This document shows, one piece after another, positions 1 to 64,000 of a stretch of 64,000 bases of DNA. Made by a program: the position numbers and the translations under genes. This DNA is from Candidatus Limnocylindrales bacterium (GTDB lineage: Bacteria; Moduliflexota; Moduliflexia; Moduliflexales; JAUQPW01). The notes under the pieces were generated by a model. That model was not told the DNA's origin, did no database searches, and saw only the letters and a program-made list of their open reading frames with translations. The stretch's first letter is position 1. The number at the start of each line of letters is the position of its first letter. The stretch is taken from contig DATMBG010000050.1 of assembly GCA_035559535.1 (NCBI GenBank), positions 1-64,000 on the forward strand, read 5' to 3'.

Positions 1-511
1 ATCGGAACTTACCAAGTCTGGCCTGGGCGCCCAGGGGGAGTCGAATCAAGGTCAACCAGGCTTCTTCCAGGCCGACTTCACTTTCATCTCCTAAAAGGTT
101 TTCTCCGGAGAAGAACACATCGGCTCGAGCATAAGGATCTATCGAGGCTTGAAATCCAAGTTCGACCTCTTTCACGGTGAATCGATTTCGAAGTATGTCT
201 GACTCTGCTCCCGGCCCTTCTCCGTTAAAAGTTCTATTTCCGACGAAATTAACCTCTACCCGTATATCCGGGTTGAGGGATTGAAGAAATCCCATTCGCT
301 GCTGGGAAGGTTGCGGAGGAGGTGGTTGAAGTGGTCCGGTATTGGGGATTTGTAGCCCACCCTCGGATGACCGGGAGGGTTGCTGAGGAAGCGGTTGTTG
401 TAGTAAAGGAACCGATTGCGATTCTGGAGTTTGGGGTGAAGGGGTTTCTGCGATAGCTCTGCGTAAAGGTAAAAGCAAACTGAGTCCAAGGGAAACGAGA
501 ACCAGGGACAT
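1..511 (-). other. Outer-membrane-protein module of the znuB frame; possible internal start
   Basis: Read from the internal ATG at 511-509 (or TTG at 529-527), the product starts with a basic-hydrophobic signal-like stretch ending near RRAIAETP. A Pro/Gln-rich linker of about 45 residues follows, then sequence with alternating polar/apolar residues and the phrases GFQASIDPYARADVFFSGEN and GLEEAWLTL. That phrasing is typical of beta-barrel proteins encoded beside zinc transporters (zinc-regulated outer-membrane receptor type). A weak GGGA lies about 8-11 nt before the ATG. The family assignment is inference from sequence style. The absence of a stop from the upstream permease is directly seen. 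Confidence 0.6.
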
Positions 512-1336
512 TCTCAAGCGTCCCGGCAAATCTTTGAAAAGATTAAAACCGGTTATTAAGATAAGAATACCCACCGAGGTGGCAACAATAGCGGAACCTG
601 ACGGGAGATCGAAAATAACAGACAGATACAAACCCAGGATAGTGGCCAGGGCACCGAAAAGGATGGCCAATGCAAAGATCCACTTAATCTTGTTGGTGGT
701 AAGTCGGGCCGTAATAGCGGGAATAACCAAAAAAGCAGACACGATGAGGATTCCCGCAGATTTAATAGAAAACGCAATAGTTATACCCAGGGTTATATAT
801 AGTAACAGATCCCAAAAACCTGCCGGAATCTTCTGGGCCCGGGCCATTTCATAATCAAAGGAGACCAGGATAAACTCTTTATAAAAGAGATAGTGGATTA
901 AACCTATTCCAAAGGTTATGAATATTAAAAGTACAATTTCTGCCTTTGGAACCGTCAGTATATTTCCAAAAAGGAAACTTAGGGCACGAGCCTCTCCGAC
1001 GGGATTTTTGGCTACAAATAAAACTCCTAAAGCAGAGGCACAGACATAGCTTACCCCAATGATTCCTTCCATTGGAATCTTTTTTCGAAAAGGAATAAGC
1101 GAAAAGAGAGTTATCCCCAGGATACTAAACAAAAGAGAAAAAAGGATTGGGCTAAAACCGAGTAAAAGGGCCAAGGCTACTCCTGCCGAAGAAATCTGGG
1201 CCAGGGCAGCCCCGACAAACACAATACGTTTAAGAACCACATAAACCCCTAGATAGGAGCAAAGTCCTGCGACAAGGAGACCTGCAATAATAGCATTTCT
1301 AAAAAAAGGTTGTTGGAGATATTCTAGTATGATCAT
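1..1336 (-). CDS. znuB: ZnuB-type metal ABC permease, open in frame into an outer-membrane protein (3' partial)
   Basis: The ATG at 1336-1334 overlaps the znuC stop (ATGA). The first about 275 codons (down to 512) encode a hydrophobic ABC-3 family permease with about eight membrane segments, the normal length for ZnuB, which carries Zn2+ (or Mn2+) across the inner membrane with the ATPase ZnuC. No stop follows. I read every codon of this frame from 1336 to 1 and found none, so the ORF continues through a signal-peptide-like segment into a Pro/Gln-rich linker and barrel-like sequence that runs off the window. No ZnuA binding protein is visible. This is either a true fusion of permease and outer-membrane protein, or two cistrons that lost the intervening stop, with translation restarting near 511. 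Confidence 0.8.
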   Translation of the reverse strand, partial: MIILEYLQQPFFRNAIIAGLLVAGLCSYLGVYVVLKRIVFVGAALAQISSAGVALALLLGFSPILFSLLFSILGITLFSLIPFRKKIPMEGIIGVSYVCASALGVLFVAKNPVGEARALSFLFGNILTVPKAEIVLLIFITFGIGLIHYLFYKEFILVSFDYEMARAQKIPAGFWDLLLYITLGITIAFSIKSAGILIVSAFLVIPAITARLTTNKIKWIFALAILFGALATILGLYLSVIFDLPSGSAIVATSVGILILITGFNLFKDLPGRLRMSLVLVSLGLSLLLPLRRAIAETPSPQTPESQSVPLLQQPLPQQPSRSSEGGLQIPNTGPLQPPPPQPSQQRMGFLQSLNPDIRVEVNFVGNRTFNGEGPGAESDILRNRFTVKEVELGFQASIDPYARADVFFSGENLLGDESEVGLEEAWLTLIRLPLGAQARLGKFR

Positions 1337-2247
1337 TTTGTTAATATGACTTTGGTTCCATCTACCTCCCGAACCGATACCTTGATTTGATAAACTTTAC
1401 TCAAGATCTCATCCGAGAGAATTTCATCGGTACGTCCGGTTACAATACCTTGATGAATAAGGGCTATTTTTTCGGCGTAATTGGCAACTAAGTTAAGGTT
1501 ATGCGAGGCCATGATAATATTCAAACCGTCTTGCTCATGAAGGGCTTGAATCAATTCCATCATACTCTTTTCTGAGCTTAAGTCCATTCCGCTGGTAGGT
1601 TCATCCAGAACCAATATTTGAGGTTCGGTTGCCAGAGCTCGGGCGATGAGCGTACGTTGCTTCTGACCACCCGAGAGCTCTTGAAAGGGTTTCGAGGCCA
1701 GATCTACGATACCTACATGCTCTAAGCTTTGTAAAGATATTTCTTGATCTAATTGTCCGGGTTTTTTCCAGGGGCCTAATTTTTTAAATCGACCCATGAG
1801 AACAATATCCAAAACAGAAAGAGGGAAAATTGGATCCAGTTCGCTGTGCTGGGGAACATATCCTAAAGAAATTGGAATGGAGGATTGAGGGAAAAAAATC
1901 GAAGAGAGAAAGCCAGACCTTGATTTCGGGATTTCTATTCCCTGGACTTCTCCGGAAGCAGGGGTTAAATTTTTATTCTCCTTCGGCCTGGTTTGGGCGG
2001 TAAAAATCTTTCCCTTCAGAGGTTTTAGAATTCCCAAAATGGCCTTGAGAAGCGTGGTCTTACCGGATCCATTAGGTCCTACAACTCCAAAAAAATCTCC
2101 CGAATGAATCTTGAGGTTTATATTTTCCAGTACGATCCGACGACCATAACCCAGGGTTACATCCTTAAATTCGATGAGAGGTTTCAAAATATCAGAATAT
2201 AGGGAAAACACAGGGACATGGGAACTCAAAATTAAAGCAGCCAACAT
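1333..2247 (-). CDS. znuC: Metal (zinc-type) ABC transporter ATPase ZnuC
   Basis: This 304-residue ABC ATPase powers metal import with the adjacent permease. Walker A is GPNGSGKTT at residues 57-65, the Q-loop is in GYVPQ at about 129-133, the signature LSGGQ is at 191-195, Walker B with its Glu is ILVLDEP at 211-217 and the H-loop His is at about 249. Between Walker A and the Q-loop sits an insertion of about 44 residues (84-127) that ordinary ZnuC proteins lack. The C-terminus overlaps the permease start by 4 nt. The listed ATG lacks a good Shine-Dalgarno; a TTG at 2187, just before PLIEFKDVTLGYG, is an alternative start. The rimK-like gene ends 24 nt upstream, so the genes are probably co-transcribed. 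Confidence 0.88.
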   Translation of the reverse strand: MLAALILSSHVPVFSLYSDILKPLIEFKDVTLGYGRRIVLENINLKIHSGDFFGVVGPNGSGKTTLLKAILGILKPLKGKIFTAQTRPKENKNLTPASGEVQGIEIPKSRSGFLSSIFFPQSSIPISLGYVPQHSELDPIFPLSVLDIVLMGRFKKLGPWKKPGQLDQEISLQSLEHVGIVDLASKPFQELSGGQKQRTLIARALATEPQILVLDEPTSGMDLSSEKSMMELIQALHEQDGLNIIMASHNLNLVANYAEKIALIHQGIVTGRTDEILSDEILSKVYQIKVSVREVDGTKVILTK

Positions 2248-2271
2248 ATTATCTGGAGTTGATTCCTGGCC

Positions 2272-3177
2272 TTATCTGTATATTCCCATGTCTCCATGCC
2301 TCCACGTATGGTATTTATCTATCAGGTGCTCTACGATTTTCTCTGCAATATTTATCGGAGTTGTTTGTTGTAACCCGGCCCAGCCTGGGATGCTGTTGAC
2401 TTCAATGAGATAATATTGACCGCCGGTGGATCTGAGTATATCTACACCGGCATAGTCTACCTGTAGGAGGTGACAGGCCTTTAAACTCATTTCAACCAGT
2501 TGATCCTCCAAAACATAAGGCTCAGCCGTAGCGCCTCGGGCGATATTTGTTTTCCAGGTATTTGAACGTCGAATCATAGCCGCCACAACCTGGTTTCCTA
2601 CCACAAAGGCCCGAATATCGTAATTATCATGGGGGATATATTCCTGCAGGTAGAATACATAACCCCCGAGTTCCAAAGCCCGGAAGGTCCGATATGCGAT
2701 ATCTTCATCGCAAATTCTAACCATTCCTTTGCCTCCCGACCCAAATAAAGGTTTTACAACCACATCTCCCAACTCTCGGAAGGCCTTCATGGCATCATCA
2801 AAATTCTCGGCTACAATGGTTTTAGGAGTTAATATTTTATTATCTTCTAATATAGCAGAGGTATAGTATTTGTCCACCGTTTTCTCAATGGCGGCAGGTG
2901 CGTTCATTACCATGACACCCAGGTCTTCCAGTCGGTGCAGTACGTCCATTCGGAAGATGATCTGCTCCAGAGAGCCACCGGGAATAATTCGAACTAGGAG
3001 GGCCTGGTAGTCTTCGAGTTGCTGATCTTCAACAGTAACCCTGGGTTTATCAGAAACCCTGGCCATTAACCTTGTAATGGGAAAACAATGGGATAAAATA
3101 CCTCTTTGAGTAAGGGCTTTTTGAAGGGATTCAATGTGCCAGCCAATTTCAGAAGTGAGGATACCGACTTTGATCAT
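2272..3177 (-). CDS. RimK-family ATP-grasp alpha-L-glutamate ligase
   Basis: The 301-residue ATP-grasp protein has the RimK layout: an N-terminal pre-ATP-grasp region, a central ATP-binding region (VVKPLFGSGGKGMVRI) and a C-terminal metal-binding catalytic part (YAGVDIL...YLIEVNSIPGWAGLQ). Enzymes of this family add glutamate to peptides or cofactors. In archaea and H4MPT-using bacteria, relatives glutamylate tetrahydromethanopterin (MptN type) or F420. Its place after mch and the Fhc genes supports a role in H4MPT or methanofuran tailoring, but that substrate is inferred. The start overlaps the stop of the upstream kinase gene (ATGA). The last codons lie in a CATGGAGACATGGG-like repeat remnant (about 2285-2310). 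Confidence 0.85.
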   Translation of the reverse strand: MIKVGILTSEIGWHIESLQKALTQRGILSHCFPITRLMARVSDKPRVTVEDQQLEDYQALLVRIIPGGSLEQIIFRMDVLHRLEDLGVMVMNAPAAIEKTVDKYYTSAILEDNKILTPKTIVAENFDDAMKAFRELGDVVVKPLFGSGGKGMVRICDEDIAYRTFRALELGGYVFYLQEYIPHDNYDIRAFVVGNQVVAAMIRRSNTWKTNIARGATAEPYVLEDQLVEMSLKACHLLQVDYAGVDILRSTGGQYYLIEVNSIPGWAGLQQTTPINIAEKIVEHLIDKYHTWRHGDMGIYR

Positions 3178-5369
3178 GGGGTTATGGCAGGAGGTTTATC
3201 TTGATAAATAGCCAGATTATGTAATAACTTACTTAACTCTTCCCATCGGTAGGGTTTAGCAATAACGCCACTAAATCCGTATTGTTGGAAGTTAGCCATG
3301 ACCGGGTCATTGGAGTAACCACTGGATACAATGGCTTTGACGTGGGGATCTATTTCCCTCAATCGGGCGATGGCTTCTTTACCTCCCATCCCACCCGGGA
3401 CGGTTAAATCCATAATCGTTACCTGAAAGGGTTGTCCGAGTTCTTTAGCTCTCTGATAGAGTTGGATCGCTTCAGAACCATCTTTAGCAACTTCTACCTG
3501 GTATCCCATATAACTCAACATCTGGCTAACTGCTTCGGTAACAATGTCTTCATCATCCATAATCAAGATCTTCCCCTTACCTGAAGGAGGATTTTCTTCT
3601 ACTCTTTTCTCTGTCGGGATATGCTTCTGCGAAGCAGGAAGATAAAGATGGAAAGTTGTTCCTGCTCCTAATTTAGACTGTGCGGTAATATACCCGTCAT
3701 GTTTCTGGATAATTGAATATACTGTCGTAAGCCCAAGACCACTCCCCTTCTCTTTGGTTGTAAAATAAGGATCAAAGATCTTAGTCAGGTGCTCTTCGGG
3801 TATACCCACGCCTGGATCTTTTAAGGATATTTTTATATAATTTCCGGCGGGCAGAGGCAACCCTGAGCCGGCTTCTTCTACACCGATCACCACGTTCTCA
3901 CCGTATATTTGAATAACTCCTCCCTGGGGCATGGCTTGTTGGGCATTGATAACAAGATTATGGATTACCTGGGTCATTTGTCCTTCATCCACTTCTACCG
4001 GCCAGAGGTCCTCTGAAAGGAAAAATTCACATCGCACGGGGGAACCTCTGAGGACAAAATTTACCGAATCTTTGATTAATTGGGCTATGGAAATCGTTTT
4101 CTTTACCGGTAACCCTCCTTTAGAGAAGGTAAGCAATTGTTGGGTTAAATCTTTTGCCCGCAGAGAAGCTTTTTCCGCTTCGGTAAGTCTTTTGAATACC
4201 TCTTCTTGAGGATAAGCGCATTTCTTGGCCAAAGAGATATTCATCAAAATAGCGGTCAGAATATTATTAAAATCATGGGCGAGGCCACCGGCCAGGACAC
4301 CTATAGATTCCAGCTTACTGGCTTTCAGGCGCTCTTCTTCTATTTTTTGCTTTTCCGTGATGTCCCGAAAAACCAAAACTACCCCGATAATCTGACCTTT
4401 TCTATTTCGAATGGGAGCTCCGCTATCTGAAATAATTCGCCGGGTTCCATCTCTGGCTATAAGAACGGCAGGGTAGGCAAGATCGGTAGGGATCCCGGTT
4501 TTTATTACTTTTTCTACGGGATTTTCATAAGGTTCCTGGGTTTTATCCTGAACAACATGAAAGACCTCTTGCAAAGGCTTACCTGCAGCTTCTTGTTGAG
4601 TCCAACCGGTCAGTTTTTCTGCAACAGGGTTGAGTAAAACGACTTTTCCTTCTATATCGGTGGTAATAACCCCATCTCCAATGGAACATAAAGTCACGAC
4701 CAACTGCTCTTTTTCGGCAGCCAGGGCCTCTTCAGCCTGTTTACGCTCGGCTAATTCTCGCTGTGCCGAGGTGTAAAGTAGCGCATTGTCCAGGGCGATG
4801 GAAGCCAATTGGGCAAATCGATTCAGTAATTCAATCTCCTCGTCTTTAAAAGCCCGACCTCTCTCAAGATAGGCTAAACCCAATACGCCTACTACTTTGG
4901 ATCCGGATTTAAGCGGTACCCCGACCACAGCTCGAAAGTCGTCAATAGGGGAATTTGGCAAACGACCGGACCAGGTATGATAGTCCTCTACTACCAGGGG
5001 TTGACCGGTTAGCCAGACTTTTCCGATTAAGCCTTCCCCAGGTTTATGCCGAAAGCCAATATGATGGCTATAAATTCCCGTGCCTATCTTCATAACCGTT
5101 TCTGCTTCTCCGGGTTCAACCAGATGAATATATCCATGGGGGGTTCCTAATAACACACCGGCACGTGTGATAATCGCTTCAAGCAAATCGTTCAACTCCA
5201 ACCGATTCATCAAAGCAAGGGTAGTTTCATGTAAAGCAGCCAGATAAGAATGCTGTTTGCGGAGCTTTTCCTCTACCCCTGCATGCTTCTTTTTCAACTC
5301 GGTTATTTCCTTACGAAGGGCCGCCAATTCCTCTAACAATTGTTCCTTTGTTTTATTTTCTTCTTCCAT
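3174..5369 (-). CDS. Hybrid sensor histidine kinase (coiled coil, GAF, PAS, HisKA, HATPase, receiver)
   Basis: A soluble 731-residue hybrid kinase with no membrane segment. In order: a charged coiled coil (1-40), a GAF domain (about 50-200), a PAS domain (about 220-345), a HisKA dimerisation domain with phospho-acceptor His in GLAHDFNN (about 365), an HATPase domain with DPGVGIPEE and GSGLGLTTVY boxes, and a C-terminal receiver (about 600-720) with its acidic pocket in MDDED, phospho-acceptor Asp in IMDLTVPGG and a conserved Lys (AKPY). It would sense a cytoplasmic ligand or redox signal, but no DNA-binding output is encoded next to it. It overlaps the rimK-like gene by 4 nt and starts about 120 nt after mch, so it may be co-expressed with the C1 genes. 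Confidence 0.9.
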   Translation of the reverse strand: MEEENKTKEQLLEELAALRKEITELKKKHAGVEEKLRKQHSYLAALHETTLALMNRLELNDLLEAIITRAGVLLGTPHGYIHLVEPGEAETVMKIGTGIYSHHIGFRHKPGEGLIGKVWLTGQPLVVEDYHTWSGRLPNSPIDDFRAVVGVPLKSGSKVVGVLGLAYLERGRAFKDEEIELLNRFAQLASIALDNALLYTSAQRELAERKQAEEALAAEKEQLVVTLCSIGDGVITTDIEGKVVLLNPVAEKLTGWTQQEAAGKPLQEVFHVVQDKTQEPYENPVEKVIKTGIPTDLAYPAVLIARDGTRRIISDSGAPIRNRKGQIIGVVLVFRDITEKQKIEEERLKASKLESIGVLAGGLAHDFNNILTAILMNISLAKKCAYPQEEVFKRLTEAEKASLRAKDLTQQLLTFSKGGLPVKKTISIAQLIKDSVNFVLRGSPVRCEFFLSEDLWPVEVDEGQMTQVIHNLVINAQQAMPQGGVIQIYGENVVIGVEEAGSGLPLPAGNYIKISLKDPGVGIPEEHLTKIFDPYFTTKEKGSGLGLTTVYSIIQKHDGYITAQSKLGAGTTFHLYLPASQKHIPTEKRVEENPPSGKGKILIMDDEDIVTEAVSQMLSYMGYQVEVAKDGSEAIQLYQRAKELGQPFQVTIMDLTVPGGMGGKEAIARLREIDPHVKAIVSSGYSNDPVMANFQQYGFSGVIAKPYRWEELSKLLHNLAIYQDKPPAITP

Positions 5370-5492
5370 GGAAAGTTTTTAAAATAAAAGAAATATTTCC
5401 CTGTGGGAGACTGATAAATAAAGCATTTTTAGCCATGAATCCCTCAAGGGGTATGGTTAAAATTTTTTAGGTAGAATGTCAATAAGAAAATT

Positions 5493-6473
5493 TCACATGG
5501 TAGTAACAGAACACTCAGATTCTTGGAATAAGGAGATGGCCAGGAGTCTTTCGTTGATCTGACCGGCTTGAAAAACTTTTCCACTGGAGATGTTATTCAA
5601 CGTTATTCGGGCAGGGCTAAATAGGAGCGGATCTATTTTGTAAAAATCTTGATAACGGCGAAAGAGTTCGTAGAAGGGAATGCCGTAATCTTTGGAACTT
5701 GAAGCGGGTATCTGGGTTAGGATTTGGGTAATTTCTGAATCGCTACCCTCCAGGGTGTAATAGGCTTCTCCACCGTATAAAATACAATCATTGGTTCGAC
5801 CGATAGCCTTTAAAGGGTTCTTTATGACAGGGGCTATAGGACATGTGCCGGACCCGGTCAGGATTTTATTGAGATCAAATCCTAATTCGAGCATTTTATG
5901 CAAACCGGTCTCCACAACCCGAGCCGCGATCTGAATAGATCCAACCAAACTGTCGGTGGAAGCAACGATGATGGAGAGATTTTCCGGTTTAATGTGGCAT
6001 TTTTCTGCAATAAATCGGGCTACTTCGACGCCGGGTAAACCGGAACTTTCCAGGGCGATCACGGCGGTGGAAGATTCTTCTTGATAATCGATCTGAGAAA
6101 ACAATTTTTCTACCCGGGCAAGGAGCCTGGCCGGACCGGAACCCATAGCCAGATAGTTATCGATTTCTATCTTCCACCCGGCGTATTGAGAAGCCATACA
6201 TCCAAGAACCGGCCAGTCGACGACGACCTGAACTCCTGGAAGGGAAAGTTCCTTTAGATGGATTTGGGTAAACTGAACATTCCCCAGACCTCCCAGGCAA
6301 ATCTCCGCAAAATACTTTCCCACCGTCCAACTTCCCACGCTTTCAACCCCGGCATCGATAACTGTAGTTCCATTAGACAACGTTATAACCCTCACTTTGA
6401 GGAACTCTGCATTGGCGACGACGTAATCAAAAAGTTTACGGGCGTTCTGGTTCAGGTTTAGGTTTAACTTCAT
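5493..6473 (-). CDS. mch: Methenyl-H4MPT cyclohydrolase
   Basis: Mch reversibly converts 5,10-methenyl-H4MPT and water to formyl-H4MPT in the pterin-linked C1 pathway. The 326-residue length matches the family. Recognisable blocks are the N-terminal LNLNQNARKLFDY, the GLGNVQF and PVLGCMASQYAGW segments, LAMGSGPARLL and the C-terminal GSGTCPIAPV and GRTNDCILYGGEAYYT. The start ATG overlaps the fhcC stop as ATGA, so the two are translationally coupled. The pathway partners Fae and MtdB are not in this window. Confidence 0.95.
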   Translation of the reverse strand: MKLNLNLNQNARKLFDYVVANAEFLKVRVITLSNGTTVIDAGVESVGSWTVGKYFAEICLGGLGNVQFTQIHLKELSLPGVQVVVDWPVLGCMASQYAGWKIEIDNYLAMGSGPARLLARVEKLFSQIDYQEESSTAVIALESSGLPGVEVARFIAEKCHIKPENLSIIVASTDSLVGSIQIAARVVETGLHKMLELGFDLNKILTGSGTCPIAPVIKNPLKAIGRTNDCILYGGEAYYTLEGSDSEITQILTQIPASSSKDYGIPFYELFRRYQDFYKIDPLLFSPARITLNNISSGKVFQAGQINERLLAISLFQESECSVTTM

Positions 6474-7276
6474 GCAGCAAACTCCAATATTTCCCCTTTA
6501 CCCAATTCACTGATATCCCCATGGTAACGTCTATAGGGTCCTTTAAGGTATTCTTCTTTAATCGAAATCCCCTGTTTTTTCAAAAAGTGGAAATAAACCT
6601 TTAGAAAGTCTGGAGTATAAGTCGTATCATACTTAAAAGTAGGGAGTAACGAGACCGGATTAAAGGTCACGATGGTTCCTCGCCGCATACCGGCTCCCGT
6701 TCTGGCACCTAGAGTTCCAAAGACAAAAATCGTTCCGGCAATCATATAACTTCCGGTAAAGTCTCCTGCATTTCCCAGAATTACGATAAGGCCTCGCCGC
6801 ATAAAGCTTCCGACCTCATAGCCTGCATTTCCTTCAACAATAATCGTTCCCCGGTTCATTCCGACTGTCGTTCCTCGATAAACCCCTCCCACCCGGTTTC
6901 CGGCATTTCCTTTGATACGGATAAGTCCACCTGTCATCTCTGCCCCTACCCAACTATCGACGTCCCCTTCCACAAAGATTTCCCCACCTTTCATGAAGGC
7001 TCCCAGGTGTAACCCTACATTCCCTTTGATGGAGATCTTACCTCGGCTCATTCCAAAGCCGATTTTCTTAATCTTGGATAAGTCCCCTTCCAGGTAAATC
7101 TGATCGGATTTTTCCCCCTCTACCTCGAAGACTTCCCCCAACTTTTTTTCTTTATTCCCATAATAAAGGGGTAAACCACAAAGCTCGGCGTGGGTTTTAT
7201 CAAAGAAGATATCCGGTGAGATAATCTCAGCTTCTATGGGAATATCGTATTTCTCCTTGAGTTTGAGTAAAATCAT
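6470..7276 (-). CDS. fhcC: Formyltransferase/hydrolase or formylmethanofuran dehydrogenase subunit C
   Basis: The 268-residue protein is built of glycine-rich repeats of about 19-20 residues (pattern G-N-x-G-x-x-x-G-x-x-M-x-x-G) covering residues about 75-215. This is the right-handed helix fold shared by FwdC/FmdC and the glutamate synthase C-terminal domain. In Fhc/Fwd complexes this subunit scaffolds subunits A and D and helps channel formate. It lies between fhcD (8-nt gap) and mch (4-nt overlap) in an obvious operon. Confidence 0.94.
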   Translation of the reverse strand: MILLKLKEKYDIPIEAEIISPDIFFDKTHAELCGLPLYYGNKEKKLGEVFEVEGEKSDQIYLEGDLSKIKKIGFGMSRGKISIKGNVGLHLGAFMKGGEIFVEGDVDSWVGAEMTGGLIRIKGNAGNRVGGVYRGTTVGMNRGTIIVEGNAGYEVGSFMRRGLIVILGNAGDFTGSYMIAGTIFVFGTLGARTGAGMRRGTIVTFNPVSLLPTFKYDTTYTPDFLKVYFHFLKKQGISIKEEYLKGPYRRYHGDISELGKGEILEFAA

Positions 7277-7284
7277 AACCGATT

Positions 7285-8187
7285 TTATTCGAGGATTTTG
7301 CGCAGGTAAAAGTGATACTTTCCCAGTTTTCCGCCGTAATTTCCGGCCGATATTTTTTTGATCCCCGGGATGCAGGCGGCTTGAATTCCGGCTTTCATAG
7401 CAGCCCCGATGGCTTCCGGAGTCGTACCGTCGATAACGATTTCTAAAACCGAGTTTACGTCATCTGGGACCTGGGAAGGGGTCTGCCTACGAATGGTTGG
7501 GCAAAAGGCCGTGTTGGAAGAGGCGACCAAAAACTTATACCTGGAGCCTACTTTACTTCCACTTCGTACTATCCCTCCGGGAAAAGGCATAATGACGCCG
7601 GGTATTTTTTTCATGGCGTCAACGGCTCTTTCGGCGGCTTCCAGGGTAATTTCTACCTGTTCTCCCATGATAAAAAAATTACCACCCCCCACGGCAGATT
7701 TTATCCCAAATTTATCCTCAACCAGAAATTCCCCGTCCATGACCGGAATCCGCCAGAATCGCCGTTCCCGATTACCGTTAATGGCAGCATCAATGACTTT
7801 ACTGATTTGAAAACCATCCCCGAAAAACCGAAGTTTACCTCCCACCGAAACCCACTCCTCTCCTTCCAGATTATTAAAGCAAGCCGATGTCGGAGAGGTC
7901 ATAACAGATTGGCCAATCCGTTGGATGAGCTGGCCTTGAAGATTCTTTTTGGAAGTTCCAAAGAAGAGAACATTAACTCCCGGACGACCATCTGGAGTTT
8001 CCTGGGTTTCAATCCCCTCAATCCCGGCTTCACCACCACAACCGATAACAGAAGTGGCAAACCCAGTCATACTTCGGGCTGCCTCAAAGGCCCACTTTTC
8101 ATTCAAAGCCGTAATCAAAACCCGGCTGACCTGCATGGCAAAAGCTTCGGCATAGGTATCTTCGATAAATACGCCGTTGATTTCCAT
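7285..8187 (-). CDS. fhcD: Formylmethanofuran:H4MPT formyltransferase
   Basis: The 300-residue protein matches Ftr/FhcD, which moves the formyl group between H4MPT and methanofuran. Supporting blocks are the N-terminal INGVFIEDTYAEAF, ARSMTGFATSVIGCGGEAGIE, PTSACFN, the FGDGFQ region, MPFPGGIVRSGSKVGS and C-terminal NYGGKLGKY. Length is normal. It starts next to a repeat hairpin (8208-8295) and has no clear Shine-Dalgarno, so translation may depend on transcript context. Confidence 0.95.
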   Translation of the reverse strand: MEINGVFIEDTYAEAFAMQVSRVLITALNEKWAFEAARSMTGFATSVIGCGGEAGIEGIETQETPDGRPGVNVLFFGTSKKNLQGQLIQRIGQSVMTSPTSACFNNLEGEEWVSVGGKLRFFGDGFQISKVIDAAINGNRERRFWRIPVMDGEFLVEDKFGIKSAVGGGNFFIMGEQVEITLEAAERAVDAMKKIPGVIMPFPGGIVRSGSKVGSRYKFLVASSNTAFCPTIRRQTPSQVPDDVNSVLEIVIDGTTPEAIGAAMKAGIQAACIPGIKKISAGNYGGKLGKYHFYLRKILE

Positions 8188-8207
8188 TTAAAGAAAGGAC
8201 CGAGAAA

Positions 8208-8295
8208 GTATGGGAGTGTGGAAGTATGGGAGTATGGAAGTGTGGAAGCATTTACTCCCATACTTCCACACTTCCATACTCCTATACCTCTATAC
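8208..8295. repeat. Octamer tandem-repeat hairpin (GTRTGGRA family), copy 1
   Basis: Five head-to-tail 8-mers of the form GT[AG]TGG[AG]A (8208-8247) are followed by an 8-nt spacer and about five 8-mers in the reverse complement (8256-8295), giving a long imperfect stem-loop. It fills most of the 144-nt gap between fhcA and fhcD in an otherwise tight operon. Related elements occur at 13801-13898, 36444-36479 and 53381-53453. Confidence 0.85.
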
Positions 8296-8331
8296 TCTTC
8301 GTGGATTTTTAAAAACTGCAAACGCAGGGAG

Positions 8332-9957
8332 TTAACTAGATACTTTTACACTCTCATACCTGGTAAAAGTTTCCAATCCGGTAGGGTAATTCGAAAACTC
8401 GACCGTATAGTATTTTTCAAAATCGTCTCGGATTTCATTCTGAAAAGCTTTATTTTCAGGCAATTCCACGAAAATTGTTTTTCCTGTCCAGTCCTTTAAA
8501 ATCTGTCCTTCCTGTAAAATAACCTCTCCTTCCTTGAGGACATAGACCGGCCTTTCAAACATTTCCTCTTTGTTCTCCAATTTTGGGTAAAGGACAATAT
8601 CTGCATCGGCTCCAACTCCGAGATGGCCTTTATGGGTGAGGCCCAGGGCCTTTGCGGGACCTGCTCGGGTAATGATAGCAATTTCGTAAAGGGAATATTC
8701 CCGGGTAATGTGAGGCAAGACGGTGTCCTTTAAAACTCTCCTATGAACCCGCTTGATCATTTCATCTCGAAAGTTTTTATCCATCAGCAGACGGATGATA
8801 TAAGGGTAAAAAATAAAAGGTCCTCCGTTGGGATGGTCTGTGGACATAAAAACCTGCCAGGGATTTTTGATGAGCAAAAAGAGTTCCAGGCCGATAGCCC
8901 ATTGAATGGCATTAACAAAATTCTTTTCCTTATATACGTAAGGAACGATTCCACAGCCCGATTCCAGTTCTACGTCACTGTTGTACCACTTTTTTTCAGA
9001 AATTTTATGGAGGCGATACTGCCAGGGCCCATCGGCAGTCATGGTCGTAGTATCTCCAAAGATGATCTGGCCGACATCAATGGTGGCGTGGGAGTGTTGA
9101 TTAAGATATTCGGCAATTTCAGGAGCTTTGGAGGCAAATCCACCCCAGTTTTCCCCGCCGTAGCTATGGAATTGAACATGGGTTAAATGAACCCGTTTCC
9201 CTTCCAGGGCATGTAAGGTTTCTAAGGTTGTTCGATAATTACCCGGCACCCCTAAGTTGTTACAATGGATATGCACGCCATGGGGTAAATGGAGATCTTC
9301 ATTAATCTGAGCTAAAGCGGTAAGAATCTGTCGGGGTGTGACGTCAAAATGGTTGACCTTATCATCCAGTCCCGATACATCTTGACCATATTTCCAATTC
9401 TCAACGCCACCCGGATTTACTATCTTAATGGCATAACCCTTTGTTGCATTGAGAAGCCAGGCGGTGTAATCCCTGGCCTTTTCATATTCCCCTTTCTGCA
9501 GGTATCTCAGAATAAACTCATTGTTCCCCAGAACGATATAACAGCCCTTATCGATCATGGGGGTATCGTTGAGTTCTTCATGGGTATGTCGGGCTCCAAT
9601 GGGAGGAACAGCCGCTTCCATAACTGTGGTATAGCCCAATTTTGTATAAAGGTAACCCGTTGCAAAGGTAGAAGGAATAGTATACCCGGTTCCGGATCGG
9701 GTGATCCTGGTTTTTGGAATTACCATTCTTCGATGATCTTCTGGTCTCAGTCCCCGTCCGGCATTAACTTTAAGCCCGGAGATATGGCTGTGGATATCTA
9801 TACCTCCCGGCATCACGACCAGATTTGAAGCGTCTATGATTTCAGCCGTGTTCGGTACTTCGTCAACGATTTTACCATCTCGGATACAAATCTCCTTGAT
9901 GACCCCGTTAATTCCATTTAGGGGGTCATAAACTTCCCCGTTAATAATTTTAAGCAT
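8332..9957 (-). CDS. fhcA: Formylmethanofuran dehydrogenase/hydrolase subunit A (amidohydrolase)
   Basis: A 541-residue amidohydrolase-superfamily protein. Subunit A hydrolyses formylmethanofuran to formate and methanofuran at a metal centre. The expected ligands are visible: HSH at 56-58, Lys178 in YAIKIVNPGG (candidate carboxylated Lys), the HIH pair at 229-231 and Asp374 in STDHPNGGPF. The C-terminus carries the usual amidohydrolase beta-strand segment (GHLGVGADADIVL). It follows the small membrane-protein gene by 13 nt. Both archaeal FwdA and bacterial FhcA fit; the metal ligands argue for an active enzyme. Confidence 0.95.
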   Translation of the reverse strand: MLKIINGEVYDPLNGINGVIKEICIRDGKIVDEVPNTAEIIDASNLVVMPGGIDIHSHISGLKVNAGRGLRPEDHRRMVIPKTRITRSGTGYTIPSTFATGYLYTKLGYTTVMEAAVPPIGARHTHEELNDTPMIDKGCYIVLGNNEFILRYLQKGEYEKARDYTAWLLNATKGYAIKIVNPGGVENWKYGQDVSGLDDKVNHFDVTPRQILTALAQINEDLHLPHGVHIHCNNLGVPGNYRTTLETLHALEGKRVHLTHVQFHSYGGENWGGFASKAPEIAEYLNQHSHATIDVGQIIFGDTTTMTADGPWQYRLHKISEKKWYNSDVELESGCGIVPYVYKEKNFVNAIQWAIGLELFLLIKNPWQVFMSTDHPNGGPFIFYPYIIRLLMDKNFRDEMIKRVHRRVLKDTVLPHITREYSLYEIAIITRAGPAKALGLTHKGHLGVGADADIVLYPKLENKEEMFERPVYVLKEGEVILQEGQILKDWTGKTIFVELPENKAFQNEIRDDFEKYYTVEFSNYPTGLETFTRYESVKVSS

Positions 9958-9970
9958 AGGTCGACTTCTT

Positions 9971-10429
9971 TTAAGTTTGATCTCTCTTAATGATAAAGGA
10001 TCCTATGAGTTCGGCGAGGTAACCCAGGATCGGTCCGATAATTACAGCCATTATACTATGCCACCATGGATCTCCCCTAAGAACTGTTCCAAAATGAATA
10101 GCCGCTCCACACAGGGCAGCCGTAATGAGAGACAGAAACCATAGAGCCGTTTGAGCGTAGATAATAAGAGTTGTTACCCCTACAGCCACAGGAAGATTAT
10201 ACCGACCCAACCCCAGTTCTGTAAAAATCCACATGGTCAAGAAGATCCAAAGAATGCCGGATAGCAGGGTTACAAGAACTTTCCAAAGCCCGTCCAGTTT
10301 TCCGGCTGTTGCGAAAAAACACCCCGTAGCGATCATTACCTGCCATATCGGATAGGCGTGACGTATGGCGATGAAAGTCCAAATACCCAACAAGAGTCCC
10401 AGGATAATGCCAGATATGATCCGTGACAT
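9971..10429 (-). CDS. DUF1097-like small integral membrane protein in the C1 operon
   Basis: The 152-residue protein has about five hydrophobic segments and resembles DUF1097 proteins (N-terminal small-residue helix, then a cysteine-containing helix followed by a Gly-rich turn), whose function is not known. It sits between fhcB (68-nt gap) and fhcA (13-nt gap) on the same strand, an unusual place for a membrane protein. A role in transport or in anchoring the C1 complex is possible but not shown by the sequence. Confidence 0.7.
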   Translation of the reverse strand: MSRIISGIILGLLLGIWTFIAIRHAYPIWQVMIATGCFFATAGKLDGLWKVLVTLLSGILWIFLTMWIFTELGLGRYNLPVAVGVTTLIIYAQTALWFLSLITAALCGAAIHFGTVLRGDPWWHSIMAVIIGPILGYLAELIGSFIIKRDQT

Positions 10430-10497
10430 GGGAGTAGAGTAAACAGCGAGGATAGAAAATAGAGAACTCCAGACCGGACTCTTCAGTCCTCCATCTT

Positions 10498-11784
10498 CTA
10501 TGCTCGGTTTTGTAGTTTTGACCGGACCTTTTCAATGATTCGTTCCAGAACTTCTCGATCGGAAGGATAGGGGGAATCGACGACTTTTTTGACGGGAATA
10601 GGGATATGATCCATCCGATATGCCAATCCTGGGGCACTAATTCCAGCCTGAGCAGTAGGGATAACCACGGTAGCTATTTTAGTGGTCATACTTTCTTTAG
10701 CATCTATGGCAATGGTTGGGATACGCGATAAATGTTCGGCAGCGGCTCTAGGAAAGTTGGCGAAGGCATCCGCAGCAATGATGAGGGCAGCGTCGGCTTC
10801 TCTTCGAGCCAGAAGATCGACGGAACTGAACTCTCCAGGATTATATTGGGGAAACCCTCTACTGAGGTTTACCGCAAAGGGATAGCCCGTCTGCCAGGTT
10901 AAAACGGTGGCAATTCCTACTACATTTCCATGACCTCTCATGGGAGAGGCTACTACCTTGGTAAATCGGTTAAGATCTCTGGCCAGGAGTAAGAGAGCCA
11001 TAACGTTCATATGTTTCCCCCGGCTCATGGTAAGGCCCATCCCCCAGTGAATTGAACCGAATTTGCAGGTCTTAAGCTTCTCAAGGAGAGATTTTAAGAT
11101 CGGGATCGGTACCCCTCCTACCTCTTCCACCTCCAGTTCTTCCCCTTTCAAAAGAGCCCGCATTGCCGTTAGAACCTCGTAGTCCGATCCGGGTCGGATC
11201 TGGATAAACTGATCCGCTGCCTTGGCACTGGGGGTTTTTCGTACGTCTACCAGAATGACCTGCCGGTCCTTTTTCCCTTTCGGCACGAAATACCCTTTAG
11301 GGGTTACCGAATATCGCGTAAAATGTCGCGGGTGTGCTTCAGCCGGATTACATCCCCAAAAAACCAGCAAATCTGCCCGGTTTTTTATCTCACCTAAGGT
11401 ACACGTAGAGTCTCCCACAATCTGAATAGCCTGAAGGGAAGGACTATGGCATACCGATGAAGTGGTATCGATGCTCGCACCGATCAGATCTGCTAGCTCA
11501 ATAGCTTTTCGCTGGGCATTACACTCCGTAGAAGCCAGACCGTAAATAAGGGGAAAATGGGATTGGGAGAGAATTTCCGCAGATGCTTCAATACACGCTT
11601 CTATAGAAGCTTCCTTACCTTTAATACGTGGGGTTGCTACATCTACTTTATGATTCATAAAAGTCGCCTTACCTAAGATACAGGCATTCTTTACTTCCTT
11701 AATCGTATCTCCTTCTACGAAGACTTCCAGGTCATCGCAGGTAACCCCACAAAATAAACACGTTACATCACTTATTTTCTCCAT
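10498..11784 (-). CDS. fhcB: Formylmethanofuran dehydrogenase subunit B (molybdopterin-type, FwdB/FhcB)
   Basis: A 428-residue member of the molybdopterin oxidoreductase superfamily. The N-terminus has Cys9, Cys12, Cys16 and Cys35 (CxxCGxxCDD...NAC), the spacing for a [4Fe-4S] cluster in FwdB. The segment TSSVCHSPS places Cys112 where archaeal FwdB has its Mo/W-ligating Cys. Length is close to archaeal FwdB, from memory. Methylotroph FhcB is generally described as having lost the metal centre, so keeping these residues beside a FwdD-like gene suggests a redox-active dehydrogenase. The gene overlaps the FwdD-like gene by 17 nt. Confidence 0.9.
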   Translation of the reverse strand: MEKISDVTCLFCGVTCDDLEVFVEGDTIKEVKNACILGKATFMNHKVDVATPRIKGKEASIEACIEASAEILSQSHFPLIYGLASTECNAQRKAIELADLIGASIDTTSSVCHSPSLQAIQIVGDSTCTLGEIKNRADLLVFWGCNPAEAHPRHFTRYSVTPKGYFVPKGKKDRQVILVDVRKTPSAKAADQFIQIRPGSDYEVLTAMRALLKGEELEVEEVGGVPIPILKSLLEKLKTCKFGSIHWGMGLTMSRGKHMNVMALLLLARDLNRFTKVVASPMRGHGNVVGIATVLTWQTGYPFAVNLSRGFPQYNPGEFSSVDLLARREADAALIIAADAFANFPRAAAEHLSRIPTIAIDAKESMTTKIATVVIPTAQAGISAPGLAYRMDHIPIPVKKVVDSPYPSDREVLERIIEKVRSKLQNRA

Positions 11785-12115
11785 ATTTTTCTATCTCGAC
11801 CTCCATACCTTTAGAATCCGGCATGCCAATACTTTGGGTATCGGTTCCTATAAGGGAACTGACCGGTAAACCGTAAGCTAAAAAAATAAGCCCCTCCGGA
11901 ATATCGGATTTTTTACATTTTAAAATAGCCCTTCCATACTCAGACTTCACAAGGATAAGATCTCCATCCTGAAGGTTTTTTCGCTTCATATCCGCCTCAT
12001 TCATCTCTACTGTGGAGGTCTCTTCAACAAATTCCGGAGATTCTTTACCCACATGGATCGTAGTACCCTGCTTGGTAGTACGCCCTGTAATGAGTATAAA
12101 TTTTGACTGAGACAT
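11768..12115 (-). CDS. fwdD: FwdD/FmdD-like molybdopterin-dinucleotide-binding subunit
   Basis: The 115-residue protein has the small beta-barrel style of the molybdopterin-dinucleotide-binding domain that is a separate subunit (FwdD/FmdD) in archaeal formylmethanofuran dehydrogenase: ILITGRTTKQG, the N-E-A-D segment, LQDGDLILVKSEYGRAILK and a conserved GLIFLAYGLPVSSLIG loop. I chose ATG 12115 (MSQSKFILITG) because a G-rich sequence lies just before it and the upstream codons look non-coding. It is the first gene of the operon. Canonical bacterial Fhc operons lack this subunit, so its presence supports the dehydrogenase reading of fhcB. Confidence 0.8.
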   Translation of the reverse strand: MSQSKFILITGRTTKQGTTIHVGKESPEFVEETSTVEMNEADMKRKNLQDGDLILVKSEYGRAILKCKKSDIPEGLIFLAYGLPVSSLIGTDTQSIGMPDSKGMEVEIEKYGENK

Positions 12116-12143
12116 CCCTTTTAACCCCCCTATCGATGTTTTC

Positions 12144-12173
12144 AACTTACTTTTAATATTTCGATCTGTCAAG
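12144..12173 (-). promoter_or_regulatory. Candidate sigma-70 promoter of the C1 operon
   Basis: On the minus strand TTGACA (12173-12168) is followed after 18 nt by TAAGTT (12149-12144), about 30 nt before the FwdD-like ATG at 12115. The -35 is a perfect match and the -10 is weak. It is the only plausible promoter in the 227-nt divergent gap with glgA that points into the operon. Confidence 0.45.
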
Positions 12174-12342
12174 TGGCAACTTACCAGGCAAATAACCAAA
12201 AAATTGGGGTTGACATTCTCTTCCGAATTTCACATCTTAGGAATAACTGAGTTTTCAAGGATTTCAAGAAAAATTTAGGTTGTAGGTTGTAGGAACTCCA
12301 TTCCTTTACGACCTATCCCTGAATATTTATTCCTTTAAAGCA

Positions 12343-13797
12343 ATGAAGATACTCTTTACCGCTTCAGAAGTTGTACCTTTTGCAAAAACAGGAGGGCTTG
12401 CAGATGTAGCCGGGGCTCTTCCTAAGGCTTTAGCCCGACGGGGTTGTGAAGTCGCCGTGATGTTGCCTAAATATCGCCAGGTGGATGTGGGCCGATTTCA
12501 GCTCGAGAAAATGGAGGGGAATATATCGATTCCCATGGCTTCTAGAATGGTCCAGGGAGGTCTCTGGAGGACCGAATTGGAAGAGGGCGTAACCGTTTAT
12601 TTTATTCAGCAGGATCATTATTTTGATCGGGATGGTTTATATGTAGACTCTAACAATCAGGATTATCCAGACAATGCAGAACGATTCGGTTTTTTTTCCA
12701 GAGCCGTTTTGGAAGCGTGCAAGATCTCAGGTTTTAAGCCGGATATCGCCCATGCCCACGATTGGCAAACGGCTTTGATCCCGGTCTATCTCAAATCCCT
12801 TTATAAGCAGGATCCCTGGTTTGATAGGACCAAAACGGTTTTTACCATCCATAATTTGGGTTATCAGGGGATTTTCAATAAATACGAAATTGTAAAGCTT
12901 GGACTGGGTTGGGAGTTCTTTCACCATGAAAAACTCGAGTTTTACGGAGATTTAAACTTATTGAAAGGAGGAATTATCTACGCCGATATTCTTACCACCG
13001 TGAGTCGAAAATACGCAGAGGAGATTCAAACTCCGGAGTTTGGACACCGTCTGGACGGTCTTTTGAGAACTCGAAAAAAGGATTTATACGGGGTCCTTAA
13101 TGGAATCGATTACGAAGAATGGCATCCTTCCATCGATAAGTTTATTGCAGCCAATTATCATGTGGATGACCTGAGTGGGAAGGCTATTTGTAAAAGTGAT
13201 TTGCAAAGAGAATATAAACTTCCCGTGCGAAGTGAGGTTGCTCTGATCGGTATGATTACGCGACTGGCCGAACAAAAGGGGATTGACCTGGTTGCAGATG
13301 TTCTGGATAAAATCATGGAACTGGACATTCAATTGGTTCTTTTAGGTACCGGAGATAAATGGGCCCATGAATTTTTTCAGGCGGCCCAGGCTCGATATCC
13401 TCAAAAAATCGGCGTGGCCCTAAAGTATGATAACGTTCTGGCCCATAAAATCGAGGCAGGAGCCGATATGTTCCTGATGCCCTCCCGGTACGAACCCTGT
13501 GGGTTAAATCAGATGTATAGCCTGGCGTATGGAACGGTTCCTATCGTGCGGGCTACCGGAGGATTGGATGATACCGTTGAAAATTTCAATCCTACCACAG
13601 GTCAGGGGACAGGCTTTAAATTTCTCCGACCTACTCCTGAAGAGCTTCTCAATGCTATTTACCCGGCGATCTTAAACTTTTATACCAATAAGACCGGCTG
13701 GATCAAGCTTATGCGAAATGGAATGTTGAAGAATTTCTCATGGGATGTATCGGCCGGAGAGTATATCAAGCTCTACGAACGGGCGCTTGAGAGATAG
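12343..13797 (+). CDS. glgA: Glycogen synthase (ADP-glucose type)
   Basis: This 484-residue GT-B glycosyltransferase of family GT5 extends alpha-1,4-glucan from ADP-glucose. The N-terminal KTGGLADV motif (Lys15) and the HAHDWQTAL block in the first Rossmann domain, plus MPSRYEPCGLNQMYS and the RATGGLDDTV motif in the second, are intact. Length is typical of bacterial GlgA. It is transcribed divergently from the C1 operon; a TTGACA at 12210-12215 could be its -35 but no good -10 follows. Its stop lies 3 nt before repeat hairpin copy 2. Confidence 0.96.
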   Translation: MKILFTASEVVPFAKTGGLADVAGALPKALARRGCEVAVMLPKYRQVDVGRFQLEKMEGNISIPMASRMVQGGLWRTELEEGVTVYFIQQDHYFDRDGLYVDSNNQDYPDNAERFGFFSRAVLEACKISGFKPDIAHAHDWQTALIPVYLKSLYKQDPWFDRTKTVFTIHNLGYQGIFNKYEIVKLGLGWEFFHHEKLEFYGDLNLLKGGIIYADILTTVSRKYAEEIQTPEFGHRLDGLLRTRKKDLYGVLNGIDYEEWHPSIDKFIAANYHVDDLSGKAICKSDLQREYKLPVRSEVALIGMITRLAEQKGIDLVADVLDKIMELDIQLVLLGTGDKWAHEFFQAAQARYPQKIGVALKYDNVLAHKIEAGADMFLMPSRYEPCGLNQMYSLAYGTVPIVRATGGLDDTVENFNPTTGQGTGFKFLRPTPEELLNAIYPAILNFYTNKTGWIKLMRNGMLKNFSWDVSAGEYIKLYERALER

Positions 13798-13800
13798 AAG

Positions 13801-13898
13801 GTATGGGGGTGTGGGAGTGTGGAAGTATGGAAGTGTGGGAGTGTGGAAGTGTGGAAGACATTTATACCCCCACACTCCCACACCCCCATACCTTCTAG
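13801..13898. repeat. Octamer tandem-repeat hairpin (GTRTGGRA family), copy 2
   Basis: Seven 8-mers GT[AG]TGG[AG][AG] (13801-13856), an 8-nt spacer and about four complementary 8-mers (to about 13898) form a long stem-loop. It exactly fills the gap between the convergent genes glgA (stop at 13797) and the cyclase (stop at 13902), where a bidirectional terminator would be expected. It has no T-run. Confidence 0.85.
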
Positions 13899-13901
13899 CT
13901 G

Positions 13902-16052
13902 TTACTTTATCCAGCGGTTCAGGTAAACCCCCCAGATGGGAAACTTTCCCTCTACTCCCTTGAAACTTGCGTCCCCGGCCTTTTTGAAAAGGATCTCCTC
14001 CCCGATCGCCTTATCCTCATATAGGTAATTTATAGTGGTTTGGGAAGGAATTTCTTTTAAAGGACTTGTTTCTCGAATAAACTGAAAGGTAGTATCACTG
14101 AGGGCAATGCCATTGTTATTAAGAACCCCTTTTACCACGCTAACCTCGAATTCCTTCTGAGGGGCCTGGGACTTTTCTTCTTTTAATTTTTCTTCTTGAA
14201 TGTTGTCTAAGATTTGTAAAAGCTGTTCTTCAAAAATGGCCAGGGTTGTAGAATCCCGTCGACTCGACTGGGCACGATTCATTAAATATTCATTGAGGGT
14301 AAATATGGATTGAATATCCCACTTTTGTTTTCTACGTTCCGTCTTACCCGATGAAAGTCTACTGGTCAGGTTGGCCGTAAAACCGATGACCGTTGTGCTT
14401 TTATCGATGGGATTCAAGAAAAAGTAAGCATCTTCAATGGGACCACTGTGGATTCCAATCCCCATACCCTGGAATATCATATTTCCTTCATCTTTGAGGG
14501 CTTTAAAGACCTTTTGAATCTCAACAGCGGCCCGGACTGCATTAAGCCCATGATAATCTTTCCAGGGACCAGAACTAAAAGCTGCCAGAATACCGTCTCC
14601 TGCATAGTATTTAATACTTCCATGGAAATGGTCGATGATATCCATGGTTGGATCAAAGAATCTATACAGGTTCTGCTTTAGCGCCTCTGAGGTAATATCT
14701 CCCGAAACCTCGGTATAACCTCGCAGGTCTAGGAACAGGAGTGTGACATTTCTTAAATCACTGATAATTTTTTGTCCGGGATTAAAATTGTAGGTAATCT
14801 TTTCTGTAGTCTCCGATTTCTCGGATACGCCTACCCGACGAAGTCTTGGAGTTCCAAAACTTTTACCGGATAGAACGATGGATATACGATCCCTAAAGAA
14901 GGCAATGATTTCGGATTTTCTCAGGTCGTCGGCCAGACTGATATAATCGTATAAAATCATTTCCCAGACATCTTCTCCAAACAAATCTATGAGTCGTTTC
15001 AGACGCCTTCGGAAGAATCTTTTTCGAGTTTCTGCGGGGGGATCGTAGGGCATCTCTTTGATCTCGTCGGACAGGTAGGATATGACCACCGGCTCAAACA
15101 GAATAACGTCCAGGGGGATTTCACTCACCGCATGGATAGGAACCCGCAAAAAGGTCGAGATAGCCCTCAGGAGAGTTCGATCATTCTCTCGAATCCCCTG
15201 TTCAATCCGGGTTTTAAACATTGTATAAACTTTGTTAAAATCGGTATAATTGGTGTGATATCGTTCGTTTTCTTCCACCAATAAGTGTTGAAGTAACGTG
15301 TTTGTGGAAGTATTCTTTAGATCCGGGAAAATCATGTGGGCCTGGGCCTGGATAATGGCCATAGAGAATTGATAATTGAAGCTGGCGCCTAATTTTAACT
15401 TTTTAGTTCCTGTAAAGTACGGCAGAGACTTACGTCTTTGTTCATCTTCCTTTTGAAAATGGGCATCTACCTGCTTGAGGGTTTCCAAAAGTACATCATT
15501 AAAAATATGATGAAGATGGATTTTGTAAGTATTCACTATTTTTTGGGCCTGGGAGGTAACAGGAAAGGAAAAACCATCGGATAGATCTTCTATTTTACTT
15601 ACCGCCAGAACTTCGTGAATGGCTCGCAGGATGGCTTTAGAAATGGTTAACCAAAAGAGATTATAGATACCCAATCGCCTTTCTTGCTCGAGGACTTCGA
15701 TCAAGATATTTTGAAGTTGGGTGATGCAGTTTTGGCGCTTCTGAATATAAGAGACTAAAACGGGATTGTTGGGATCGTAATTGGGTTTGTAACGTCCTTG
15801 AATCTGCTGGATACTCTGATTTACAAAGTCTTTTAGGGTAATACTGAGATTGGCCGGAATTTCTACCAGATAGCCTTCTGTATTTTTATCATCGATAATC
15901 TCTATTTTGGGGGGGAGGATCGGGAGTTGGGAGCCCGAGGAGTCCTTCTGAGAGCAAAAAAGATCCCGGATAGTCGAGAGGTTTCCCATAGAATATCGCA
16001 TGGGAAGTCGTTCTATATGAAACCTGGGATCAAAACGAACAAATTTATTCAT
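13902..16052 (-). CDS. Class III adenylate/guanylate cyclase with large unknown N-terminal region
   Basis: The 716-residue protein has a C-terminal class III nucleotide cyclase domain (about 445-600). Both metal-binding Asp residues are visible (LFLDLRGYTE and YYAGDGILAAF), as is the N...R pair in GFTANLTSRLSS, so the domain looks catalytically complete. The N-terminal about 430 residues are largely alpha-helical, with no membrane segment and no domain I recognise; they may sense a signal or bind a partner. Substrate (ATP or GTP) cannot be told. It lies 25 nt downstream of era, on the same strand. Confidence 0.85.
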   Translation of the reverse strand: MNKFVRFDPRFHIERLPMRYSMGNLSTIRDLFCSQKDSSGSQLPILPPKIEIIDDKNTEGYLVEIPANLSITLKDFVNQSIQQIQGRYKPNYDPNNPVLVSYIQKRQNCITQLQNILIEVLEQERRLGIYNLFWLTISKAILRAIHEVLAVSKIEDLSDGFSFPVTSQAQKIVNTYKIHLHHIFNDVLLETLKQVDAHFQKEDEQRRKSLPYFTGTKKLKLGASFNYQFSMAIIQAQAHMIFPDLKNTSTNTLLQHLLVEENERYHTNYTDFNKVYTMFKTRIEQGIRENDRTLLRAISTFLRVPIHAVSEIPLDVILFEPVVISYLSDEIKEMPYDPPAETRKRFFRRRLKRLIDLFGEDVWEMILYDYISLADDLRKSEIIAFFRDRISIVLSGKSFGTPRLRRVGVSEKSETTEKITYNFNPGQKIISDLRNVTLLFLDLRGYTEVSGDITSEALKQNLYRFFDPTMDIIDHFHGSIKYYAGDGILAAFSSGPWKDYHGLNAVRAAVEIQKVFKALKDEGNMIFQGMGIGIHSGPIEDAYFFLNPIDKSTTVIGFTANLTSRLSSGKTERRKQKWDIQSIFTLNEYLMNRAQSSRRDSTTLAIFEEQLLQILDNIQEEKLKEEKSQAPQKEFEVSVVKGVLNNNGIALSDTTFQFIRETSPLKEIPSQTTINYLYEDKAIGEEILFKKAGDASFKGVEGKFPIWGVYLNRWIK

Positions 16053-16077
16053 AGCCTATGGGAAGGCTTTGCTTCAC

Positions 16078-16986
16078 TTAAGCCTGATAAATCATAGCCC
16101 TCAGAGATCTTTCATCCATTCGCCAATTTTTCTTTACCTTTACCCAGAGTTCTAAATATACCTGACTTCCCAATATGGCTTCCATCTCCTGACGGGCTAA
16201 CGTTCCTATTTGTTTCAGCAGGTGACCGCCTTTTCCGATCACGATAGCTTTTTGGGACTCTTTTTCTACATAGATGGTGGCCTGGATGGTGTATAAATTT
16301 CGTTCCTGGTTATAATCCATTTTCTCTACCACAACGGCAACAGAATAGGGAATTTCTTCTTGAGTTTTTTGGAGGATTTTCTCCCGAATGAGCTCTGCCA
16401 TGATCACCCGTTCGGGTTGATCTGTAATCATATCCTCCGGATAATATTTAGGTCCTTCTGGAAGGTAGGCGATTAAGCAATCGAGGAGGGTTTCAATATT
16501 TTCACCGGTTAGAGCAGACACAGGTACAATTTCCCGGAAAGGATAAAGATGGCGGTAGACCTCAATGACGGGTAGAATCCGGTTCTTCTGGATGGTATCG
16601 ATTTTATTGATTACTAAAATCACCGGAGTGGTTATTTTTTGCAGTTGAGCCAGGATGTATTGATCCCCAGCACCTACTTTTTCCTCGGGTTCCACAACAT
16701 ACAGGATGATATCTACACCTTCCAGGGATTTTCGGGCAATTTCCATCATCATTTCATTTAACTTAAATTGAGGCTTATGAAACCCAGGGGTATCTACAAA
16801 AATGAGTTGAGCCCGTTCGGTGGTATAGATCCCGACGATTCTATTTCGGGTCGTCTGGGGTTTATCAGAAATAATGGAAATCTTTTGCTTTACCAATTGA
16901 TTAAGTAGAGTCGATTTCCCGACATTAGTTCTTCCGATGATGGAAATAAATCCGGATTTAAAAGATTTTCCTGTTTCCTCTAACAT
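16078..16986 (-). CDS. era: GTPase Era
   Basis: Era binds the 3' end of 16S rRNA and helps assemble the 30S subunit. The 302-residue protein has G1 GRTNVGKST, the G3 DTPGFH, G4 NKID and a C-terminal KH domain with VIGKGGHLLKQIG. The G1 box has Thr where Pro is usual. Length is normal. Confidence 0.96.
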   Translation of the reverse strand: MLEETGKSFKSGFISIIGRTNVGKSTLLNQLVKQKISIISDKPQTTRNRIVGIYTTERAQLIFVDTPGFHKPQFKLNEMMMEIARKSLEGVDIILYVVEPEEKVGAGDQYILAQLQKITTPVILVINKIDTIQKNRILPVIEVYRHLYPFREIVPVSALTGENIETLLDCLIAYLPEGPKYYPEDMITDQPERVIMAELIREKILQKTQEEIPYSVAVVVEKMDYNQERNLYTIQATIYVEKESQKAIVIGKGGHLLKQIGTLARQEMEAILGSQVYLELWVKVKKNWRMDERSLRAMIYQA

Positions 16987-16995
16987 TTCTTTTGG

Positions 16996-17283
16996 TTATG
17001 CCAGGGTATCTCGATCATCCAGTGAAGGTTGTACCCTTTGCTTTCTAGCTTCTTTAGCCACTTGATAAATATCACAAATCTTGGTGATGGTATCCATAAT
17101 TTCTTCTACCAAGTCCCAAAAGGCCTTGGCTCCCTGGGGGGTATTCAAGTTATATTGTGATTTGAATTCCTCCATTTTATGGGTAGCCAGAGAAAAGACG
17201 CTGTTAATTTCTGCAATAGCCTCTGTGGCCTTTAAATCTTTCGGCATCTGCCTGATGACTTCTTCAAAACTGGTTACGTGCAT
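16996..17283 (-). CDS. Small helical protein of unknown function
   Basis: The 95-residue, mostly alpha-helical, charged protein has no signal peptide or membrane segment. It sits between plsY (10-nt gap) and era (9-nt gap) on the same strand, so it is probably part of that transcription unit. I do not recognise the family. Confidence 0.6.
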   Translation of the reverse strand: MHVTSFEEVIRQMPKDLKATEAIAEINSVFSLATHKMEEFKSQYNLNTPQGAKAFWDLVEEIMDTITKICDIYQVAKEARKQRVQPSLDDRDTLA

Positions 17284-17293
17284 AATAACTCCG

Positions 17294-17890
17294 TTAAACT
17301 TTAACCTTTTGACCTATCTTGCTTTCGGTACCTTGCCACAGGCGTTTGATATTGTCGCGGTGGCGATAGACGATAAGAATAGCCACGAGTACTGAAAGAC
17401 CGATATAAGTATTTGGGCCGTTAAATTTATAGATTAAAAAAGGTAGGCAAAGGAAAGAAACCAGAGCCCCCAGTGAGGAGTATCGCCAGATGCTTACTAC
17501 CGTTAGCCAGATCCCGGCGCCTACCAGGGCGGCTAGCGGCCATATCCCCAAGAATACTCCAAAACTGGTAGCTACCCCCTTACCTCCTTTAAACTTAAGA
17601 AATACAGGCCAGTTATGGCCGATAATGGCTGCCAGCCCGGCCAGGGCTATCCATATTTCCGTTCCCCGAAACCCCTTCATGATAAGAACTGCCAGGGTTC
17701 CTTTTAGAATATCTCCTATGAGGGTTATGACAGCCGCTTTGGCCCCCAACGTGCGAAGTACGTTGGTCGTTCCGATATTGCCACTCCCGTACTTTCGAAT
17801 ATCTATCCCTCTTTGGGTAGCCGCAATCATTCCAAAAGGAATGGATCCGAGTAAATAGGCAATAATCACAATTAAAATGAACCCGCTCAT
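17294..17890 (-). CDS. plsY: Glycerol-3-phosphate acyltransferase PlsY
   Basis: PlsY transfers an acyl group from acyl-phosphate to glycerol-3-phosphate in the inner membrane, the first step of phospholipid synthesis. The start is taken at ATG 17890 because the protein then opens with the usual membrane helix and the GSIPFG motif. The catalytic blocks GSGNIGTTNVLR, GHNWPVFLKFKGGKGVATS and YRHRDNI are present, with several membrane segments and normal length (198 residues). An upstream ATG at 17977 would add 29 basic residues not expected in the family. Confidence 0.93.
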   Translation of the reverse strand: MSGFILIVIIAYLLGSIPFGMIAATQRGIDIRKYGSGNIGTTNVLRTLGAKAAVITLIGDILKGTLAVLIMKGFRGTEIWIALAGLAAIIGHNWPVFLKFKGGKGVATSFGVFLGIWPLAALVGAGIWLTVVSIWRYSSLGALVSFLCLPFLIYKFNGPNTYIGLSVLVAILIVYRHRDNIKRLWQGTESKIGQKVKV

Positions 17891-18033
17891 TAGAAAGTAA
17901 GAAAAGATATTTCCCCTAAAATGAAACAAGCCTTTTCTACCTGTAAGATATCTGCGGGGAGTCACGAAGTCAATCAAAAAGTTGTATTAAAATACTTTGG
18001 AAGAGGTAAGTAGGAGAGTGGTTCTGGAACCCA

Positions 18034-18663
18034 TCAGGAATTTAATTCTTTACAGTATTCCTTGACCCCGCGGAAGCTTTTCCGATGGAGGGGGCAGGGT
18101 CCATATCTGGCAATGGCTTCAAGATGCTCCGGGGTTCCGTAACCTTTATGTTTTGAAAACTGATACTGGGGGTATTGTTCCGAATAGGCGATCATCATTC
18201 GATCTCGGGTAACCTTGGCAACAATAGAAGCCGCTGCGATGGAAAAGCTTATGTTATCTCCTTCTTTAATGGCAAACTGGGGAATGGAAAAATTCTCCAA
18301 AAAGAGGGCATCGATTAAAAGATGATCGGGACAAGGTTGAAGGGCCTGGACAGCTTTCTCCATGGCTTTGATGGTAGCCCGTAGAATATTAATCTCATCG
18401 ATAACACTCTCTTCGACGATTCCGATTCCGATTCCGAGGGCCTGTTTTTGAATAAGATCGAATAAGTATTCTCGCTTTTCAGGGGAGAGCTTTTTAGAAT
18501 CCTTAACCCCTTCGATAAAGGTATGGGGAGGGAAAATAATGGCACAGGCCACCACAGGGCCTGCCAGGCATCCCCGGCCAACTTCATCAATTCCGGCTAC
18601 GTATCTGGCCCCTTGGGCATAGGCCAATCGCTCGTAGTACAGCATGTCGTGTCCGTGGTCCAT
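18034..18663 (-). CDS. rnhB: Ribonuclease HII
   Basis: RNase HII removes ribonucleotides from DNA. The 209-residue protein has GIDEVGRGCLAGP with catalytic Asp-Glu near residue 25, DALFLEN with the third acidic residue, and the AAASIVAKVTRDR and HKGYGTPEHLEAI blocks. It follows rplS in the usual trmD-rplS-rnhB order, after a 120-nt gap in which I see no gene. Confidence 0.96.
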   Translation of the reverse strand: MDHGHDMLYYERLAYAQGARYVAGIDEVGRGCLAGPVVACAIIFPPHTFIEGVKDSKKLSPEKREYLFDLIQKQALGIGIGIVEESVIDEINILRATIKAMEKAVQALQPCPDHLLIDALFLENFSIPQFAIKEGDNISFSIAAASIVAKVTRDRMMIAYSEQYPQYQFSKHKGYGTPEHLEAIARYGPCPLHRKSFRGVKEYCKELNS

Positions 18664-18783
18664 GGCCCATCATCTACGGTGGGGGGTGTTATAAACTCCG
18701 GTTTTTCTCTTTCCTTGTTTCCACCCCAGGATACAACAGACCTCCCAGGCCAATTTCCATAAGCAGGATTAAAACTCGTTGTA

Positions 18784-19242
18784 TCAGGTATTGGCCCCGG
18801 TTTCAGATTGTTCGGTGTCCTGTGGAGCGAAAGGTTCTTGATCCGGTGTTGTTACCGTCTGCTCAGTGGTTAAAGCTTCCCGTTCGTTGATGCGCAAAGT
18901 GGTTCTTTGCTCTTTTATCCGGGCGGCCTTGCCTTTCTTCTTCCTTAGATAATAAAGCCTTGCCCGTCTTACTTTACCCGTACGTACCACTTCAATTTTT
19001 TCAATGTTGGGAGAATGCAGTGGAAAAATCCTTTCAATACCCACCCCAAAGGAAACTTTTCGGACTGTAAAAGTGGATCGATTTCGGGCTTTTGTCTTTC
19101 GGATGACAATCCCTTCAAAAACTTGTATCCGTTCCTTTCCTTTTTCCTTTACCTTTGCATACACTCTAACCGTATCCCCGGGACCAAAATCAGGGATATC
19201 TTTTCTGAGCTGCTCTTCTTCAATCATTCTGATGAAATCCAT
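18784..19242 (-). CDS. rplS: Ribosomal protein bL19 with C-terminal extension
   Basis: bL19 sits at the interface of the 30S and 50S subunits. Residues 1-115 match the family ([58 protein letters not shown]). The protein is 152 residues, about 35 longer than usual, with a Glu/Thr/Gln-rich tail that looks disordered. Confidence 0.95.
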
Positions 19243-19250
19243 CTTCTTTT

Positions 19251-19322
19251 TCAGAATCAGAATTCAGGAGTCAGAATCTGGAACCTACGGGTTCACTCTG
19301 CTGGCCCCTGGTTCTGAGCTTT
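19251..19322. repeat. Repeat remnant of the CTGAGT/ACTCAG family upstream of rplS
   Basis: Short imperfect repeats of CAGAATC and TCAGGAGTCAG followed by a partly complementary GGTTCTGAGC segment fill the gap between the RNA methyltransferase gene and rplS. The composition matches the elements at 33285, 37219, 39321 and 42090. Confidence 0.45.
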
Positions 19323-19347
19323 AATTTAAAGGTCTTTTGTGGCCCTA

Positions 19348-19959
19348 TCAGGATTCCTCACGATGGCCCAGTAAACGATCTAAGATAATCGCCACCGCAC
19401 TTCGAACAGATAAATGGTTATAGTCCGCTACACCTCGAATAGGTTCCAGGATAAAATCTACTTCCTTATAGGTGGATTCTGTCAACCCATATCCTGTACC
19501 GAATAAGATCAAATAAGGTTGATTTAAATTTTTTTGAAGGTCGGTTCTTAATTGCCGAAAGGTTATTAATTTTTCCTCGAATCCTTCCGGGACTTTGGCA
19601 TGGGTTGCGATAAGGATCGGAGGTGTAAGCCATTTTTCCAGGATTTCTCGTTTAGCCGTTTCAAGGGAATCTATAATAGAAGTCTTAAGCATGGCTATCT
19701 GTCTGGAAGGATTATATCGGCCTCCCAGGCCTTCATGCCAGTGTCGGATAATCCGTTTACCCAATTCCTGTTGGGATTTGAGGGGCGTTACCAGATAGTA
19801 ATGACCGACCTCATAGGTTTTGGCTGTTCGGGATATATCGTGGATATCAAAATTGGTTATCGAAGTAGCTACAATAGCCCGATGTTTATCATAGACCGGA
19901 TAATGGATAAGAGCCAGATAGACGTGCTGGTACACAGAGACGTAGCGGCGCGGGGACAC
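19348..19959 (-). CDS. SPOUT-type RNA methyltransferase (TM1570-like family)
   Basis: The 203-residue protein resembles the SAM-dependent RNA methyltransferase family often encoded between trmD and rplS. Typical blocks are VYLALIHYPVYDKH, the TSITNFDIHDISRTAKTY strand-helix, LFGTGYGLTESTYKEVDFIL and NHLSVRSAVAIILDRLLG, the last two shaped like a SPOUT knot with SAM-binding loop. Its RNA target is not known. The GTG at 19959 lies inside a GGACACGG-type repeat, and a second GTG at 19935 gives a start nearer to what homologues have. Neither has a clear Shine-Dalgarno. Confidence 0.85.
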   Translation of the reverse strand: MSPRRYVSVYQHVYLALIHYPVYDKHRAIVATSITNFDIHDISRTAKTYEVGHYYLVTPLKSQQELGKRIIRHWHEGLGGRYNPSRQIAMLKTSIIDSLETAKREILEKWLTPPILIATHAKVPEGFEEKLITFRQLRTDLQKNLNQPYLILFGTGYGLTESTYKEVDFILEPIRGVADYNHLSVRSAVAIILDRLLGHREES

Positions 19960-20003
19960 GGATGCGGAGATTTTCGGAGGTCACCGCGTCCTGGGTTCCC
20001 ACG
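19932..20003. repeat. GGACACGG-type repeat hairpin over the methyltransferase 5' end
   Basis: GCGGCGCGGGGACACGG and ATGCGGAGA on one side and CACCGCGTCC with GGTTCCCACG on the other form a partly self-complementary element. It covers the junction between trmD and the methyltransferase and supplies some or all of that protein's first residues. It is related to the element at 29857-29981. Confidence 0.6.
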
Positions 20004-20009
20004 TTTTCA

Positions 20010-20717
20010 CTAGCCTTCCTCCTTCATAGGTTTGTCTTTATCTTTGATCAGATCCGGTCTACGTTCCAAGGTCCGTTGAAGAGCCTGTTGTTTTCTCCAT
20101 TGTTCAATCTTTTTATGATCTCCCGACAGGAGAACTTCTGGAACTCTCATTCCTTTAAATTCTCTAGGTCTTGTGTAATGGGGATAATCCAGCAGGTTAT
20201 CGTAAAAGGATTCCCGCTTAACCGAGTTTTCATTACCCACAACCCCTGGGATAAGTCTGGAGGTAACATCTATGAGTACCAAAGCTGCCAGCTCACCACC
20301 GGTTAAAACATAGTCTCCGATAGAGATTTCTTGATCCACAAGATGAAGTCGCACCCTTTCATCGATCCCTTCATATCGCCCACAGATTAGGATCAGGCTC
20401 TTATGTTGGGCCAGGTCCTTGGCAAGGGCTTGAGACAAAAGAGTCCCCTGCGGGGTCAGATAAATCACCTTAGGCTTATCAGAAGTTCGTTCCCAGATAT
20501 GGTGTACGGCAGCAAAAAGGGGTTCCGGTTTTAGGACCATCCCTTCACCGCCACCATAGGGATAATCATCGGTGATACGATGTTTACCCTGGGCAAAATC
20601 TCTCAGGTTATAGACTTCTACCCGAATAAGTCCTTTATCCTGAGCCTTTTTAAGTATACTATCCTGTAAAGCGCCTCGTATAATACCTGGGAATAAAGTG
20701 ATAACATGAAATGTCAT
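20010..20717 (-). CDS. trmD: tRNA (guanine-37-N1)-methyltransferase
   Basis: TrmD makes m1G37 in tRNA and so protects reading frame. The 235-residue protein has FHVITLFPGI, DYPYGGGEGMVLKPEPLF, ICGRYEGIDERV, SIGDYVLTGGELAALVLIDV and the C-terminal YTRPREFKGMRVPEVLLSGDH block, all typical. It abuts rimM with no gap. Confidence 0.97.
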   Translation of the reverse strand: MTFHVITLFPGIIRGALQDSILKKAQDKGLIRVEVYNLRDFAQGKHRITDDYPYGGGEGMVLKPEPLFAAVHHIWERTSDKPKVIYLTPQGTLLSQALAKDLAQHKSLILICGRYEGIDERVRLHLVDQEISIGDYVLTGGELAALVLIDVTSRLIPGVVGNENSVKRESFYDNLLDYPHYTRPREFKGMRVPEVLLSGDHKKIEQWRKQQALQRTLERRPDLIKDKDKPMKEEG

Positions 20718-21248
20718 TCAGGACAATAAGCCTTCTAAAGGATGGATGATCAAGACCTTCTCAGCCAGATCGATCTTTTTGATGATTTCCGTTGTGGCTG
20801 GAATGAGATGTTCTTTATGTTGGGATTTAACTACATAGACATCGTTGCTTCCCGTCGAGAATATATCTTCGACGACTCCTAGCTCTTGTCCAGCTTCCGT
20901 ACGTACAGATAGTCCAATAATGTCGAAGTATAAATACTGCCCTTCTGGTAAATCCACAGCCTCTGAGCGTTTGATCTTTAGAAGGCCTCCTCTGAGATCC
21001 TTCACCTGATCCGGGGAAGTATACTCCTTAAACTTAAGGTAAACAAAATTTTTGTCATACCTTACCTTTTGGATCGTGAGATTTAAGATCCGATGATCCC
21101 GGGTAAGAACTTGAATATGAGAAAGCAGATCAAACCTTTGAGGAAAATCTGTTAATGGAAGAACTTTAACTTCACCGCGAACACCATGGGGTTTTAAGAT
21201 TTTTCCTATAGAAAGGAGTTCTTCACCCCCCCGTTCATCTTTCGTCAT
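20718..21248 (-). CDS. rimM: 16S rRNA processing protein RimM
   Basis: RimM helps mature the 30S head together with uS19. The 176-residue protein has the N-terminal barrel (IGKILKPHGVRGEVKVLPLTDFP) and the PRC barrel C-terminal half (LYFDIIGLSVRTEAGQELGVVEDIFSTGSNDVYVV). Length is normal. Confidence 0.95.
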   Translation of the reverse strand: MTKDERGGEELLSIGKILKPHGVRGEVKVLPLTDFPQRFDLLSHIQVLTRDHRILNLTIQKVRYDKNFVYLKFKEYTSPDQVKDLRGGLLKIKRSEAVDLPEGQYLYFDIIGLSVRTEAGQELGVVEDIFSTGSNDVYVVKSQHKEHLIPATTEIIKKIDLAEKVLIIHPLEGLLS

Positions 21249-21266
21249 CGGCTTTAGTGGACAATA

Positions 21267-21288
21267 ATCCCTAGCTTTAGCTAGGGAT
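21267..21288. other. Perfect 9-bp stem-loop between the KH gene and rimM
   Basis: ATCCCTAGC, loop TTTA, GCTAGGGAT. It lies in the 47-nt gap and lacks a long T-run, so it is more likely an RNA processing or stability hairpin than a strong terminator. Confidence 0.55.
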
Positions 21289-21295
21289 AAAACTT

Positions 21296-21526
21296 TTATT
21301 CCAGGATTTCCAGAACGGCACGTTTTTTCATTTTGGTTCCGGCAGCGTTTAATATGGTTCGCATCGCTCTAGCTGTACGTCCCTGCTTTCCGATTACTTT
21401 ACCTAAATCTTCCCTGGCAACCTTGAGTTCTATAACAGTGGTTTTTTCTCCTTCAACCTCTGCCACCTCCACTTCATCTGGATTATCAACCAATGATTTA
21501 GCAATATACTCGATCAGCTCTTTCAT
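21296..21526 (-). CDS. khpA: KH-domain RNA-binding protein (KhpA/YlqC family)
   Basis: The 76-residue protein is a single KH domain: [50 protein letters not shown]. It is found between rpsP and rimM in many bacteria. The start at ATG 21526 is supported by a GGAGG 7-8 nt upstream; the longer frame from 21583 would add an unrelated hydrophobic lead. Confidence 0.94.
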
Positions 21527-21601
21527 GAACGCGACCTCCGGGTTAAGAACTACCCTTAGAATCTTTAAAAATAAAGATTTCAAAGGCCAAAAAACTTATA
21601 C

Positions 21602-21907
21602 TTAAGTTTCGGCTGTTTTAACTTCGCTATTCTCCTGAGGTTTAGAAGTTTCTCCTAAAGGAGCCGGCTTAATTTTTCTTTGTTTAAAAAACCGACTTAC
21701 CGTATCCGTAGGCTGAGCTCCTTTAGACAGCCAATATTGAGCACGTTCTATATTGATATGGATCCCATCGACATCTTTTTTAGGATCATAAGTTCCAATG
21801 GCTTCGATATATTTTCCATTTCTTGGGCTGGTTGAATTGGCCACTACGATACGGTAAAAAGGTTGTTTTTTTGCCCCCATGCGTCTAAGTCTTATTTTTA
21901 CAGCCAC
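21602..21907 (-). CDS. rpsP: Ribosomal protein bS16
   Basis: The 101-residue protein opens with [25 protein letters not shown] and contains GTYDPKKD and [15 protein letters not shown], diagnostic for bS16. A GGAGGTGAGG lies just before the ATG. A C-terminal tail of about 15 residues is less conserved. Confidence 0.97.
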
Positions 21908-22002
21908 CCCCTCACCTCCTTGTTATGAAATAAAAGGAAAGTTACAAAGATAATTCCAATTGAGAAGATAAAACTTAGATTTACAATTTGCAACGGCTAA
22001 AT

Positions 22003-23331
22003 TTAGAAGGGAAATCTTATTTTTCCAAACTTTTTTTCCTGATCTACCAATTTGGTCATCATTTTCCGGGTCTGGTCGAACTGCTTAAGCAACTTATTGA
22101 CATCCTGAACTGTGGTCCCACTCCCCAGAGCAATTCGCTTTCTTCGGCTCCCGTTAATAATTTTATAATTATTCCGTTCCTTAGGGGTCATGGAATTAAT
22201 CATAGCTTCAATTTTAACCAATTCCTTTTCATCTACCTGGATATTCTTGCTGGCCTTTAGAGTACTGAATCCTGGAATCATTTCCAGAAGCTGGTCCAAA
22301 GGACCCATGTTCCGGATTTGCCTCAACTGATCTCGAAAATCCTCTAAGGTAAAAGAACGTTCTTTAATTTTTTTCTCTAATTCTCGAGCCTTTTCTTCAT
22401 CCAGGGACTGCTCTGCCTTTTCAATCAAGGAGAGCACATCTCCCATTCCTAAGATTCGGGAGGCCATGCGTTCAGGATGAAAAGGTTCCAACCCCTCCAG
22501 CTTTTCTCCCGTTCCGATAAATTTAATAGGTTTCTGGGTGACCGCCTTAATAGATAGGGCAGCCCCCCCCCGGGCATCACCGTCCAGTTTGGTTAAAATA
22601 ACTCCGGTGATGGCCAGGTCTTCATTAAACCGTTCGGCCACCGTTACAGCATCCTGACCTGTCATGGCATCGACCACCAGAAGTATTTCAGAAGGAGCCA
22701 GAATTTTTTTGAGATCTTTTAACTCCTCCATCAAAGCCTGATCGATGTGAAGTCGACCCGCCGTATCAACCAACAGATGAGTCAATCCCTGGGATTTAGC
22801 TTTTTGCAAAGCCTCTTTACAGATGACGCGAGGATCTTTCTCTTCTAAGTTTAAATAAACCGGTGCATGGATCTGAGTCCCTAATACCTCCAACTGTTTT
22901 ATGGCGGCAGGTCTATACACATCCGCAGCGACCAACAAAGGTTTGAAACCCTCTTTCATCAAAAGGTTGGCTAGCTTGGCTGCCGTAGTCGTTTTTCCGG
23001 AACCCTGAAGTCCTACCAGTAAAATCACCGTCGGAGGTGTGGATGCGGAGGCTAATCTGGCCCGGTCCTGTCCCATCAGCCCGGTAAGTTCTTCATGGAC
23101 AATTTTAACCAGTTGCTGACCGGGGGTTAGACTTTTCATCACTTCCTGGCCAATGGCCCGCTCCCGAACCCTGTCCACGAATTCTTTAACGACTTTAAAA
23201 TTAACATCGGCCTCCAGTAAAGCCAGACGAACCTCCCTTAGGGCCTCTTTAATATTTTGCTCACTCAGCTTTCCATGCCCTTTAAGCTTTTTAAGGGTAA
23301 TTTGTAATTTGTTAGATAGGTTATCAAACAT
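22003..23331 (-). CDS. ffh: Signal recognition particle GTPase Ffh
   Basis: Ffh binds signal sequences and 4.5S RNA for membrane targeting. The 442-residue protein has an N domain, G1 GLQGSGKTTTAAKLA, DTAGRLHID, TKLDGDARGGAALS and the GTGEKLEGLEPFHPERMASRILGMGD block, then an M domain with the RNA-binding SRRKRIALGSGTTVQDVNKLLKQF motif. The C-terminal Met-rich tail is short. Confidence 0.97.
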   Translation of the reverse strand: MFDNLSNKLQITLKKLKGHGKLSEQNIKEALREVRLALLEADVNFKVVKEFVDRVRERAIGQEVMKSLTPGQQLVKIVHEELTGLMGQDRARLASASTPPTVILLVGLQGSGKTTTAAKLANLLMKEGFKPLLVAADVYRPAAIKQLEVLGTQIHAPVYLNLEEKDPRVICKEALQKAKSQGLTHLLVDTAGRLHIDQALMEELKDLKKILAPSEILLVVDAMTGQDAVTVAERFNEDLAITGVILTKLDGDARGGAALSIKAVTQKPIKFIGTGEKLEGLEPFHPERMASRILGMGDVLSLIEKAEQSLDEEKARELEKKIKERSFTLEDFRDQLRQIRNMGPLDQLLEMIPGFSTLKASKNIQVDEKELVKIEAMINSMTPKERNNYKIINGSRRKRIALGSGTTVQDVNKLLKQFDQTRKMMTKLVDQEKKFGKIRFPF

Positions 23332-23412
23332 AGATTAAACGCGTAAAACGCTTCTGAATTCTGAGATTGGGGCAAGAAATAAGAAAATTCTACCATGTTG
23401 ATGTCTTTATCA

Positions 23413-23441
23413 AGATTACGCAAGCCAGGGTGAATTGTCAA
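23413..23441 (-). promoter_or_regulatory. Candidate promoter of the ffh-rpsP operon
   Basis: Minus-strand TTGACA (23441-23436) is separated by 17 nt from TAATCT (23418-23413), about 80 nt upstream of the ffh ATG. Confidence 0.4.
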
Positions 23442-23547
23442 GAGGAAACTTTAACCTGCTTCAGATTAATTGATGAAGAATATTTCCGGGCTTTACAGAC
23501 ATAAAAACCTTGACAATACACGACAAAAGGTATAGATGAAATGCTAC

Positions 23548-23576
23548 TTGACAGGGGGACCTCTCTAAGATACATT
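23548..23576 (+). promoter_or_regulatory. Sigma-70 promoter of the hrcA-grpE-dnaJ operon
   Basis: TTGACA (23548-23553), 17-nt spacer, TACATT (23571-23576). The CIRCE element begins 10 nt after the -10, so HrcA bound there would cover the transcription start. Confidence 0.65.
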
Positions 23577-23585
23577 ACTAATAGA

Positions 23586-23612
23586 TTAGCACTCTACGAA
23601 GCTTAGTGCTAA
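23586..23612 (+). promoter_or_regulatory. CIRCE operator (HrcA binding site)
   Basis: TTAGCACTC, 9-nt spacer, TAGTGCTAA. The left arm is a perfect match to the CIRCE consensus and the right arm differs only at its first base (consensus GAGTGCTAA). It lies about 100 nt before hrcA, implying autoregulated heat-shock repression. Confidence 0.9.
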
Positions 23613-23711
23613 AATTTTAGACCTATTTTCCCAGGAAGGTTTATGGCCTTCATTCAGAGTTTCTGGAGATGGCTGTAAATTTGAAGCGGGAGATAGGAGA
23701 GGCGATGGCCT

Positions 23712-24758
23712 ATGACGGAACCAAAAATGGAACTGAATCCCAGGTCATCCAGTATTTTAGAAGCGGTGGTCCATGATCATATTGCAACGGCGGAGCCTGT
23801 GGGTTCTAGAACTATTGCTAAAAAATATAAATTCGGTCTGAGTCCGGCGACCATTCGCAATATTATGGCGGATCTGGAGGAAATGGGCTATTTGTCTCAA
23901 CCTCACACCTCTGCCGGAAGAGTTCCGACGGATAGGGCCTATCGTTTTTATGTCAACCATTTGCTGGAATCTCATCACTTTCCCAAGGTTAAAAATCCTG
24001 TCGTTGAGGCAACCCTCCAATCGATTCATGAGTTCAACGAGTTGATGAAGGAAACCTCGGTTTTTTTATCTCAATTGTCCAATCAGGCCGGTATTGTTCT
24101 CATCCCTAATTTGAAAAAAACCGTTTTTAAACGAATTGAGTTCATCCACCTAACGGGCTCTCGTGTTCTGGTTATTTTTGTGGCTGAATCCGGCCTGGTT
24201 CATAAAAAAACCATTGAACTGGATCGACCTATCTCCCAGAATACTCTGGAAAAGATTTCCAATCTGGTAACCGAACAAATGGCCGGTTTGACCCTCCATG
24301 AGATTAGAAAAAAGTTGGTTAAAATGATGGAGGAAGAAAAAACCCAATTTGATGAGCTGTTAAACCAGGCTGTAAAGCTTAGTCAGAAGGCCTTTGAGAA
24401 TGAAGAAGGAGAAAGTGATGTCTATGTAAGGGGAACGCTGAATATTCTTAATCAGCCGGAATTTGCCAGTATCGAACGGATGAAAGCACTTTTTAAGGCC
24501 TTTGAAGAGAAAAGTATTTTGATCCAAATTCTGGACAAGTGCCTGGAGGAAGACCAGAGTGTGAAAGTGACCATCGGCTCTGAAAATTGCATAGAAGAGA
24601 TGGAAGATTGCAGTCTGGTGACTTCTACCTATAAATATGGAAACGTGTCGGTAGGAGTTCTTGGAATTATAGGCCCTAAACGAATGGATTACTCGAGAGT
24701 GATCCCAGTTGTGGGTTATATGGCCAAATTGATATCAAATTTGTTGACAAATTCTTAA
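23712..24758 (+). CDS. hrcA: Heat-inducible transcription repressor HrcA
   Basis: HrcA binds CIRCE and represses chaperone genes until heat titrates GroEL. The 348-residue protein has an N-terminal winged helix (SSILEAVVHDHIATAEPVGS, KKYKFGLSPATIRNIMADLE, GYLSQPHTSAGRVPTDRAYRFYV), then the GAF-like dimerisation/effector region ending GVLGIIGPKRMDYSRVIPVV. An in-frame ATG at 23727 is an alternative start. The CIRCE site upstream agrees with autoregulation. Confidence 0.97.
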   Translation: MTEPKMELNPRSSSILEAVVHDHIATAEPVGSRTIAKKYKFGLSPATIRNIMADLEEMGYLSQPHTSAGRVPTDRAYRFYVNHLLESHHFPKVKNPVVEATLQSIHEFNELMKETSVFLSQLSNQAGIVLIPNLKKTVFKRIEFIHLTGSRVLVIFVAESGLVHKKTIELDRPISQNTLEKISNLVTEQMAGLTLHEIRKKLVKMMEEEKTQFDELLNQAVKLSQKAFENEEGESDVYVRGTLNILNQPEFASIERMKALFKAFEEKSILIQILDKCLEEDQSVKVTIGSENCIEEMEDCSLVTSTYKYGNVSVGVLGIIGPKRMDYSRVIPVVGYMAKLISNLLTNS

Positions 24759-24949
24759 AACGTTTTAACTTTAAATCTAGTTGTTTTTTTTGAGATGAAA
24801 ACCTGGATGTATGACGCGTACGGGTAGATAAGGGTTCTGTTAAGATCGATAGGGTAGGGATCGGGATAAACGATTCTGATCTTGGGCCTGTAGTGCGAAA
24901 CGTTGTTTTCTAAAGATGAATCAACGATTCGTATTACAGAAAGGTAAAA

Positions 24950-25672
24950 GTGGTATTGGAATCTTCAGATCGACGACCATCCTCTGAGGGAGATCAGCAA
25001 TTAAACCCTGGAAATACTTTAGTTCAGGAAAACTCTCGAGAAAGCCAGATACAGGAAGAGAATCATACTCTAAAAGAGCCTCCCCAACCCGGAGAAGAAG
25101 CCAAAGGGGGAGCGGGAGAGGCCTCGCCGGCCTTAGAAAGTACCACCGTAGAAACTTCTGAAATCTCCTCCGAAGGGGAAAAAGCTCTGGAACGTTCGGA
25201 ATTAGAGCAGTTGAAAGATCAGCTCCTTCTTAAAGAAAAGGAGGTAGAATCCTACTATGATCGACTCATCCGATTGCAGGCGGAGTTTGAGAATTTCCGG
25301 AAACGGACGATCAAAGAAAAAGCAGAATTTACAAAGTATGCCAATGAGGAACTTATCAAAAATCTGCTTCCGGTTTTAGACAACCTGGAAAGAGCGCTCA
25401 CCTCAGCGGAACAAACAAAGGATTTCGAAGGCCTCTCGAAGGGTGTGGAAATGATCTATAAGCAATTTTCGGAGGCTCTCAAGAAGGCCGGTTTAACCGA
25501 AATCGAGGCCCTAAATCAGCGTTTTGATCCGGTTGTTCATCAGGCTGTAGCTCGGGTCGAATCTTCAGACGTAGAAAATAATACGGTCGTTGAAGTGCTT
25601 CAAAAGGGCTATTATTTCCATGATAGAGTACTGAGACCAGCTCTGGTCAAAGTAGCCGTTCAGTCCAGCTAA
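24950..25672 (+). CDS. grpE: Nucleotide exchange factor GrpE
   Basis: GrpE releases ADP from DnaK. The 240-residue protein has a long acidic, low-complexity N-terminal region (1-75), a coiled coil (about 80-150) with [19 protein letters not shown], and the C-terminal beta-wing with [13 protein letters not shown] and [20 protein letters not shown]. The start is GTG 24950 with GAAAGG just upstream. The gene is followed by dnaJ after 7 nt; no dnaK intervenes. Confidence 0.96.
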
Positions 25673-25679
25673 GGGGATC

Positions 25680-26780
25680 ATGGTCAAATCCGACTATTAC
25701 CAAATCCTCGGGGTTCGTAGAGATGCCAGTGAGGAAGAGATTAAACGGGCCTACCGCCGTTTGGCCCTGCAGCATCATCCAGATCGAAATCCCGGTAATA
25801 AGGAGGCGGAAAGTAAATTCAAAGAAATCAACGAGGCGTATGAAGTCCTAAGCGATTCCCAGAAACGGGCTGACTATGATCGTTCCACAGCTCAAAGAAA
25901 AAAATCCTCGCCTCGAGACTCTGAATCGCCTTTCACAGGTCGGGTAGAGGATTTTTTTGATATCTTCGATAGCTTTTTTACCTCTTCTTACCGTAAGCAA
26001 TCCCGTGTAAGCCGTGGCTCTGATCTTCGATATCATCTTACCCTCTCCTTTGAAGAAGCTATCTTAGGCACCCGAGTAACCCTTCGGGTTCCAAAATGGG
26101 ATCGTTGTGACCGCTGTCAGGGTTCGGGATTAGAAACCAGTCATGGTCCGTTGACATGTCCTACCTGCCATGGACGAGGTGAAATTCGCCAACAACGTAG
26201 TTTCTTTACCTATACCCAACCCTGCTTTTATTGCCATGGGGTTGGAACCACCCATCAAAAGCCTTGTTATTTTTGTAAAGGGGACGGGCGAATCTTTAAA
26301 GAAAAAACTTTGTTGGTGTCTATTCCTCCGGGAGTTGAAACGGGAACCCAATTAAGACTGGCGGGAGAAGGGGAATCTGGCCGTATAGGAGGTATTCCGG
26401 GAGACCTTTATATTTTCCTCACCGTTCGAAAACATCCTTTCTTCGAAAGAGACCATTTCGATCTCTGGTGTGAAGTTCCCCTGACAATGACCCAGGCAGC
26501 CCTGGGCACCGAGATCGAGATCCCAACCCTGGAGGGGAGATCACGTATCAAAATTCCCCCTGGAACTCAACCCGGAAGTGTTTTTCGACTCAAAGGTAAA
26601 GGAGTTCCTACCCCAAACCAAACCCGCGGAGACCTCCATGTAAAAGTTAAAATCTCTATTCCCACTCATCTTTCCCGGCGCCAAAAGAAACTTTTAGAAG
26701 AATTTGCCCGAGCTGAAAAGGCAACAACCTATCATTCTAAAAAAGGATGGTTACAAAGGATTAAAGAGTTTTTTGCCTGA
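25680..26780 (+). CDS. dnaJ: Chaperone DnaJ
   Basis: DnaJ stimulates DnaK ATPase and binds clients. The 366-residue protein has a J domain ([22 protein letters not shown]... with HPD at about 34-36), a linker poor in Gly/Phe repeats, and a zinc region with four CxxCxGxG motifs ([32 protein letters not shown]). The two C-terminal substrate-binding beta domains follow. The short, non-Gly-rich linker is mildly unusual for a class A DnaJ. Confidence 0.96.
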
Positions 26781-26794
26781 TCCATCCCCTTAAC

Positions 26795-26831
26795 AAGAGG
26801 CCAGCACAACGAGTTGTACTGGCCTCTTTTT
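26795..26831 (+). terminator. Rho-independent terminator after dnaJ
   Basis: AAGAGGCCAG...CTGGCCTCTT forms a 10-bp stem that extends inward through CACAAC/GTTGTA, followed by a T-run. It ends the hrcA-grpE-dnaJ transcript. Confidence 0.9.
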
Positions 26832-26847
26832 AATATAGGAGGTGAGT

Positions 26848-27969
26848 ATGAACGTACCTGTTCAGTCTAAGGTCCTGCAAACCAAAGGATTCAGAGTGGG
26901 TAGGTACTCCTTGTTTTCTATTCTTTTACTGTATCTCCTTCAAACTTCCCTGACGGTTTATCTTCTGGTGGATCGGACCCGAGAAGTTGAAAAGTTAAAA
27001 GAAAAGATAAATAACCAGCAATTAAAGCTGCAGGCCCAAGATCGCTATATAAAACATCTAGAAAAAGTGGACGTCATCCAGTCCATGTTGAAATCTAAGG
27101 ATTCTCAGCTCAGTGCGCTTCAACAACAATATTCCGAACAGCGTTCAGCTCTTATGGCTCAGGCAGAGGCTTTAAAAGCCAAAGAAGCCGAAAACCGATT
27201 GGGTAGTTTATTAGCTGAAAAGGATCAAAAACTGGAGGAGCTCCAAAATAAATATCGTGACCAGATAGTGGAAACTCGAATTTTAAGTGAAAAATTCGCC
27301 CTGGAACGAGAACTTCAAGATATGCTGGCTGAAAAGGAGCAGCAGCTTAATGAGTTACGAGAAAAATATTACCTGCAGCAGGTTTCTCTGCTGGCCCAGG
27401 AAACGGCCATCAATAATTTTAAAGAAAAAGAACGGGTTGCCCAAATCCTGGAAAAGTTTAAAACCGGGTTGAGCAAATCCGAAGAGGAATCTTTACGAGA
27501 TATTATCCTCAGTGAAAGTAAGCGATATGGGCTGGACCCCAATCTTATCCTGGCCTTAATTCAAACCGAAAGTACCTTCAATAATTGGGCTAAATCTAAA
27601 CAGGGAGCCATGGGGCTGATGCAAATCCACCCCCCTACAGGTAAATCCATCGCAGAAGATGCAAACGTAGAATGGAAGGGAAAGGATGGACTCTATGAAC
27701 CGGATAAGAATATTCGAATAGGCCTTCATTACTTAGCTCAATTAATTCTTCACTTCCAGGATATTAAACTGGCTCTGGCCGCCTATAATATGGGTCCCAC
27801 CGCCGTGAAACGCCTGTTGGAGAAAGGCGAAGAAGTCCCACAAGAATACGTCGATAAGGTCATTGAAAATTATAAAATCCTTAGCCAGACTCCGGCGTCT
27901 TCTCCAGAACCCAACGGAAATGGAAAAAATGACCGATGGAAGATCGTCAAGGAAGAGAAAGAAAAATAA
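26848..27969 (+). CDS. Membrane-anchored lytic transglycosylase (SLT domain)
   Basis: The 373-residue protein has one N-terminal membrane segment (about 20-40), a long coiled coil (about 45-200), and a C-terminal SLT domain (about 220-345) with catalytic Glu in LIQTESTFN, the KQGAMGLMQIHP block and AAYNMGPTAV. It would cleave peptidoglycan glycan strands in the periplasm. ATG 26848 is preferred because AGGAGG (26837-26842) lies 5 nt before it; the GTG at 26842 overlaps that site. Confidence 0.9.
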   Translation: MNVPVQSKVLQTKGFRVGRYSLFSILLLYLLQTSLTVYLLVDRTREVEKLKEKINNQQLKLQAQDRYIKHLEKVDVIQSMLKSKDSQLSALQQQYSEQRSALMAQAEALKAKEAENRLGSLLAEKDQKLEELQNKYRDQIVETRILSEKFALERELQDMLAEKEQQLNELREKYYLQQVSLLAQETAINNFKEKERVAQILEKFKTGLSKSEEESLRDIILSESKRYGLDPNLILALIQTESTFNNWAKSKQGAMGLMQIHPPTGKSIAEDANVEWKGKDGLYEPDKNIRIGLHYLAQLILHFQDIKLALAAYNMGPTAVKRLLEKGEEVPQEYVDKVIENYKILSQTPASSPEPNGNGKNDRWKIVKEEKEK

Positions 27970-28047
27970 TTCTTGACATATTTAACCAAACGTATTACTA
28001 CTTTTTCCATACGGCAATGGGTAAGTTGCCTACATTTACATAAAAAA

Positions 28048-28192
28048 TTTAAAAAAGGGAAGATGGTGAGAATCCATCACGGGCACGCCACTGTATTCGG
28101 GGACGAAAGCCAGATAGATAACCACTGGGAAAACTTTCCTGGGAAGGTTTGGCAAGTAGGATGAACCGTAAGTCAGGATACCTTTTAAAGTA
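28048..28192 (+). ncRNA. Cobalamin (adenosylcobalamin) riboswitch aptamer
   Basis: The conserved parts appear in order: AAAAAGGGAA, GGTGAGAATCC, GCCACTGT, GACGAAAGCCAGA, and the B12 box AAGTCAGGATACC (28170-28182). The ends (AAAAAAGG and CCTTTT) can pair as the closing stem. It lies directly upstream of the corrin operon and would switch expression off when cobalamin is bound. Confidence 0.93.
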
Positions 28193-28193
28193 A

Positions 28194-28276
28194 TTTCACG
28201 TTATAACCTTCGGTGAGAGAGGGAGTGAAAGGTTTATCTGGAATCCCTAATCCTTACAAAGGTTAGGGATTTTTTC
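28194..28276 (+). terminator. Riboswitch expression platform with intrinsic terminator
   Basis: A TTTCAC/GTGAAA hairpin (28194-28230) precedes AATCCCTAATCC, loop, GGTTAGGGATT and a T-run (28242-28276). The arrangement suggests premature termination controlled by the aptamer, 44 nt before cobQ. Confidence 0.85.
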
Positions 28277-28319
28277 TTTTGATCCCTTCCCTATCCTTTT
28301 CCCATCACCTTTTTAGGGT

Positions 28320-29846
28320 ATGAGTGCACGCGCCAAGGTTTTAATGCTCCAGGGAACCGGATCCCATGTAGGGAAAAGTATCCTGGTAACGGCCCTCTGC
28401 AGAATCTTTAAGCAAGAAGGGTATAGGGTTGCTCCTTTCAAAGCCCAGAATATGGCCTTGAATTCCTTTGTTACAAAGGACGGGGGGGAGATGGGGCGAG
28501 CCCAGGTTGTCCAGGCCCAGGCCTGTGGTATCGAACCTGAGGTCGATATGAATCCAATTCTCCTAAAACCAACTACCGATTATGGCTCTCAGGTCATTGT
28601 CCTGGGAAAACCTGTGGGCACCCTGCCTGTGGAAGGATATTGGCGATATAAGGAAACGCTTCGAGAAGTGGTCCGGTCTTCTCTGGAACGGCTTAGATCT
28701 CAGTATGATCTCATCCTGATAGAAGGAGCTGGAAGCCCCGCCGAAATCAATTTGAGAAGCCACGACATTGTAAATATGTCAGTCGCCCATCTGGCAGATG
28801 CTCCTGTCCTGTTGGTCGGGGATATCGACCGGGGAGGCGTTTTTGCCTGGCTGGTAGGTACCCTGGAATTGCTTGCCCCTGAAGATCGGGAGCGTATCCG
28901 TGGGTTTATCATCAACAAATTTAGAGGCCGCAAGGAAATCTTAAAACCGGGTCTGGATTTTCTGGAATCGAAAACAGGAAGACCTGTCCTCGGAGTCGTC
29001 CCTTTTTTCAAAGATTTTAAAATCCCCGATGAGGATTCCGTCTCCCTTTACGAAACTAAGCCCCAAACTCAAAAGAACCCGGACTTGCAGATAGAAGTTG
29101 TTCAATTTCCCAGAATTTCTAACTTTACCGATTTTGATCCCTTGAAAAGCGAACCCGATGTTCAGTTACGCTATATCCAACGTGGATCTGAAAGTCTCAA
29201 GCCTGATCTGTTAATTCTTCCCGGTACGAAAAATACCATCGCCGATTTACTTTATTTAAAATCCCACGGTTTTGTAGAGGCCCTTCAGGCCTGCCTCCGG
29301 CGAGGGGGGATGATCCTGGGGATCTGCGGAGGTTATCAAATGTTGGGAAAAAGGATCTATGATCCTGAACATGTGGAAGGATCTGAAACCCAGGCCGATG
29401 GACTCGGATTTTTAAATACGGTTACGACCCTTCTTTCTCCGAAAATTACCCGACAAGTTAATGCCGTCCATCGGAAGACCGGGATTCAAATATCGGGTTA
29501 TGAAATTCACATGGGAAGAACAGAGGTCTTAGAACCCTATGAGCCGGTCTTTGAGGTATACGAACCCACGGAACCCTCAGCCCCTTTGTCATCCCATCCC
29601 AGACAGACCTGGGGAGATGGTCTACAGAATTCAGAACAAACCGTCTGGGGAACTTATATCCATGGCCTGTTCGATAATGATCTTTTCCGAAGAACCTTCC
29701 TGGATCAATTAAGGGAAAAAAAAGGGTTAAAACCCTTGAAAGAGGTACAATATGTTTTTGACCTGGATCAGGAACTGGATAGGCTGGCAGAACTGGTGAA
29801 AAAAAATTTGGATATGACCCAAATTTATCGACTCCTAAAACTTTAA
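28320..29846 (+). CDS. cobQ: Cobyric acid synthase
   Basis: CobQ/CbiP amidates four carboxyls of adenosylcobyrinate a,c-diamide using glutamine and ATP. The 508-residue protein has MLQGTGSHVGKSILVTAL (P-loop-like), APFKAQNMALNSFVT, EGAGSPAEINL, a linker, and a class I glutamine amidotransferase part with LPGTKNTIADL, ICGGYQMLG (Cys nucleophile) and a GTYIHGLFDN His. A short EPYEP/VYEPTEP repeat near 405-420 lies in a variable loop. Confidence 0.96.
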   Translation: MSARAKVLMLQGTGSHVGKSILVTALCRIFKQEGYRVAPFKAQNMALNSFVTKDGGEMGRAQVVQAQACGIEPEVDMNPILLKPTTDYGSQVIVLGKPVGTLPVEGYWRYKETLREVVRSSLERLRSQYDLILIEGAGSPAEINLRSHDIVNMSVAHLADAPVLLVGDIDRGGVFAWLVGTLELLAPEDRERIRGFIINKFRGRKEILKPGLDFLESKTGRPVLGVVPFFKDFKIPDEDSVSLYETKPQTQKNPDLQIEVVQFPRISNFTDFDPLKSEPDVQLRYIQRGSESLKPDLLILPGTKNTIADLLYLKSHGFVEALQACLRRGGMILGICGGYQMLGKRIYDPEHVEGSETQADGLGFLNTVTTLLSPKITRQVNAVHRKTGIQISGYEIHMGRTEVLEPYEPVFEVYEPTEPSAPLSSHPRQTWGDGLQNSEQTVWGTYIHGLFDNDLFRRTFLDQLREKKGLKPLKEVQYVFDLDQELDRLAELVKKNLDMTQIYRLLKL

Positions 29847-29856
29847 AGTATGATAT

Positions 29857-29981
29857 GAGGACATAAGGACGCGGGGTTTTGGGACACGGCGACAGACGGA
29901 CGCGGTGACGCGGGGATTTGAAATGCGGAAACAGACCCAGAGATTCTGTCGCCGCGTCCCCATGTCCTGTATCTCTGTATT
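29857..29981. repeat. GGACGCGG-type repeat hairpin between cobQ and cobB
   Basis: Imperfect repeats of GGACATAAGGACGCGG, GGGACACGGCGACAG and ACGGACGCGGTGACGCGG are followed by a complementary arm CTGTCGCCGCGTCCCCATGTCC. The element ends just before the GTG start of cobB (29985). Confidence 0.8.
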
Positions 29982-29984
29982 CCG

Positions 29985-31379
29985 GTGGATTATCCTCGAC
30001 TTCTCATTGCCGGAACCCATAGTGGAGTTGGCAAAACCACGATCACTGCAGGACTTATGGCTGCTTTGAAACATAAGGGCTATAAAGTCCAGGGGTTCAA
30101 AGCGGGTCCGGATTATATCGATCCGAGCCATCATACCTATGTGACAGGTATACCATCCCGTAACCTGGATACCTGGTTGATGTCTAAGGACGTCATCTTA
30201 GAGCTCTTTGAACGAAGTGCAGCCCGGGCCGATGTTTCGATTATCGAAGGGGTTATGGGTTTATATGATGGATTGGGCGGGGATAGTGAACAGGGAAGTA
30301 GTGCTCATCTGGCTAAGATTTTAAATGCTCCGGTCCTTTTGGTGATTGACGCCAAGGCCCTGGCCAGATCCGCCGCCGCTCTGGTCATGGGCTTTCAGAA
30401 ATTTGATCCTGATATAAAACTCTGTGGCGTTATTGCAAATAATATCGCCGGCCCGGGTCATTTCGAATATGTTCGGACCGCTATAGAGACTTATACTTCT
30501 GTTCCCGTGGTGGGATATGTTCCTCGAGATCCGGCCATATCCATTCAAGAGCGTCATTTGGGTTTAGTCCCCTATGCAGAGGGCAGAGTCGAAACGGAGC
30601 GGTATGATAAATTACGGGATTATGTGCTTGCCCATGTAGACTGTGAGCAAATTTTGCGTTGGATGGAAGGATATCCTCTTCCCTCGTTTCAAAGGACGAT
30701 CTTTACGACAGAAAGGGACAGACAGCAGCCCGTAACCCATAAAACTGGGCTGACAATTGGGATAGCCATGGATGAGGCGTTTAATTTTTATTATGCCGAT
30801 AATCTGGATATCCTGGAATATCTGGGTGCGAGGCTGGTTAGATTCTCTCCTATCCATGACGCCCATCTGCCGAAGGAGGTAGATGTGCTGTATTTTGGGG
30901 GTGGGTTTCCTGAGGTTTTTGCCGAAGCATTGGCCGCCAATAAAACCTTAATCCAGGAGATTCGAGACTTTGTCAATGGCATGAACCCGGTTTATGCTGA
31001 ATGTGGGGGGTTAATGTATTTGGGTGAGAGTATTCAGACCTTTGATGGGGCTGTTTTCGATATGGTTGGGGTTCTGCCCATCCGAACCACCATGATGAAT
31101 AAACGAATGGCCCTGGGCTATACCCGGGCAAAAGTTCTTCGGGATACTTTTCTCTGTCCGAAAGGAGGTGAAATCATCGGCCATGAATTTCACTGGTCCA
31201 CCTTATCTGAAAGTAGAGAAGTAACCTATGCCTATGAAACCTTCAAAAGAATAGGGGGACCTAAAAAGTATGATGGAATTCTGTTCAAAAAGGTTCTGGC
31301 TTCTTACCTTCATGTTCACTTTGCTTCAAATATCGAGATAGCCAGGAGGTTTATCCGGGGGGTGGTAAGTAGGTCTTAA
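29985..31379 (+). CDS. cobB: Cobyrinate a,c-diamide synthase
   Basis: CobB/CbiA amidates the a and c carboxyls of cobyrinate or hydrogenobyrinate. The 464-residue protein has IAGTHSGVGKTTITAGLM, FKAGPDYIDPSHH, EGVMGLYDG, the amidotransferase nucleophile in YAECGGLMYLG and C-terminal GHEFHWS. The start is GTG 29985, immediately after the repeat hairpin; upstream frame is repeat sequence. Confidence 0.96.
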   Translation: MDYPRLLIAGTHSGVGKTTITAGLMAALKHKGYKVQGFKAGPDYIDPSHHTYVTGIPSRNLDTWLMSKDVILELFERSAARADVSIIEGVMGLYDGLGGDSEQGSSAHLAKILNAPVLLVIDAKALARSAAALVMGFQKFDPDIKLCGVIANNIAGPGHFEYVRTAIETYTSVPVVGYVPRDPAISIQERHLGLVPYAEGRVETERYDKLRDYVLAHVDCEQILRWMEGYPLPSFQRTIFTTERDRQQPVTHKTGLTIGIAMDEAFNFYYADNLDILEYLGARLVRFSPIHDAHLPKEVDVLYFGGGFPEVFAEALAANKTLIQEIRDFVNGMNPVYAECGGLMYLGESIQTFDGAVFDMVGVLPIRTTMMNKRMALGYTRAKVLRDTFLCPKGGEIIGHEFHWSTLSESREVTYAYETFKRIGGPKKYDGILFKKVLASYLHVHFASNIEIARRFIRGVVSRS

Positions 31380-31422
31380 GGGCTTACTGCCTGCTCCTTC
31401 ATTCTTTCAAAGGAGGCTCTCT

Positions 31423-32652
31423 ATGTACAAAAGATTACTAAGTTTTCTGGTTATCGGTTCGTTGTTCACCGGTTTTTCTTATCAGATCGTTTACGGGGGA
31501 GGGGAGGGGTGTGCTTTTCGGCAAGCAACCGCGCTCCAGGCTTCGGTAGATGTGGTCAAAACCCGGGTTTATATTACCAATCGGGCTTCAAACGATATAG
31601 CGGTTATCGATACGCGCACAGATAGGGTTATCGCCCGGATTCCCGTTGGGACCACCCCCCATCAGGTTGCATTCTCCCTGGATGGTAAAAAGGGTTATGC
31701 GACCAATACCGGAGATAATACCTTGACCGTCTTCGATCCGGTTAATTACCACGTCCTCTCGACCCTGGCCCTGGGAGAGGGTCCTGAACACATGGAGGTT
31801 TCACCAGATAACCGGTATCTATTTGTGGGGAATTTTGATGGAGGAACCGTTTCCGTTGTAGATATTGCCACCGATAAAGAAATAGTTCGTCTGGCAGGTT
31901 TCTTAAAACCTCACAATATTAGCTTTACTCCGGATGGTCAAAAGACCTTCGTGGCCAATTTAGGGGCTCACACCATCAGTGTTATTGATAATAAAGAAAT
32001 GAAAGTTGTGGCCCAACCTTCCGTAGGGAGTCCCACTCTCCTGGCTGCTTTATCCTCCCCTTCAACCCTGTCCCCGACAGGTATGCCGGAAATAAAAGGA
32101 CCGGTTAACGTAACACTGACTCCAGACGGTAAATATGGTTATGTAGCCCATGGAGATACAGGTGAAGTAGCCATTCTGGATACCCACACCCAAAAACCGA
32201 TTAAATATGTGAAGGTAGGGAAGGAGCCTTGGAGGGCTTATGCAACAGTAGATGGAACCAAAATGCTGATACCGAATAACGGAGATGAAACGGTCTCCAT
32301 CTTGAATACGGCAACCCAGGAAGTTATAGCCACCTTACCCGGGGGTAAGGATATGACCGGGGTGAATCCGGCCTATGGTGACAGGGTTGCTTATGTTATC
32401 TCCAGGGGAGAAAACAAGCTGATTGTACTGGATCTGATTAATTTAAAGAAGATCGATGAAATTCCCGTTGGGGAGAGCCCGGAAACTGCCGTAACCACTC
32501 CAGATGGAAAACGTCTGTATGTCGCCGTTCGCGGAACGAACAGTGTCGTGGTCATCGACACCGAAACCCATAAGGTTCTTACCGAAATCAAAGAGGTGGG
32601 GAAAGAACCTTGGGGCGCCATGATGTTGGGGGGCTATAATTACTGTCATTAA
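31423..32652 (+). CDS. Exported YVTN beta-propeller protein in the cobalamin operon
   Basis: The 409-residue protein has a signal peptide (1-27) and about seven repeats of the YVTN type (RVYITNRASNDIAVIDT, YATNTGDNTLTVFD, FVGNFDGGTVSVVDI, FVANLGAHTISVID and others), which fold as a beta-propeller outside the cytoplasm. AAAGGAGG lies before the ATG. It sits between cobB and cobO on the same strand. No known cobalamin enzyme looks like this; binding of a metal, corrinoid or partner protein is possible but only inferred. Confidence 0.88.
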   Translation: MYKRLLSFLVIGSLFTGFSYQIVYGGGEGCAFRQATALQASVDVVKTRVYITNRASNDIAVIDTRTDRVIARIPVGTTPHQVAFSLDGKKGYATNTGDNTLTVFDPVNYHVLSTLALGEGPEHMEVSPDNRYLFVGNFDGGTVSVVDIATDKEIVRLAGFLKPHNISFTPDGQKTFVANLGAHTISVIDNKEMKVVAQPSVGSPTLLAALSSPSTLSPTGMPEIKGPVNVTLTPDGKYGYVAHGDTGEVAILDTHTQKPIKYVKVGKEPWRAYATVDGTKMLIPNNGDETVSILNTATQEVIATLPGGKDMTGVNPAYGDRVAYVISRGENKLIVLDLINLKKIDEIPVGESPETAVTTPDGKRLYVAVRGTNSVVVIDTETHKVLTEIKEVGKEPWGAMMLGGYNYCH

Positions 32653-32687
32653 TCTTTAATCCGTTGTTGGTTATACCTTCTGGATCC

Positions 32688-32725
32688 ACAAGTACGGGGT
32701 GCGAAGAAAGATCACCCGTACTTGT
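32688..32725 (+). other. Long stem-loop between the propeller gene and cobO
   Basis: ACAAGTACGGGGTG, 11-nt loop, CACCCGTACTTGT (13 bp with one bulge). No T-run follows, so it may act as an mRNA stability or processing hairpin rather than a terminator. Confidence 0.65.
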
Positions 32726-32736
32726 AGAAGCTATCC

Positions 32737-33285
32737 TTGAAGGAAAAAACCATAGAGGCAACAAAATTGCGTAAAGGTCTTGTTATTGTCAATACAGGCA
32801 ATGGAAAAGGAAAGACAACGGCGGCCCTTGGGGTTTTGCTTCGTGCCTGGGGAAATGGAATGCGTGTAGTGATGCTTCAATTCATCAAGCATACCACGGC
32901 CAGATGGGGTGAAATTAAAGCCGCTGAAAAGATGGGGATCGAAATGATCCCCTTGGGAAGCGGATTTACCTGGAAATCCAAAGATCTTGAAAAGGATAAA
33001 GCCCTGGCCCGCCAGGGCTGGGAGATCTGCAAGGAGAAAATCCAATCAGGTCACTATGATCTGGTTATCCTGGATGAGTTAACCTACACCCTTAAGTATG
33101 GATGGCTTCCCCTGGATGAAGTCCTCCAGGTTCTAAAAAATAGGCCGGAAGGACTTCATATTATTATTACCGGACGGGATGCTCCCCAGGAACTGATAGA
33201 CTTTGCAGACCTTGTTACCGAGATGAGGAAGGTTAAACATCCCTACGATCAAGGAATCCGGGCACAACTGGGAATAGAATATTAG
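32737..33285 (+). CDS. cobO: Cob(I)yrinic acid a,c-diamide adenosyltransferase
   Basis: CobO/BtuR attaches the adenosyl group to cobalt. The 182-residue protein has [20 protein letters not shown] (P-loop), [22 protein letters not shown] and IITGRDAP. Start options are TTG 32737, or TTG 32767 with GAGG upstream; the first conserved residues begin after the second. Confidence 0.95.
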
Positions 33286-33330
33286 TGCTGAGTGCTGAGT
33301 CTTAACTTGGCCCTCAGAACTCAAGATTTT
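33285..33330. repeat. AGTGCTGAG-type repeat between cobO and cobN
   Basis: AGTGCTGAGTGCTGAGT and, after a short spacer, CCTCAGAACTCAAG form an imperfect hairpin starting at the cobO stop. It contains a GTG (33292) that should not be taken as the cobN start. Confidence 0.75.
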
Positions 33331-33339
33331 TTAGGACCC

Positions 33340-36300
33340 ATGATTATCTACCTGACCCATGCAGATACTGATCTTCTGACGCTTAGCCATGTTGTTCGTC
33401 AATTACCCGATGGCTTCCCACGTATTCAGGCTTTAAACCCTAAAGAGCTTAAAACTACGGAGGCGGTGGATCGATATCTCTCTATCCATTTCCCTCAGGC
33501 CCAATTGGTGATCCTCCGGCTATTAGGTGGTAAGCGCAGTTTTGAGGAGGGATTCGAGAAAATCGTCCGGGTTTGTAAAGAAAACAACATTCCTTTAATT
33601 GCCTGCTCGGGGGATCAACAACTCGATCCGGAGTTGACAGCCTTCTCTACAGTTCCCAAAAATCTCGTCTATCAAACCTTTCAATACTTGCTTCAGGGAG
33701 GAGTGGATAATTTAAAAAACTGGCTTCTTTTCCTCAGTGACGAAATTCTACATACCACCTACGGGTATCAAAATCCCCAATTTGTCCCCTGGGATGGGCT
33801 TTATTATCCGCAAAAAGATGACAGGGGGGAGGGGAAAGGTAAAGGAAGGGATTCTCTTGCCCCCTTTGCTCCCTCGTTTTTCGAGGATATAGAATCTTTT
33901 CGTCTCAAATACCATCAACCGGGCCGCCCCACCGTTGGAATTTTGTTCTATCGAGTTCATTGGATGAGTCGCAATCTGGATTTTATAGATGCCCTTATTC
34001 ATCGCCTGGAACCCGAAGCTAATGTCCTTCCTGTTTTCTGTTATAGTCTTAAAGATGAAGACGCAGATGGAATTCCCAAGATCTTTCACCGGTATCTTCT
34101 AGACGAAAAAGGTCAGAGCCGGGTGGATTGTCTTATCAGTACTTTAAGTTTTTCCACCCTCAGCCATCCTTTACAGCAGACCGTAGACCAGGGGCCCTGG
34201 ACCCGGCTTAATGTTCCCATCCTTCAGGCCATTGTCTGTACAACTTCCTTTAAAGAATGGTCTGAAAGTGCCATGGGTCTCAGTCCTCTGGATGTGGCCA
34301 TGAACGTAGCCCTACCGGAATTTGATGGACGGATTATTTCGGTTCCCATTTCTTTTAAAGAAGAGACTGTTCAAGATGAGGTCTTAGGCACCCGCCTTTT
34401 GAAGTATGTTCATCGTCCGGATCGGGTTGATTATCTTGCCAGGCTTGCCTTGAATTGGGCCAGGCTGCGCCATAAACCCAATTCAGAGAAACGTGTGGCC
34501 ATCCTACTCACCAACTATCCTTCTAAAAATGCCCGTATTGGGAATGCCGTTGGACTGGATACACCGGCATCGGTTGTTAGCTTACTTCGTAAAATGAAAG
34601 AGGAAGGGTATAAAATCGGAGAGATCCCCCCCGATGGGGATACCCTCATCCATCAGATTATTGCACGGTGTAGCAACGACAGGGAGTTTCTTACAGAAGA
34701 ACAGATGAGGAATGCCGTGGGTCACCTGGAAGAAACAAAGTACCGGAAGATCTATGAAGGCCTTCCGGTTAAAGTTCAAGAGGAGCTTCGCAGAAACTGG
34801 GGAGAGCCTCCCGGGGAAGTATTTTACTATAACCACAATCTGGTTATTCCGGGGATTCAATTGGAAAATATTTTTATAGGTCTTCAACCTCCCCGGGGAT
34901 ATGGAGATAATCCCCTGGCGATCTATCACAGTCCGGATCTGGTTCCTACCCATCACTATCTGGCTTATTATCGATGGCTTCGGGATGTTTTTCAGGCCGA
35001 TGCCATCCTTCATGTGGGTAAACATGGAACTTTAGAATGGTTACCGGGAAAGGGAATCGGACTATCGGAATCTTGTTATCCAGAGGTGGTGCTTTCAGAT
35101 CTCCCGAATTTTTATCCCTATATTATCAATAATCCTGGGGAAGGAACCCAGGCTAAACGACGTAGCCATGCTACGATTATCGATCATCTCATCCCTGCCA
35201 TGACCCATGCCGATGCGTATGGGGATATAGCCCGGCTGGAGCAACTCCTGGACGAGTACTATCGAACCCAGGCTTTAGATCCCAAAAAACTACCGATTCT
35301 CCAGCAACAGATCTGGCAGGTGGTTCTGGATGCAAAGCTACATCGGGATCTAAATACCGAAGAGCGACCTGAGGATTTTGATCAATTCTTAAAAGATGTA
35401 GACGGATATATTTGTGAATTGAAAGACGCGCAAATCCGAAGTGGTCTCCATATTTTAGGGCAGCTTCCCCAGGGAGAGGAACTTATAGGGCTTTTACTTG
35501 CCATGACCCGTCTGGATAATGCCAACATTCCAAGCCTCCGACGGGTTATCGCTGAAGCCTTATTACCCATTGCTGCAGATGATTCAGGGGGAACAGCGGT
35601 TGGTGGTCGGCGACCAATGGACTATGCAGGGCTTCTGGAGCATCGTGGAGAGCCTTTTACCCTACCGATACCGGAGAAGCTGGTTACTCTTAATCCTTTG
35701 GCGCCAATTCGAACCTGTGGAGACATTCTGGAGCGCCTGGATGCGGTAGCTTCCCTTCTTCTTCAACAACTTCAAGCCCGGCACTTCAGTCCTGAGGCGG
35801 TGGAGGAAGTAGTCAAAGAATTTTTTGGAAGGTCAGAGTCGAAGATTTGTCAGGTTTTGAATTATGTCACCGGATTTATTTATCCCAATCTGGAACGGGT
35901 CACCGATGAAATTACCCATATTCTTCGAGGGCTTCGAGGAGAGTACGTTCCAGCAGGTCCCAGTGGTTCCCCAACCCGCGGTATGGCCAGCGTCCTACCG
36001 ACGGGACGAAATTTTTATTCCCTTGATCCCAGGACTATTCCTTCTCCGGCGGCCTGGGAAGTAGGAAAGCAGGTTGCCGAAGCCCTCCTGGCCAAATATC
36101 TGGCCGAAGAGGGAAAATATCCCGAGACGGTTGGATTGGTTGTTTGGGGTACTTCGGCGATGCGAACCCATGGAGATGACATCGCAGAAATCCTCTACTT
36201 ACTTGGGGTTCGCCCGGTCTGGCAACCTGAAAGTCGAAGGGTAAGCCGCCTGGAAGTTATCCCCCTAGAGGAACTCAAGCGTCCCAGAATCGATGTAACC

Positions 36301-37239
36301 ATTCGGATTAGTGGCTTTTTCCGGGATGCATTTCCTAACTTGATCCACCTGCTGGATGAAGCCATCGAAATCGTAGCCGGCCTCGATGAATCCCCAGAGG
36401 TTAATTATGTGATCAAACATGTTCAGGAAGATTTAGCCCGCCCCTCACACTCCCATACCCCCACACTTCCACACTCCCCTTTTCTTCGCCAGCAGGCTCT
36501 ATATCGGATCTTTGGAAGTAAGCCGGGGAGTTATGGGGCCGGGATCCTTCCGGCTCTGGAAGAGCGCAATTGGAAGACCGATCAAGATCTTGCGGATATT
36601 TATATAGCCTGGGGGAGCTATGCCTATACCCGAACTCAAGATGGAGTGGCCGCTCCAGAAGCCTTTAAAATTCGTTTTCGACAGATTACCATAGCTGCCA
36701 AAAATCAGGATAATCGAGAGCATGATATCTTTGATAGCGATGATTATATGCAGTATCATGGGGGGATGATTGCCACGGTTCGGGCTTTGACGGGTAAAAA
36801 TCCCCGGCAGTTTTTCGGAGACACTTCAGATCCTCAGCGGATTAAAGTCCGGGATCTCAAAGAAGAAGCCCTTCGGGTCTTTCGGACCCGGGTTATTAAT
36901 CCAAAATGGATCGCGTCCATTCAACGCCATGGATATAAGGGAGCTTCTGAGCTGGCTGCAACGGTTGATTATTTATTCGGTTATGATGCAACGGCTGAGA
37001 TTCTGGAGGACTGGATGTATGAGCGTCTGGCCGAGACCTATATCTTGGATGAGTCCATGCAACAATTCTTTCAAGAGAAAAATCCCTGGGCCCTCCGGGA
37101 TATGACAGGTAGACTCTTAGAAGCCATCGAAAGAGGACTTTGGGAAAAGCCTAAGGATATAATGATTTCACAACTTCGGCAGGTTTATTTGAAATTTGAA
37201 GGGGAGATAGAACAGAGAACAGTCCTGAATCCTGAGTAA
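33340..37239 (+). CDS. cobN: Cobaltochelatase large subunit CobN
   Basis: CobN is the large chelatase subunit that inserts Co2+ into hydrogenobyrinic acid a,c-diamide, driven by AAA+ partners. The 1299-residue protein shows CobN/BchH family blocks ([85 protein letters not shown]). ATG 33340 is chosen because the upstream GTG at 33292 lies in a repeat. A His/Pro/Ser segment ([12 protein letters not shown]) encoded at 36444-36479 is an in-frame octamer-repeat insertion. The last codons lie in another repeat. The adjacent ChlI/ChlD fusion is the likely ATPase. Confidence 0.95.
   Translation: [1299 protein letters not shown]
36444..36479. repeat. Octamer repeat arm inserted in frame inside cobN
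   Basis: About four pyrimidine-rich 8-mers (TCCCATAC/TTCCACAC type) match one arm of the elements at 8208 and 13801. Read in frame they encode a His/Pro/Ser/Thr tract between conserved cobN blocks. Confidence 0.7.
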
Positions 37240-37262
37240 AAACAGAGACTCAGGACTCAGAA
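37219..37262. repeat. CCTGAGT/ACTCAGG repeat hairpin between cobN and the chelatase ATPase
   Basis: AGTCCTGAATCCTGAGT and GACTCAGGACTCAG can pair around AAAAACAGA. The left arm supplies the last codons of cobN. Confidence 0.75.
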
Positions 37263-37272
37263 CTATCAGTGG

Positions 37273-39327
37273 ATGAACAGACCGATTTTTCCTTTTACCG
37301 CACTGGTCGGTCAAGACCGGATGAAGCGGGCCTTGCTGTTGAATGCCATTAATCCGCAAATTGGAGGGGTTTTAATTCGCGGTGAGAAAGGTACTGCAAA
37401 ATCAACCGCCGTAAGGGCTTTGGTTAATCTACTACCGGAGATTACCGTTGTCGCCGATTGTCCTTATTCCTGTGATCCAGATCGTCCCGATCGTTTTTGT
37501 CTGGACTGTGCAGAACGGATGGCTAAAGGAGAGGTTTTACCTCGAACTCGTCGTCCTGTACGGATAGTAGAATTACCCGTTGGAGCTACCGAAGATCGTT
37601 TGATAGGGATGTTAGATCTGGAAAAAGCGATCCAGGAAGGACAACGACATTTTGAACCGGGATTACTTGCAGCGGCTAACCGGGGAATTCTTTATATCGA
37701 TGAGGTCAATTTGCTCAGTGATCATTTGGTAGACGTCTTGTTGGACGCCGCAGCCATGGGAACTAATTTTGTGGAACGGGAAGGAATTTCCTTTGCACAT
37801 CCAGCACATTTCCTTTTAGTAGGGACCATGAATCCTGAAGAAGGAGAGTTACGCCCTCAGCTCCTGGACCGATTCGCATTGGCTGTGGAGGTAGAAGGTC
37901 TTCAAGATCCATCCCAAAGGATGGAAGTGGTCAAACGGCGAATAGCTTTTGAAACCGACCCTGTTGAATTTGGAAAACAATGGGCTTCATCGGAAGAGCA
38001 GGAACGTATCCGCCTGCAAAAAGCCCGGCAATTACTTCCTCAGGTCCGCTTAAGTGAAGCAAATCTAAGTTTGCTTACCCGGATCTGTATTGAATATAAA
38101 GTAGATGGATTAAGGGCCGATATTGTACTGTACAAAACGGCCTGTACCCTGGCGGCTTATAGGGGTCGTACAGAGGTCATTGAAGAAGATATTCAGGAGG
38201 CGGCAGAATTGGTCTTACTCCATAGACAACGGCGTCAACCTTTTCAACAGTCCCAATTTAATCGGGATCAGCTTTTATCCGCCGTCCGTAATCCGCTGTC
38301 TGGAGTTAGCCATTCATCATCCTCTGTAATAGCTCAAGAACCCCAGATGGCCGATCCTCCACAGACAACAACTGACAGGCAACCAACGACGAATCATGTG
38401 GAGGAGAAAATATTTGAGATTGGTACACCCTTCCCGATTAAACCTTTTTCCACTGAGGTGAAAGATAAAATTCCACGGAGTGGATATGGACGACGGAGCA
38501 CAACCTATGGAAGCTCAGGAACAGGACATTACATCGGTTCAGCTATACCTAAGGAGCGAATCCAGGATCTGGCCCTGGATGCGACCCTTCGAGCGGCTGC
38601 TCCCTATCAGAAAAGACGCAGGGATCTGGAAGTGTGGAAGCACGGACAGATAGACACAGAAAAGAATTCTCCGCATCTCGGCGTCTCGGTGTCTCCACGT
38701 CCCAAATGGCTCATTCATTCCATGGATTTTCGGGAGAAGGTCCGGGAAACCCGAATAGGAAATTTGATTCTGTTTGTGGTAGATGCCAGTGGTTCCATGG
38801 GATCCCATCGCCGAATGGTGGCTACCAAAGGAGCTATCCTGTCTCTATTGTTGGATGCTTATCAGCGAAGGGACCGGGTAGGTTTGATTACATTCCGGGG
38901 AGATACAGCTTCCTTAGTCCTTCCTCCGACTCACAGTGTGGAGCTGGCAGAACAGTACTTACGTCAGTTGCCTACAGGGGGAAGAACTCCATTAGCTCAA
39001 GGGCTTTACCGGGCTTTTATAACATTTCAACAGCAGAAAATGCGGGATAAACAGCTAGTTCCCTTATTGGTCCTTATTTCAGATGGACGCGCCAACGTCT
39101 CATTATACGGAGGAGATCCCTTAGCCGAAGCTAAAATTCTTGCAAAGCAAATCCGAAAGCAGGGTATCCGATCTTTGATTATCGATACGGAACAAGGTTA
39201 TATCCGTTTAAGTATTCTACGGGAAATTGCGACAGCTTTAGGCGGTCAGTATCTCCATCTGGAGGATCTGGTTGCTAACCGTCTGGTAAAGGCCGTTCGA
39301 GGGACCCTAAACCCTACTAAGTACTGA
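37273..39327 (+). CDS. Fused ChlI/ChlD-type chelatase ATPase (AAA+ and von Willebrand A)
   Basis: The 684-residue protein joins an AAA+ motor with Walker A (GEKGTAKST) and Walker B ([10 protein letters not shown]), about residues 1-340, a low-complexity linker (340-480), and a von Willebrand A domain with MIDAS motif DASGSMGS (about 495-680). It combines the ChlI/BchI and ChlD/BchD subunits and would power metal insertion by CobN, with which it is adjacent. The usual CobS and CobT are absent. Part of the linker is encoded by a repeat (38628-38702). Confidence 0.9.
38628..38702. repeat. Mixed repeat element inserted in frame in the chelatase ATPase linker
   Basis: GGAAGTGTGGAAGCACGGACAG on the left and CTCGGCGTCTCGGTGTCTCC on the right resemble the octamer and GGACACGG families. 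In frame they encode the segment from VWKHGQ to SVSPRP between the AAA+ and VWA domains. Confidence 0.55.
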
Positions 39328-39342
39328 ATGCTGAGTAGGGCT
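39321..39342. repeat. CTGAGT-type repeat remnant after the chelatase ATPase gene
   Basis: AAGTACTGAATGCTGAGTAGG spans the stop codon. It is one arm only of the family seen at 33285, 37219 and 42090. Confidence 0.5.
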
Positions 39343-39358
39343 TATGGCCCGGAGATCC

Positions 39359-40321
39359 ATGAAAGATATCATCTTGCTCGTTGGACATGGCAGTCGTGAT
39401 GATGAAGGAGCCGATGAGTTTAGGGAGTTTGCCGCAAAGGTTCAGGCAGTTATAAGGGATCAAAAACCTGATTTTCTGGAGGCGATCCATTTCCATTCTG
39501 GAGAACAAGTCGTCAAACCTTGCTTTCTGGAACTGGCCGATCCTCCTATCCTCGATACCATCGATCACTGCGTGGCCGAAGGTGTCAGAAGAATCCTTAT
39601 AATGCCGTTGTTTCTGGTTCCGGCAGGTCATATGAAAACCGATGTTCCCAGCTCGATTAATCTATCGCGAGTTCGTTATCCCCAGGTGGAATTTATTTAC
39701 GGACCGCATCTGGGTATCGATCCAAGAATTCTTTCGATTTTAGATGAACGGTTAGATGAAGTAGAAGCTTCAGTACCTCCCAGGAGTCGAAAAGAAACTG
39801 CCGTATTATTGGTAGGGAGAGGTAGTCGGGATCCTGATGCCAATGGAGATGTTTACAAAGTAGCCCGCTTATTGTGGGAAGGTCGCGGTTTTGGTTGGGT
39901 AGAAACCTGTTTTGTAGGCATTACCTCTCCCCGGGTTCCGGAAGGTATACAGCGGTGTGTTCGTTTGGGAGCCCGTCGTATCATTGTACTTCCTTATTTT
40001 CTCTTTACGGGGATACTGGTCCAGCGTATTTACCGGCAGGCCGAAGCGGAAAGGAAGCGATTTCCGGCGGTGGAGATCCTGTGGGGAAAGCATTTGGGTG
40101 GGCACCCCAACATTCTGGAAGTTCTCCTTCAAAGGATCCAGGAAGCTTTAAACGGGGAAGTGCGGATGAATTGTGACCTTTGCAAATACCGCGTACGCTG
40201 GCCCGGCTTTGAAGAAGATTATGGTCTACCTCAGATCTCTGATCTGGCCCATGGTTTACGGACAGGCCCTGGAGACCATGGACATACCCATCATCACCCC
40301 CACCATTCCCATGATTCTTGA
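39359..40321 (+). CDS. cbiX: Sirohydrochlorin cobaltochelatase, long CbiX form with His-rich tail
   Basis: CbiX inserts Co2+ into sirohydrochlorin at the start of the cobalt-early pathway. The 320-residue protein has two tandem CbiX/SirB domains. The first keeps VGHGSRD and the PAGH His. The second has VGRGSRD, so its His is lost, as is common in the long form. A CDLCKYR segment and a tail HGHTHHHPHHSHD follow, probably for metal delivery. ATG 39359 is preferred because GGAG lies 4 nt upstream; ATG 39344 would add five residues. Confidence 0.93.
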   Translation: MKDIILLVGHGSRDDEGADEFREFAAKVQAVIRDQKPDFLEAIHFHSGEQVVKPCFLELADPPILDTIDHCVAEGVRRILIMPLFLVPAGHMKTDVPSSINLSRVRYPQVEFIYGPHLGIDPRILSILDERLDEVEASVPPRSRKETAVLLVGRGSRDPDANGDVYKVARLLWEGRGFGWVETCFVGITSPRVPEGIQRCVRLGARRIIVLPYFLFTGILVQRIYRQAEAERKRFPAVEILWGKHLGGHPNILEVLLQRIQEALNGEVRMNCDLCKYRVRWPGFEEDYGLPQISDLAHGLRTGPGDHGHTHHHPHHSHDS

Positions 40322-40952
40322 TCCAAAGGAAATTACGGCCCAGAGTTTTAAAATTATAGAAGAGAAATTAAAGGGGAGAGATTTTTCTTCCGCAACCTGG
40401 CCCATTATCCGTCAGGTTATTCATGCTACGGCCGACTTCGAATTTGCGGATAGTCTCCAGTTCCATCCCCAGGCCATAGATGCCGGAATAACTACCATCC
40501 GGGCCGGGCAAGATATTGTGGTGGATGTCCGGATGGTCGAAGTTGGGATCAATCAAATCCTTTTTCAAACTTTGGGTGGAAAAGTCCGTTGCTTTATTAC
40601 CGACCCTGAGGTTCAAAAAATGGCCGAATCAGAAGGGATTACCCGATCTATGATGGCCATACGCAAGGCGGCTACGTGGATCAACTCGGGAGGAATTTTT
40701 GTCATCGGTACTGCACCGACCGCTTTGTGGGAATTAATCGCTTTAGTTCAGCAGGGAAAAGTGTATCCCAGGTTGATTATCGGGGTACCCGTCGGTTTTG
40801 TTTCAACGGTGGAATCTAAGGAAGCTCTGAAGAAGTTAACTTCCATTCCATGGATTACTACGTCCGGGTTCAAAGGGGGTAGTTCCGTTGCGGTAGCCAT
40901 TGTCAATGCGCTTCTTAAACTGGCCGTAGAAGGAGAAAGAACGAAAAAGTGA
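40278..40952 (+). CDS. cbiC: Precorrin-8X methylmutase
   Basis: CbiC/CobH moves the C11 methyl group to C12, giving (hydrogeno)cobyrinate. The 224-residue protein has ILDPKEITAQSF, the catalytic His in RQVIHATADFEFADSL, IGTAPTALWELI, GVPVGFVSTVESKE and TSGFKGGSSVAVAIVNALL. ATG 40278 with GGAG upstream is chosen; it overlaps the cbiX 3' end by 44 nt in another frame. Confidence 0.95.
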   Translation: MDIPIITPTIPMILDPKEITAQSFKIIEEKLKGRDFSSATWPIIRQVIHATADFEFADSLQFHPQAIDAGITTIRAGQDIVVDVRMVEVGINQILFQTLGGKVRCFITDPEVQKMAESEGITRSMMAIRKAATWINSGGIFVIGTAPTALWELIALVQQGKVYPRLIIGVPVGFVSTVESKEALKKLTSIPWITTSGFKGGSSVAVAIVNALLKLAVEGERTKK

Positions 40953-41010
40953 AGGGGAAGAAGGAGAGGAAAGAGGGATAAAACGCTTCCTCTTTTCTTT
41001 TTCCAGGAGT

Positions 41011-42096
41011 ATGAAAAAGAGGGGTTTACGTACCGGCTATACGACCGGATCCTGTGCTGCGGCAGCGGCAAAGGCGGCCACTTTGGCCTTACAACAGCAA
41101 AAGCCGGTAGAAACGGTAACGATTTGGCTCCCAATTCATCGGACTGCGACGTTTCAGCCGATAAACTGGCGCATAACGCCTGAGGAGGCTCATTGTGGTA
41201 TTATCAAGGATGCTGGCGATGATCCCGATGTAACCCACGGCGCGGAAATTTGTGCCACGGTAACCTGGCGGGGGGAACCGGGTATCGAAATTCGAGGCGG
41301 GATTGGGGTCGGTACGGTTACGAAACCGGGATTGGGACTAGAGGTGGGAGGGCCTGCCATCAATCGGGTTCCGCGTCGGATGATTACCTACTCTGTGGAA
41401 GAGGCCCTTACTTCTTCCTCTCTTTCCCGTGGGGTCTGCGTTACCATTTCTGTTCCGAAGGGAGAGGAGTTGGCGAAAAAAACCACCAATCCCCGATTAG
41501 GCATTTTGGGAGGGATTTCGATTTTGGGTACCACAGGAATTGTTAAGCCTTACTCTACGGCCTCGTGGAGGGCCAGTGTGATTCAGGCTATTAATGTGGC
41601 CGCTGCCAATGGCTGTCAGGAAATTGTGTTGAGTACAGGGAGTAGTAGCGAAAAATTTGCCCAACAGCTTCGACCTGATCTGCCCGAAATGGCCTTTGTA
41701 GATATGGGCATCTTTACAGGAGATGCTCTAAAAGCCAGTGTTCGGAATAAATTGGCCCGGGTAACGCTTTGTGGAATGATTGGAAAACTCTCAAAGATTG
41801 CCCAGGGACATTTTCAAACCCACGTTGCCGGAAATCAGGTGGACCTTGGTTTTTTAGCGAATATAGCCGAACAGTGTGGGGCTCCCGAGTCTGTTCTGAT
41901 GGAAATTCGAACGGGTAATACGGCCCGTCATTTCATGGAAATCGCTCTGGCACACGGCCTTAAAGAGGTCTTCCCCCTCATCTGTCGGCGGGTCTGTCAA
42001 CAATGTTTTGATTATATCCAAGGTCAGATAACCGTTGAAGTTATTCTCTTTGATTTCGACGGAAAAGTATTAGGACATGCCAGCACCGAGTCCTAA
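41011..42096 (+). CDS. cbiD: Cobalt-precorrin-5B C1-methyltransferase
   Basis: CbiD methylates C1 in the anaerobic route. The 361-residue protein has LRTGYTTGSCAAAAAKAAT, DAGDDPDVTHG, GIGVGTVTKPGLGLEVGGPAINRVPR, GILGGISILGTTGIVKPYS and the HTHVAGNQVD-like block FQTHVAGNQVDLGFL. AGGAG precedes the ATG. Confidence 0.96.
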   Translation: MKKRGLRTGYTTGSCAAAAAKAATLALQQQKPVETVTIWLPIHRTATFQPINWRITPEEAHCGIIKDAGDDPDVTHGAEICATVTWRGEPGIEIRGGIGVGTVTKPGLGLEVGGPAINRVPRRMITYSVEEALTSSSLSRGVCVTISVPKGEELAKKTTNPRLGILGGISILGTTGIVKPYSTASWRASVIQAINVAAANGCQEIVLSTGSSSEKFAQQLRPDLPEMAFVDMGIFTGDALKASVRNKLARVTLCGMIGKLSKIAQGHFQTHVAGNQVDLGFLANIAEQCGAPESVLMEIRTGNTARHFMEIALAHGLKEVFPLICRRVCQQCFDYIQGQITVEVILFDFDGKVLGHASTES

Positions 42097-42150
42097 GTGT
42101 TGAGTTCTGGGGATTGAGTAAAAACTCCGCACTCCGCACTCAGGACTACT
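42090..42150. repeat. CCTAAGTGTTGAGTTCTG/ACTCCGCACTCAGGACT repeat hairpin
   Basis: Imperfect 7-mer repeats on the left (about 42090-42120) are matched on the right by ACTCCGCACTCCGCACTCAGGACT (42125-42148). It fills the gap between cbiD and cbiET. Confidence 0.75.
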
Positions 42151-42154
42151 GGAT

Positions 42155-43471
42155 GTGATCAGTATTATCGGTATCACCGATGCAGGGCCGGCTGGTCTGC
42201 CGGTTAAAGTGTTAGATCGTATACAATCTGCCGAGGTTTTATGCGGTGGAGAGCGACACCTGGCCCTTTTTTCAGAGGTAAAGCCGAAGCATTCGATCGG
42301 ATTTGAACGGTGGCTGATCAAAAACAATTTAGCCGAGTTGACTCAATATTTGAAGCAAGAAGCTACCCGGAAACAGATTGTTGTCCTGGCCTCTGGAGAC
42401 CCTAATTTCTATGGGATTGGTAGTTATCTTAGTCGGCATTTACCCAAGGATTGGATAGAAATCTTTCCCAATGTTACCACCGTGCAGTTGGCCTTTGCAC
42501 GTATCAAAGAATCCTGGCAGGATGCCGTGGTAGTTAGTGTGCACGGTCGACCCATTGATCCCATCATTGAAGTTGTTCGACGACATCCTAAAGTAGCCAT
42601 TTTTACAGATCCTGATCATACCCCAGGGGTAGTCGCCAAAGCTCTTCTGGCAGCCGGTATTTCTAAACGGCGGGCAGTGGTTTGTGAACATTTGGATGGG
42701 GTTCAGGAACGAATTGTAGAAACAACTCTGGAAGCTCTTCCGGATCAATCGTTCGATCCCCTGAATATTCTCATCCTTTTAGATGAGAGGGGAAGGGAAG
42801 AGGAGGAGAAAAGAAGGGAATCGTCCGCATCTATCTATCCCATATCCTTCTCTTCCCCTGCTTTTTCCGTTTTGGGAATTCCCGATACGGAATTTACTGC
42901 AAAAAAGGGATTGATGACCCGACAAGAGATTCGGGTCATCAGTCTGGCTAAATTGCAGTTAAGGGAGGATAGCATAGTCTGGGATATCGGTGCAGGGAGT
43001 GGTTCTCTATCCATCGAAGCAAGCCGGATTGCCCGTGAAGGGAAGATCTTTGCGGTGGAGAAAGACGAAGAGTGTATCCGGCATATCCGGAACAATTGTG
43101 CTAAGTTTGGAATAACCCGAATTAACCTGACCGAAGGTTGGGCGCCGGAAGCCTGTCGAGACTGGCCGTCACCCGATGCCGTATTTATAGGTGGAAGTGG
43201 GGGAAAAATGAAAGAAATTCTGGATATGATTTTTTCCCGGCTTCGTCCAAACGGTCACCTGGTTCTCAACCTGATCTCTTTAGAGCGGCTTTATGAAGTG
43301 ATGGAACGTCTTCGAGCTCAGGGTTGGATTCCAGAAATTACCCAGGTTTCCATCGCCCGGAGTAAAGAAATCCTGGATATGACGCGATTAGTCCCTCTAG
43401 ATCCGGTTTTTATTGTGTCCGCACGAAATGAAAGACCCGGAGACATCGAGGCGCGGGGACCCGGAAATTAG
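42155..43471 (+). CDS. cbiET: Fused CbiE-CbiT precorrin-6Y/7 methyltransferase-decarboxylase (CobL type)
   Basis: CbiE (about 1-205) methylates C5. CbiT (about 245-425), with SAM-binding DIGAGSGSLSIEASR, methylates C15 and decarboxylates the C12 acetate. The two are joined by a charged Glu/Arg linker. The 438-residue protein starts at GTG 42155 after a repeat hairpin. The last residues (RPGDIEARGPGN) are encoded by a GGACCCGG-type repeat (43432-43466). Confidence 0.93.
   Translation: MISIIGITDAGPAGLPVKVLDRIQSAEVLCGGERHLALFSEVKPKHSIGFERWLIKNNLAELTQYLKQEATRKQIVVLASGDPNFYGIGSYLSRHLPKDWIEIFPNVTTVQLAFARIKESWQDAVVVSVHGRPIDPIIEVVRRHPKVAIFTDPDHTPGVVAKALLAAGISKRRAVVCEHLDGVQERIVETTLEALPDQSFDPLNILILLDERGREEEEKRRESSASIYPISFSSPAFSVLGIPDTEFTAKKGLMTRQEIRVISLAKLQLREDSIVWDIGAGSGSLSIEASRIAREGKIFAVEKDEECIRHIRNNCAKFGITRINLTEGWAPEACRDWPSPDAVFIGGSGGKMKEILDMIFSRLRPNGHLVLNLISLERLYEVMERLRAQGWIPEITQVSIARSKEILDMTRLVPLDPVFIVSARNERPGDIEARGPGN
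43432..43466. repeat. GGACACGG-type repeat arm forming the cbiET 3' end
   Basis: GACCCGGAGACATCGAGGCGCGGGGACCCGG is one arm of the GGACGCGG family and supplies the C-terminal codons of cbiET. Confidence 0.5.
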
Positions 43472-43512
43472 TTCCTGGTCTTGCGCTTCAAAAAGCTCCC
43501 CGGTGCGTTATC

Positions 43513-44262
43513 ATGGCTTATGGCACTCTCTATGCAGTTGGAGTAGGACCTGGAGATCCTGAGTTGATTACTCTTAAAGGATTACGCCGACTTCAGTCCG
43601 CTTCGGTCATTTTAGTTCCTCAAAAAGATTCTTCAACGGAAAGCCAGGCTTATCGAATTGCTAAGACCTATATCAATCCGGAGCGCCAGAAAATTATTTT
43701 TCTTCCGCTACCCATGACGAAAGATTTAAAGCGACTCAATTCGGCCTGGGAGGAGATCCTTAAGAAGGTTATCCCGGTTCTGGAAGCGGGACAAGATATG
43801 GTTTATATCCTGGTAGGAGATCCCTTTTTCTATGGAACCTTTATTTATCTTTTCAAGCTTTTAAAAAGTCGAAGCCCCTCTATTCCCATTGAAGTGATCC
43901 CGGGGATCTCTTCTATTCAAGCGGCTTCTGCCTGGGTCCAGTGGCCTCTGGCCGTAGCCGAGGAACGGGTAGCTATTCTACCGGCTACCTATGAGGAAGG
44001 GGAATTCGGGGATTACGCGGGTCGTGCGGGCCCGATCTCTCCTTTTCTGCGCCAGACCCTGGAACAATTCGATACCGTGGTGTTAATGAAGATTCACCGG
44101 GTTTTTGACAAAGTCTTGAACCTTCTGGAGGAGTTAGGTCTGCTAGAAAATACCATCTATGTGGAGAAAGTAGGATTTCCAGAAGAACGTATGGTACGAG
44201 ACCTTAGAACCTTACGGGGTAGGGAGCTTCCTTACCTTTCTTTACTCATCATCAAGAAATAG
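43513..44262 (+). CDS. cbiL: (Cobalt-)precorrin-2 C20-methyltransferase
   Basis: CbiL/CobI methylates C20. The 249-residue tetrapyrrole methyltransferase has the N-terminal GVGPGDPELITLKGLRRL, LVGDPFFYGTFIYLF, and IEVIPGISSIQAASA, typical of CbiL rather than CbiF or CobJ. Confidence 0.94.
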   Translation: MAYGTLYAVGVGPGDPELITLKGLRRLQSASVILVPQKDSSTESQAYRIAKTYINPERQKIIFLPLPMTKDLKRLNSAWEEILKKVIPVLEAGQDMVYILVGDPFFYGTFIYLFKLLKSRSPSIPIEVIPGISSIQAASAWVQWPLAVAEERVAILPATYEEGEFGDYAGRAGPISPFLRQTLEQFDTVVLMKIHRVFDKVLNLLEELGLLENTIYVEKVGFPEERMVRDLRTLRGRELPYLSLLIIKK

Positions 44263-44311
44263 AGGTCGAAAGGCCGGAAGTTACAATTTTAACTTTCGAC
44301 CGGAGTACGGG

Positions 44312-44360
44312 CATAGCCCCTCCTTCTCCCTCCCCGTGTACAGGGAGGGTAGGGGTGGGG
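44312..44360. other. G/C-tract stem-loop before cbiFG
   Basis: CCCTCCC (44328-44334), 8-nt loop, GGGAGGG (44343-44349), flanked by further C- and G-rich tracts. It fills the gap between cbiL and cbiFG, where any readthrough would have to cross it. Confidence 0.6.
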
Positions 44361-44378
44361 TCCTGACAGTTTGGGTTT

Positions 44379-46361
44379 GTGAAAGGAAAAGTCTATTTTA
44401 TTGGAGCTGGACCGGGTGATCCGGAATATCTGACGGTAAAGGGAAAACAGATTTTGGAAAAGGCCGATTTTATTTTGTACGCAGATTCTTTGGTTAGCCC
44501 TGAGATCCGTCGATTTGCAAAATCCGATGCCAGGATAGAAGGGAGTTCTCACCTTCATCTGGATGAAATTATGGCCAAAATCATCCAGGCTGCCCGGGAA
44601 GGTCAGATAGTGGCCCGGGTCCATAGTGGAGATCCGAGCCTGTACGGGGCCATTCAGGAGCAAATCGTCCGTTTAAATGAAGCCGGGATTCCCTATGAAG
44701 TGATCCCGGGGGTTAGCTCGATATTTGCCGCTGCTGCAAGATTAGGAATCGAATTGACGGTTCCAGAAGTGGCTCAAACCCTTATTTTAACCCGGATAGG
44801 GGGTCGTACACCGATGCCTCCCCAGGAGGAATTAAGAAAATTGGCGGTCCATCAAACCACCCTGGCTATTTTTCTCAGTGCCTCTCATATCCGAAAAGTT
44901 GTAGAAGAATTGAGAGAAGGAGGTTATAGTCCAACTACTCCGGTAGCGGTCCTGTACCGGATTACCTGGCCCGATGAACAGGTTATTCTAACCACTCTGG
45001 ATCGGGTTGCCGAAGAAGTTATCCGGAGCAGAATTACCAAACAAGCCCTTATTTTGGTAGGACCTGCCCTGAAATCGTTAATCGACCTTGACAGGGATCG
45101 AGGGGAAGACCTTAAAACCTCCCGCCTTTATGATCGTACCTTTAACCACCTTTTTCGTAAAACCGATTTAAGAAAAGAATGGGAAAGTAAAGAGGTGAAA
45201 GGGGAAGAGGCAGGACTAAAATCCTCTGAACTTCCTTTCGGAGAGTTGGGAATTATTGCCCGAAGTTATCCCGGTGCCGAATTAGCCCGGAAGCTTCATC
45301 ATCTGTTACCAGATAGCCAGCTTTATTTACCTGAAGATGTAAGGCAAAGGGTTATTTTGTCCAAAGAACTGCAGGGTGTTGTATTTTATAACGGTTCGGT
45401 TATTTCTCTGCTTCAAGATATTTTCACATCCCATCGGGGGTTGGTACTTTGTATGCCTCTAGGCATTGTAGTTCGAGCTCTAGGGAAGTTAGCCGGAGAT
45501 AAGCGGTCAGATCCAGCCGTAGTCGTTGTGGATGAAGCGGGGAGATTTGCCATCAGTGTCCTTTCAGGCCATTTAGGTGGGGCCAATCAACTCGCCCGAC
45601 AAATTGCCGATTTACTGGGTGGTCAGGCCGTAATTACCACGGCATCGGAAGTTCATGATACCCTGGCCGTAGATTTACTGGGTAAACCATGGGGATGGCA
45701 TCTGGTTAACCCGGACCAGATAACTCCGGTGAGTGCTGCGGTGATTAATCGGGAACCTGTAGGGATTTATCAGGATTCCGGAGAGCGAAATTGGTGGTCT
45801 TCTCATCAACCCCTTCCGGGGAATATTCGTCTTTATACGGAACTGGAAGAGTTGAGAAAATCAGATTGCAAAGCGCTGATCCTGATCACACACTGGGAAA
45901 ATAAAACGGTACCCGGGACCTCCTCCCTTCTCCCTTTGTGTCCTGTGGTAATCTATCGACCTAAAAGTCTTGTGGTCGGAATCGGATGTACCCGGGGTAT
46001 CTCTGCGGAGGAGGTAGAAGAGGCCTTATTTTCTTTATTAAAACGCCATCAACTGGCCTTTGAGAGTATCCGAAATCTGGCTACTATAGACTTAAAAAAA
46101 GAGGAAACGGGATTGAGAGTTTTCAGTGAGAAATATCGTTTATCCCTCGATATATTTAGTAAGGATCAAATTAACACCGTTAAAGATCTTCCCCATCCCT
46201 CTGAAGTCGTTTTTAAACAGATAGGAGTATGGGGAGTTTGTGAACCTGCCGCCCTGCTAAGCGCCCAACGTCAATCACCCTGTCAGAAGGCCAGGCTTTT
46301 AGTAGAGAAATCTATCTATGATCGGATAACCCTGGCCATTGCAGAAATTGATTTTGGGTAG
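44379..46361 (+). CDS. cbiFG: Fused CbiF-CbiG: precorrin-4 C11-methyltransferase and cobalt-precorrin-5A hydrolase
   Basis: The 660-residue fusion has CbiF at about 1-255 (FIGAGPGDPEYLTVKGKQIL, HSGDPSLYGAIQEQI, VIPGVSSIFAAAA) and CbiG at about 285-660 (GVVFYNGSVISLL, LVLCMPLGIVVRAL, VLSGHLGGANQLAR, VVGIGCTRGISAEEV). CbiF methylates C11; CbiG opens the delta-lactone with loss of acetaldehyde. These are sequential steps in the anaerobic pathway, so channelling is plausible. The start is GTG 44379. Confidence 0.94.
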   Translation: MKGKVYFIGAGPGDPEYLTVKGKQILEKADFILYADSLVSPEIRRFAKSDARIEGSSHLHLDEIMAKIIQAAREGQIVARVHSGDPSLYGAIQEQIVRLNEAGIPYEVIPGVSSIFAAAARLGIELTVPEVAQTLILTRIGGRTPMPPQEELRKLAVHQTTLAIFLSASHIRKVVEELREGGYSPTTPVAVLYRITWPDEQVILTTLDRVAEEVIRSRITKQALILVGPALKSLIDLDRDRGEDLKTSRLYDRTFNHLFRKTDLRKEWESKEVKGEEAGLKSSELPFGELGIIARSYPGAELARKLHHLLPDSQLYLPEDVRQRVILSKELQGVVFYNGSVISLLQDIFTSHRGLVLCMPLGIVVRALGKLAGDKRSDPAVVVVDEAGRFAISVLSGHLGGANQLARQIADLLGGQAVITTASEVHDTLAVDLLGKPWGWHLVNPDQITPVSAAVINREPVGIYQDSGERNWWSSHQPLPGNIRLYTELEELRKSDCKALILITHWENKTVPGTSSLLPLCPVVIYRPKSLVVGIGCTRGISAEEVEEALFSLLKRHQLAFESIRNLATIDLKKEETGLRVFSEKYRLSLDIFSKDQINTVKDLPHPSEVVFKQIGVWGVCEPAALLSAQRQSPCQKARLLVEKSIYDRITLAIAEIDFG

Positions 46362-46386
46362 TTGTCTGGAAGATCGGTTTATTTTT

Positions 46387-47196
46387 ATGAACGGTAAACT
46401 TTATCTGGTAGGAATAGGCCCTGGTAGCCTGGAACATATGACCTATGCGGCCCGGAGAGCCATTGAAGAAAGTCAGATTCTTATTGGCTATCGTGTTTAT
46501 ATCGATTGGATTGCTAAGGATCCTGCCGGGTCTTCGTTACTGGAGGGTAAGCAGATCATCCGTAAGGAAATTACAGAGGAAAGGGTACGGGCTCGTTTAT
46601 CAATTGAAAAGGCTTGCGAGGGGAATATCGTTGCACTGATTTCCGGTGGAGATGCAGGAATTTATGCCATGGCAGGATTGGTCTTTGAGATCTTATCCGA
46701 GTGGAAGGAGAGTAAAACCCGGTTACCTCCCCTTGAGGTCATACCCGGAATTACAGCCGCGCAGGCAGCGGCTTCTCTGCTGGGTGCACCACTCATGAAC
46801 GATTTTGCCTGTATCAGCCTGAGTGATCTTTTAACTCCCTGGGATCAAATTGCCCTGCGACTTCAGGCTGCAGCCCAGGCTGATTTTGTAATCTGTCTTT
46901 ATAATCCTCAAAGCCGCCAGAGAACCTGGCAAATTCAAGAAGCTCGACGTATTTTGCTTCGTTATAGATCACCGGAGACCCCGGTGGGGATTGTAAGTAA
47001 TGCCTATCGAGAGGGACAAGAGGTAGTGATAACAACTCTGGAAAAGATGATCCACCATCCGATTCATATGTCAACGGTTCTTATTATTGGAAATCGCTCG
47101 ACGTGGGTTCTGGATGAGTGGCTGGTGACTCCCAGGAGGTTTTCCGGCTCCTCCTGCGGAGATGGTTTCGAGGGTTCAGGTAATTTCAAAAAATGA
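46387..47196 (+). CDS. cobJ: Precorrin-3B C17-methyltransferase
   Basis: CobJ/CbiH methylates C17 with ring contraction. The 269-residue protein has LYLVGIGPGSLEHMT, ALISGGDAGIYAMAGLVFEIL, VIPGITAAQAAASLLGAPL, and the CobJ-specific CLYNPQSRQRTWQIQEARRILL. ATG 46387 (MNGKLYLVG) starts the conserved region, so the longer frame from 46339 overlapping cbiFG is rejected. It overlaps cobA by 4 nt. Confidence 0.94.
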   Translation: MNGKLYLVGIGPGSLEHMTYAARRAIEESQILIGYRVYIDWIAKDPAGSSLLEGKQIIRKEITEERVRARLSIEKACEGNIVALISGGDAGIYAMAGLVFEILSEWKESKTRLPPLEVIPGITAAQAAASLLGAPLMNDFACISLSDLLTPWDQIALRLQAAAQADFVICLYNPQSRQRTWQIQEARRILLRYRSPETPVGIVSNAYREGQEVVITTLEKMIHHPIHMSTVLIIGNRSTWVLDEWLVTPRRFSGSSCGDGFEGSGNFKK

Positions 47197-47960
47197 ATGA
47201 AGAAGCAAAACCCATGGGTAAAGTTTATCTGGTTGGAGCAGGCCCTGGAGACCCGGGACTTATTACTTTGAAGGGGATCCAATGTATTCAACAGGCCGAT
47301 GTAATCTTGTATGATTACCTGGCTTCTGAAGAGTTATTAAGGTATGCTGCACCGGGGGCCGAAATCATCTATGTAGGTAAGCAGGCCAGTAACTTCCAGA
47401 CCGATCAAAAAATAATTAACCAGAAGATGATTGAGGGGGCAAGATCCGGGAAGATCGTAACCCGATTGAAGGGAGGGGATCCCTTTGTTTTTGGTCGGGG
47501 TGGGGAGGAAGCAGAAGTTCTGGCCGAGGCCGGAATCCCCTTTGAAATAGTTCCCGGGGTGACTTCAGCCATTGCCGTTCCTGCCTATGCCGGAATTCCC
47601 GTTACCCATCGATCTTATAGTTCCATGGTTACCATTTTAACGGGCCATGAAAGCTCCCATAAGAGCGAATTTCAAATCGACTGGAGCTTGCTGGCTCGGG
47701 AAGGACAAACTTTAGTCATTTTAATGGGGCTTAGAAATCTCCCTTACATCGTTAAGCAGCTCCTGGAATACGGTAAGCCCCCTCAGACTCCGGTGGCCCT
47801 CATTGAATGGGGTACAGTAGCCGAACAGAAAGTGGCCATAGGGAACTTACAAAATATCGTCGAAAAAGCCGTCGAGCAGAACTTCAAACCTCCTACGACG
47901 ATCATTATCGGCGAGGTCGTCCAATTACACAAGAAATTGAATTGGTTCGGTAAAACGTAG
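47193..47960 (+). CDS. cobA: Uroporphyrinogen-III C-methyltransferase
   Basis: CobA methylates uroporphyrinogen III at C2 and C7 to precorrin-2, feeding both siroheme and corrin. The 255-residue protein has VYLVGAGPGDPGLITLKG, RLKGGDPFVFGRGGEEAEVL, IVPGVTSAIAVPAYAGIPVTHR and the MGLRNLPYIV segment. It starts in the cobJ stop (ATGA). No fused CysG dehydrogenase or ferrochelatase domain is present. Confidence 0.96.
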   Translation: MNEEAKPMGKVYLVGAGPGDPGLITLKGIQCIQQADVILYDYLASEELLRYAAPGAEIIYVGKQASNFQTDQKIINQKMIEGARSGKIVTRLKGGDPFVFGRGGEEAEVLAEAGIPFEIVPGVTSAIAVPAYAGIPVTHRSYSSMVTILTGHESSHKSEFQIDWSLLAREGQTLVILMGLRNLPYIVKQLLEYGKPPQTPVALIEWGTVAEQKVAIGNLQNIVEKAVEQNFKPPTTIIIGEVVQLHKKLNWFGKT

Positions 47961-48031
47961 GAAACTCCTTTAAAAATTTTTAAGGTATTACACCGTTTAC
48001 TTAATTTTGTTTGACTTTTAAGCGACCCTTA

Positions 48032-48145
48032 CCTTCGGTCCCTCTCCCACGCTGCAGAAGAAAGGAGCCGATGGATTTCCGGGCCGATTCCCCAGGTGCC
48101 TCCTCTCCCGAAGCTTCGGGAGAGAGATTGGGGGTGAGGGGGAAT
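48032..48145. repeat. CCCTCTCCC repeat element with perfect palindrome between convergent genes
   Basis: TCCCTCTCCC (left) and GAGATTGGGGGTGAGGGG (right) frame a perfect 22-bp palindrome at 48103-48124 (CTCTCCCGAAG/CTTCGGGAGAG). It lies between convergent cobA and the cupredoxin gene, where it could serve as a bidirectional stop. Confidence 0.65.
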
Positions 48146-48224
48146 CACATAGTATTTATCTTTCTATAACCTTAACAAATGGACTTTTCCTTATTAAGAA
48201 ATTCAGTATCTCAATTTTACTGTT

Positions 48225-48875
48225 TCAAGGTTCAAGCGCTACAGAGGTTTCTTTACCCTCTTCGATCTTCACCTCATAGGTTTTATCTATCTGTTTCGGT
48301 GTGAGGAGCTCGTTCCACACCTTAAGTTTCCAGATTCCGATGGGGACATCGGCAATCTTGAACTTGCCGTCTGAATCCGTTACTGCAAAGTAAGGAGTTT
48401 TGACCACTACTATGTAGGCCACCATTTCGGGATGAAGCGAACAAAGTTGTGTATAAACCCCAGGTCGTTTAAACGTATAGCTCCGCTTTTCACCCTTATT
48501 CAAGAAGCCAAGATTGTATTTCTCACCATCGGGAGATAAAACGCTGTGCTTGAAGCTATCACTATTGAGAAAGTCGACCTGGGTTCCCACCAAGATGGGT
48601 AGAACGCGTGGAATGAAGGTTTTCTCCTTCTGATTCATCACAACAGGTCTCTCCGGCGGTTTAAATTCTTTACCCGGTATCTCTTCGATATAAACCACGC
48701 CGGGGTACTTTTTCATCGAAGGGTGTTGAACCCCGCCCACTAGGGTTCCCGTTTTTTCTTCCCCTTGGGCCGGTAATCTAGAACTCTGAAGTACCTGGAG
48801 CAGAACCATCAAGACTCCTAACCCAAAAAGTGATATTACTTTGAGCCCTGTCAAAGTTTTCATAATCCCTCTCAT
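48225..48875 (-). CDS. Exported cupredoxin with C-terminal regulatory-like (CarboxypepD_reg type) domain
   Basis: The 216-residue protein has a signal peptide (about 1-37), a plastocyanin-like domain (about 45-160) and a small beta-sandwich (165-215). The type 1 copper ligands are visible as His in FKHSV and Cys-His-Met in CSLHPEM. It is likely a periplasmic electron carrier or copper protein. It is encoded 34 nt downstream of the cytochrome-porin gene on the same strand, suggesting that it takes electrons from it; that pairing is inference. Confidence 0.82.
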   Translation of the reverse strand: MRGIMKTLTGLKVISLFGLGVLMVLLQVLQSSRLPAQGEEKTGTLVGGVQHPSMKKYPGVVYIEEIPGKEFKPPERPVVMNQKEKTFIPRVLPILVGTQVDFLNSDSFKHSVLSPDGEKYNLGFLNKGEKRSYTFKRPGVYTQLCSLHPEMVAYIVVVKTPYFAVTDSDGKFKIADVPIGIWKLKVWNELLTPKQIDKTYEVKIEEGKETSVALEP

Positions 48876-48909
48876 ATGAGTTTAAGGGTAATTTTAGGCA
48901 CCAAGATTC

Positions 48910-50295
48910 CTAAAAAGCAAAATCCAAACTCAGGTCAACTGCATCATCACTATGTTTGCTGCTTGCCGGAGTTGCCTTTGTGAAACGTTCATCTTTGGTT
49001 GCAAAGCGCCCTTCCACTAAGACTTTCACGTTTGCCCTCACAAGGAAGGTGAGGCTGGTTATAAACCTTGCCCGGTCTTGATCCCTTTGCAAGCCCGGAA
49101 CATCGGGTAAATCCAGGCTCAGGGCTTCATAGCGCAGAGAAGGTATCACCCAGGGATAGATGAAATATTCCCCCTCAATAAACCAGGACCTGGAGTCGAC
49201 AGATTTGTCGCTCAGGGTTCCATAGGGATTGCCATTGCTTCCCCAGATATAGCCGGTTCCGATCTTAAAGTCCCGGTATTTCCCCTGAATGCCGATACCA
49301 AATCGCCAAAAATCATCATTTCGGTTATCGACTTCATCGCCTGTCAGGTTGACTAAAGCTGTTCCACGATAGCCTAATAAACTGGCAATGATAGAATCAT
49401 CTTGCCAGCCGCCTGTTCCTGAGGTACCCCCTTCCTCCTTCTGTTTACTGCTTGAGCCATCAAATCCAAGACCCTTAAACTTCAAAGCTAACTGGGCATA
49501 GACATCCTTCTGGGAGTTATTGTCCTCGATACTCCCATTATTACCGTTTACAACACCGATGGCGTAGCGCCAGCGGGTTCCAAAACCATTAAGTTCTATG
49601 CCGGGTTGTAGATTACTTTGTTGGAACAAATTTCTTGTAGAGAACCCCTCTGGGTAAGGTAAGGTCCAATTACTGTAAAGATAGGGATTGAACGTCAGCC
49701 TATTCTTGTCTCGGGCTGTGAAGAGCTCCAGTTCATGTCTTCCCAGTTTACCTACGCGAAGGTTAAGTAAATGTTTAGGTCCTAAAAGGTTCTCAAACTG
49801 AAGCGAACCCGTCAACTCGGTTTCAATTTCTTCTTCTTCACTTTCGAATTCAACTTCTGTAAAGAAGGAGAGACTGGTTCCCATAGCTCCAGCGGCAAGG
49901 AGTTCTATTTCTTGAGGCATCTCAAATTGGCTCCGGGCCTCCTTAGTTCCACCTGTATCTACGTTGTAATCCGAGATAATCCTCAGGGCCACTGGGGGAA
50001 ACCCAGGTATATCGGAAGGCCAGATGGCTTTGGGCCAGAGTTTCTTATAGGCTTCCTGTCCCAGAGTAACAGGTTCTTGCTTGATATAAGCCGCATCGTT
50101 ATTGGGGAATTTGTATCCATTGAGTCGAAAAGCCTCCCCAAAAGCATTGAGCCGTGGAAAGGCTTCATGGCAGGTTGCACAGGAGGTGTTATATTTACGT
50201 GCAAAAGCAGGAATGGCCTGAGCTTCCTGAACCATACAGATAAGAATCCCCATTCCAACTATAAAGGCTATTTGGTATTTCTGTAATCCCTTCAT
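48910..50295 (-). CDS. Cyc2-like fused monoheme cytochrome c-outer-membrane porin
   Basis: The 461-residue protein has a signal peptide (1-27), then FARKYNTSCATCHEAFPRLN, one CxxCH heme c site next to a conserved LNxFGxxFRxxGY stretch, followed by about 400 residues of alternating beta-strand sequence ending in FAF, a typical barrel C-terminus. The arrangement and size match Cyc2 of Fe(II) oxidisers, in which a heme sits in the mouth of a porin and passes electrons inward. Similar N-termini also occur in uncharacterised porins, so substrate is uncertain. ATG 50295 is chosen for its GGAGG; the frame continues up to 50346 without one. Confidence 0.78.
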   Translation of the reverse strand: MKGLQKYQIAFIVGMGILICMVQEAQAIPAFARKYNTSCATCHEAFPRLNAFGEAFRLNGYKFPNNDAAYIKQEPVTLGQEAYKKLWPKAIWPSDIPGFPPVALRIISDYNVDTGGTKEARSQFEMPQEIELLAAGAMGTSLSFFTEVEFESEEEEIETELTGSLQFENLLGPKHLLNLRVGKLGRHELELFTARDKNRLTFNPYLYSNWTLPYPEGFSTRNLFQQSNLQPGIELNGFGTRWRYAIGVVNGNNGSIEDNNSQKDVYAQLALKFKGLGFDGSSSKQKEEGGTSGTGGWQDDSIIASLLGYRGTALVNLTGDEVDNRNDDFWRFGIGIQGKYRDFKIGTGYIWGSNGNPYGTLSDKSVDSRSWFIEGEYFIYPWVIPSLRYEALSLDLPDVPGLQRDQDRARFITSLTFLVRANVKVLVEGRFATKDERFTKATPASSKHSDDAVDLSLDFAF

Positions 50296-50366
50296 CAAGG
50301 TTTCCTCCCTCTTCAAACTAAGGTTTCGACAGAATAGTCTTTTCAAAATTAAGTAAACCAGATACT

Positions 50367-50386
50367 GGTTAACTCATCAGTTAACC
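50367..50386. promoter_or_regulatory. Palindromic operator-like site between cytochrome-porin and ECF sigma genes
   Basis: GGTTAACT, CATC, AGTTAACC is a perfect 8-bp inverted repeat, 72 nt upstream of the cytochrome-porin ATG and 174 nt upstream of the sigma gene. AGTTAACCG recurs at 50532-50540. It could bind a dimeric regulator. Confidence 0.4.
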
Positions 50387-50446
50387 GGTGGGAGAATGAT
50401 TTTCTATCTAAATAAACGAAGTTTCTGACTTTTATTCCCGAATTAA

Positions 50447-50475
50447 GGAAAAATTTTCATTGATGAAATGGTCAA
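50447..50475 (+). promoter_or_regulatory. Candidate ECF-type promoter for the sigma/anti-sigma pair
   Basis: GGAAAA at 50447-50452, 17 nt, GGTCAA at 50470-50475, resembling the GGAA/GTC core elements of ECF promoters. If real, the sigma factor may autoregulate. Confidence 0.3.
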
Positions 50476-50559
50476 AACCTTATAAGTTAAGTTTTGATTA
50501 ATAGAAATTAGGTGCCACAGTTACCGAGGTTTGAGTTAACCGAGGAAGAATAGGCAGGT

Positions 50560-51132
50560 ATGTTTGGCGGTAAAAATATACGACTTAAAACTTTCGAACA
50601 AATAACCCTCCCCTATTTGAAAGACCTTTATAACTTTGCCAGGAAACTCACCAAAAATGAAAATGACGCAGAGGATCTAACCCAAGAGACTTACCTTCGT
50701 GCTTTTGAGAAGTTTGACCAGTTTAAACCTGGGACAAATGCCAAGGGCTGGCTTTTTGCCATCATGTATCATCTATTTATAGATTCCCGTAAAAAAGCAG
50801 AGAACCGCTACACCTTCGTGGAGATGGAAAAGGCCAGATATATTAATGAAGACCCAACCCATTTTAGAAATTCTTTCCTTTGTTTAGACTCGACAGAAGA
50901 AGACTTGCAAAAATTTTTAACCAGAGTTAAGCTGGAAGATATTAAAAATGCCTTAAACCATTTACCAGAACCCTATAAAACTGTTATGATATTAAGGGAT
51001 TTTCATGGATTTAGTTATCGAGAGATAGCCGAGATCACGGAATTGCCTGTTGGAACAGTCATGTCAAGGTTATCCAGAGGGCGAAGACTTCTGAAGGAGA
51101 AGATATTGAAAAACTTACCCCCTGAGGAGTGA
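50560..51132 (+). CDS. ECF-family RNA polymerase sigma factor
   Basis: The 190-residue protein has sigma region 2 (LYNFARKLTKNENDAEDLTQETYLRAF, NAKGWLFAIMYHLFID) and region 4 (LPEPYKTVMILRDFHGFSYREIAEITELPVGTVMSRLSRGRRLL). It redirects RNA polymerase to its regulon in response to an envelope or redox signal. It is divergent from the cytochrome-porin/cupredoxin genes and is followed after 9 nt by its probable anti-sigma factor. Confidence 0.94.
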   Translation: MFGGKNIRLKTFEQITLPYLKDLYNFARKLTKNENDAEDLTQETYLRAFEKFDQFKPGTNAKGWLFAIMYHLFIDSRKKAENRYTFVEMEKARYINEDPTHFRNSFLCLDSTEEDLQKFLTRVKLEDIKNALNHLPEPYKTVMILRDFHGFSYREIAEITELPVGTVMSRLSRGRRLLKEKILKNLPPEE

Positions 51133-51141
51133 GGAAACCCT

Positions 51142-51939
51142 ATGAAGGAGTGTGAAGAGGTCAAGGTCTTACTAGATATTTACCTGGATGGGGAGTTTAG
51201 CGAAGAGGATACTCGACGAATCCAGAACCATCTGTCCACCTGTCCAAGCTGTTCTGAAATCTTTGAAAAGCGGCAACAGTTTTTAAACTTAATTAAGGAA
51301 AGTGAGATTCGAGAAGAAGTTCCTCCGGGATTGGAGTTGAGTATTCGAAGTAAACTGCGAAAGGCTGAACTACCACAACAGAAGAAACCTTCTATCCTTA
51401 AGGCCAGATCCATCCTGGCAGGGGTTCTGCTTCTTGCCGGGATAATCGGCATAGGGCTTTATTTCCTACAAAAATTCCCGTCTGGTTCCGGAGAAAATAC
51501 TGATTTTCTGAGAGCTGTTACCCGGGATTATGAAGATTATTTGAGACAAGAACTTCCCCTTGAAATCCAAAGCAGTGACCGCGAAGAGGTAATTCGGTGG
51601 TTTAAAAATAAAATCAACTTTAACCTTCTCCTCCCTTCCTTTCGAGATAAAAATATCAAGCTGCTGGGGGGACGATTAACCGGCTTTCAAGGAGAACGGG
51701 TGGCTTTAATTATATATGAGTTAAATGGTAATCCTATTTCTCTGGCTGTGACCAAGGCATGGAGACCTAAGATAGAGGAAACTGCCCGGAATACTCCTGA
51801 GGATATCGATTTTGATTTCTATCAGGTGGATGGATACACAGGGATCTACTGGAACTATCGGGGATTAGTTTACTGTCTGGTTTCAGATCTACCGGAGAAT
51901 GTAAACATCCATCAACTTCTGGATTGGTCCGCTTCTTAA
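51142..51939 (+). CDS. Zinc-finger transmembrane anti-sigma factor
   Basis: The 265-residue protein begins with a ZAS-type anti-sigma domain (His-x3-Cys-x2-Cys in NHLSTCPSC, about 30-40), then one membrane helix (about 92-112) and a periplasmic domain. It would hold the upstream sigma factor at the membrane. The periplasmic domain is of a type I do not recognise. Confidence 0.88.
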   Translation: MKECEEVKVLLDIYLDGEFSEEDTRRIQNHLSTCPSCSEIFEKRQQFLNLIKESEIREEVPPGLELSIRSKLRKAELPQQKKPSILKARSILAGVLLLAGIIGIGLYFLQKFPSGSGENTDFLRAVTRDYEDYLRQELPLEIQSSDREEVIRWFKNKINFNLLLPSFRDKNIKLLGGRLTGFQGERVALIIYELNGNPISLAVTKAWRPKIEETARNTPEDIDFDFYQVDGYTGIYWNYRGLVYCLVSDLPENVNIHQLLDWSAS

Positions 51940-51969
51940 GCTACCGATTTTTGTTTTACATTTTGCATT

Positions 51970-53271
<1,302 letters not shown>

Positions 53272-53380
53272 TTAAGCCGTGGGTGGTGGACCCGGCAATC
53301 TTCCACTCGCTTCCAGGCCTGTCCTACGTCAGGTCGAAGAGTTCAAGACAAAGGAGGAAGAGATTCGTCTGCTTCTTAAA

Positions 53381-53453
53381 GTATGGGAGCATAAAGGTAT
53401 GGGGGTAGGGACGTGTGGAAGACTTTACTTCCATATGCCCATACTCTTACCTT
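53381..53453. repeat. Octamer-type repeat hairpin (GTATGGGA family), degenerate copy
   Basis: GTATGGGAG, GTATGGGGG and GTGTGGAAG on the left face CTTCCATATGCCCATAC on the right around a short spacer. It matches the 8208 and 13801 elements, with decay. It lies upstream of eno and downstream of the gene at 53486. Confidence 0.6.
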
Positions 53454-53485
53454 CTTCGTGATCTTTACTGTCCACGGTCCACTAC

Positions 53486-53884
53486 CTACGGCTCGTCGTC
53501 CTTCGTTAACCGCTTTACCTTTTCCCAAACTAATCCCAGTCCAATTCGATTATACCACTTTCGTGATCTTTCATACTTTTCTAATTCCTTCCAGACATTC
53601 TTATCCCAGAAACTTTCATCCCATACTAATTCCTCAACTTTTTTCTGGGATCTCTTCTTGGGCCATACTTCCTTGACCCACAGGGTCTCGTCCCAGTTCA
53701 GTTCTTCTTCGGGTCTTTTTCGTGGGGATCTTCGAGAAAAATAAAGGTCTACAGAAAAAAGGGTGATGATGGCCGTAAAGAAGATAATTACCCACACGAC
53801 GAGGTAAAAATAGGGATTGATGGACATGGTGACTAGCAGCAAAAGGAAAATGACGGTTAAAATAACAGGAAGTTTTCTGTCCAT
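53486..53884 (-). CDS. Small membrane protein with duplicated Trp-rich motif
   Basis: The 132-residue protein has two N-terminal membrane helices (about 6-25 and 27-48) and a charged cytoplasmic tail carrying two similar motifs, EELNWDETLWVKEVW and EELVWDESFWDKNVW. I do not recognise the family. It lies 7 nt downstream of the zinc-ribbon gene and is probably co-transcribed with it. Confidence 0.65.
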   Translation of the reverse strand: MDRKLPVILTVIFLLLLVTMSINPYFYLVVWVIIFFTAIITLFSVDLYFSRRSPRKRPEEELNWDETLWVKEVWPKKRSQKKVEELVWDESFWDKNVWKELEKYERSRKWYNRIGLGLVWEKVKRLTKDDEP

Positions 53885-53891
53885 AAAGCTA

Positions 53892-54245
53892 TTACCTGCC
53901 TTCCCCCGCCTCAGATGTTTCTAACAGCGGAATATAATATCCTCCAATGGTTCCCGGATGATGACACTTGGGACATGGCTGAGAGATTTTTAAATGTTCC
54001 AGCAGAATTTCCATTTCCAGTGCAGACAATTTATCATCCAGGTCTACCAGATTCAGGTGGGATAAGAATAAACTATATCCACATCCTTTGGTGGAACAGG
54101 GAAGTTTCACATCGATTATCTCCCGGAGATGCATACAATTTTCACAATAAAAATCAAAGGTTCTATATCCAGCACGGGCATCCCAAGGAGAAAAAGTATT
54201 CTTTGAAAGTTCTTTTTTACATTTTAAACAGACTTTTATTTTCAT
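53892..54245 (-). CDS. Small Cys-rich (zinc-ribbon-like) protein
   Basis: The 117-residue protein has three pairs or near-pairs of cysteines: CLKC (6-9 region), CENC, and CPKC, with an extra CSTKGC. The spacing suggests two or more zinc ribbons. No signal or membrane segment is seen. ATG 54245 is used because the frame upstream (to 54278) is short and unlike coding sequence. Confidence 0.65.
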   Translation of the reverse strand: MKIKVCLKCKKELSKNTFSPWDARAGYRTFDFYCENCMHLREIIDVKLPCSTKGCGYSLFLSHLNLVDLDDKLSALEMEILLEHLKISQPCPKCHHPGTIGGYYIPLLETSEAGEGR

Positions 54246-54307
54246 TAAAACGAATTTTATGCTATGGAAAGGAACCAATTCAACATTTTTTGTTATATTC
54301 TCACTTT

Positions 54308-55297
54308 TCAGATTCCGGATACGATATTTTCCATTCCTTCCTTTATAAAGGCGTAGGTCATATGCGGGGTATTATAGGCAAAGCCGATTTGTCCCCATCG
54401 ATCGATTAAAACGAGTCCTCCAAAGCCTTGAACTCGGGTATAAAGAAGGTCAATGGCCAGATTAGCGGCTTCTTGTGCAGAGCAATTCCTGGTTAGAATA
54501 AAATCGGCTACACTCTTTGCCCATACAACTCGAATAATAAATTCACCATGACCCGTACAGGAAATCCCCCCCGATTGATTATCTGCATAGATCCCACATC
54601 CTATCAGGGGAGAATCCCCTACACGACCCGGATATTTACCCGAAATACCTCCGGTAGAAGTGGCGGCTGCAATACATCCGTTCCTGTCTATGGCAACCGC
54701 GCCTACTGTATCCTTTTCTCCGTGGATGATTTGGGATTCCAGGTTTTTTATTATAGGCCGTTGGGGGTTATGGGATGACAACTTCTCTTTCAGTCGGTTT
54801 TCCGTTATCAGATCCTCTTTTTGACACAACAAGGGTTGAGCCAGACCGGGCTCTACTTCCTGGGCAAATCGAAAAGCCCCTTCACCGACCAGAAGCACGT
54901 GCTCACTTTTTTCCATGACCTGTCTGGCCAGTCGGATGGGATTTTTTACATTTCTAACTGCTGCTACAGCCCCCGCCCTGAGTCCGGCCCCTTCCATAAT
55001 CCCGGCATCCATTTCTATTTCGCCATCTCGATTCAAAACAGACCCTTTACCCGCGTTGAATAGAGGGTTATCCTCAAGAACGACCACAGCTCTCTCCACC
55101 GCATCCAGGGCCGTTCCTCCTGCCTGAAGTATTCGCCATCCCTCCAGGACAGCCTGACGGCATCCAATCTCCCGCTCCTGTAACCGTCCATCATTTATCC
55201 TTCCCGCACCTCCATGCACAATGAGGGCGGGTAAATATACAGAATTTTCCTTGATCGAGTTCAAAGAGTTATTCCTGCGAGATTTCGACATGCCCAT
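54308..55297 (-). CDS. iaaA: Isoaspartyl peptidase / type 2 L-asparaginase (Ntn hydrolase)
   Basis: IaaA-type enzymes cleave isoaspartyl peptides and self-process before a catalytic Thr. The 329-residue protein has ALIVHGGAG, NAGKGSVLNRDGEIEMDAGIM, the cleavage/nucleophile motif DTVGAVAID (Thr197), GGISGKYPGRVGDSPLIGCGIYA and CTGHGEFIIR. All the substrate-binding residues of the family are visible. Confidence 0.93.
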   Translation of the reverse strand: MGMSKSRRNNSLNSIKENSVYLPALIVHGGAGRINDGRLQEREIGCRQAVLEGWRILQAGGTALDAVERAVVVLEDNPLFNAGKGSVLNRDGEIEMDAGIMEGAGLRAGAVAAVRNVKNPIRLARQVMEKSEHVLLVGEGAFRFAQEVEPGLAQPLLCQKEDLITENRLKEKLSSHNPQRPIIKNLESQIIHGEKDTVGAVAIDRNGCIAAATSTGGISGKYPGRVGDSPLIGCGIYADNQSGGISCTGHGEFIIRVVWAKSVADFILTRNCSAQEAANLAIDLLYTRVQGFGGLVLIDRWGQIGFAYNTPHMTYAFIKEGMENIVSGI

Positions 55298-55299
55298 CC

Positions 55300-55497
55300 C
55301 TATTTGGTAACTTCCTCCATCTGTTTACCTCGTTCCTGGGCCTTCTGCTCAACCTTTTGGGTCGTAGCATGAACCCGTTCCATAGCCTTTTGAACTTCCT
55401 GTCCACTTTGTTGGGTTGTACGACCTGCTTTCATAAAGAAATAAATACCCCCTGCTAAAAGCATTAATATAACCAGGATAGAAATAAAACTCTTCAT
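55300..55497 (-). CDS. Small single-pass membrane protein with helical tail
   Basis: The 65-residue protein has one N-terminal membrane helix (about 4-22) and a Lys/Glu/Gln-rich helical tail. It ends 2 nt before the iaaA start. AGGGAGAGATG context gives a fair ribosome site. Function unknown. Confidence 0.6.
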   Translation of the reverse strand: MKSFISILVILMLLAGGIYFFMKAGRTTQQSGQEVQKAMERVHATTQKVEQKAQERGKQMEEVTK

Positions 55498-55640
55498 CTC
55501 TCCCTCCTCTTCACCTGGAGAATCGGTGATAGTACTTTATCTTAGCTAAACTAATCCCTTTTTTTAAAAGAAAGCAAGATATATTTGCTCTGCCAGTTTT
55601 TACTTCAAAAACCTTGCCAGAAAATCTTAACAAAAAAAGC

Positions 55641-55669
55641 TTGACAGGAACCAGGTATCTTTCTAAACT
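55641..55669 (+). promoter_or_regulatory. Promoter of the trp operon
   Basis: TTGACA (55641-55646), 17-nt spacer, TAAACT (55664-55669), about 60 nt upstream of the leader peptide start. Confidence 0.6.
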
Positions 55670-55729
55670 TTAAGATAAGTTTTTCTCAATCTAATCCAGA
55701 CCTGGTCCCTTTATCTTATGGGGTCACGT

Positions 55730-55843
55730 ATGAATTTTTTACGAGCGGTTAGCCCAAATGAATTTTTAATTCAAGCTTGGCGTTGGTGGTGGCGCCAATG
55801 CTTACCTGTGGTGTGGGCTAGCTCGCTGCGGATTCCCATATAG
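55730..55843 (+). CDS. trpL: Trp-rich leader peptide (TrpL type)
   Basis: A 37-codon ORF too short for most gene finders. It encodes five Trp: one at codon 17, three in a row at codons 19-21 (55784-55792) and one at codon 29. GGGG lies 6 nt before the ATG. Ribosome stalling at the Trp cluster when charged tRNA-Trp is scarce would alter folding of the following RNA and prevent the terminator at 55873. The start ATG 55718 is also in frame but has no ribosome site. Confidence 0.9.
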   Translation: MNFLRAVSPNEFLIQAWRWWWRQCLPVVWASSLRIPI

Positions 55844-55872
55844 ATCGGTTAACTGCTTATCACCCGTTAAAC

Positions 55873-55917
55873 AAGCCATAGGTAGCTGAAAAAGTTATCT
55901 ATGGCTTTTTTATTTTT
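55873..55917 (+). terminator. trp attenuator terminator
   Basis: AAGCCATAG and the complementary CTATGGCTT, extended by wobble pairs to about 15 bp, with loop GAAAA and the T-run TTTTTTATTTTTT. It ends 6 nt before trpE. I could not identify a single convincing alternative antiterminator stem by eye. Confidence 0.9.
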
Positions 55918-55923
55918 TGCCTT

Positions 55924-57483
55924 ATGTATCATCCAACATTGGAAGAGTTCAAGAAGAAGGCTCGAGAGGGGAACTTGATTCCGGTATATCGGGAGGTTCT
56001 GGCAGATATGGAAACCCCGGTATCGGCCTTTAAAAAAATTGATGGTGGTGATTACGCGTTCCTCTTAGAAAGTGTGGAGGGGGGAGAAAAATGGGCTCGT
56101 TATAGTTTTCTGGGAAGTCGGCCTTCTATGATCTTCCGTTCTAAAGGGAAGGCCGTTGAAATTATTAAAGAAGGTAAATCGGAAACGGTAACCGTTAAAA
56201 CGGATCCTTTAGACATTCTTAAAGACCTGATGGCACGATATAAACCGGTACAGGTAGAAGGGTTACCTCGTTTTTTTGGAGGGGCCGTAGGGTACATTAC
56301 CTATGACATGGTTCGGTTCTTTGAAAAGCTGCCCGATCTGAACGTAGACGATCTAAATCTTCCGGACTCTATTTTCATCTTTACAGATCAACTTCTCATT
56401 TTCGATAATGTGGCCCATACCATCAAGGTGGTCTATAATGCCTATGTTAACGAAAACGCCTCTGAAGCAGAACTGGAGCAAATTTATCGCCATGCCATAG
56501 ATATGGTGGATTTTCAGATCTTGCTTTTGAAACTCAAGGAACTTCAGAACGGAACCACTAAAGTAGAAGAACTTCTCAGAGCGTATTTACCCAGGCATTA
56601 CCGGGATCCCTTACAGCAGAAGAAGCCATTAAGGTCTGTAACCTCCTTGACCCTTTCCTCAAATTTCCGAAAAGAAGAATTCGAGAATGCGGTCAAAAAG
56701 GCTATTGAGTATGTAGAAGCCGGAGACATTATTCAGGTTGTTTTATCCCAAAGGTTGCAGACCTCCCTTTCGGCAGACCCGTTTGACGTCTACAGAGCTT
56801 TACGGACGATCAATCCTTCTCCTTACATGTTTTACTTAAAATTAAAAGATTTGTGGCTTGCGGGTTCCTCACCGGAGGTTTTAGTCCGTTTGGAAAATGA
56901 GAGGATCGAGGTTCGTCCCATAGCCGGTACCCGCCGTCGGGGGCGTGATGATGAAGAGGATAAAAAACTCATGGCGGATTTGTTGGCCGATCCTAAGGAG
57001 CGAGCTGAACACGTCATGTTGGTAGACTTGGGGCGAAACGATGTAGGAAGGGTTTCCGAACCGGGAACCGTAGAAGTCAATGAGTTGATGGTTATCGAGA
57101 AATATTCCCATGTGATGCATATAGTTTCCAACGTCCGGGGCATCTTGAAGAAAGGTTGTGATGCCTTTGACGTCTTTCGTTCTTGTTTTCCGGCCGGAAC
57201 GGTATCCGGTGCTCCCAAAATCCGGGCCATGGAGATTATTGAAGAACTGGAGCATACCCGCCGTGGTCCTTATGCCGGAGCTGTAGGTTATTTTAGTTTC
57301 TCTGGGAATATGGATACCTGCATCACCATCCGTACCATTGTAATGAAAGACCATATGGCCTACATTCAAGCCGGGGCCGGCATTGTGGCCGACTCTATTC
57401 CCGAAAAGGAATATGAAGAAACCATGAATAAAGCCAGGGCTATGATGAAGGCTATTGAAATGGCGGAGAGAGGACTGGATTGA
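55924..57483 (+). CDS. trpE: Anthranilate synthase component I
   Basis: TrpE makes anthranilate from chorismate using ammonia delivered by TrpG. The 519-residue protein has MYHPTLEEFKKKAREGN, the feedback motif LLES in YAFLLESVEGGEKWARYSF, GTRRRGRDD, LVDLGRNDVGRVS, SCFPAGTVSGAPKIRAMEII and the C-terminal IQAGAGIVADS. The ATG lies close to the attenuator T-run and has no good Shine-Dalgarno. The N-terminal LLES suggests Trp feedback inhibition. Confidence 0.96.
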   Translation: MYHPTLEEFKKKAREGNLIPVYREVLADMETPVSAFKKIDGGDYAFLLESVEGGEKWARYSFLGSRPSMIFRSKGKAVEIIKEGKSETVTVKTDPLDILKDLMARYKPVQVEGLPRFFGGAVGYITYDMVRFFEKLPDLNVDDLNLPDSIFIFTDQLLIFDNVAHTIKVVYNAYVNENASEAELEQIYRHAIDMVDFQILLLKLKELQNGTTKVEELLRAYLPRHYRDPLQQKKPLRSVTSLTLSSNFRKEEFENAVKKAIEYVEAGDIIQVVLSQRLQTSLSADPFDVYRALRTINPSPYMFYLKLKDLWLAGSSPEVLVRLENERIEVRPIAGTRRRGRDDEEDKKLMADLLADPKERAEHVMLVDLGRNDVGRVSEPGTVEVNELMVIEKYSHVMHIVSNVRGILKKGCDAFDVFRSCFPAGTVSGAPKIRAMEIIEELEHTRRGPYAGAVGYFSFSGNMDTCITIRTIVMKDHMAYIQAGAGIVADSIPEKEYEETMNKARAMMKAIEMAERGLD

Positions 57484-57566
57484 AAAGAAAAGTATTCTCC
57501 CCAAAGGGCCCCAAAGAACTTCCAAAAGTCTAGAAAACTTTGGGGTTCTGGGGGTAAATTAAACCT

Positions 57567-58130
57567 ATGATTCTGATGATTGATAATTACGATTCGTTTA
57601 CTTATAATTTAGTCCAGTATCTCAGCGAATTGGGCGCTGAGGTTCAAACCTATCGTAACGATCAAATAACCCTTGCAGAGATCGAAGCGCTCGCTCCGGA
57701 AAAGATTGTCATCTCTCCGGGACCCTGTTCCCCGGCAGAGGCCGGAATTTCCGTAGAGCTTATCCGACACTTCTACACGAAAATACCCATTCTAGGGGTC
57801 TGTCTGGGTCATCAAAGCATCGGAGCCGCTTTTGGTGGTGAAGTCGTTCGGGCGGACCGAATCATGCATGGAAAAACCTCCATGATTTATCATGATGGAA
57901 AAACTATTTTTCGAGATTTAGAAAACCCTTTTGAAGCAACCCGCTATCATTCACTTATCGTAAAACGAGAGACCCTTCCTCCTTGTCTGGAGATCAGTGC
58001 TGAGACCAAAGAGAAAGAAATTATGGGATTACGCCACCGGGAGTATCCCATAGAAGGGGTTCAGTTTCACCCGGAGTCTATCTTAACTCCGATGGGGAAA
58101 AAATTATTGAAAAATTTTCTACAAAACTAA
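57567..58130 (+). CDS. trpG: Anthranilate synthase component II (glutamine amidotransferase)
   Basis: TrpG/PabA releases ammonia from glutamine for TrpE. The 187-residue class I amidotransferase has [38 protein letters not shown] (Cys nucleophile), and the C-terminal [12 protein letters not shown] with the catalytic His and Glu. It may also serve folate synthesis. Confidence 0.95.
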
Positions 58131-58240
58131 GATTAAAAATATCCTTTTGTAAGATCGGAAGAGTGAAAGATTATCCAGGGTCTCTAAGGTTTTAAAGACC
58201 TTGGGGAACCCGTTCCAGGATAGTTTCTAAAAGGAATTTT

Positions 58241-59287
58241 ATGGAAAAAAAACGGATATTGACCGGAGATCGTCCTACCGGTAAGCTACACCTGGGTCAC
58301 TACGTGGGTACCCTGGCAAATAGAATTCGACTTCAATACGAATATGAGAGTTTTTTCATCATTGCCGACCTGCATATGCTCACCACCCGAAATGCACCGG
58401 AAGATATCGCCCAGAGTGCCCAAAACATTCGGGACCTGGTCCTGGACTCCTTAGCTGCAGGGATCGATCCGGCAGTTGCTACCTTCTATATTCAATCTGC
58501 GGTTCCCGAAGTTTGTGAACTTTATACCCTCTTCCAGAATTTGATCACCGTCCCACGGCTGGAGCGATTGCCCAGTTTGAAAGAAATGGCCCGGGATGCC
58601 AACAAAGAAGAAATGCCCTTTGGATTGCTGGGCTATCCGGTCCTCCAGGCAGCAGATATCCTCTGCGTTCGCGCTCATCTGGTTCCTGTGGGAAAAGATA
58701 ATATAGCCCATGTAGAAGTCACCCGAGAGATTGCCCGCCGCTTCAATCACCTCTACGGGGAAGTCTTTCCCATACCGGAGGGACTCGTTGGAGAGGTGCC
58801 GACCTTAGTCGGTACCGATGGACAGACCAAAATGAGTAAAAGCCTGGGTAACGCTATTTTCTTAAGTGATGATGCCCAAACGGTACGAAAGAAAGTCTTC
58901 AGCATGTATACCGATCCGGCTCGAATTCGTGCCGACATTCCGGGACGGGTTGAAGGAAATCCGGTCTTTATCTATCACGATACCTTCAACCCTAACAAAG
59001 AAGAGGTAGAAGACCTTAAAACCCGATACCGACAGGGTCGGGTCGGAGACTGGGAAGTTAAAGAAAAACTTGCCAGGGCCCTCAACCAATTCTTGGAACC
59101 TATCCGGGAACGTCGGGCTTTTTATGAAAATCAACCCGGATTTATAGAAGAAATTATTTACAAAGGAACCCTTCGCGTTCGTGGGGAAGCGAAGGCAACC
59201 TTACAGGCTGCAAGAAAAGCCATGGGACTTACCCAGGTTTGGGACCAATTCAAACTCACTTCATCTGATCAAAGGGATTCTCATTGA
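58241..59287 (+). CDS. trpS: Tryptophanyl-tRNA synthetase
   Basis: TrpRS charges tRNA-Trp. The 348-residue class Ic enzyme has the HIGH equivalent HLGHY, the [15 protein letters not shown] start, VPVGKDN and KMSKSLGN. Length is normal. In the leader-attenuated operon it also sets the signal (charged tRNA-Trp) read by the leader peptide. I saw no T-box in the 110 nt upstream. Confidence 0.96.
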
Positions 59288-59897
59288 TAACATCCAGATG
59301 ACTTGTATCGTTGATAACAATACGGGTAACTTCGGTACCGTTAATATCAACAATGCTTGCAGAGGCGTTATTCTGATGGATCTCTCGATGGCGGGATAAA
59401 CCTATCCCGAGAAGGCTGGCCAGAATGATTCGGTTGATTTGAGCATGGGCCACGACGGCTACCGCGCCTGAAGGATATTTCTCGATGATAGACTTAATAA
59501 CAGGCATAGCCCGGGCTTGCGCTATGACCGGAGACTCACCTTGAGGGACGGGAAAGTCAACCTCCCCGGCTTTCCAACGGGCTATAATTTTATTAAGCTC
59601 CCCCATGGTAATTTCATTGATGGGTTGTCCCGTTAAAAAACCATAATCAAATTCGTTAAGTTCTGGAACAGGTTGAAAGGTCAACCCGCAGATCCGTGCA
59701 ATTTCCTCAGCCGTCTCCCTGGCCCGTCTCAACGCACTGGAGTAAATGGCCTTCAAATTCTCCGATTTAAATCGCTGTCCAAGAGCTTTAGCCTGTCTTC
59801 GTCCTAAAGGACTTAAGGCGGGGTCGAGATCCCCACCTTGAAATATGCCTGCCGAATTGAGCTCACTTTCGCCATGTCGAATTAAAATCAGTCTCAT
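59256..59897 (-). CDS. Histidine phosphatase family protein (phosphoglycerate mutase-like)
   Basis: The 213-residue protein has the RHG motif ([12 protein letters not shown]), [14 protein letters not shown] and a C-terminal [10 protein letters not shown] where HGGVIR is typical, which keeps the catalytic His. Substrate is uncertain; cobalamin phosphatase (CobC) and phosphoglycerate mutase relatives are both possible. Its 3' end overlaps trpS by 32 nt in convergent orientation. Confidence 0.88.
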
Positions 59898-60661
59898 TTT
59901 GCCAGCTTCCCTGAAGGGTCACGAAAAACCACCTGGAAAGAAACCTGATAACCACTCGCCCTGTTACCTAGAGATAATCCCCTACCTGTCAAGCTAAGGA
60001 ATAAAAAATCCCATATAGCGACCTGTTTACAGCTCTCCTCCTAAACCACCATCTGAACCTGGAAGCAAAGGTGTACCCCCTTGTAATTTGATGAATAGGG
60101 TCCCTCCGCCTGGGTTTCTGGGGCCTGGGAGTGCAAGCCAGGACGCCCGTACTTTGATAAACAGGATCATCCCAGTGGGGTCTCTAAAAGCTAGCTTGAT
60201 CCATGGGGAAACTCCCTTACCACCTCACCCTTCAACAGAATACCGCTTAGATCCTATCTTAATAGGGAAATGGTATAAAATAATTTCCCCGTGATCCTTC
60301 GTGGCCCTTCAGGGATATATTTAGCTTTTCCTAAAGTAGAACTGAGGTATCCCCCCTGTCAATAAGATTCTTTACCTAAAACCCCAGGAAAGTCATTGAC
60401 ACTTTTCGGATTCAACGTTACAACTATATTTAATTAATCCTGTTATAACAAAGGATGCTGGTTCAATTTTGAAATGAGCCGTCAACGACAAAAAACCTGA
60501 TGGAATCTAAAGAGGTATTGACTTTGTGATGTAAAGTAACTAACTATTCATTTTGAATTATTGCTGAAACGGGTTATAAGTTCTTTCGAAGCCAGGAGTA
60601 AGCGGTTAATTACCGATAATTCATCACAGACTACAGCTTACAGACTACAGATTACGAACCC
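59898..60661. other. 764-nt region with no supported gene
   Basis: I see no protein gene here with coding signs or a ribosome site (one 68-codon frame at 60088-60294 is not credible). A TTGACA (60396-60401) with TACAAC 17 nt on is a possible promoter for the MoxR operon. Near the end, ACAGACTACAG occurs twice (about 60627-60650), followed by ATTACG. Confidence 0.55.
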
Positions 60662-61705
60662 ATGAAAAAACATAAAAAGAGTGAGTTATTGCTCAAGGAG
60701 GCTCACCCTGAGGTTCAGGCAGATGCTTATCGAGAATCCTTAGAAGAGTATCATACGAAAATCCAGGACCTTAAAGAGGAGATCCAGCGGGTGATTGTAG
60801 GGCAAAATCAGATGATCGACAGCCTCCTTATCGGACTCCTTGCAAACGGGCATATCCTTCTGGAAGGTGTTCCAGGCCTTGCTAAAACTTTAACCATCAA
60901 AACCTTTGCTAAAGCCATGTCGGCCAGCTTTCAACGGATCCAATTCACGCCAGACTTGTTACCAGCCGATGTGATTGGAACTCTCATTTATAATCCTAAA
61001 GATGCCGAGTTTGTTCCTAAGTTAGGTCCTATCTTTGCTCATTTTGTTCTGGCCGATGAGATCAACCGGGCTCCTGCCAAAGTACAGAGCGCTCTTCTGG
61101 AGGCTATGCAAGAAAGACAGGTTACCATCGGCAAAGAAACCCACCTTCTCCCTGAACCTTTTCTTGTTCTGGCCACGCAAAATCCCATTGAACAGGAAGG
61201 GACCTATAACCTTCCAGAAGCCCAGGTGGATCGTTTTATGTTGAAGGTTAAGGTAGGCTATCCGGATTTACAGGAGGAAAAAGAAATTATCCATCGAGAC
61301 TTTGACACCATCAAAATCAACCCGGTCCTGGCCCCTGAAGAAGTAACAGAGATCCGACACCTGATCCATAAAACAATTTACATGGATGAAAAGATAGAAG
61401 ATTACCTTCTACTCATTATCTTCGCTACCCGAAAAAATAAGGAGATTTTGCAGAAATTTGGATTGGAGGCGTTGGCCCCTTATATCCGGTATGGTTCTTC
61501 CCCTCGAGGTTCTCAAGCCCTTAAAACTGCCGCTCTGGTTCAGGCTTATTTACAGGGGCGATGGTATGTGATTCCGGAAGATATCGAGGCGGTCGTCCTG
61601 AGTGTTCTCCGCCATCGGGTTATCCTTTCCCCAAAGGCAGAGGCCGAGGAAAAAACAGCCGACGAGATATTAGAACAGGTTTTGGAGAAGATTCCTGTCC
61701 CCTGA
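60662..61705 (+). CDS. MoxR-family AAA+ ATPase
   Basis: The 347-residue protein has Walker A (GVPGLAKT), FTPDLLPADVIGT, Walker B (FVLADEINRAPAKVQSALLEAMQE), and sensor 1 (LVLATQNPIEQEGTYNLPEAQVDRF). MoxR ATPases act with DUF58 and VWA proteins as chaperones for complex assembly or metal insertion. In methylotrophs MoxR is linked to methanol dehydrogenase activation; here the neighbours (DUF58, BatD-like) place it in the aerotolerance/Bat-like type. Confidence 0.93.
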   Translation: MKKHKKSELLLKEAHPEVQADAYRESLEEYHTKIQDLKEEIQRVIVGQNQMIDSLLIGLLANGHILLEGVPGLAKTLTIKTFAKAMSASFQRIQFTPDLLPADVIGTLIYNPKDAEFVPKLGPIFAHFVLADEINRAPAKVQSALLEAMQERQVTIGKETHLLPEPFLVLATQNPIEQEGTYNLPEAQVDRFMLKVKVGYPDLQEEKEIIHRDFDTIKINPVLAPEEVTEIRHLIHKTIYMDEKIEDYLLLIIFATRKNKEILQKFGLEALAPYIRYGSSPRGSQALKTAALVQAYLQGRWYVIPEDIEAVVLSVLRHRVILSPKAEAEEKTADEILEQVLEKIPVP

Positions 61706-61782
61706 AGCAAGTGCAGAAGGGTGAGCAGATAAGAGATAAGAAAGCATGACCCTGTTGTCCTTTATCTTTACCTTGGGTATAA

Positions 61783-62661
61783 ATGGATCGTAGCGATGTT
61801 CTGAAAAAGAAACAACGCCTAGAGCTTTTTACCAGGCTTAAGACCCTCAGTCCGCTGGCCGGGGAATGGGACAGTTCTTTGGAAGGAGAAGGTTCTGATC
61901 TGTCTGAGATTCGGGAATACCAGCCCGGGGATGATATCCGAAAAATCGATTGGAAAACCACGGCAAAAATGGGCCAGTTTTATATGAAGACTTTCCTGGC
62001 CGAACGTGATCTAACAGTTATGATCCTTTTAGATCAAAGTCGATCGATGCGGTTTGGATCCCTGGCCAGGAAGAAACAGGAAACCCAGGCCATGGTCGTA
62101 GGACTTCTGGCTCTGTCCGCTCTTGTAAAAAATAACCGGGTAGGACTTATCGGATTTACCGATCAGATTGAAACGTATATTCCTCCCCAGCGGGGACGCG
62201 GACATCTGTGGAAAATTATCGATGTTCTTCTCACCGAACCGAAAAATCCAAAAACGAGCTTAAAATGTGCCCTGGATTGGTTGGAAGCCCGAGTAAAAAA
62301 AAGCCTGGTTTTCATCGTTTCAGATTTTCTCATCGATCCGGCAGAGTTTGAGCTTCTTCGCTATCTCAACAAAGAGTACGATCTTATTCCTGTAATTATC
62401 GAAGATCAGCGGGAGCTGGAGCTTCCTAAAGGGAAGGGGCTCGTAAGACTCCAGGACATGGAAACAGGTCAGATCCTCCTGTGGGATGCCGTCCAGGATG
62501 GAGAGGTATTTGCTGCGTTGATGCAAAAATGGAGACAAACCCGGCAAGAAGCCTTTTCTGCCTTGGGATTGGATTATGTCACTTTTTCAACAGAAGAGGA
62601 TACCTATGTAGAAAAAATCGACGCCCTCTTCCAGAAGAGACGAATGCGAAGGGTGAATTAA
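61783..62661 (+). CDS. DUF58 domain protein
   Basis: The 292-residue protein has the DUF58 signature GEGSDLSEIREYQPGDDIRKIDWKTTAKMG and a VWA-like continuation with LLDQSRSMRFG. It is a standard partner of MoxR. It starts 77 nt after the moxR-like gene. Confidence 0.92.
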   Translation: MDRSDVLKKKQRLELFTRLKTLSPLAGEWDSSLEGEGSDLSEIREYQPGDDIRKIDWKTTAKMGQFYMKTFLAERDLTVMILLDQSRSMRFGSLARKKQETQAMVVGLLALSALVKNNRVGLIGFTDQIETYIPPQRGRGHLWKIIDVLLTEPKNPKTSLKCALDWLEARVKKSLVFIVSDFLIDPAEFELLRYLNKEYDLIPVIIEDQRELELPKGKGLVRLQDMETGQILLWDAVQDGEVFAALMQKWRQTRQEAFSALGLDYVTFSTEEDTYVEKIDALFQKRRMRRVN

Positions 62662-62741
62662 TGGCCTCTGGGATCCGTAATTCCCCCAGTCCACGGGGGG
62701 ATGGAAGGGAGGCTTTTTCCTTTTATCTGTAATAACGGACC

Positions 62742-64000
62742 ATGAATAAAAGACCCATGAATGTTTTCGTTTATTTACTCTTCTTCTTTTTTTTGGAAAT
62801 CAATTCCTGGGTTTCTGCCCAGGCCCTTCAGGATATCGTAAGATCTCCATCCAATCCCTCAAATACCGCTACACCCAATAAGGCCAAATTTGTCATTACC
62901 GATTTTTACTACCGGGATGACGAAGGGAAAAAAGTTCCCTTGGTCCTCTACTTGAAAGCCTTTGCAGTCCGGCTTAGACCCGGGGTTAAACCGGAGAGTT
63001 TCATGGGCCTTTATAAAGAGGATTCCAGAGTAGCAGGAATTACAGATCGACCGGATTTAAACCTTTTGATTGTGCAGGTCAAGAAAGAGATTCAATCCGA
63101 TCAGAATCTCTTAGATATCCTCAATGAAGTCAATACCAGTTCGTCCATGGTTCAATTTGCAACGCCTATTGTTCAAACTCAGGGAAAAACGCTGATATTG
63201 ACCGATGAGTTCACGGCCAGATTTAAATCCTTTGTTACTCCTGAAGAGATTAATGAATTTAATAAAAAACATCAACTGGAAAGACTCTCAGTAGAGAAAG
63301 AGAACAATAAGTACCAACTTTTTGTTTTACAACTGACCCCGGCTTCGGATAAAAATATTCTTCAGATGGTTCATACCTATGAAGAAAGTGATCTGGTTAA
63401 AAATGCGCGGCCCCGATTCCTCTCTCTTCCAAAACCCCTGGTTGTAAAGGCCTATTTAACCCCTTCGGTTGTTAATCCAGGAGATCCGGTCCTGTACCGG
63501 TTACAGATAATTCGAGACGAGAATGTCCAGATTGAAGAATCGCTTCTTTCGCCGGGTTCCATTAATCTCAAACCGGCTCATTTAGATGCCAAGGCGTTCA
63601 AAATCCTGGATGATCCTGGCAGCCCTTTGCCAGGAACTCAATCCGAATCACGGACCGAAGATAATCAGATCCTCACGACCAGGAATTATCGGCTGGTGTT
63701 TTATGCCCCCGGAGAATACGAAATTCCTTCTGTTAACATCCTTTATACGATTAAAAAAGAAGGATCTGATCAGGGGCCTGGAGAAACTCAAGAAATCCAG
63801 ACAGATCCCATACCGGTTAAAGTCGTCTCTCTACTTCCGGCAAACATGAAGGACATTAACGGTATTCCTTTAGAAGGGCCTTTAACAAACCTGCCGGAGA
63901 TATCTAAATTTTCTGCCTATCGTACCTTGTTGTTAGGATTTATACTCCTTATTTTTTCCCTGGTCGGCCTGTTCCTGCTGATCTACACCTGGACCAGACA
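62742..64000 (+). CDS. Exported BatD-like protein with two N-terminal subtilase-prodomain-like modules (3' partial)
   Basis: The frame is open to the end of the window (420 residues). It has a signal peptide (1-28), two modules at about 68-145 and 150-228 of the type that precede subtilisin-like proteases (KVPLVLYLKAFAVRLRPGV..., LTDEFTARFKSFVTPEEI...), a beta-rich region (230-365) with PSVVNPGDPVLYRLQI and YAPGEYEIPSV, like BatD, and a membrane helix at about 395-415. No protease domain is seen. The product would sit in the periplasm, anchored near its C-terminal end, downstream of MoxR and DUF58. Confidence 0.75.
   Translation, partial: MNKRPMNVFVYLLFFFFLEINSWVSAQALQDIVRSPSNPSNTATPNKAKFVITDFYYRDDEGKKVPLVLYLKAFAVRLRPGVKPESFMGLYKEDSRVAGITDRPDLNLLIVQVKKEIQSDQNLLDILNEVNTSSSMVQFATPIVQTQGKTLILTDEFTARFKSFVTPEEINEFNKKHQLERLSVEKENNKYQLFVLQLTPASDKNILQMVHTYEESDLVKNARPRFLSLPKPLVVKAYLTPSVVNPGDPVLYRLQIIRDENVQIEESLLSPGSINLKPAHLDAKAFKILDDPGSPLPGTQSESRTEDNQILTTRNYRLVFYAPGEYEIPSVNILYTIKKEGSDQGPGETQEIQTDPIPVKVVSLLPANMKDINGIPLEGPLTNLPEISKFSAYRTLLLGFILLIFSLVGLFLLIYTWTR

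Follow-up and report, generated by a model that had tools for sequence, protein, structure and literature searches.

A bacterial fwdDBA-ftr-fwdC-mch operon predicted to encode a metal-containing formylmethanofuran dehydrogenase

The window analysed here, a 64-kb stretch of bacterial DNA, carries a seven-gene run on the minus strand (12115–5493) in the order fwdD-fwdB-(DUF1097)-fwdA-ftr-fwdC-mch. The locus raises the question of whether such an operon encodes a formate-releasing complex, like the Fhc of methylotrophic proteobacteria, or a redox-active dehydrogenase and, if the latter, in which direction it runs. The first-pass annotation had suggested a dehydrogenase that may also work in the CO2-fixing direction. 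The window operon resembles proteobacterial Fhc (6S6Y, Methylorubrum extorquens) in its A, B, ftr and C subunits and in its predicted role as the final part of formaldehyde oxidation via H4MPT; Fhc differs in that its FhcB no longer has the metal ligand, the His and the Arg, and in that a FwdD gene is absent.

Gene content and order of the operon

The operon boundaries given by the first-pass annotation (5493–12115) were exact, although it did not mention the DUF1097 protein encoded at 10429–9971. The genes are listed in Table 1. The fwdD and fwdB genes overlap by 17 nt and fwdC and mch by 4 nt, the other gaps are short, with a maximum of 144 nt between fwdA and ftr, and the ATG of fwdD is preceded by AGGGGGG. 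The arrangement recurs in a second genome from this genus, where the encoded proteins are 91–98% identical to those of the window. Downstream of the operon, on the same strand, come genes for a histidine kinase and an MptN-like ligase. The best NCBIfam match of this ligase is NF040720, yet its 277 bits are below the cut-off of 350; homologues of the ligase adjoin the operon in related loci (L026, L037, L073, L093, and L097), and the gene likely belongs to the same functional set as the operon.

Table 1. Predicted genes of the operon and the downstream ligase gene
Gene	Coordinates	Strand	Length (aa)	Product and profile matches
fwdD-like	11768..12115	-	115	molybdopterin-dinucleotide-binding domain; PF01568 51.9 bits, above cut-off
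fwdB	10498..11784	-	428	catalytic W/Mo subunit (predicted); TIGR03129 552 bits
DUF1097	9971..10429	-	152	membrane protein, between fwdB and fwdA; PF06496 71.9 bits
fwdA	8332..9957	-	541	dinuclear-metal amidohydrolase subunit; TIGR03121 801 bits
ftr/fhcD	7285..8187	-	300	formyl-MFR:H4MPT formyltransferase; TIGR03119 420 bits; PF01913, PF02741
fwdC	6470..7276	-	268	TIGR03122 275 bits; PF01493
mch	5493..6473	-	326	methenyl-H4MPT cyclohydrolase; TIGR03120 402 bits
MptN-like	2272..3177	-		H4MPT:glutamate ligase (RimK family), two genes downstream of the operon; NF040720 MptN 277 bits

That a FwdD-like gene opens the operon, as had been claimed, was borne out by profile searches, in which the protein matched PF01568 above and NF042908 below the respective cut-offs, and by its matches to FwdD chains of solved archaeal structures (E 1e-17 to 6e-10). 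Because the ORF-based neighbour tables of related loci were only approximate (the simple ORF caller gave shadow ORFs in high-GC loci), the adjacency of fwdD was recounted by tblastn, which placed fwdD immediately 5' of fwdB in 68 of the 77 testable relatives. Some relatives carry mtd beside their operon. FwdA matched 5t5i_A with 585 bits, and in the alignment the dinuclear-site motifs (HxH, Lys, His, and Asp) are kept. The DUF1097 gene occupies the identical position in the second, same-genus genome (91% identity); among 80 related loci, no convincing homologue was found (best E 0.92), and a role as a conserved operon subunit was ruled out on this basis.

Active-site residues and phylogeny of FwdB

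The match of FwdB to archaeal FwdB is not a chance result, given bit scores of 441 against 8rja_B and 429 against 5t5i_B; the score against Methylorubrum FhcB (6s6y_B) is just 68. Its identity to solved archaeal FwdB is 51, 49, and 45% (49–51% to 8RJA and 5T5I) with all ligands aligned, and its identity to proteobacterial FhcB is 22–29%. As proposed in the first-pass annotation, C9, C12, C16, C35, and C112 (in the motif SVCHSPS) align with their counterparts in solved archaeal structures (5t5i, 8rja, 7bkb, 9sfi, and 9sw6), and H113 and R283 likewise align with the corresponding archaeal residues. The 9sfi sequence has an X opposite Cys112; we take this X to be selenocysteine, an amino acid known for archaeal FwdB. 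Judged by its sequence, the catalytic subunit is of the archaeal type, and the prediction that the operon encodes a redox-active, metal-containing FwdBD module is well supported.

The contrast with proteobacterial Fhc defines which residues are informative. In an alignment of six proteobacterial FhcB proteins, position 112 is A/S/G, 113 is L/V, and 283 is G/A, and no fwdD gene is present in the annotated proteobacterial Fhc operons examined. The four N-terminal cysteines are nevertheless retained in 5/6 of these proteins despite the loss of C112, H113, and R283, so they are not diagnostic of a working metal site and were discarded as a test for the metal centre. The initial use of all five cysteines as archaeal-type markers thus holds for C112, which together with H113 and R283 separates Fwd-type sequences from proteobacterial Fhc, and fails for the N-terminal four. 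The view that methylotrophic Fhc complexes lack both the metal centre and subunit D has to be narrowed in the same way: it is correct for proteobacterial Fhc, but both features are kept in Methylomirabilota, Hakubella, Chloroflexi, Planctomycetes, and others (PMC7325909, PMC4807772, PMC5020050).

Phylogenetic analysis placed the window FwdB outside the Fhc clade, in a group with Methylomirabilota and one Acidobacteria MAG (support 98/98). Proteobacterial Fhc sequences form a cluster of their own, cut off by a branch of length 2.5 with 100/100 support. Where exactly this cluster attaches is unsure, as its rows are long, have an odd composition, and carry a long-branch warning, but it does not include the window sequence. 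The nearest named homologues of FwdB sit in other phyla. Over its main segment, the host's rpoB is about 59–65% identical to rpoB of several bacterial phyla, Methylomirabilota among them, and so does not single out one phylum for the host. A FwdB search returned only distant Fhc and other Mo enzymes from plasmids and no match from phages.

FwdB was also compared with its 80 closest relatives encoded in public genomes. The four N-terminal cysteines, H113, and R283 were kept in 80/80 of these relatives, a set chosen partly by the motifs FCGxxCDD or PMRGHxNV and hence biased towards intact sites. Position 112 is Cys in 56 and an in-frame TGA, which is read as selenocysteine, in 24; in the latter, the TGA lies exactly at this position, the frame is then open to full length, and a stem-loop follows the TGA in most. 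SelB was detected in all 10 tested genomes with a TGA-containing fwdB, as it was in the control genomes with Cys. The Cys/Sec state changed at least four times on the tree. Since Cys and Sec exchange at position 112 and no other residue occurs there in this set, the site is most simply explained as being kept for metal catalysis, with residue 112 a metal ligand in use. Planctomycete homologues that contain glycine have been reported (PMC4807772).

Several bacterial operons of this kind have been reported: fwdDBA-ftr-fwdC with an intact Cys in Ca. Hakubella (PMC7325909), an fmdDBAC operon in M. oxyfera and, with a Sec-containing fmdB, in Planctomycetes (PMC4807772), and fwdD in Synergistetes, Firmicutes, and NC10 (PMC5020050); the origin of bacterial FwdB has been ascribed to transfer from archaea (PMC10100899). 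The window operon shares content, order, the catalytic Cys, and the lack of FwdFG with the operons of Hakubella, Methylomirabilis, and Planctomycetes (PMC7325909, PMC4807772, PMC5020050) and differs from them in its DUF1097 insert, in having Cys rather than Sec, and in its sparsely sampled host lineage. With archaeal Fwd/Fmd (5T5I, Methanothermobacter wolfeii; 8RJA, Ca. Ethanoperedens thermophilum), it shares subunits A, B, C, and D, the four Fe-S cysteines, the catalytic Cys/His/Arg of FwdB, and the FwdA motifs; unlike these systems, it has no FwdF/FwdG or FwdI electron module, combines its genes with ftr and mch in a single operon, and belongs to a bacterial host in a setting of formaldehyde oxidation rather than methanogenesis or alkane oxidation. 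As bacterial Fwd operons with an intact metal site are already published, the window operon is a well-supported new example and not a new type of system.

Pathway genes in the host genome

The host genome (5.6 Mb, 95.8% complete) carries homologues of MoaA, MoaC, MoaE, MobA, MoeA, and ModA, consistent with a host that makes the bis-pyranopterin guanine dinucleotide cofactor. One contig (C44) encodes Fae beside an Mtd homologue, together with MfnD-, MfnE-, MfnF-, and MptA-like genes, and another (C34) encodes RFAP synthase together with proteins resembling dihydropteroate synthase and CitG. Hakubella differs in having the Wood-Ljungdahl pathway and reportedly no methanopterin biosynthesis genes. 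The present host has biosynthesis genes for methanofuran and H4MPT, and ACS was not found in it: the CdhC/ACS family (PF03598) had no match in the host genome, whereas archaeal controls were positive. At least eight PQQ methanol/ethanol-type dehydrogenases scored above the family cut-off, and four of them have WDxD, the motif of lanthanide PQQ dehydrogenases. The genome also encodes the large subunit of RuBisCO, likely the CO2-fixing enzyme of the host, an NAD-type formate dehydrogenase (FdsAB-like), and CofG, CofC, and CofD of F420 biosynthesis. No electron-transfer module (FwdF/FwdG, HdrABC, or FwdI) was found in the operon or elsewhere in the 64-kb window, nor was a CxxCxxCxxxC ferredoxin motif found in the window. 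Taken together, the gene complement marks the host as a predicted formaldehyde-oxidising, possibly methylotrophic, Calvin-cycle bacterium.

Reaction and direction of the complex

Building on the directly observed gene order, residue conservation, phylogeny, and pathway genes, we consider it probable that the operon's product is a true bacterial formylmethanofuran dehydrogenase, one that completes formaldehyde oxidation to CO2 and does not serve CO2 fixation; metal occupancy, direction of flow, channelling, and electron acceptor are what we infer in the following scheme. PQQ-dependent alcohol dehydrogenases would be the probable source of formaldehyde, which Fae would condense onto H4MPT for oxidation by Mtd; Mch would hydrolyse the product to formyl-H4MPT, and Ftr would transfer the formyl group to methanofuran. 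At its dinuclear metal site, FwdA would hydrolyse formyl-methanofuran to formate, which would be channelled within the complex to FwdBD. There, a W/Mo-bis-pyranopterin on Cys112, assisted by His113 and Arg283, would oxidise formate to CO2, which could enter the Calvin cycle, and the [4Fe-4S] cluster of FwdB would pass the electrons on to an acceptor whose gene lies elsewhere, such as a ferredoxin or an F420-linked protein. Oxidative use of Fwd has been demonstrated in ethane-oxidising archaea (8RJA, PMC11493965), and the electron partner of archaeal Fwd is modular, being a polyferredoxin, a heterodisulfide reductase, or, in the oxidative 8RJA, an F420 module (PMC11656701, PMC11493965). For the bacterial members, no biochemical proof of activity was found in the literature surveyed.

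The complex might instead act like Fhc and release formate, which a separate NAD-type formate dehydrogenase would oxidise as in Methylorubrum. The A-ftr-C gene order is that of Fhc, the FdsAB-like enzyme would give released formate an outlet, and the operon has neither FwdF/FwdG nor the F420 module FwdI as a dedicated acceptor, the latter two points also counting against a dehydrogenase; a Methylomirabilales reconstruction likewise has formaldehyde converted to formate by H4MPT and then oxidised by formate dehydrogenase (PMC10406867). However, C112, H113, R283, and FwdD, all lost in proteobacterial Fhc, are all kept here, and repeated Cys/Sec exchange at position 112 is not readily accounted for unless redox chemistry takes place there, which makes a formate-releasing complex unlikely. 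The first-pass suggestion of a redox-active enzyme accordingly fits the aligned residues, the presence of FwdD, the tree, and the Mo cofactor genes, while its CO2-fixing extension does not fare as well. Reduction of CO2 to formyl-methanofuran, and on towards methylene-H4MPT or acetyl-CoA, is in principle open to a reversible enzyme whose archaeal homologues run reductively, and F420 genes are at hand. Such a role is unsupported because the downstream pathway (CdhC/ACS) is missing from the 96%-complete genome; Fae, Mtd, and the PQQ dehydrogenases point to formaldehyde oxidation, RuBisCO is available for carbon fixation, and the reaction requires about -0.53 V (PMC11656701), with no low-potential donor module linked to the operon. 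We therefore regard the reductive direction as very unlikely. That the operon was transferred in and lies unused is extremely improbable: of the order's three nearest genomes, just the one from the same genus carries the operon, and the closest named homologues belong to other phyla, but every gene is intact and conserved in that second genome, and full sets of cofactor biosynthesis genes are present.

The operon may exemplify a variant of bacterial methylotrophy whose H4MPT-linked route from formaldehyde finishes at CO2 itself, with a W/Mo Fwd as the last enzyme, and whose very low-potential electrons pass to ferredoxin or F420 through an undescribed bacterial electron module. We give even chances to this variant, which would extend to Planctomycetes, Methylomirabilota-like bacteria, and other groups for which formate is customarily shown as the end of the pathway. 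Should such complexes prove to be dehydrogenases in bacteria, many non-proteobacterial methylotrophs would have been assigned the wrong last step (formate release), and the recovery of electrons at about -0.53 V would change their energy balance and their need for electron carriers. Set against the proteobacterial Fhc sequences, these complexes also provide a clean natural series for the loss of a metal site in a metalloenzyme.

Selenocysteine at the metal-ligand position of FwdB

The codon for the W/Mo ligand of FwdB is an in-frame TGA, specifying selenocysteine, in Nitrospinota, Moorella sulfitireducens, and many Planctomycetes, and on the tree the Cys/Sec state of this ligand changed at least four times. 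The Sec-type FwdB of Planctomycetes has been published previously (PMC4807772); for Nitrospinota and Moorella, no earlier account of it was found. Two neighboring fwdB-fwdA pairs, one with TGA, were observed in a planctomycete (L068), and two pairs also lie near each other in an Undinarchaeales MAG (L051).

Iron-sulfur cysteines in plasmid-borne FhcB

Five plasmid-borne proteobacterial FhcB proteins retain all four N-terminal FeS cysteines, and their metal ligand, His, and Arg are gone. The retained cysteines could hold a leftover FeS cluster in the metal-free Fhc complex.

Genes within and around the host operon

In both genomes of the genus, a DUF1097 membrane protein gene is flanked by fwdB and fwdA, an arrangement found in none of the 80 relatives (nearest fwdB genes, picked partly by sequence motif). 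The histidine kinase gene separates mch from the MptN-like gene, with which it shares a 4-nt overlap, and its product may be a C1 sensor.

C1 oxidation genes elsewhere in the host genome

The number of PQQ methanol/ethanol-type dehydrogenases is unusually high for a single genome: at least eight single-segment matches exceeded the family cut-off, as did three further split matches once joined, and several carry the WDxD motif of lanthanide enzymes. The NAD-type formate dehydrogenase adjoining CofG/CofC is FdsA- and FdsB-like, and this proximity raises the possibility that C1 oxidation is tied to F420.

Features and their coordinates (L, loci from other genomes or contigs, with position after the colon; C, host contigs)
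Feature	Location	Remark
TGA at FwdB ligand position, Nitrospinota and Moorella sulfitireducens set	L069:8316; L079:2872; L073:8319	
TGA at FwdB ligand position, Planctomycetes	e.g., L068:8331; L102:8340	21 loci
Plasmid FhcB with four Cys	L134:2718-3995; L135:2626-3978; L137:2706-3995; L138:3971-5269; L139:2950-4251	
GAF/PAS-type histidine kinase with receiver domain	window 3174-5369	assigned from own sequence only
DUF1097 membrane protein gene	window 9971-10429	between fwdB and fwdA
PQQ dehydrogenase genes	C44, C40, C51, C10, C22, C37, and others	L142-L149
CofG and CofC (F420 biosynthesis) beside NAD-type formate dehydrogenase	L132:3287-9704	C2
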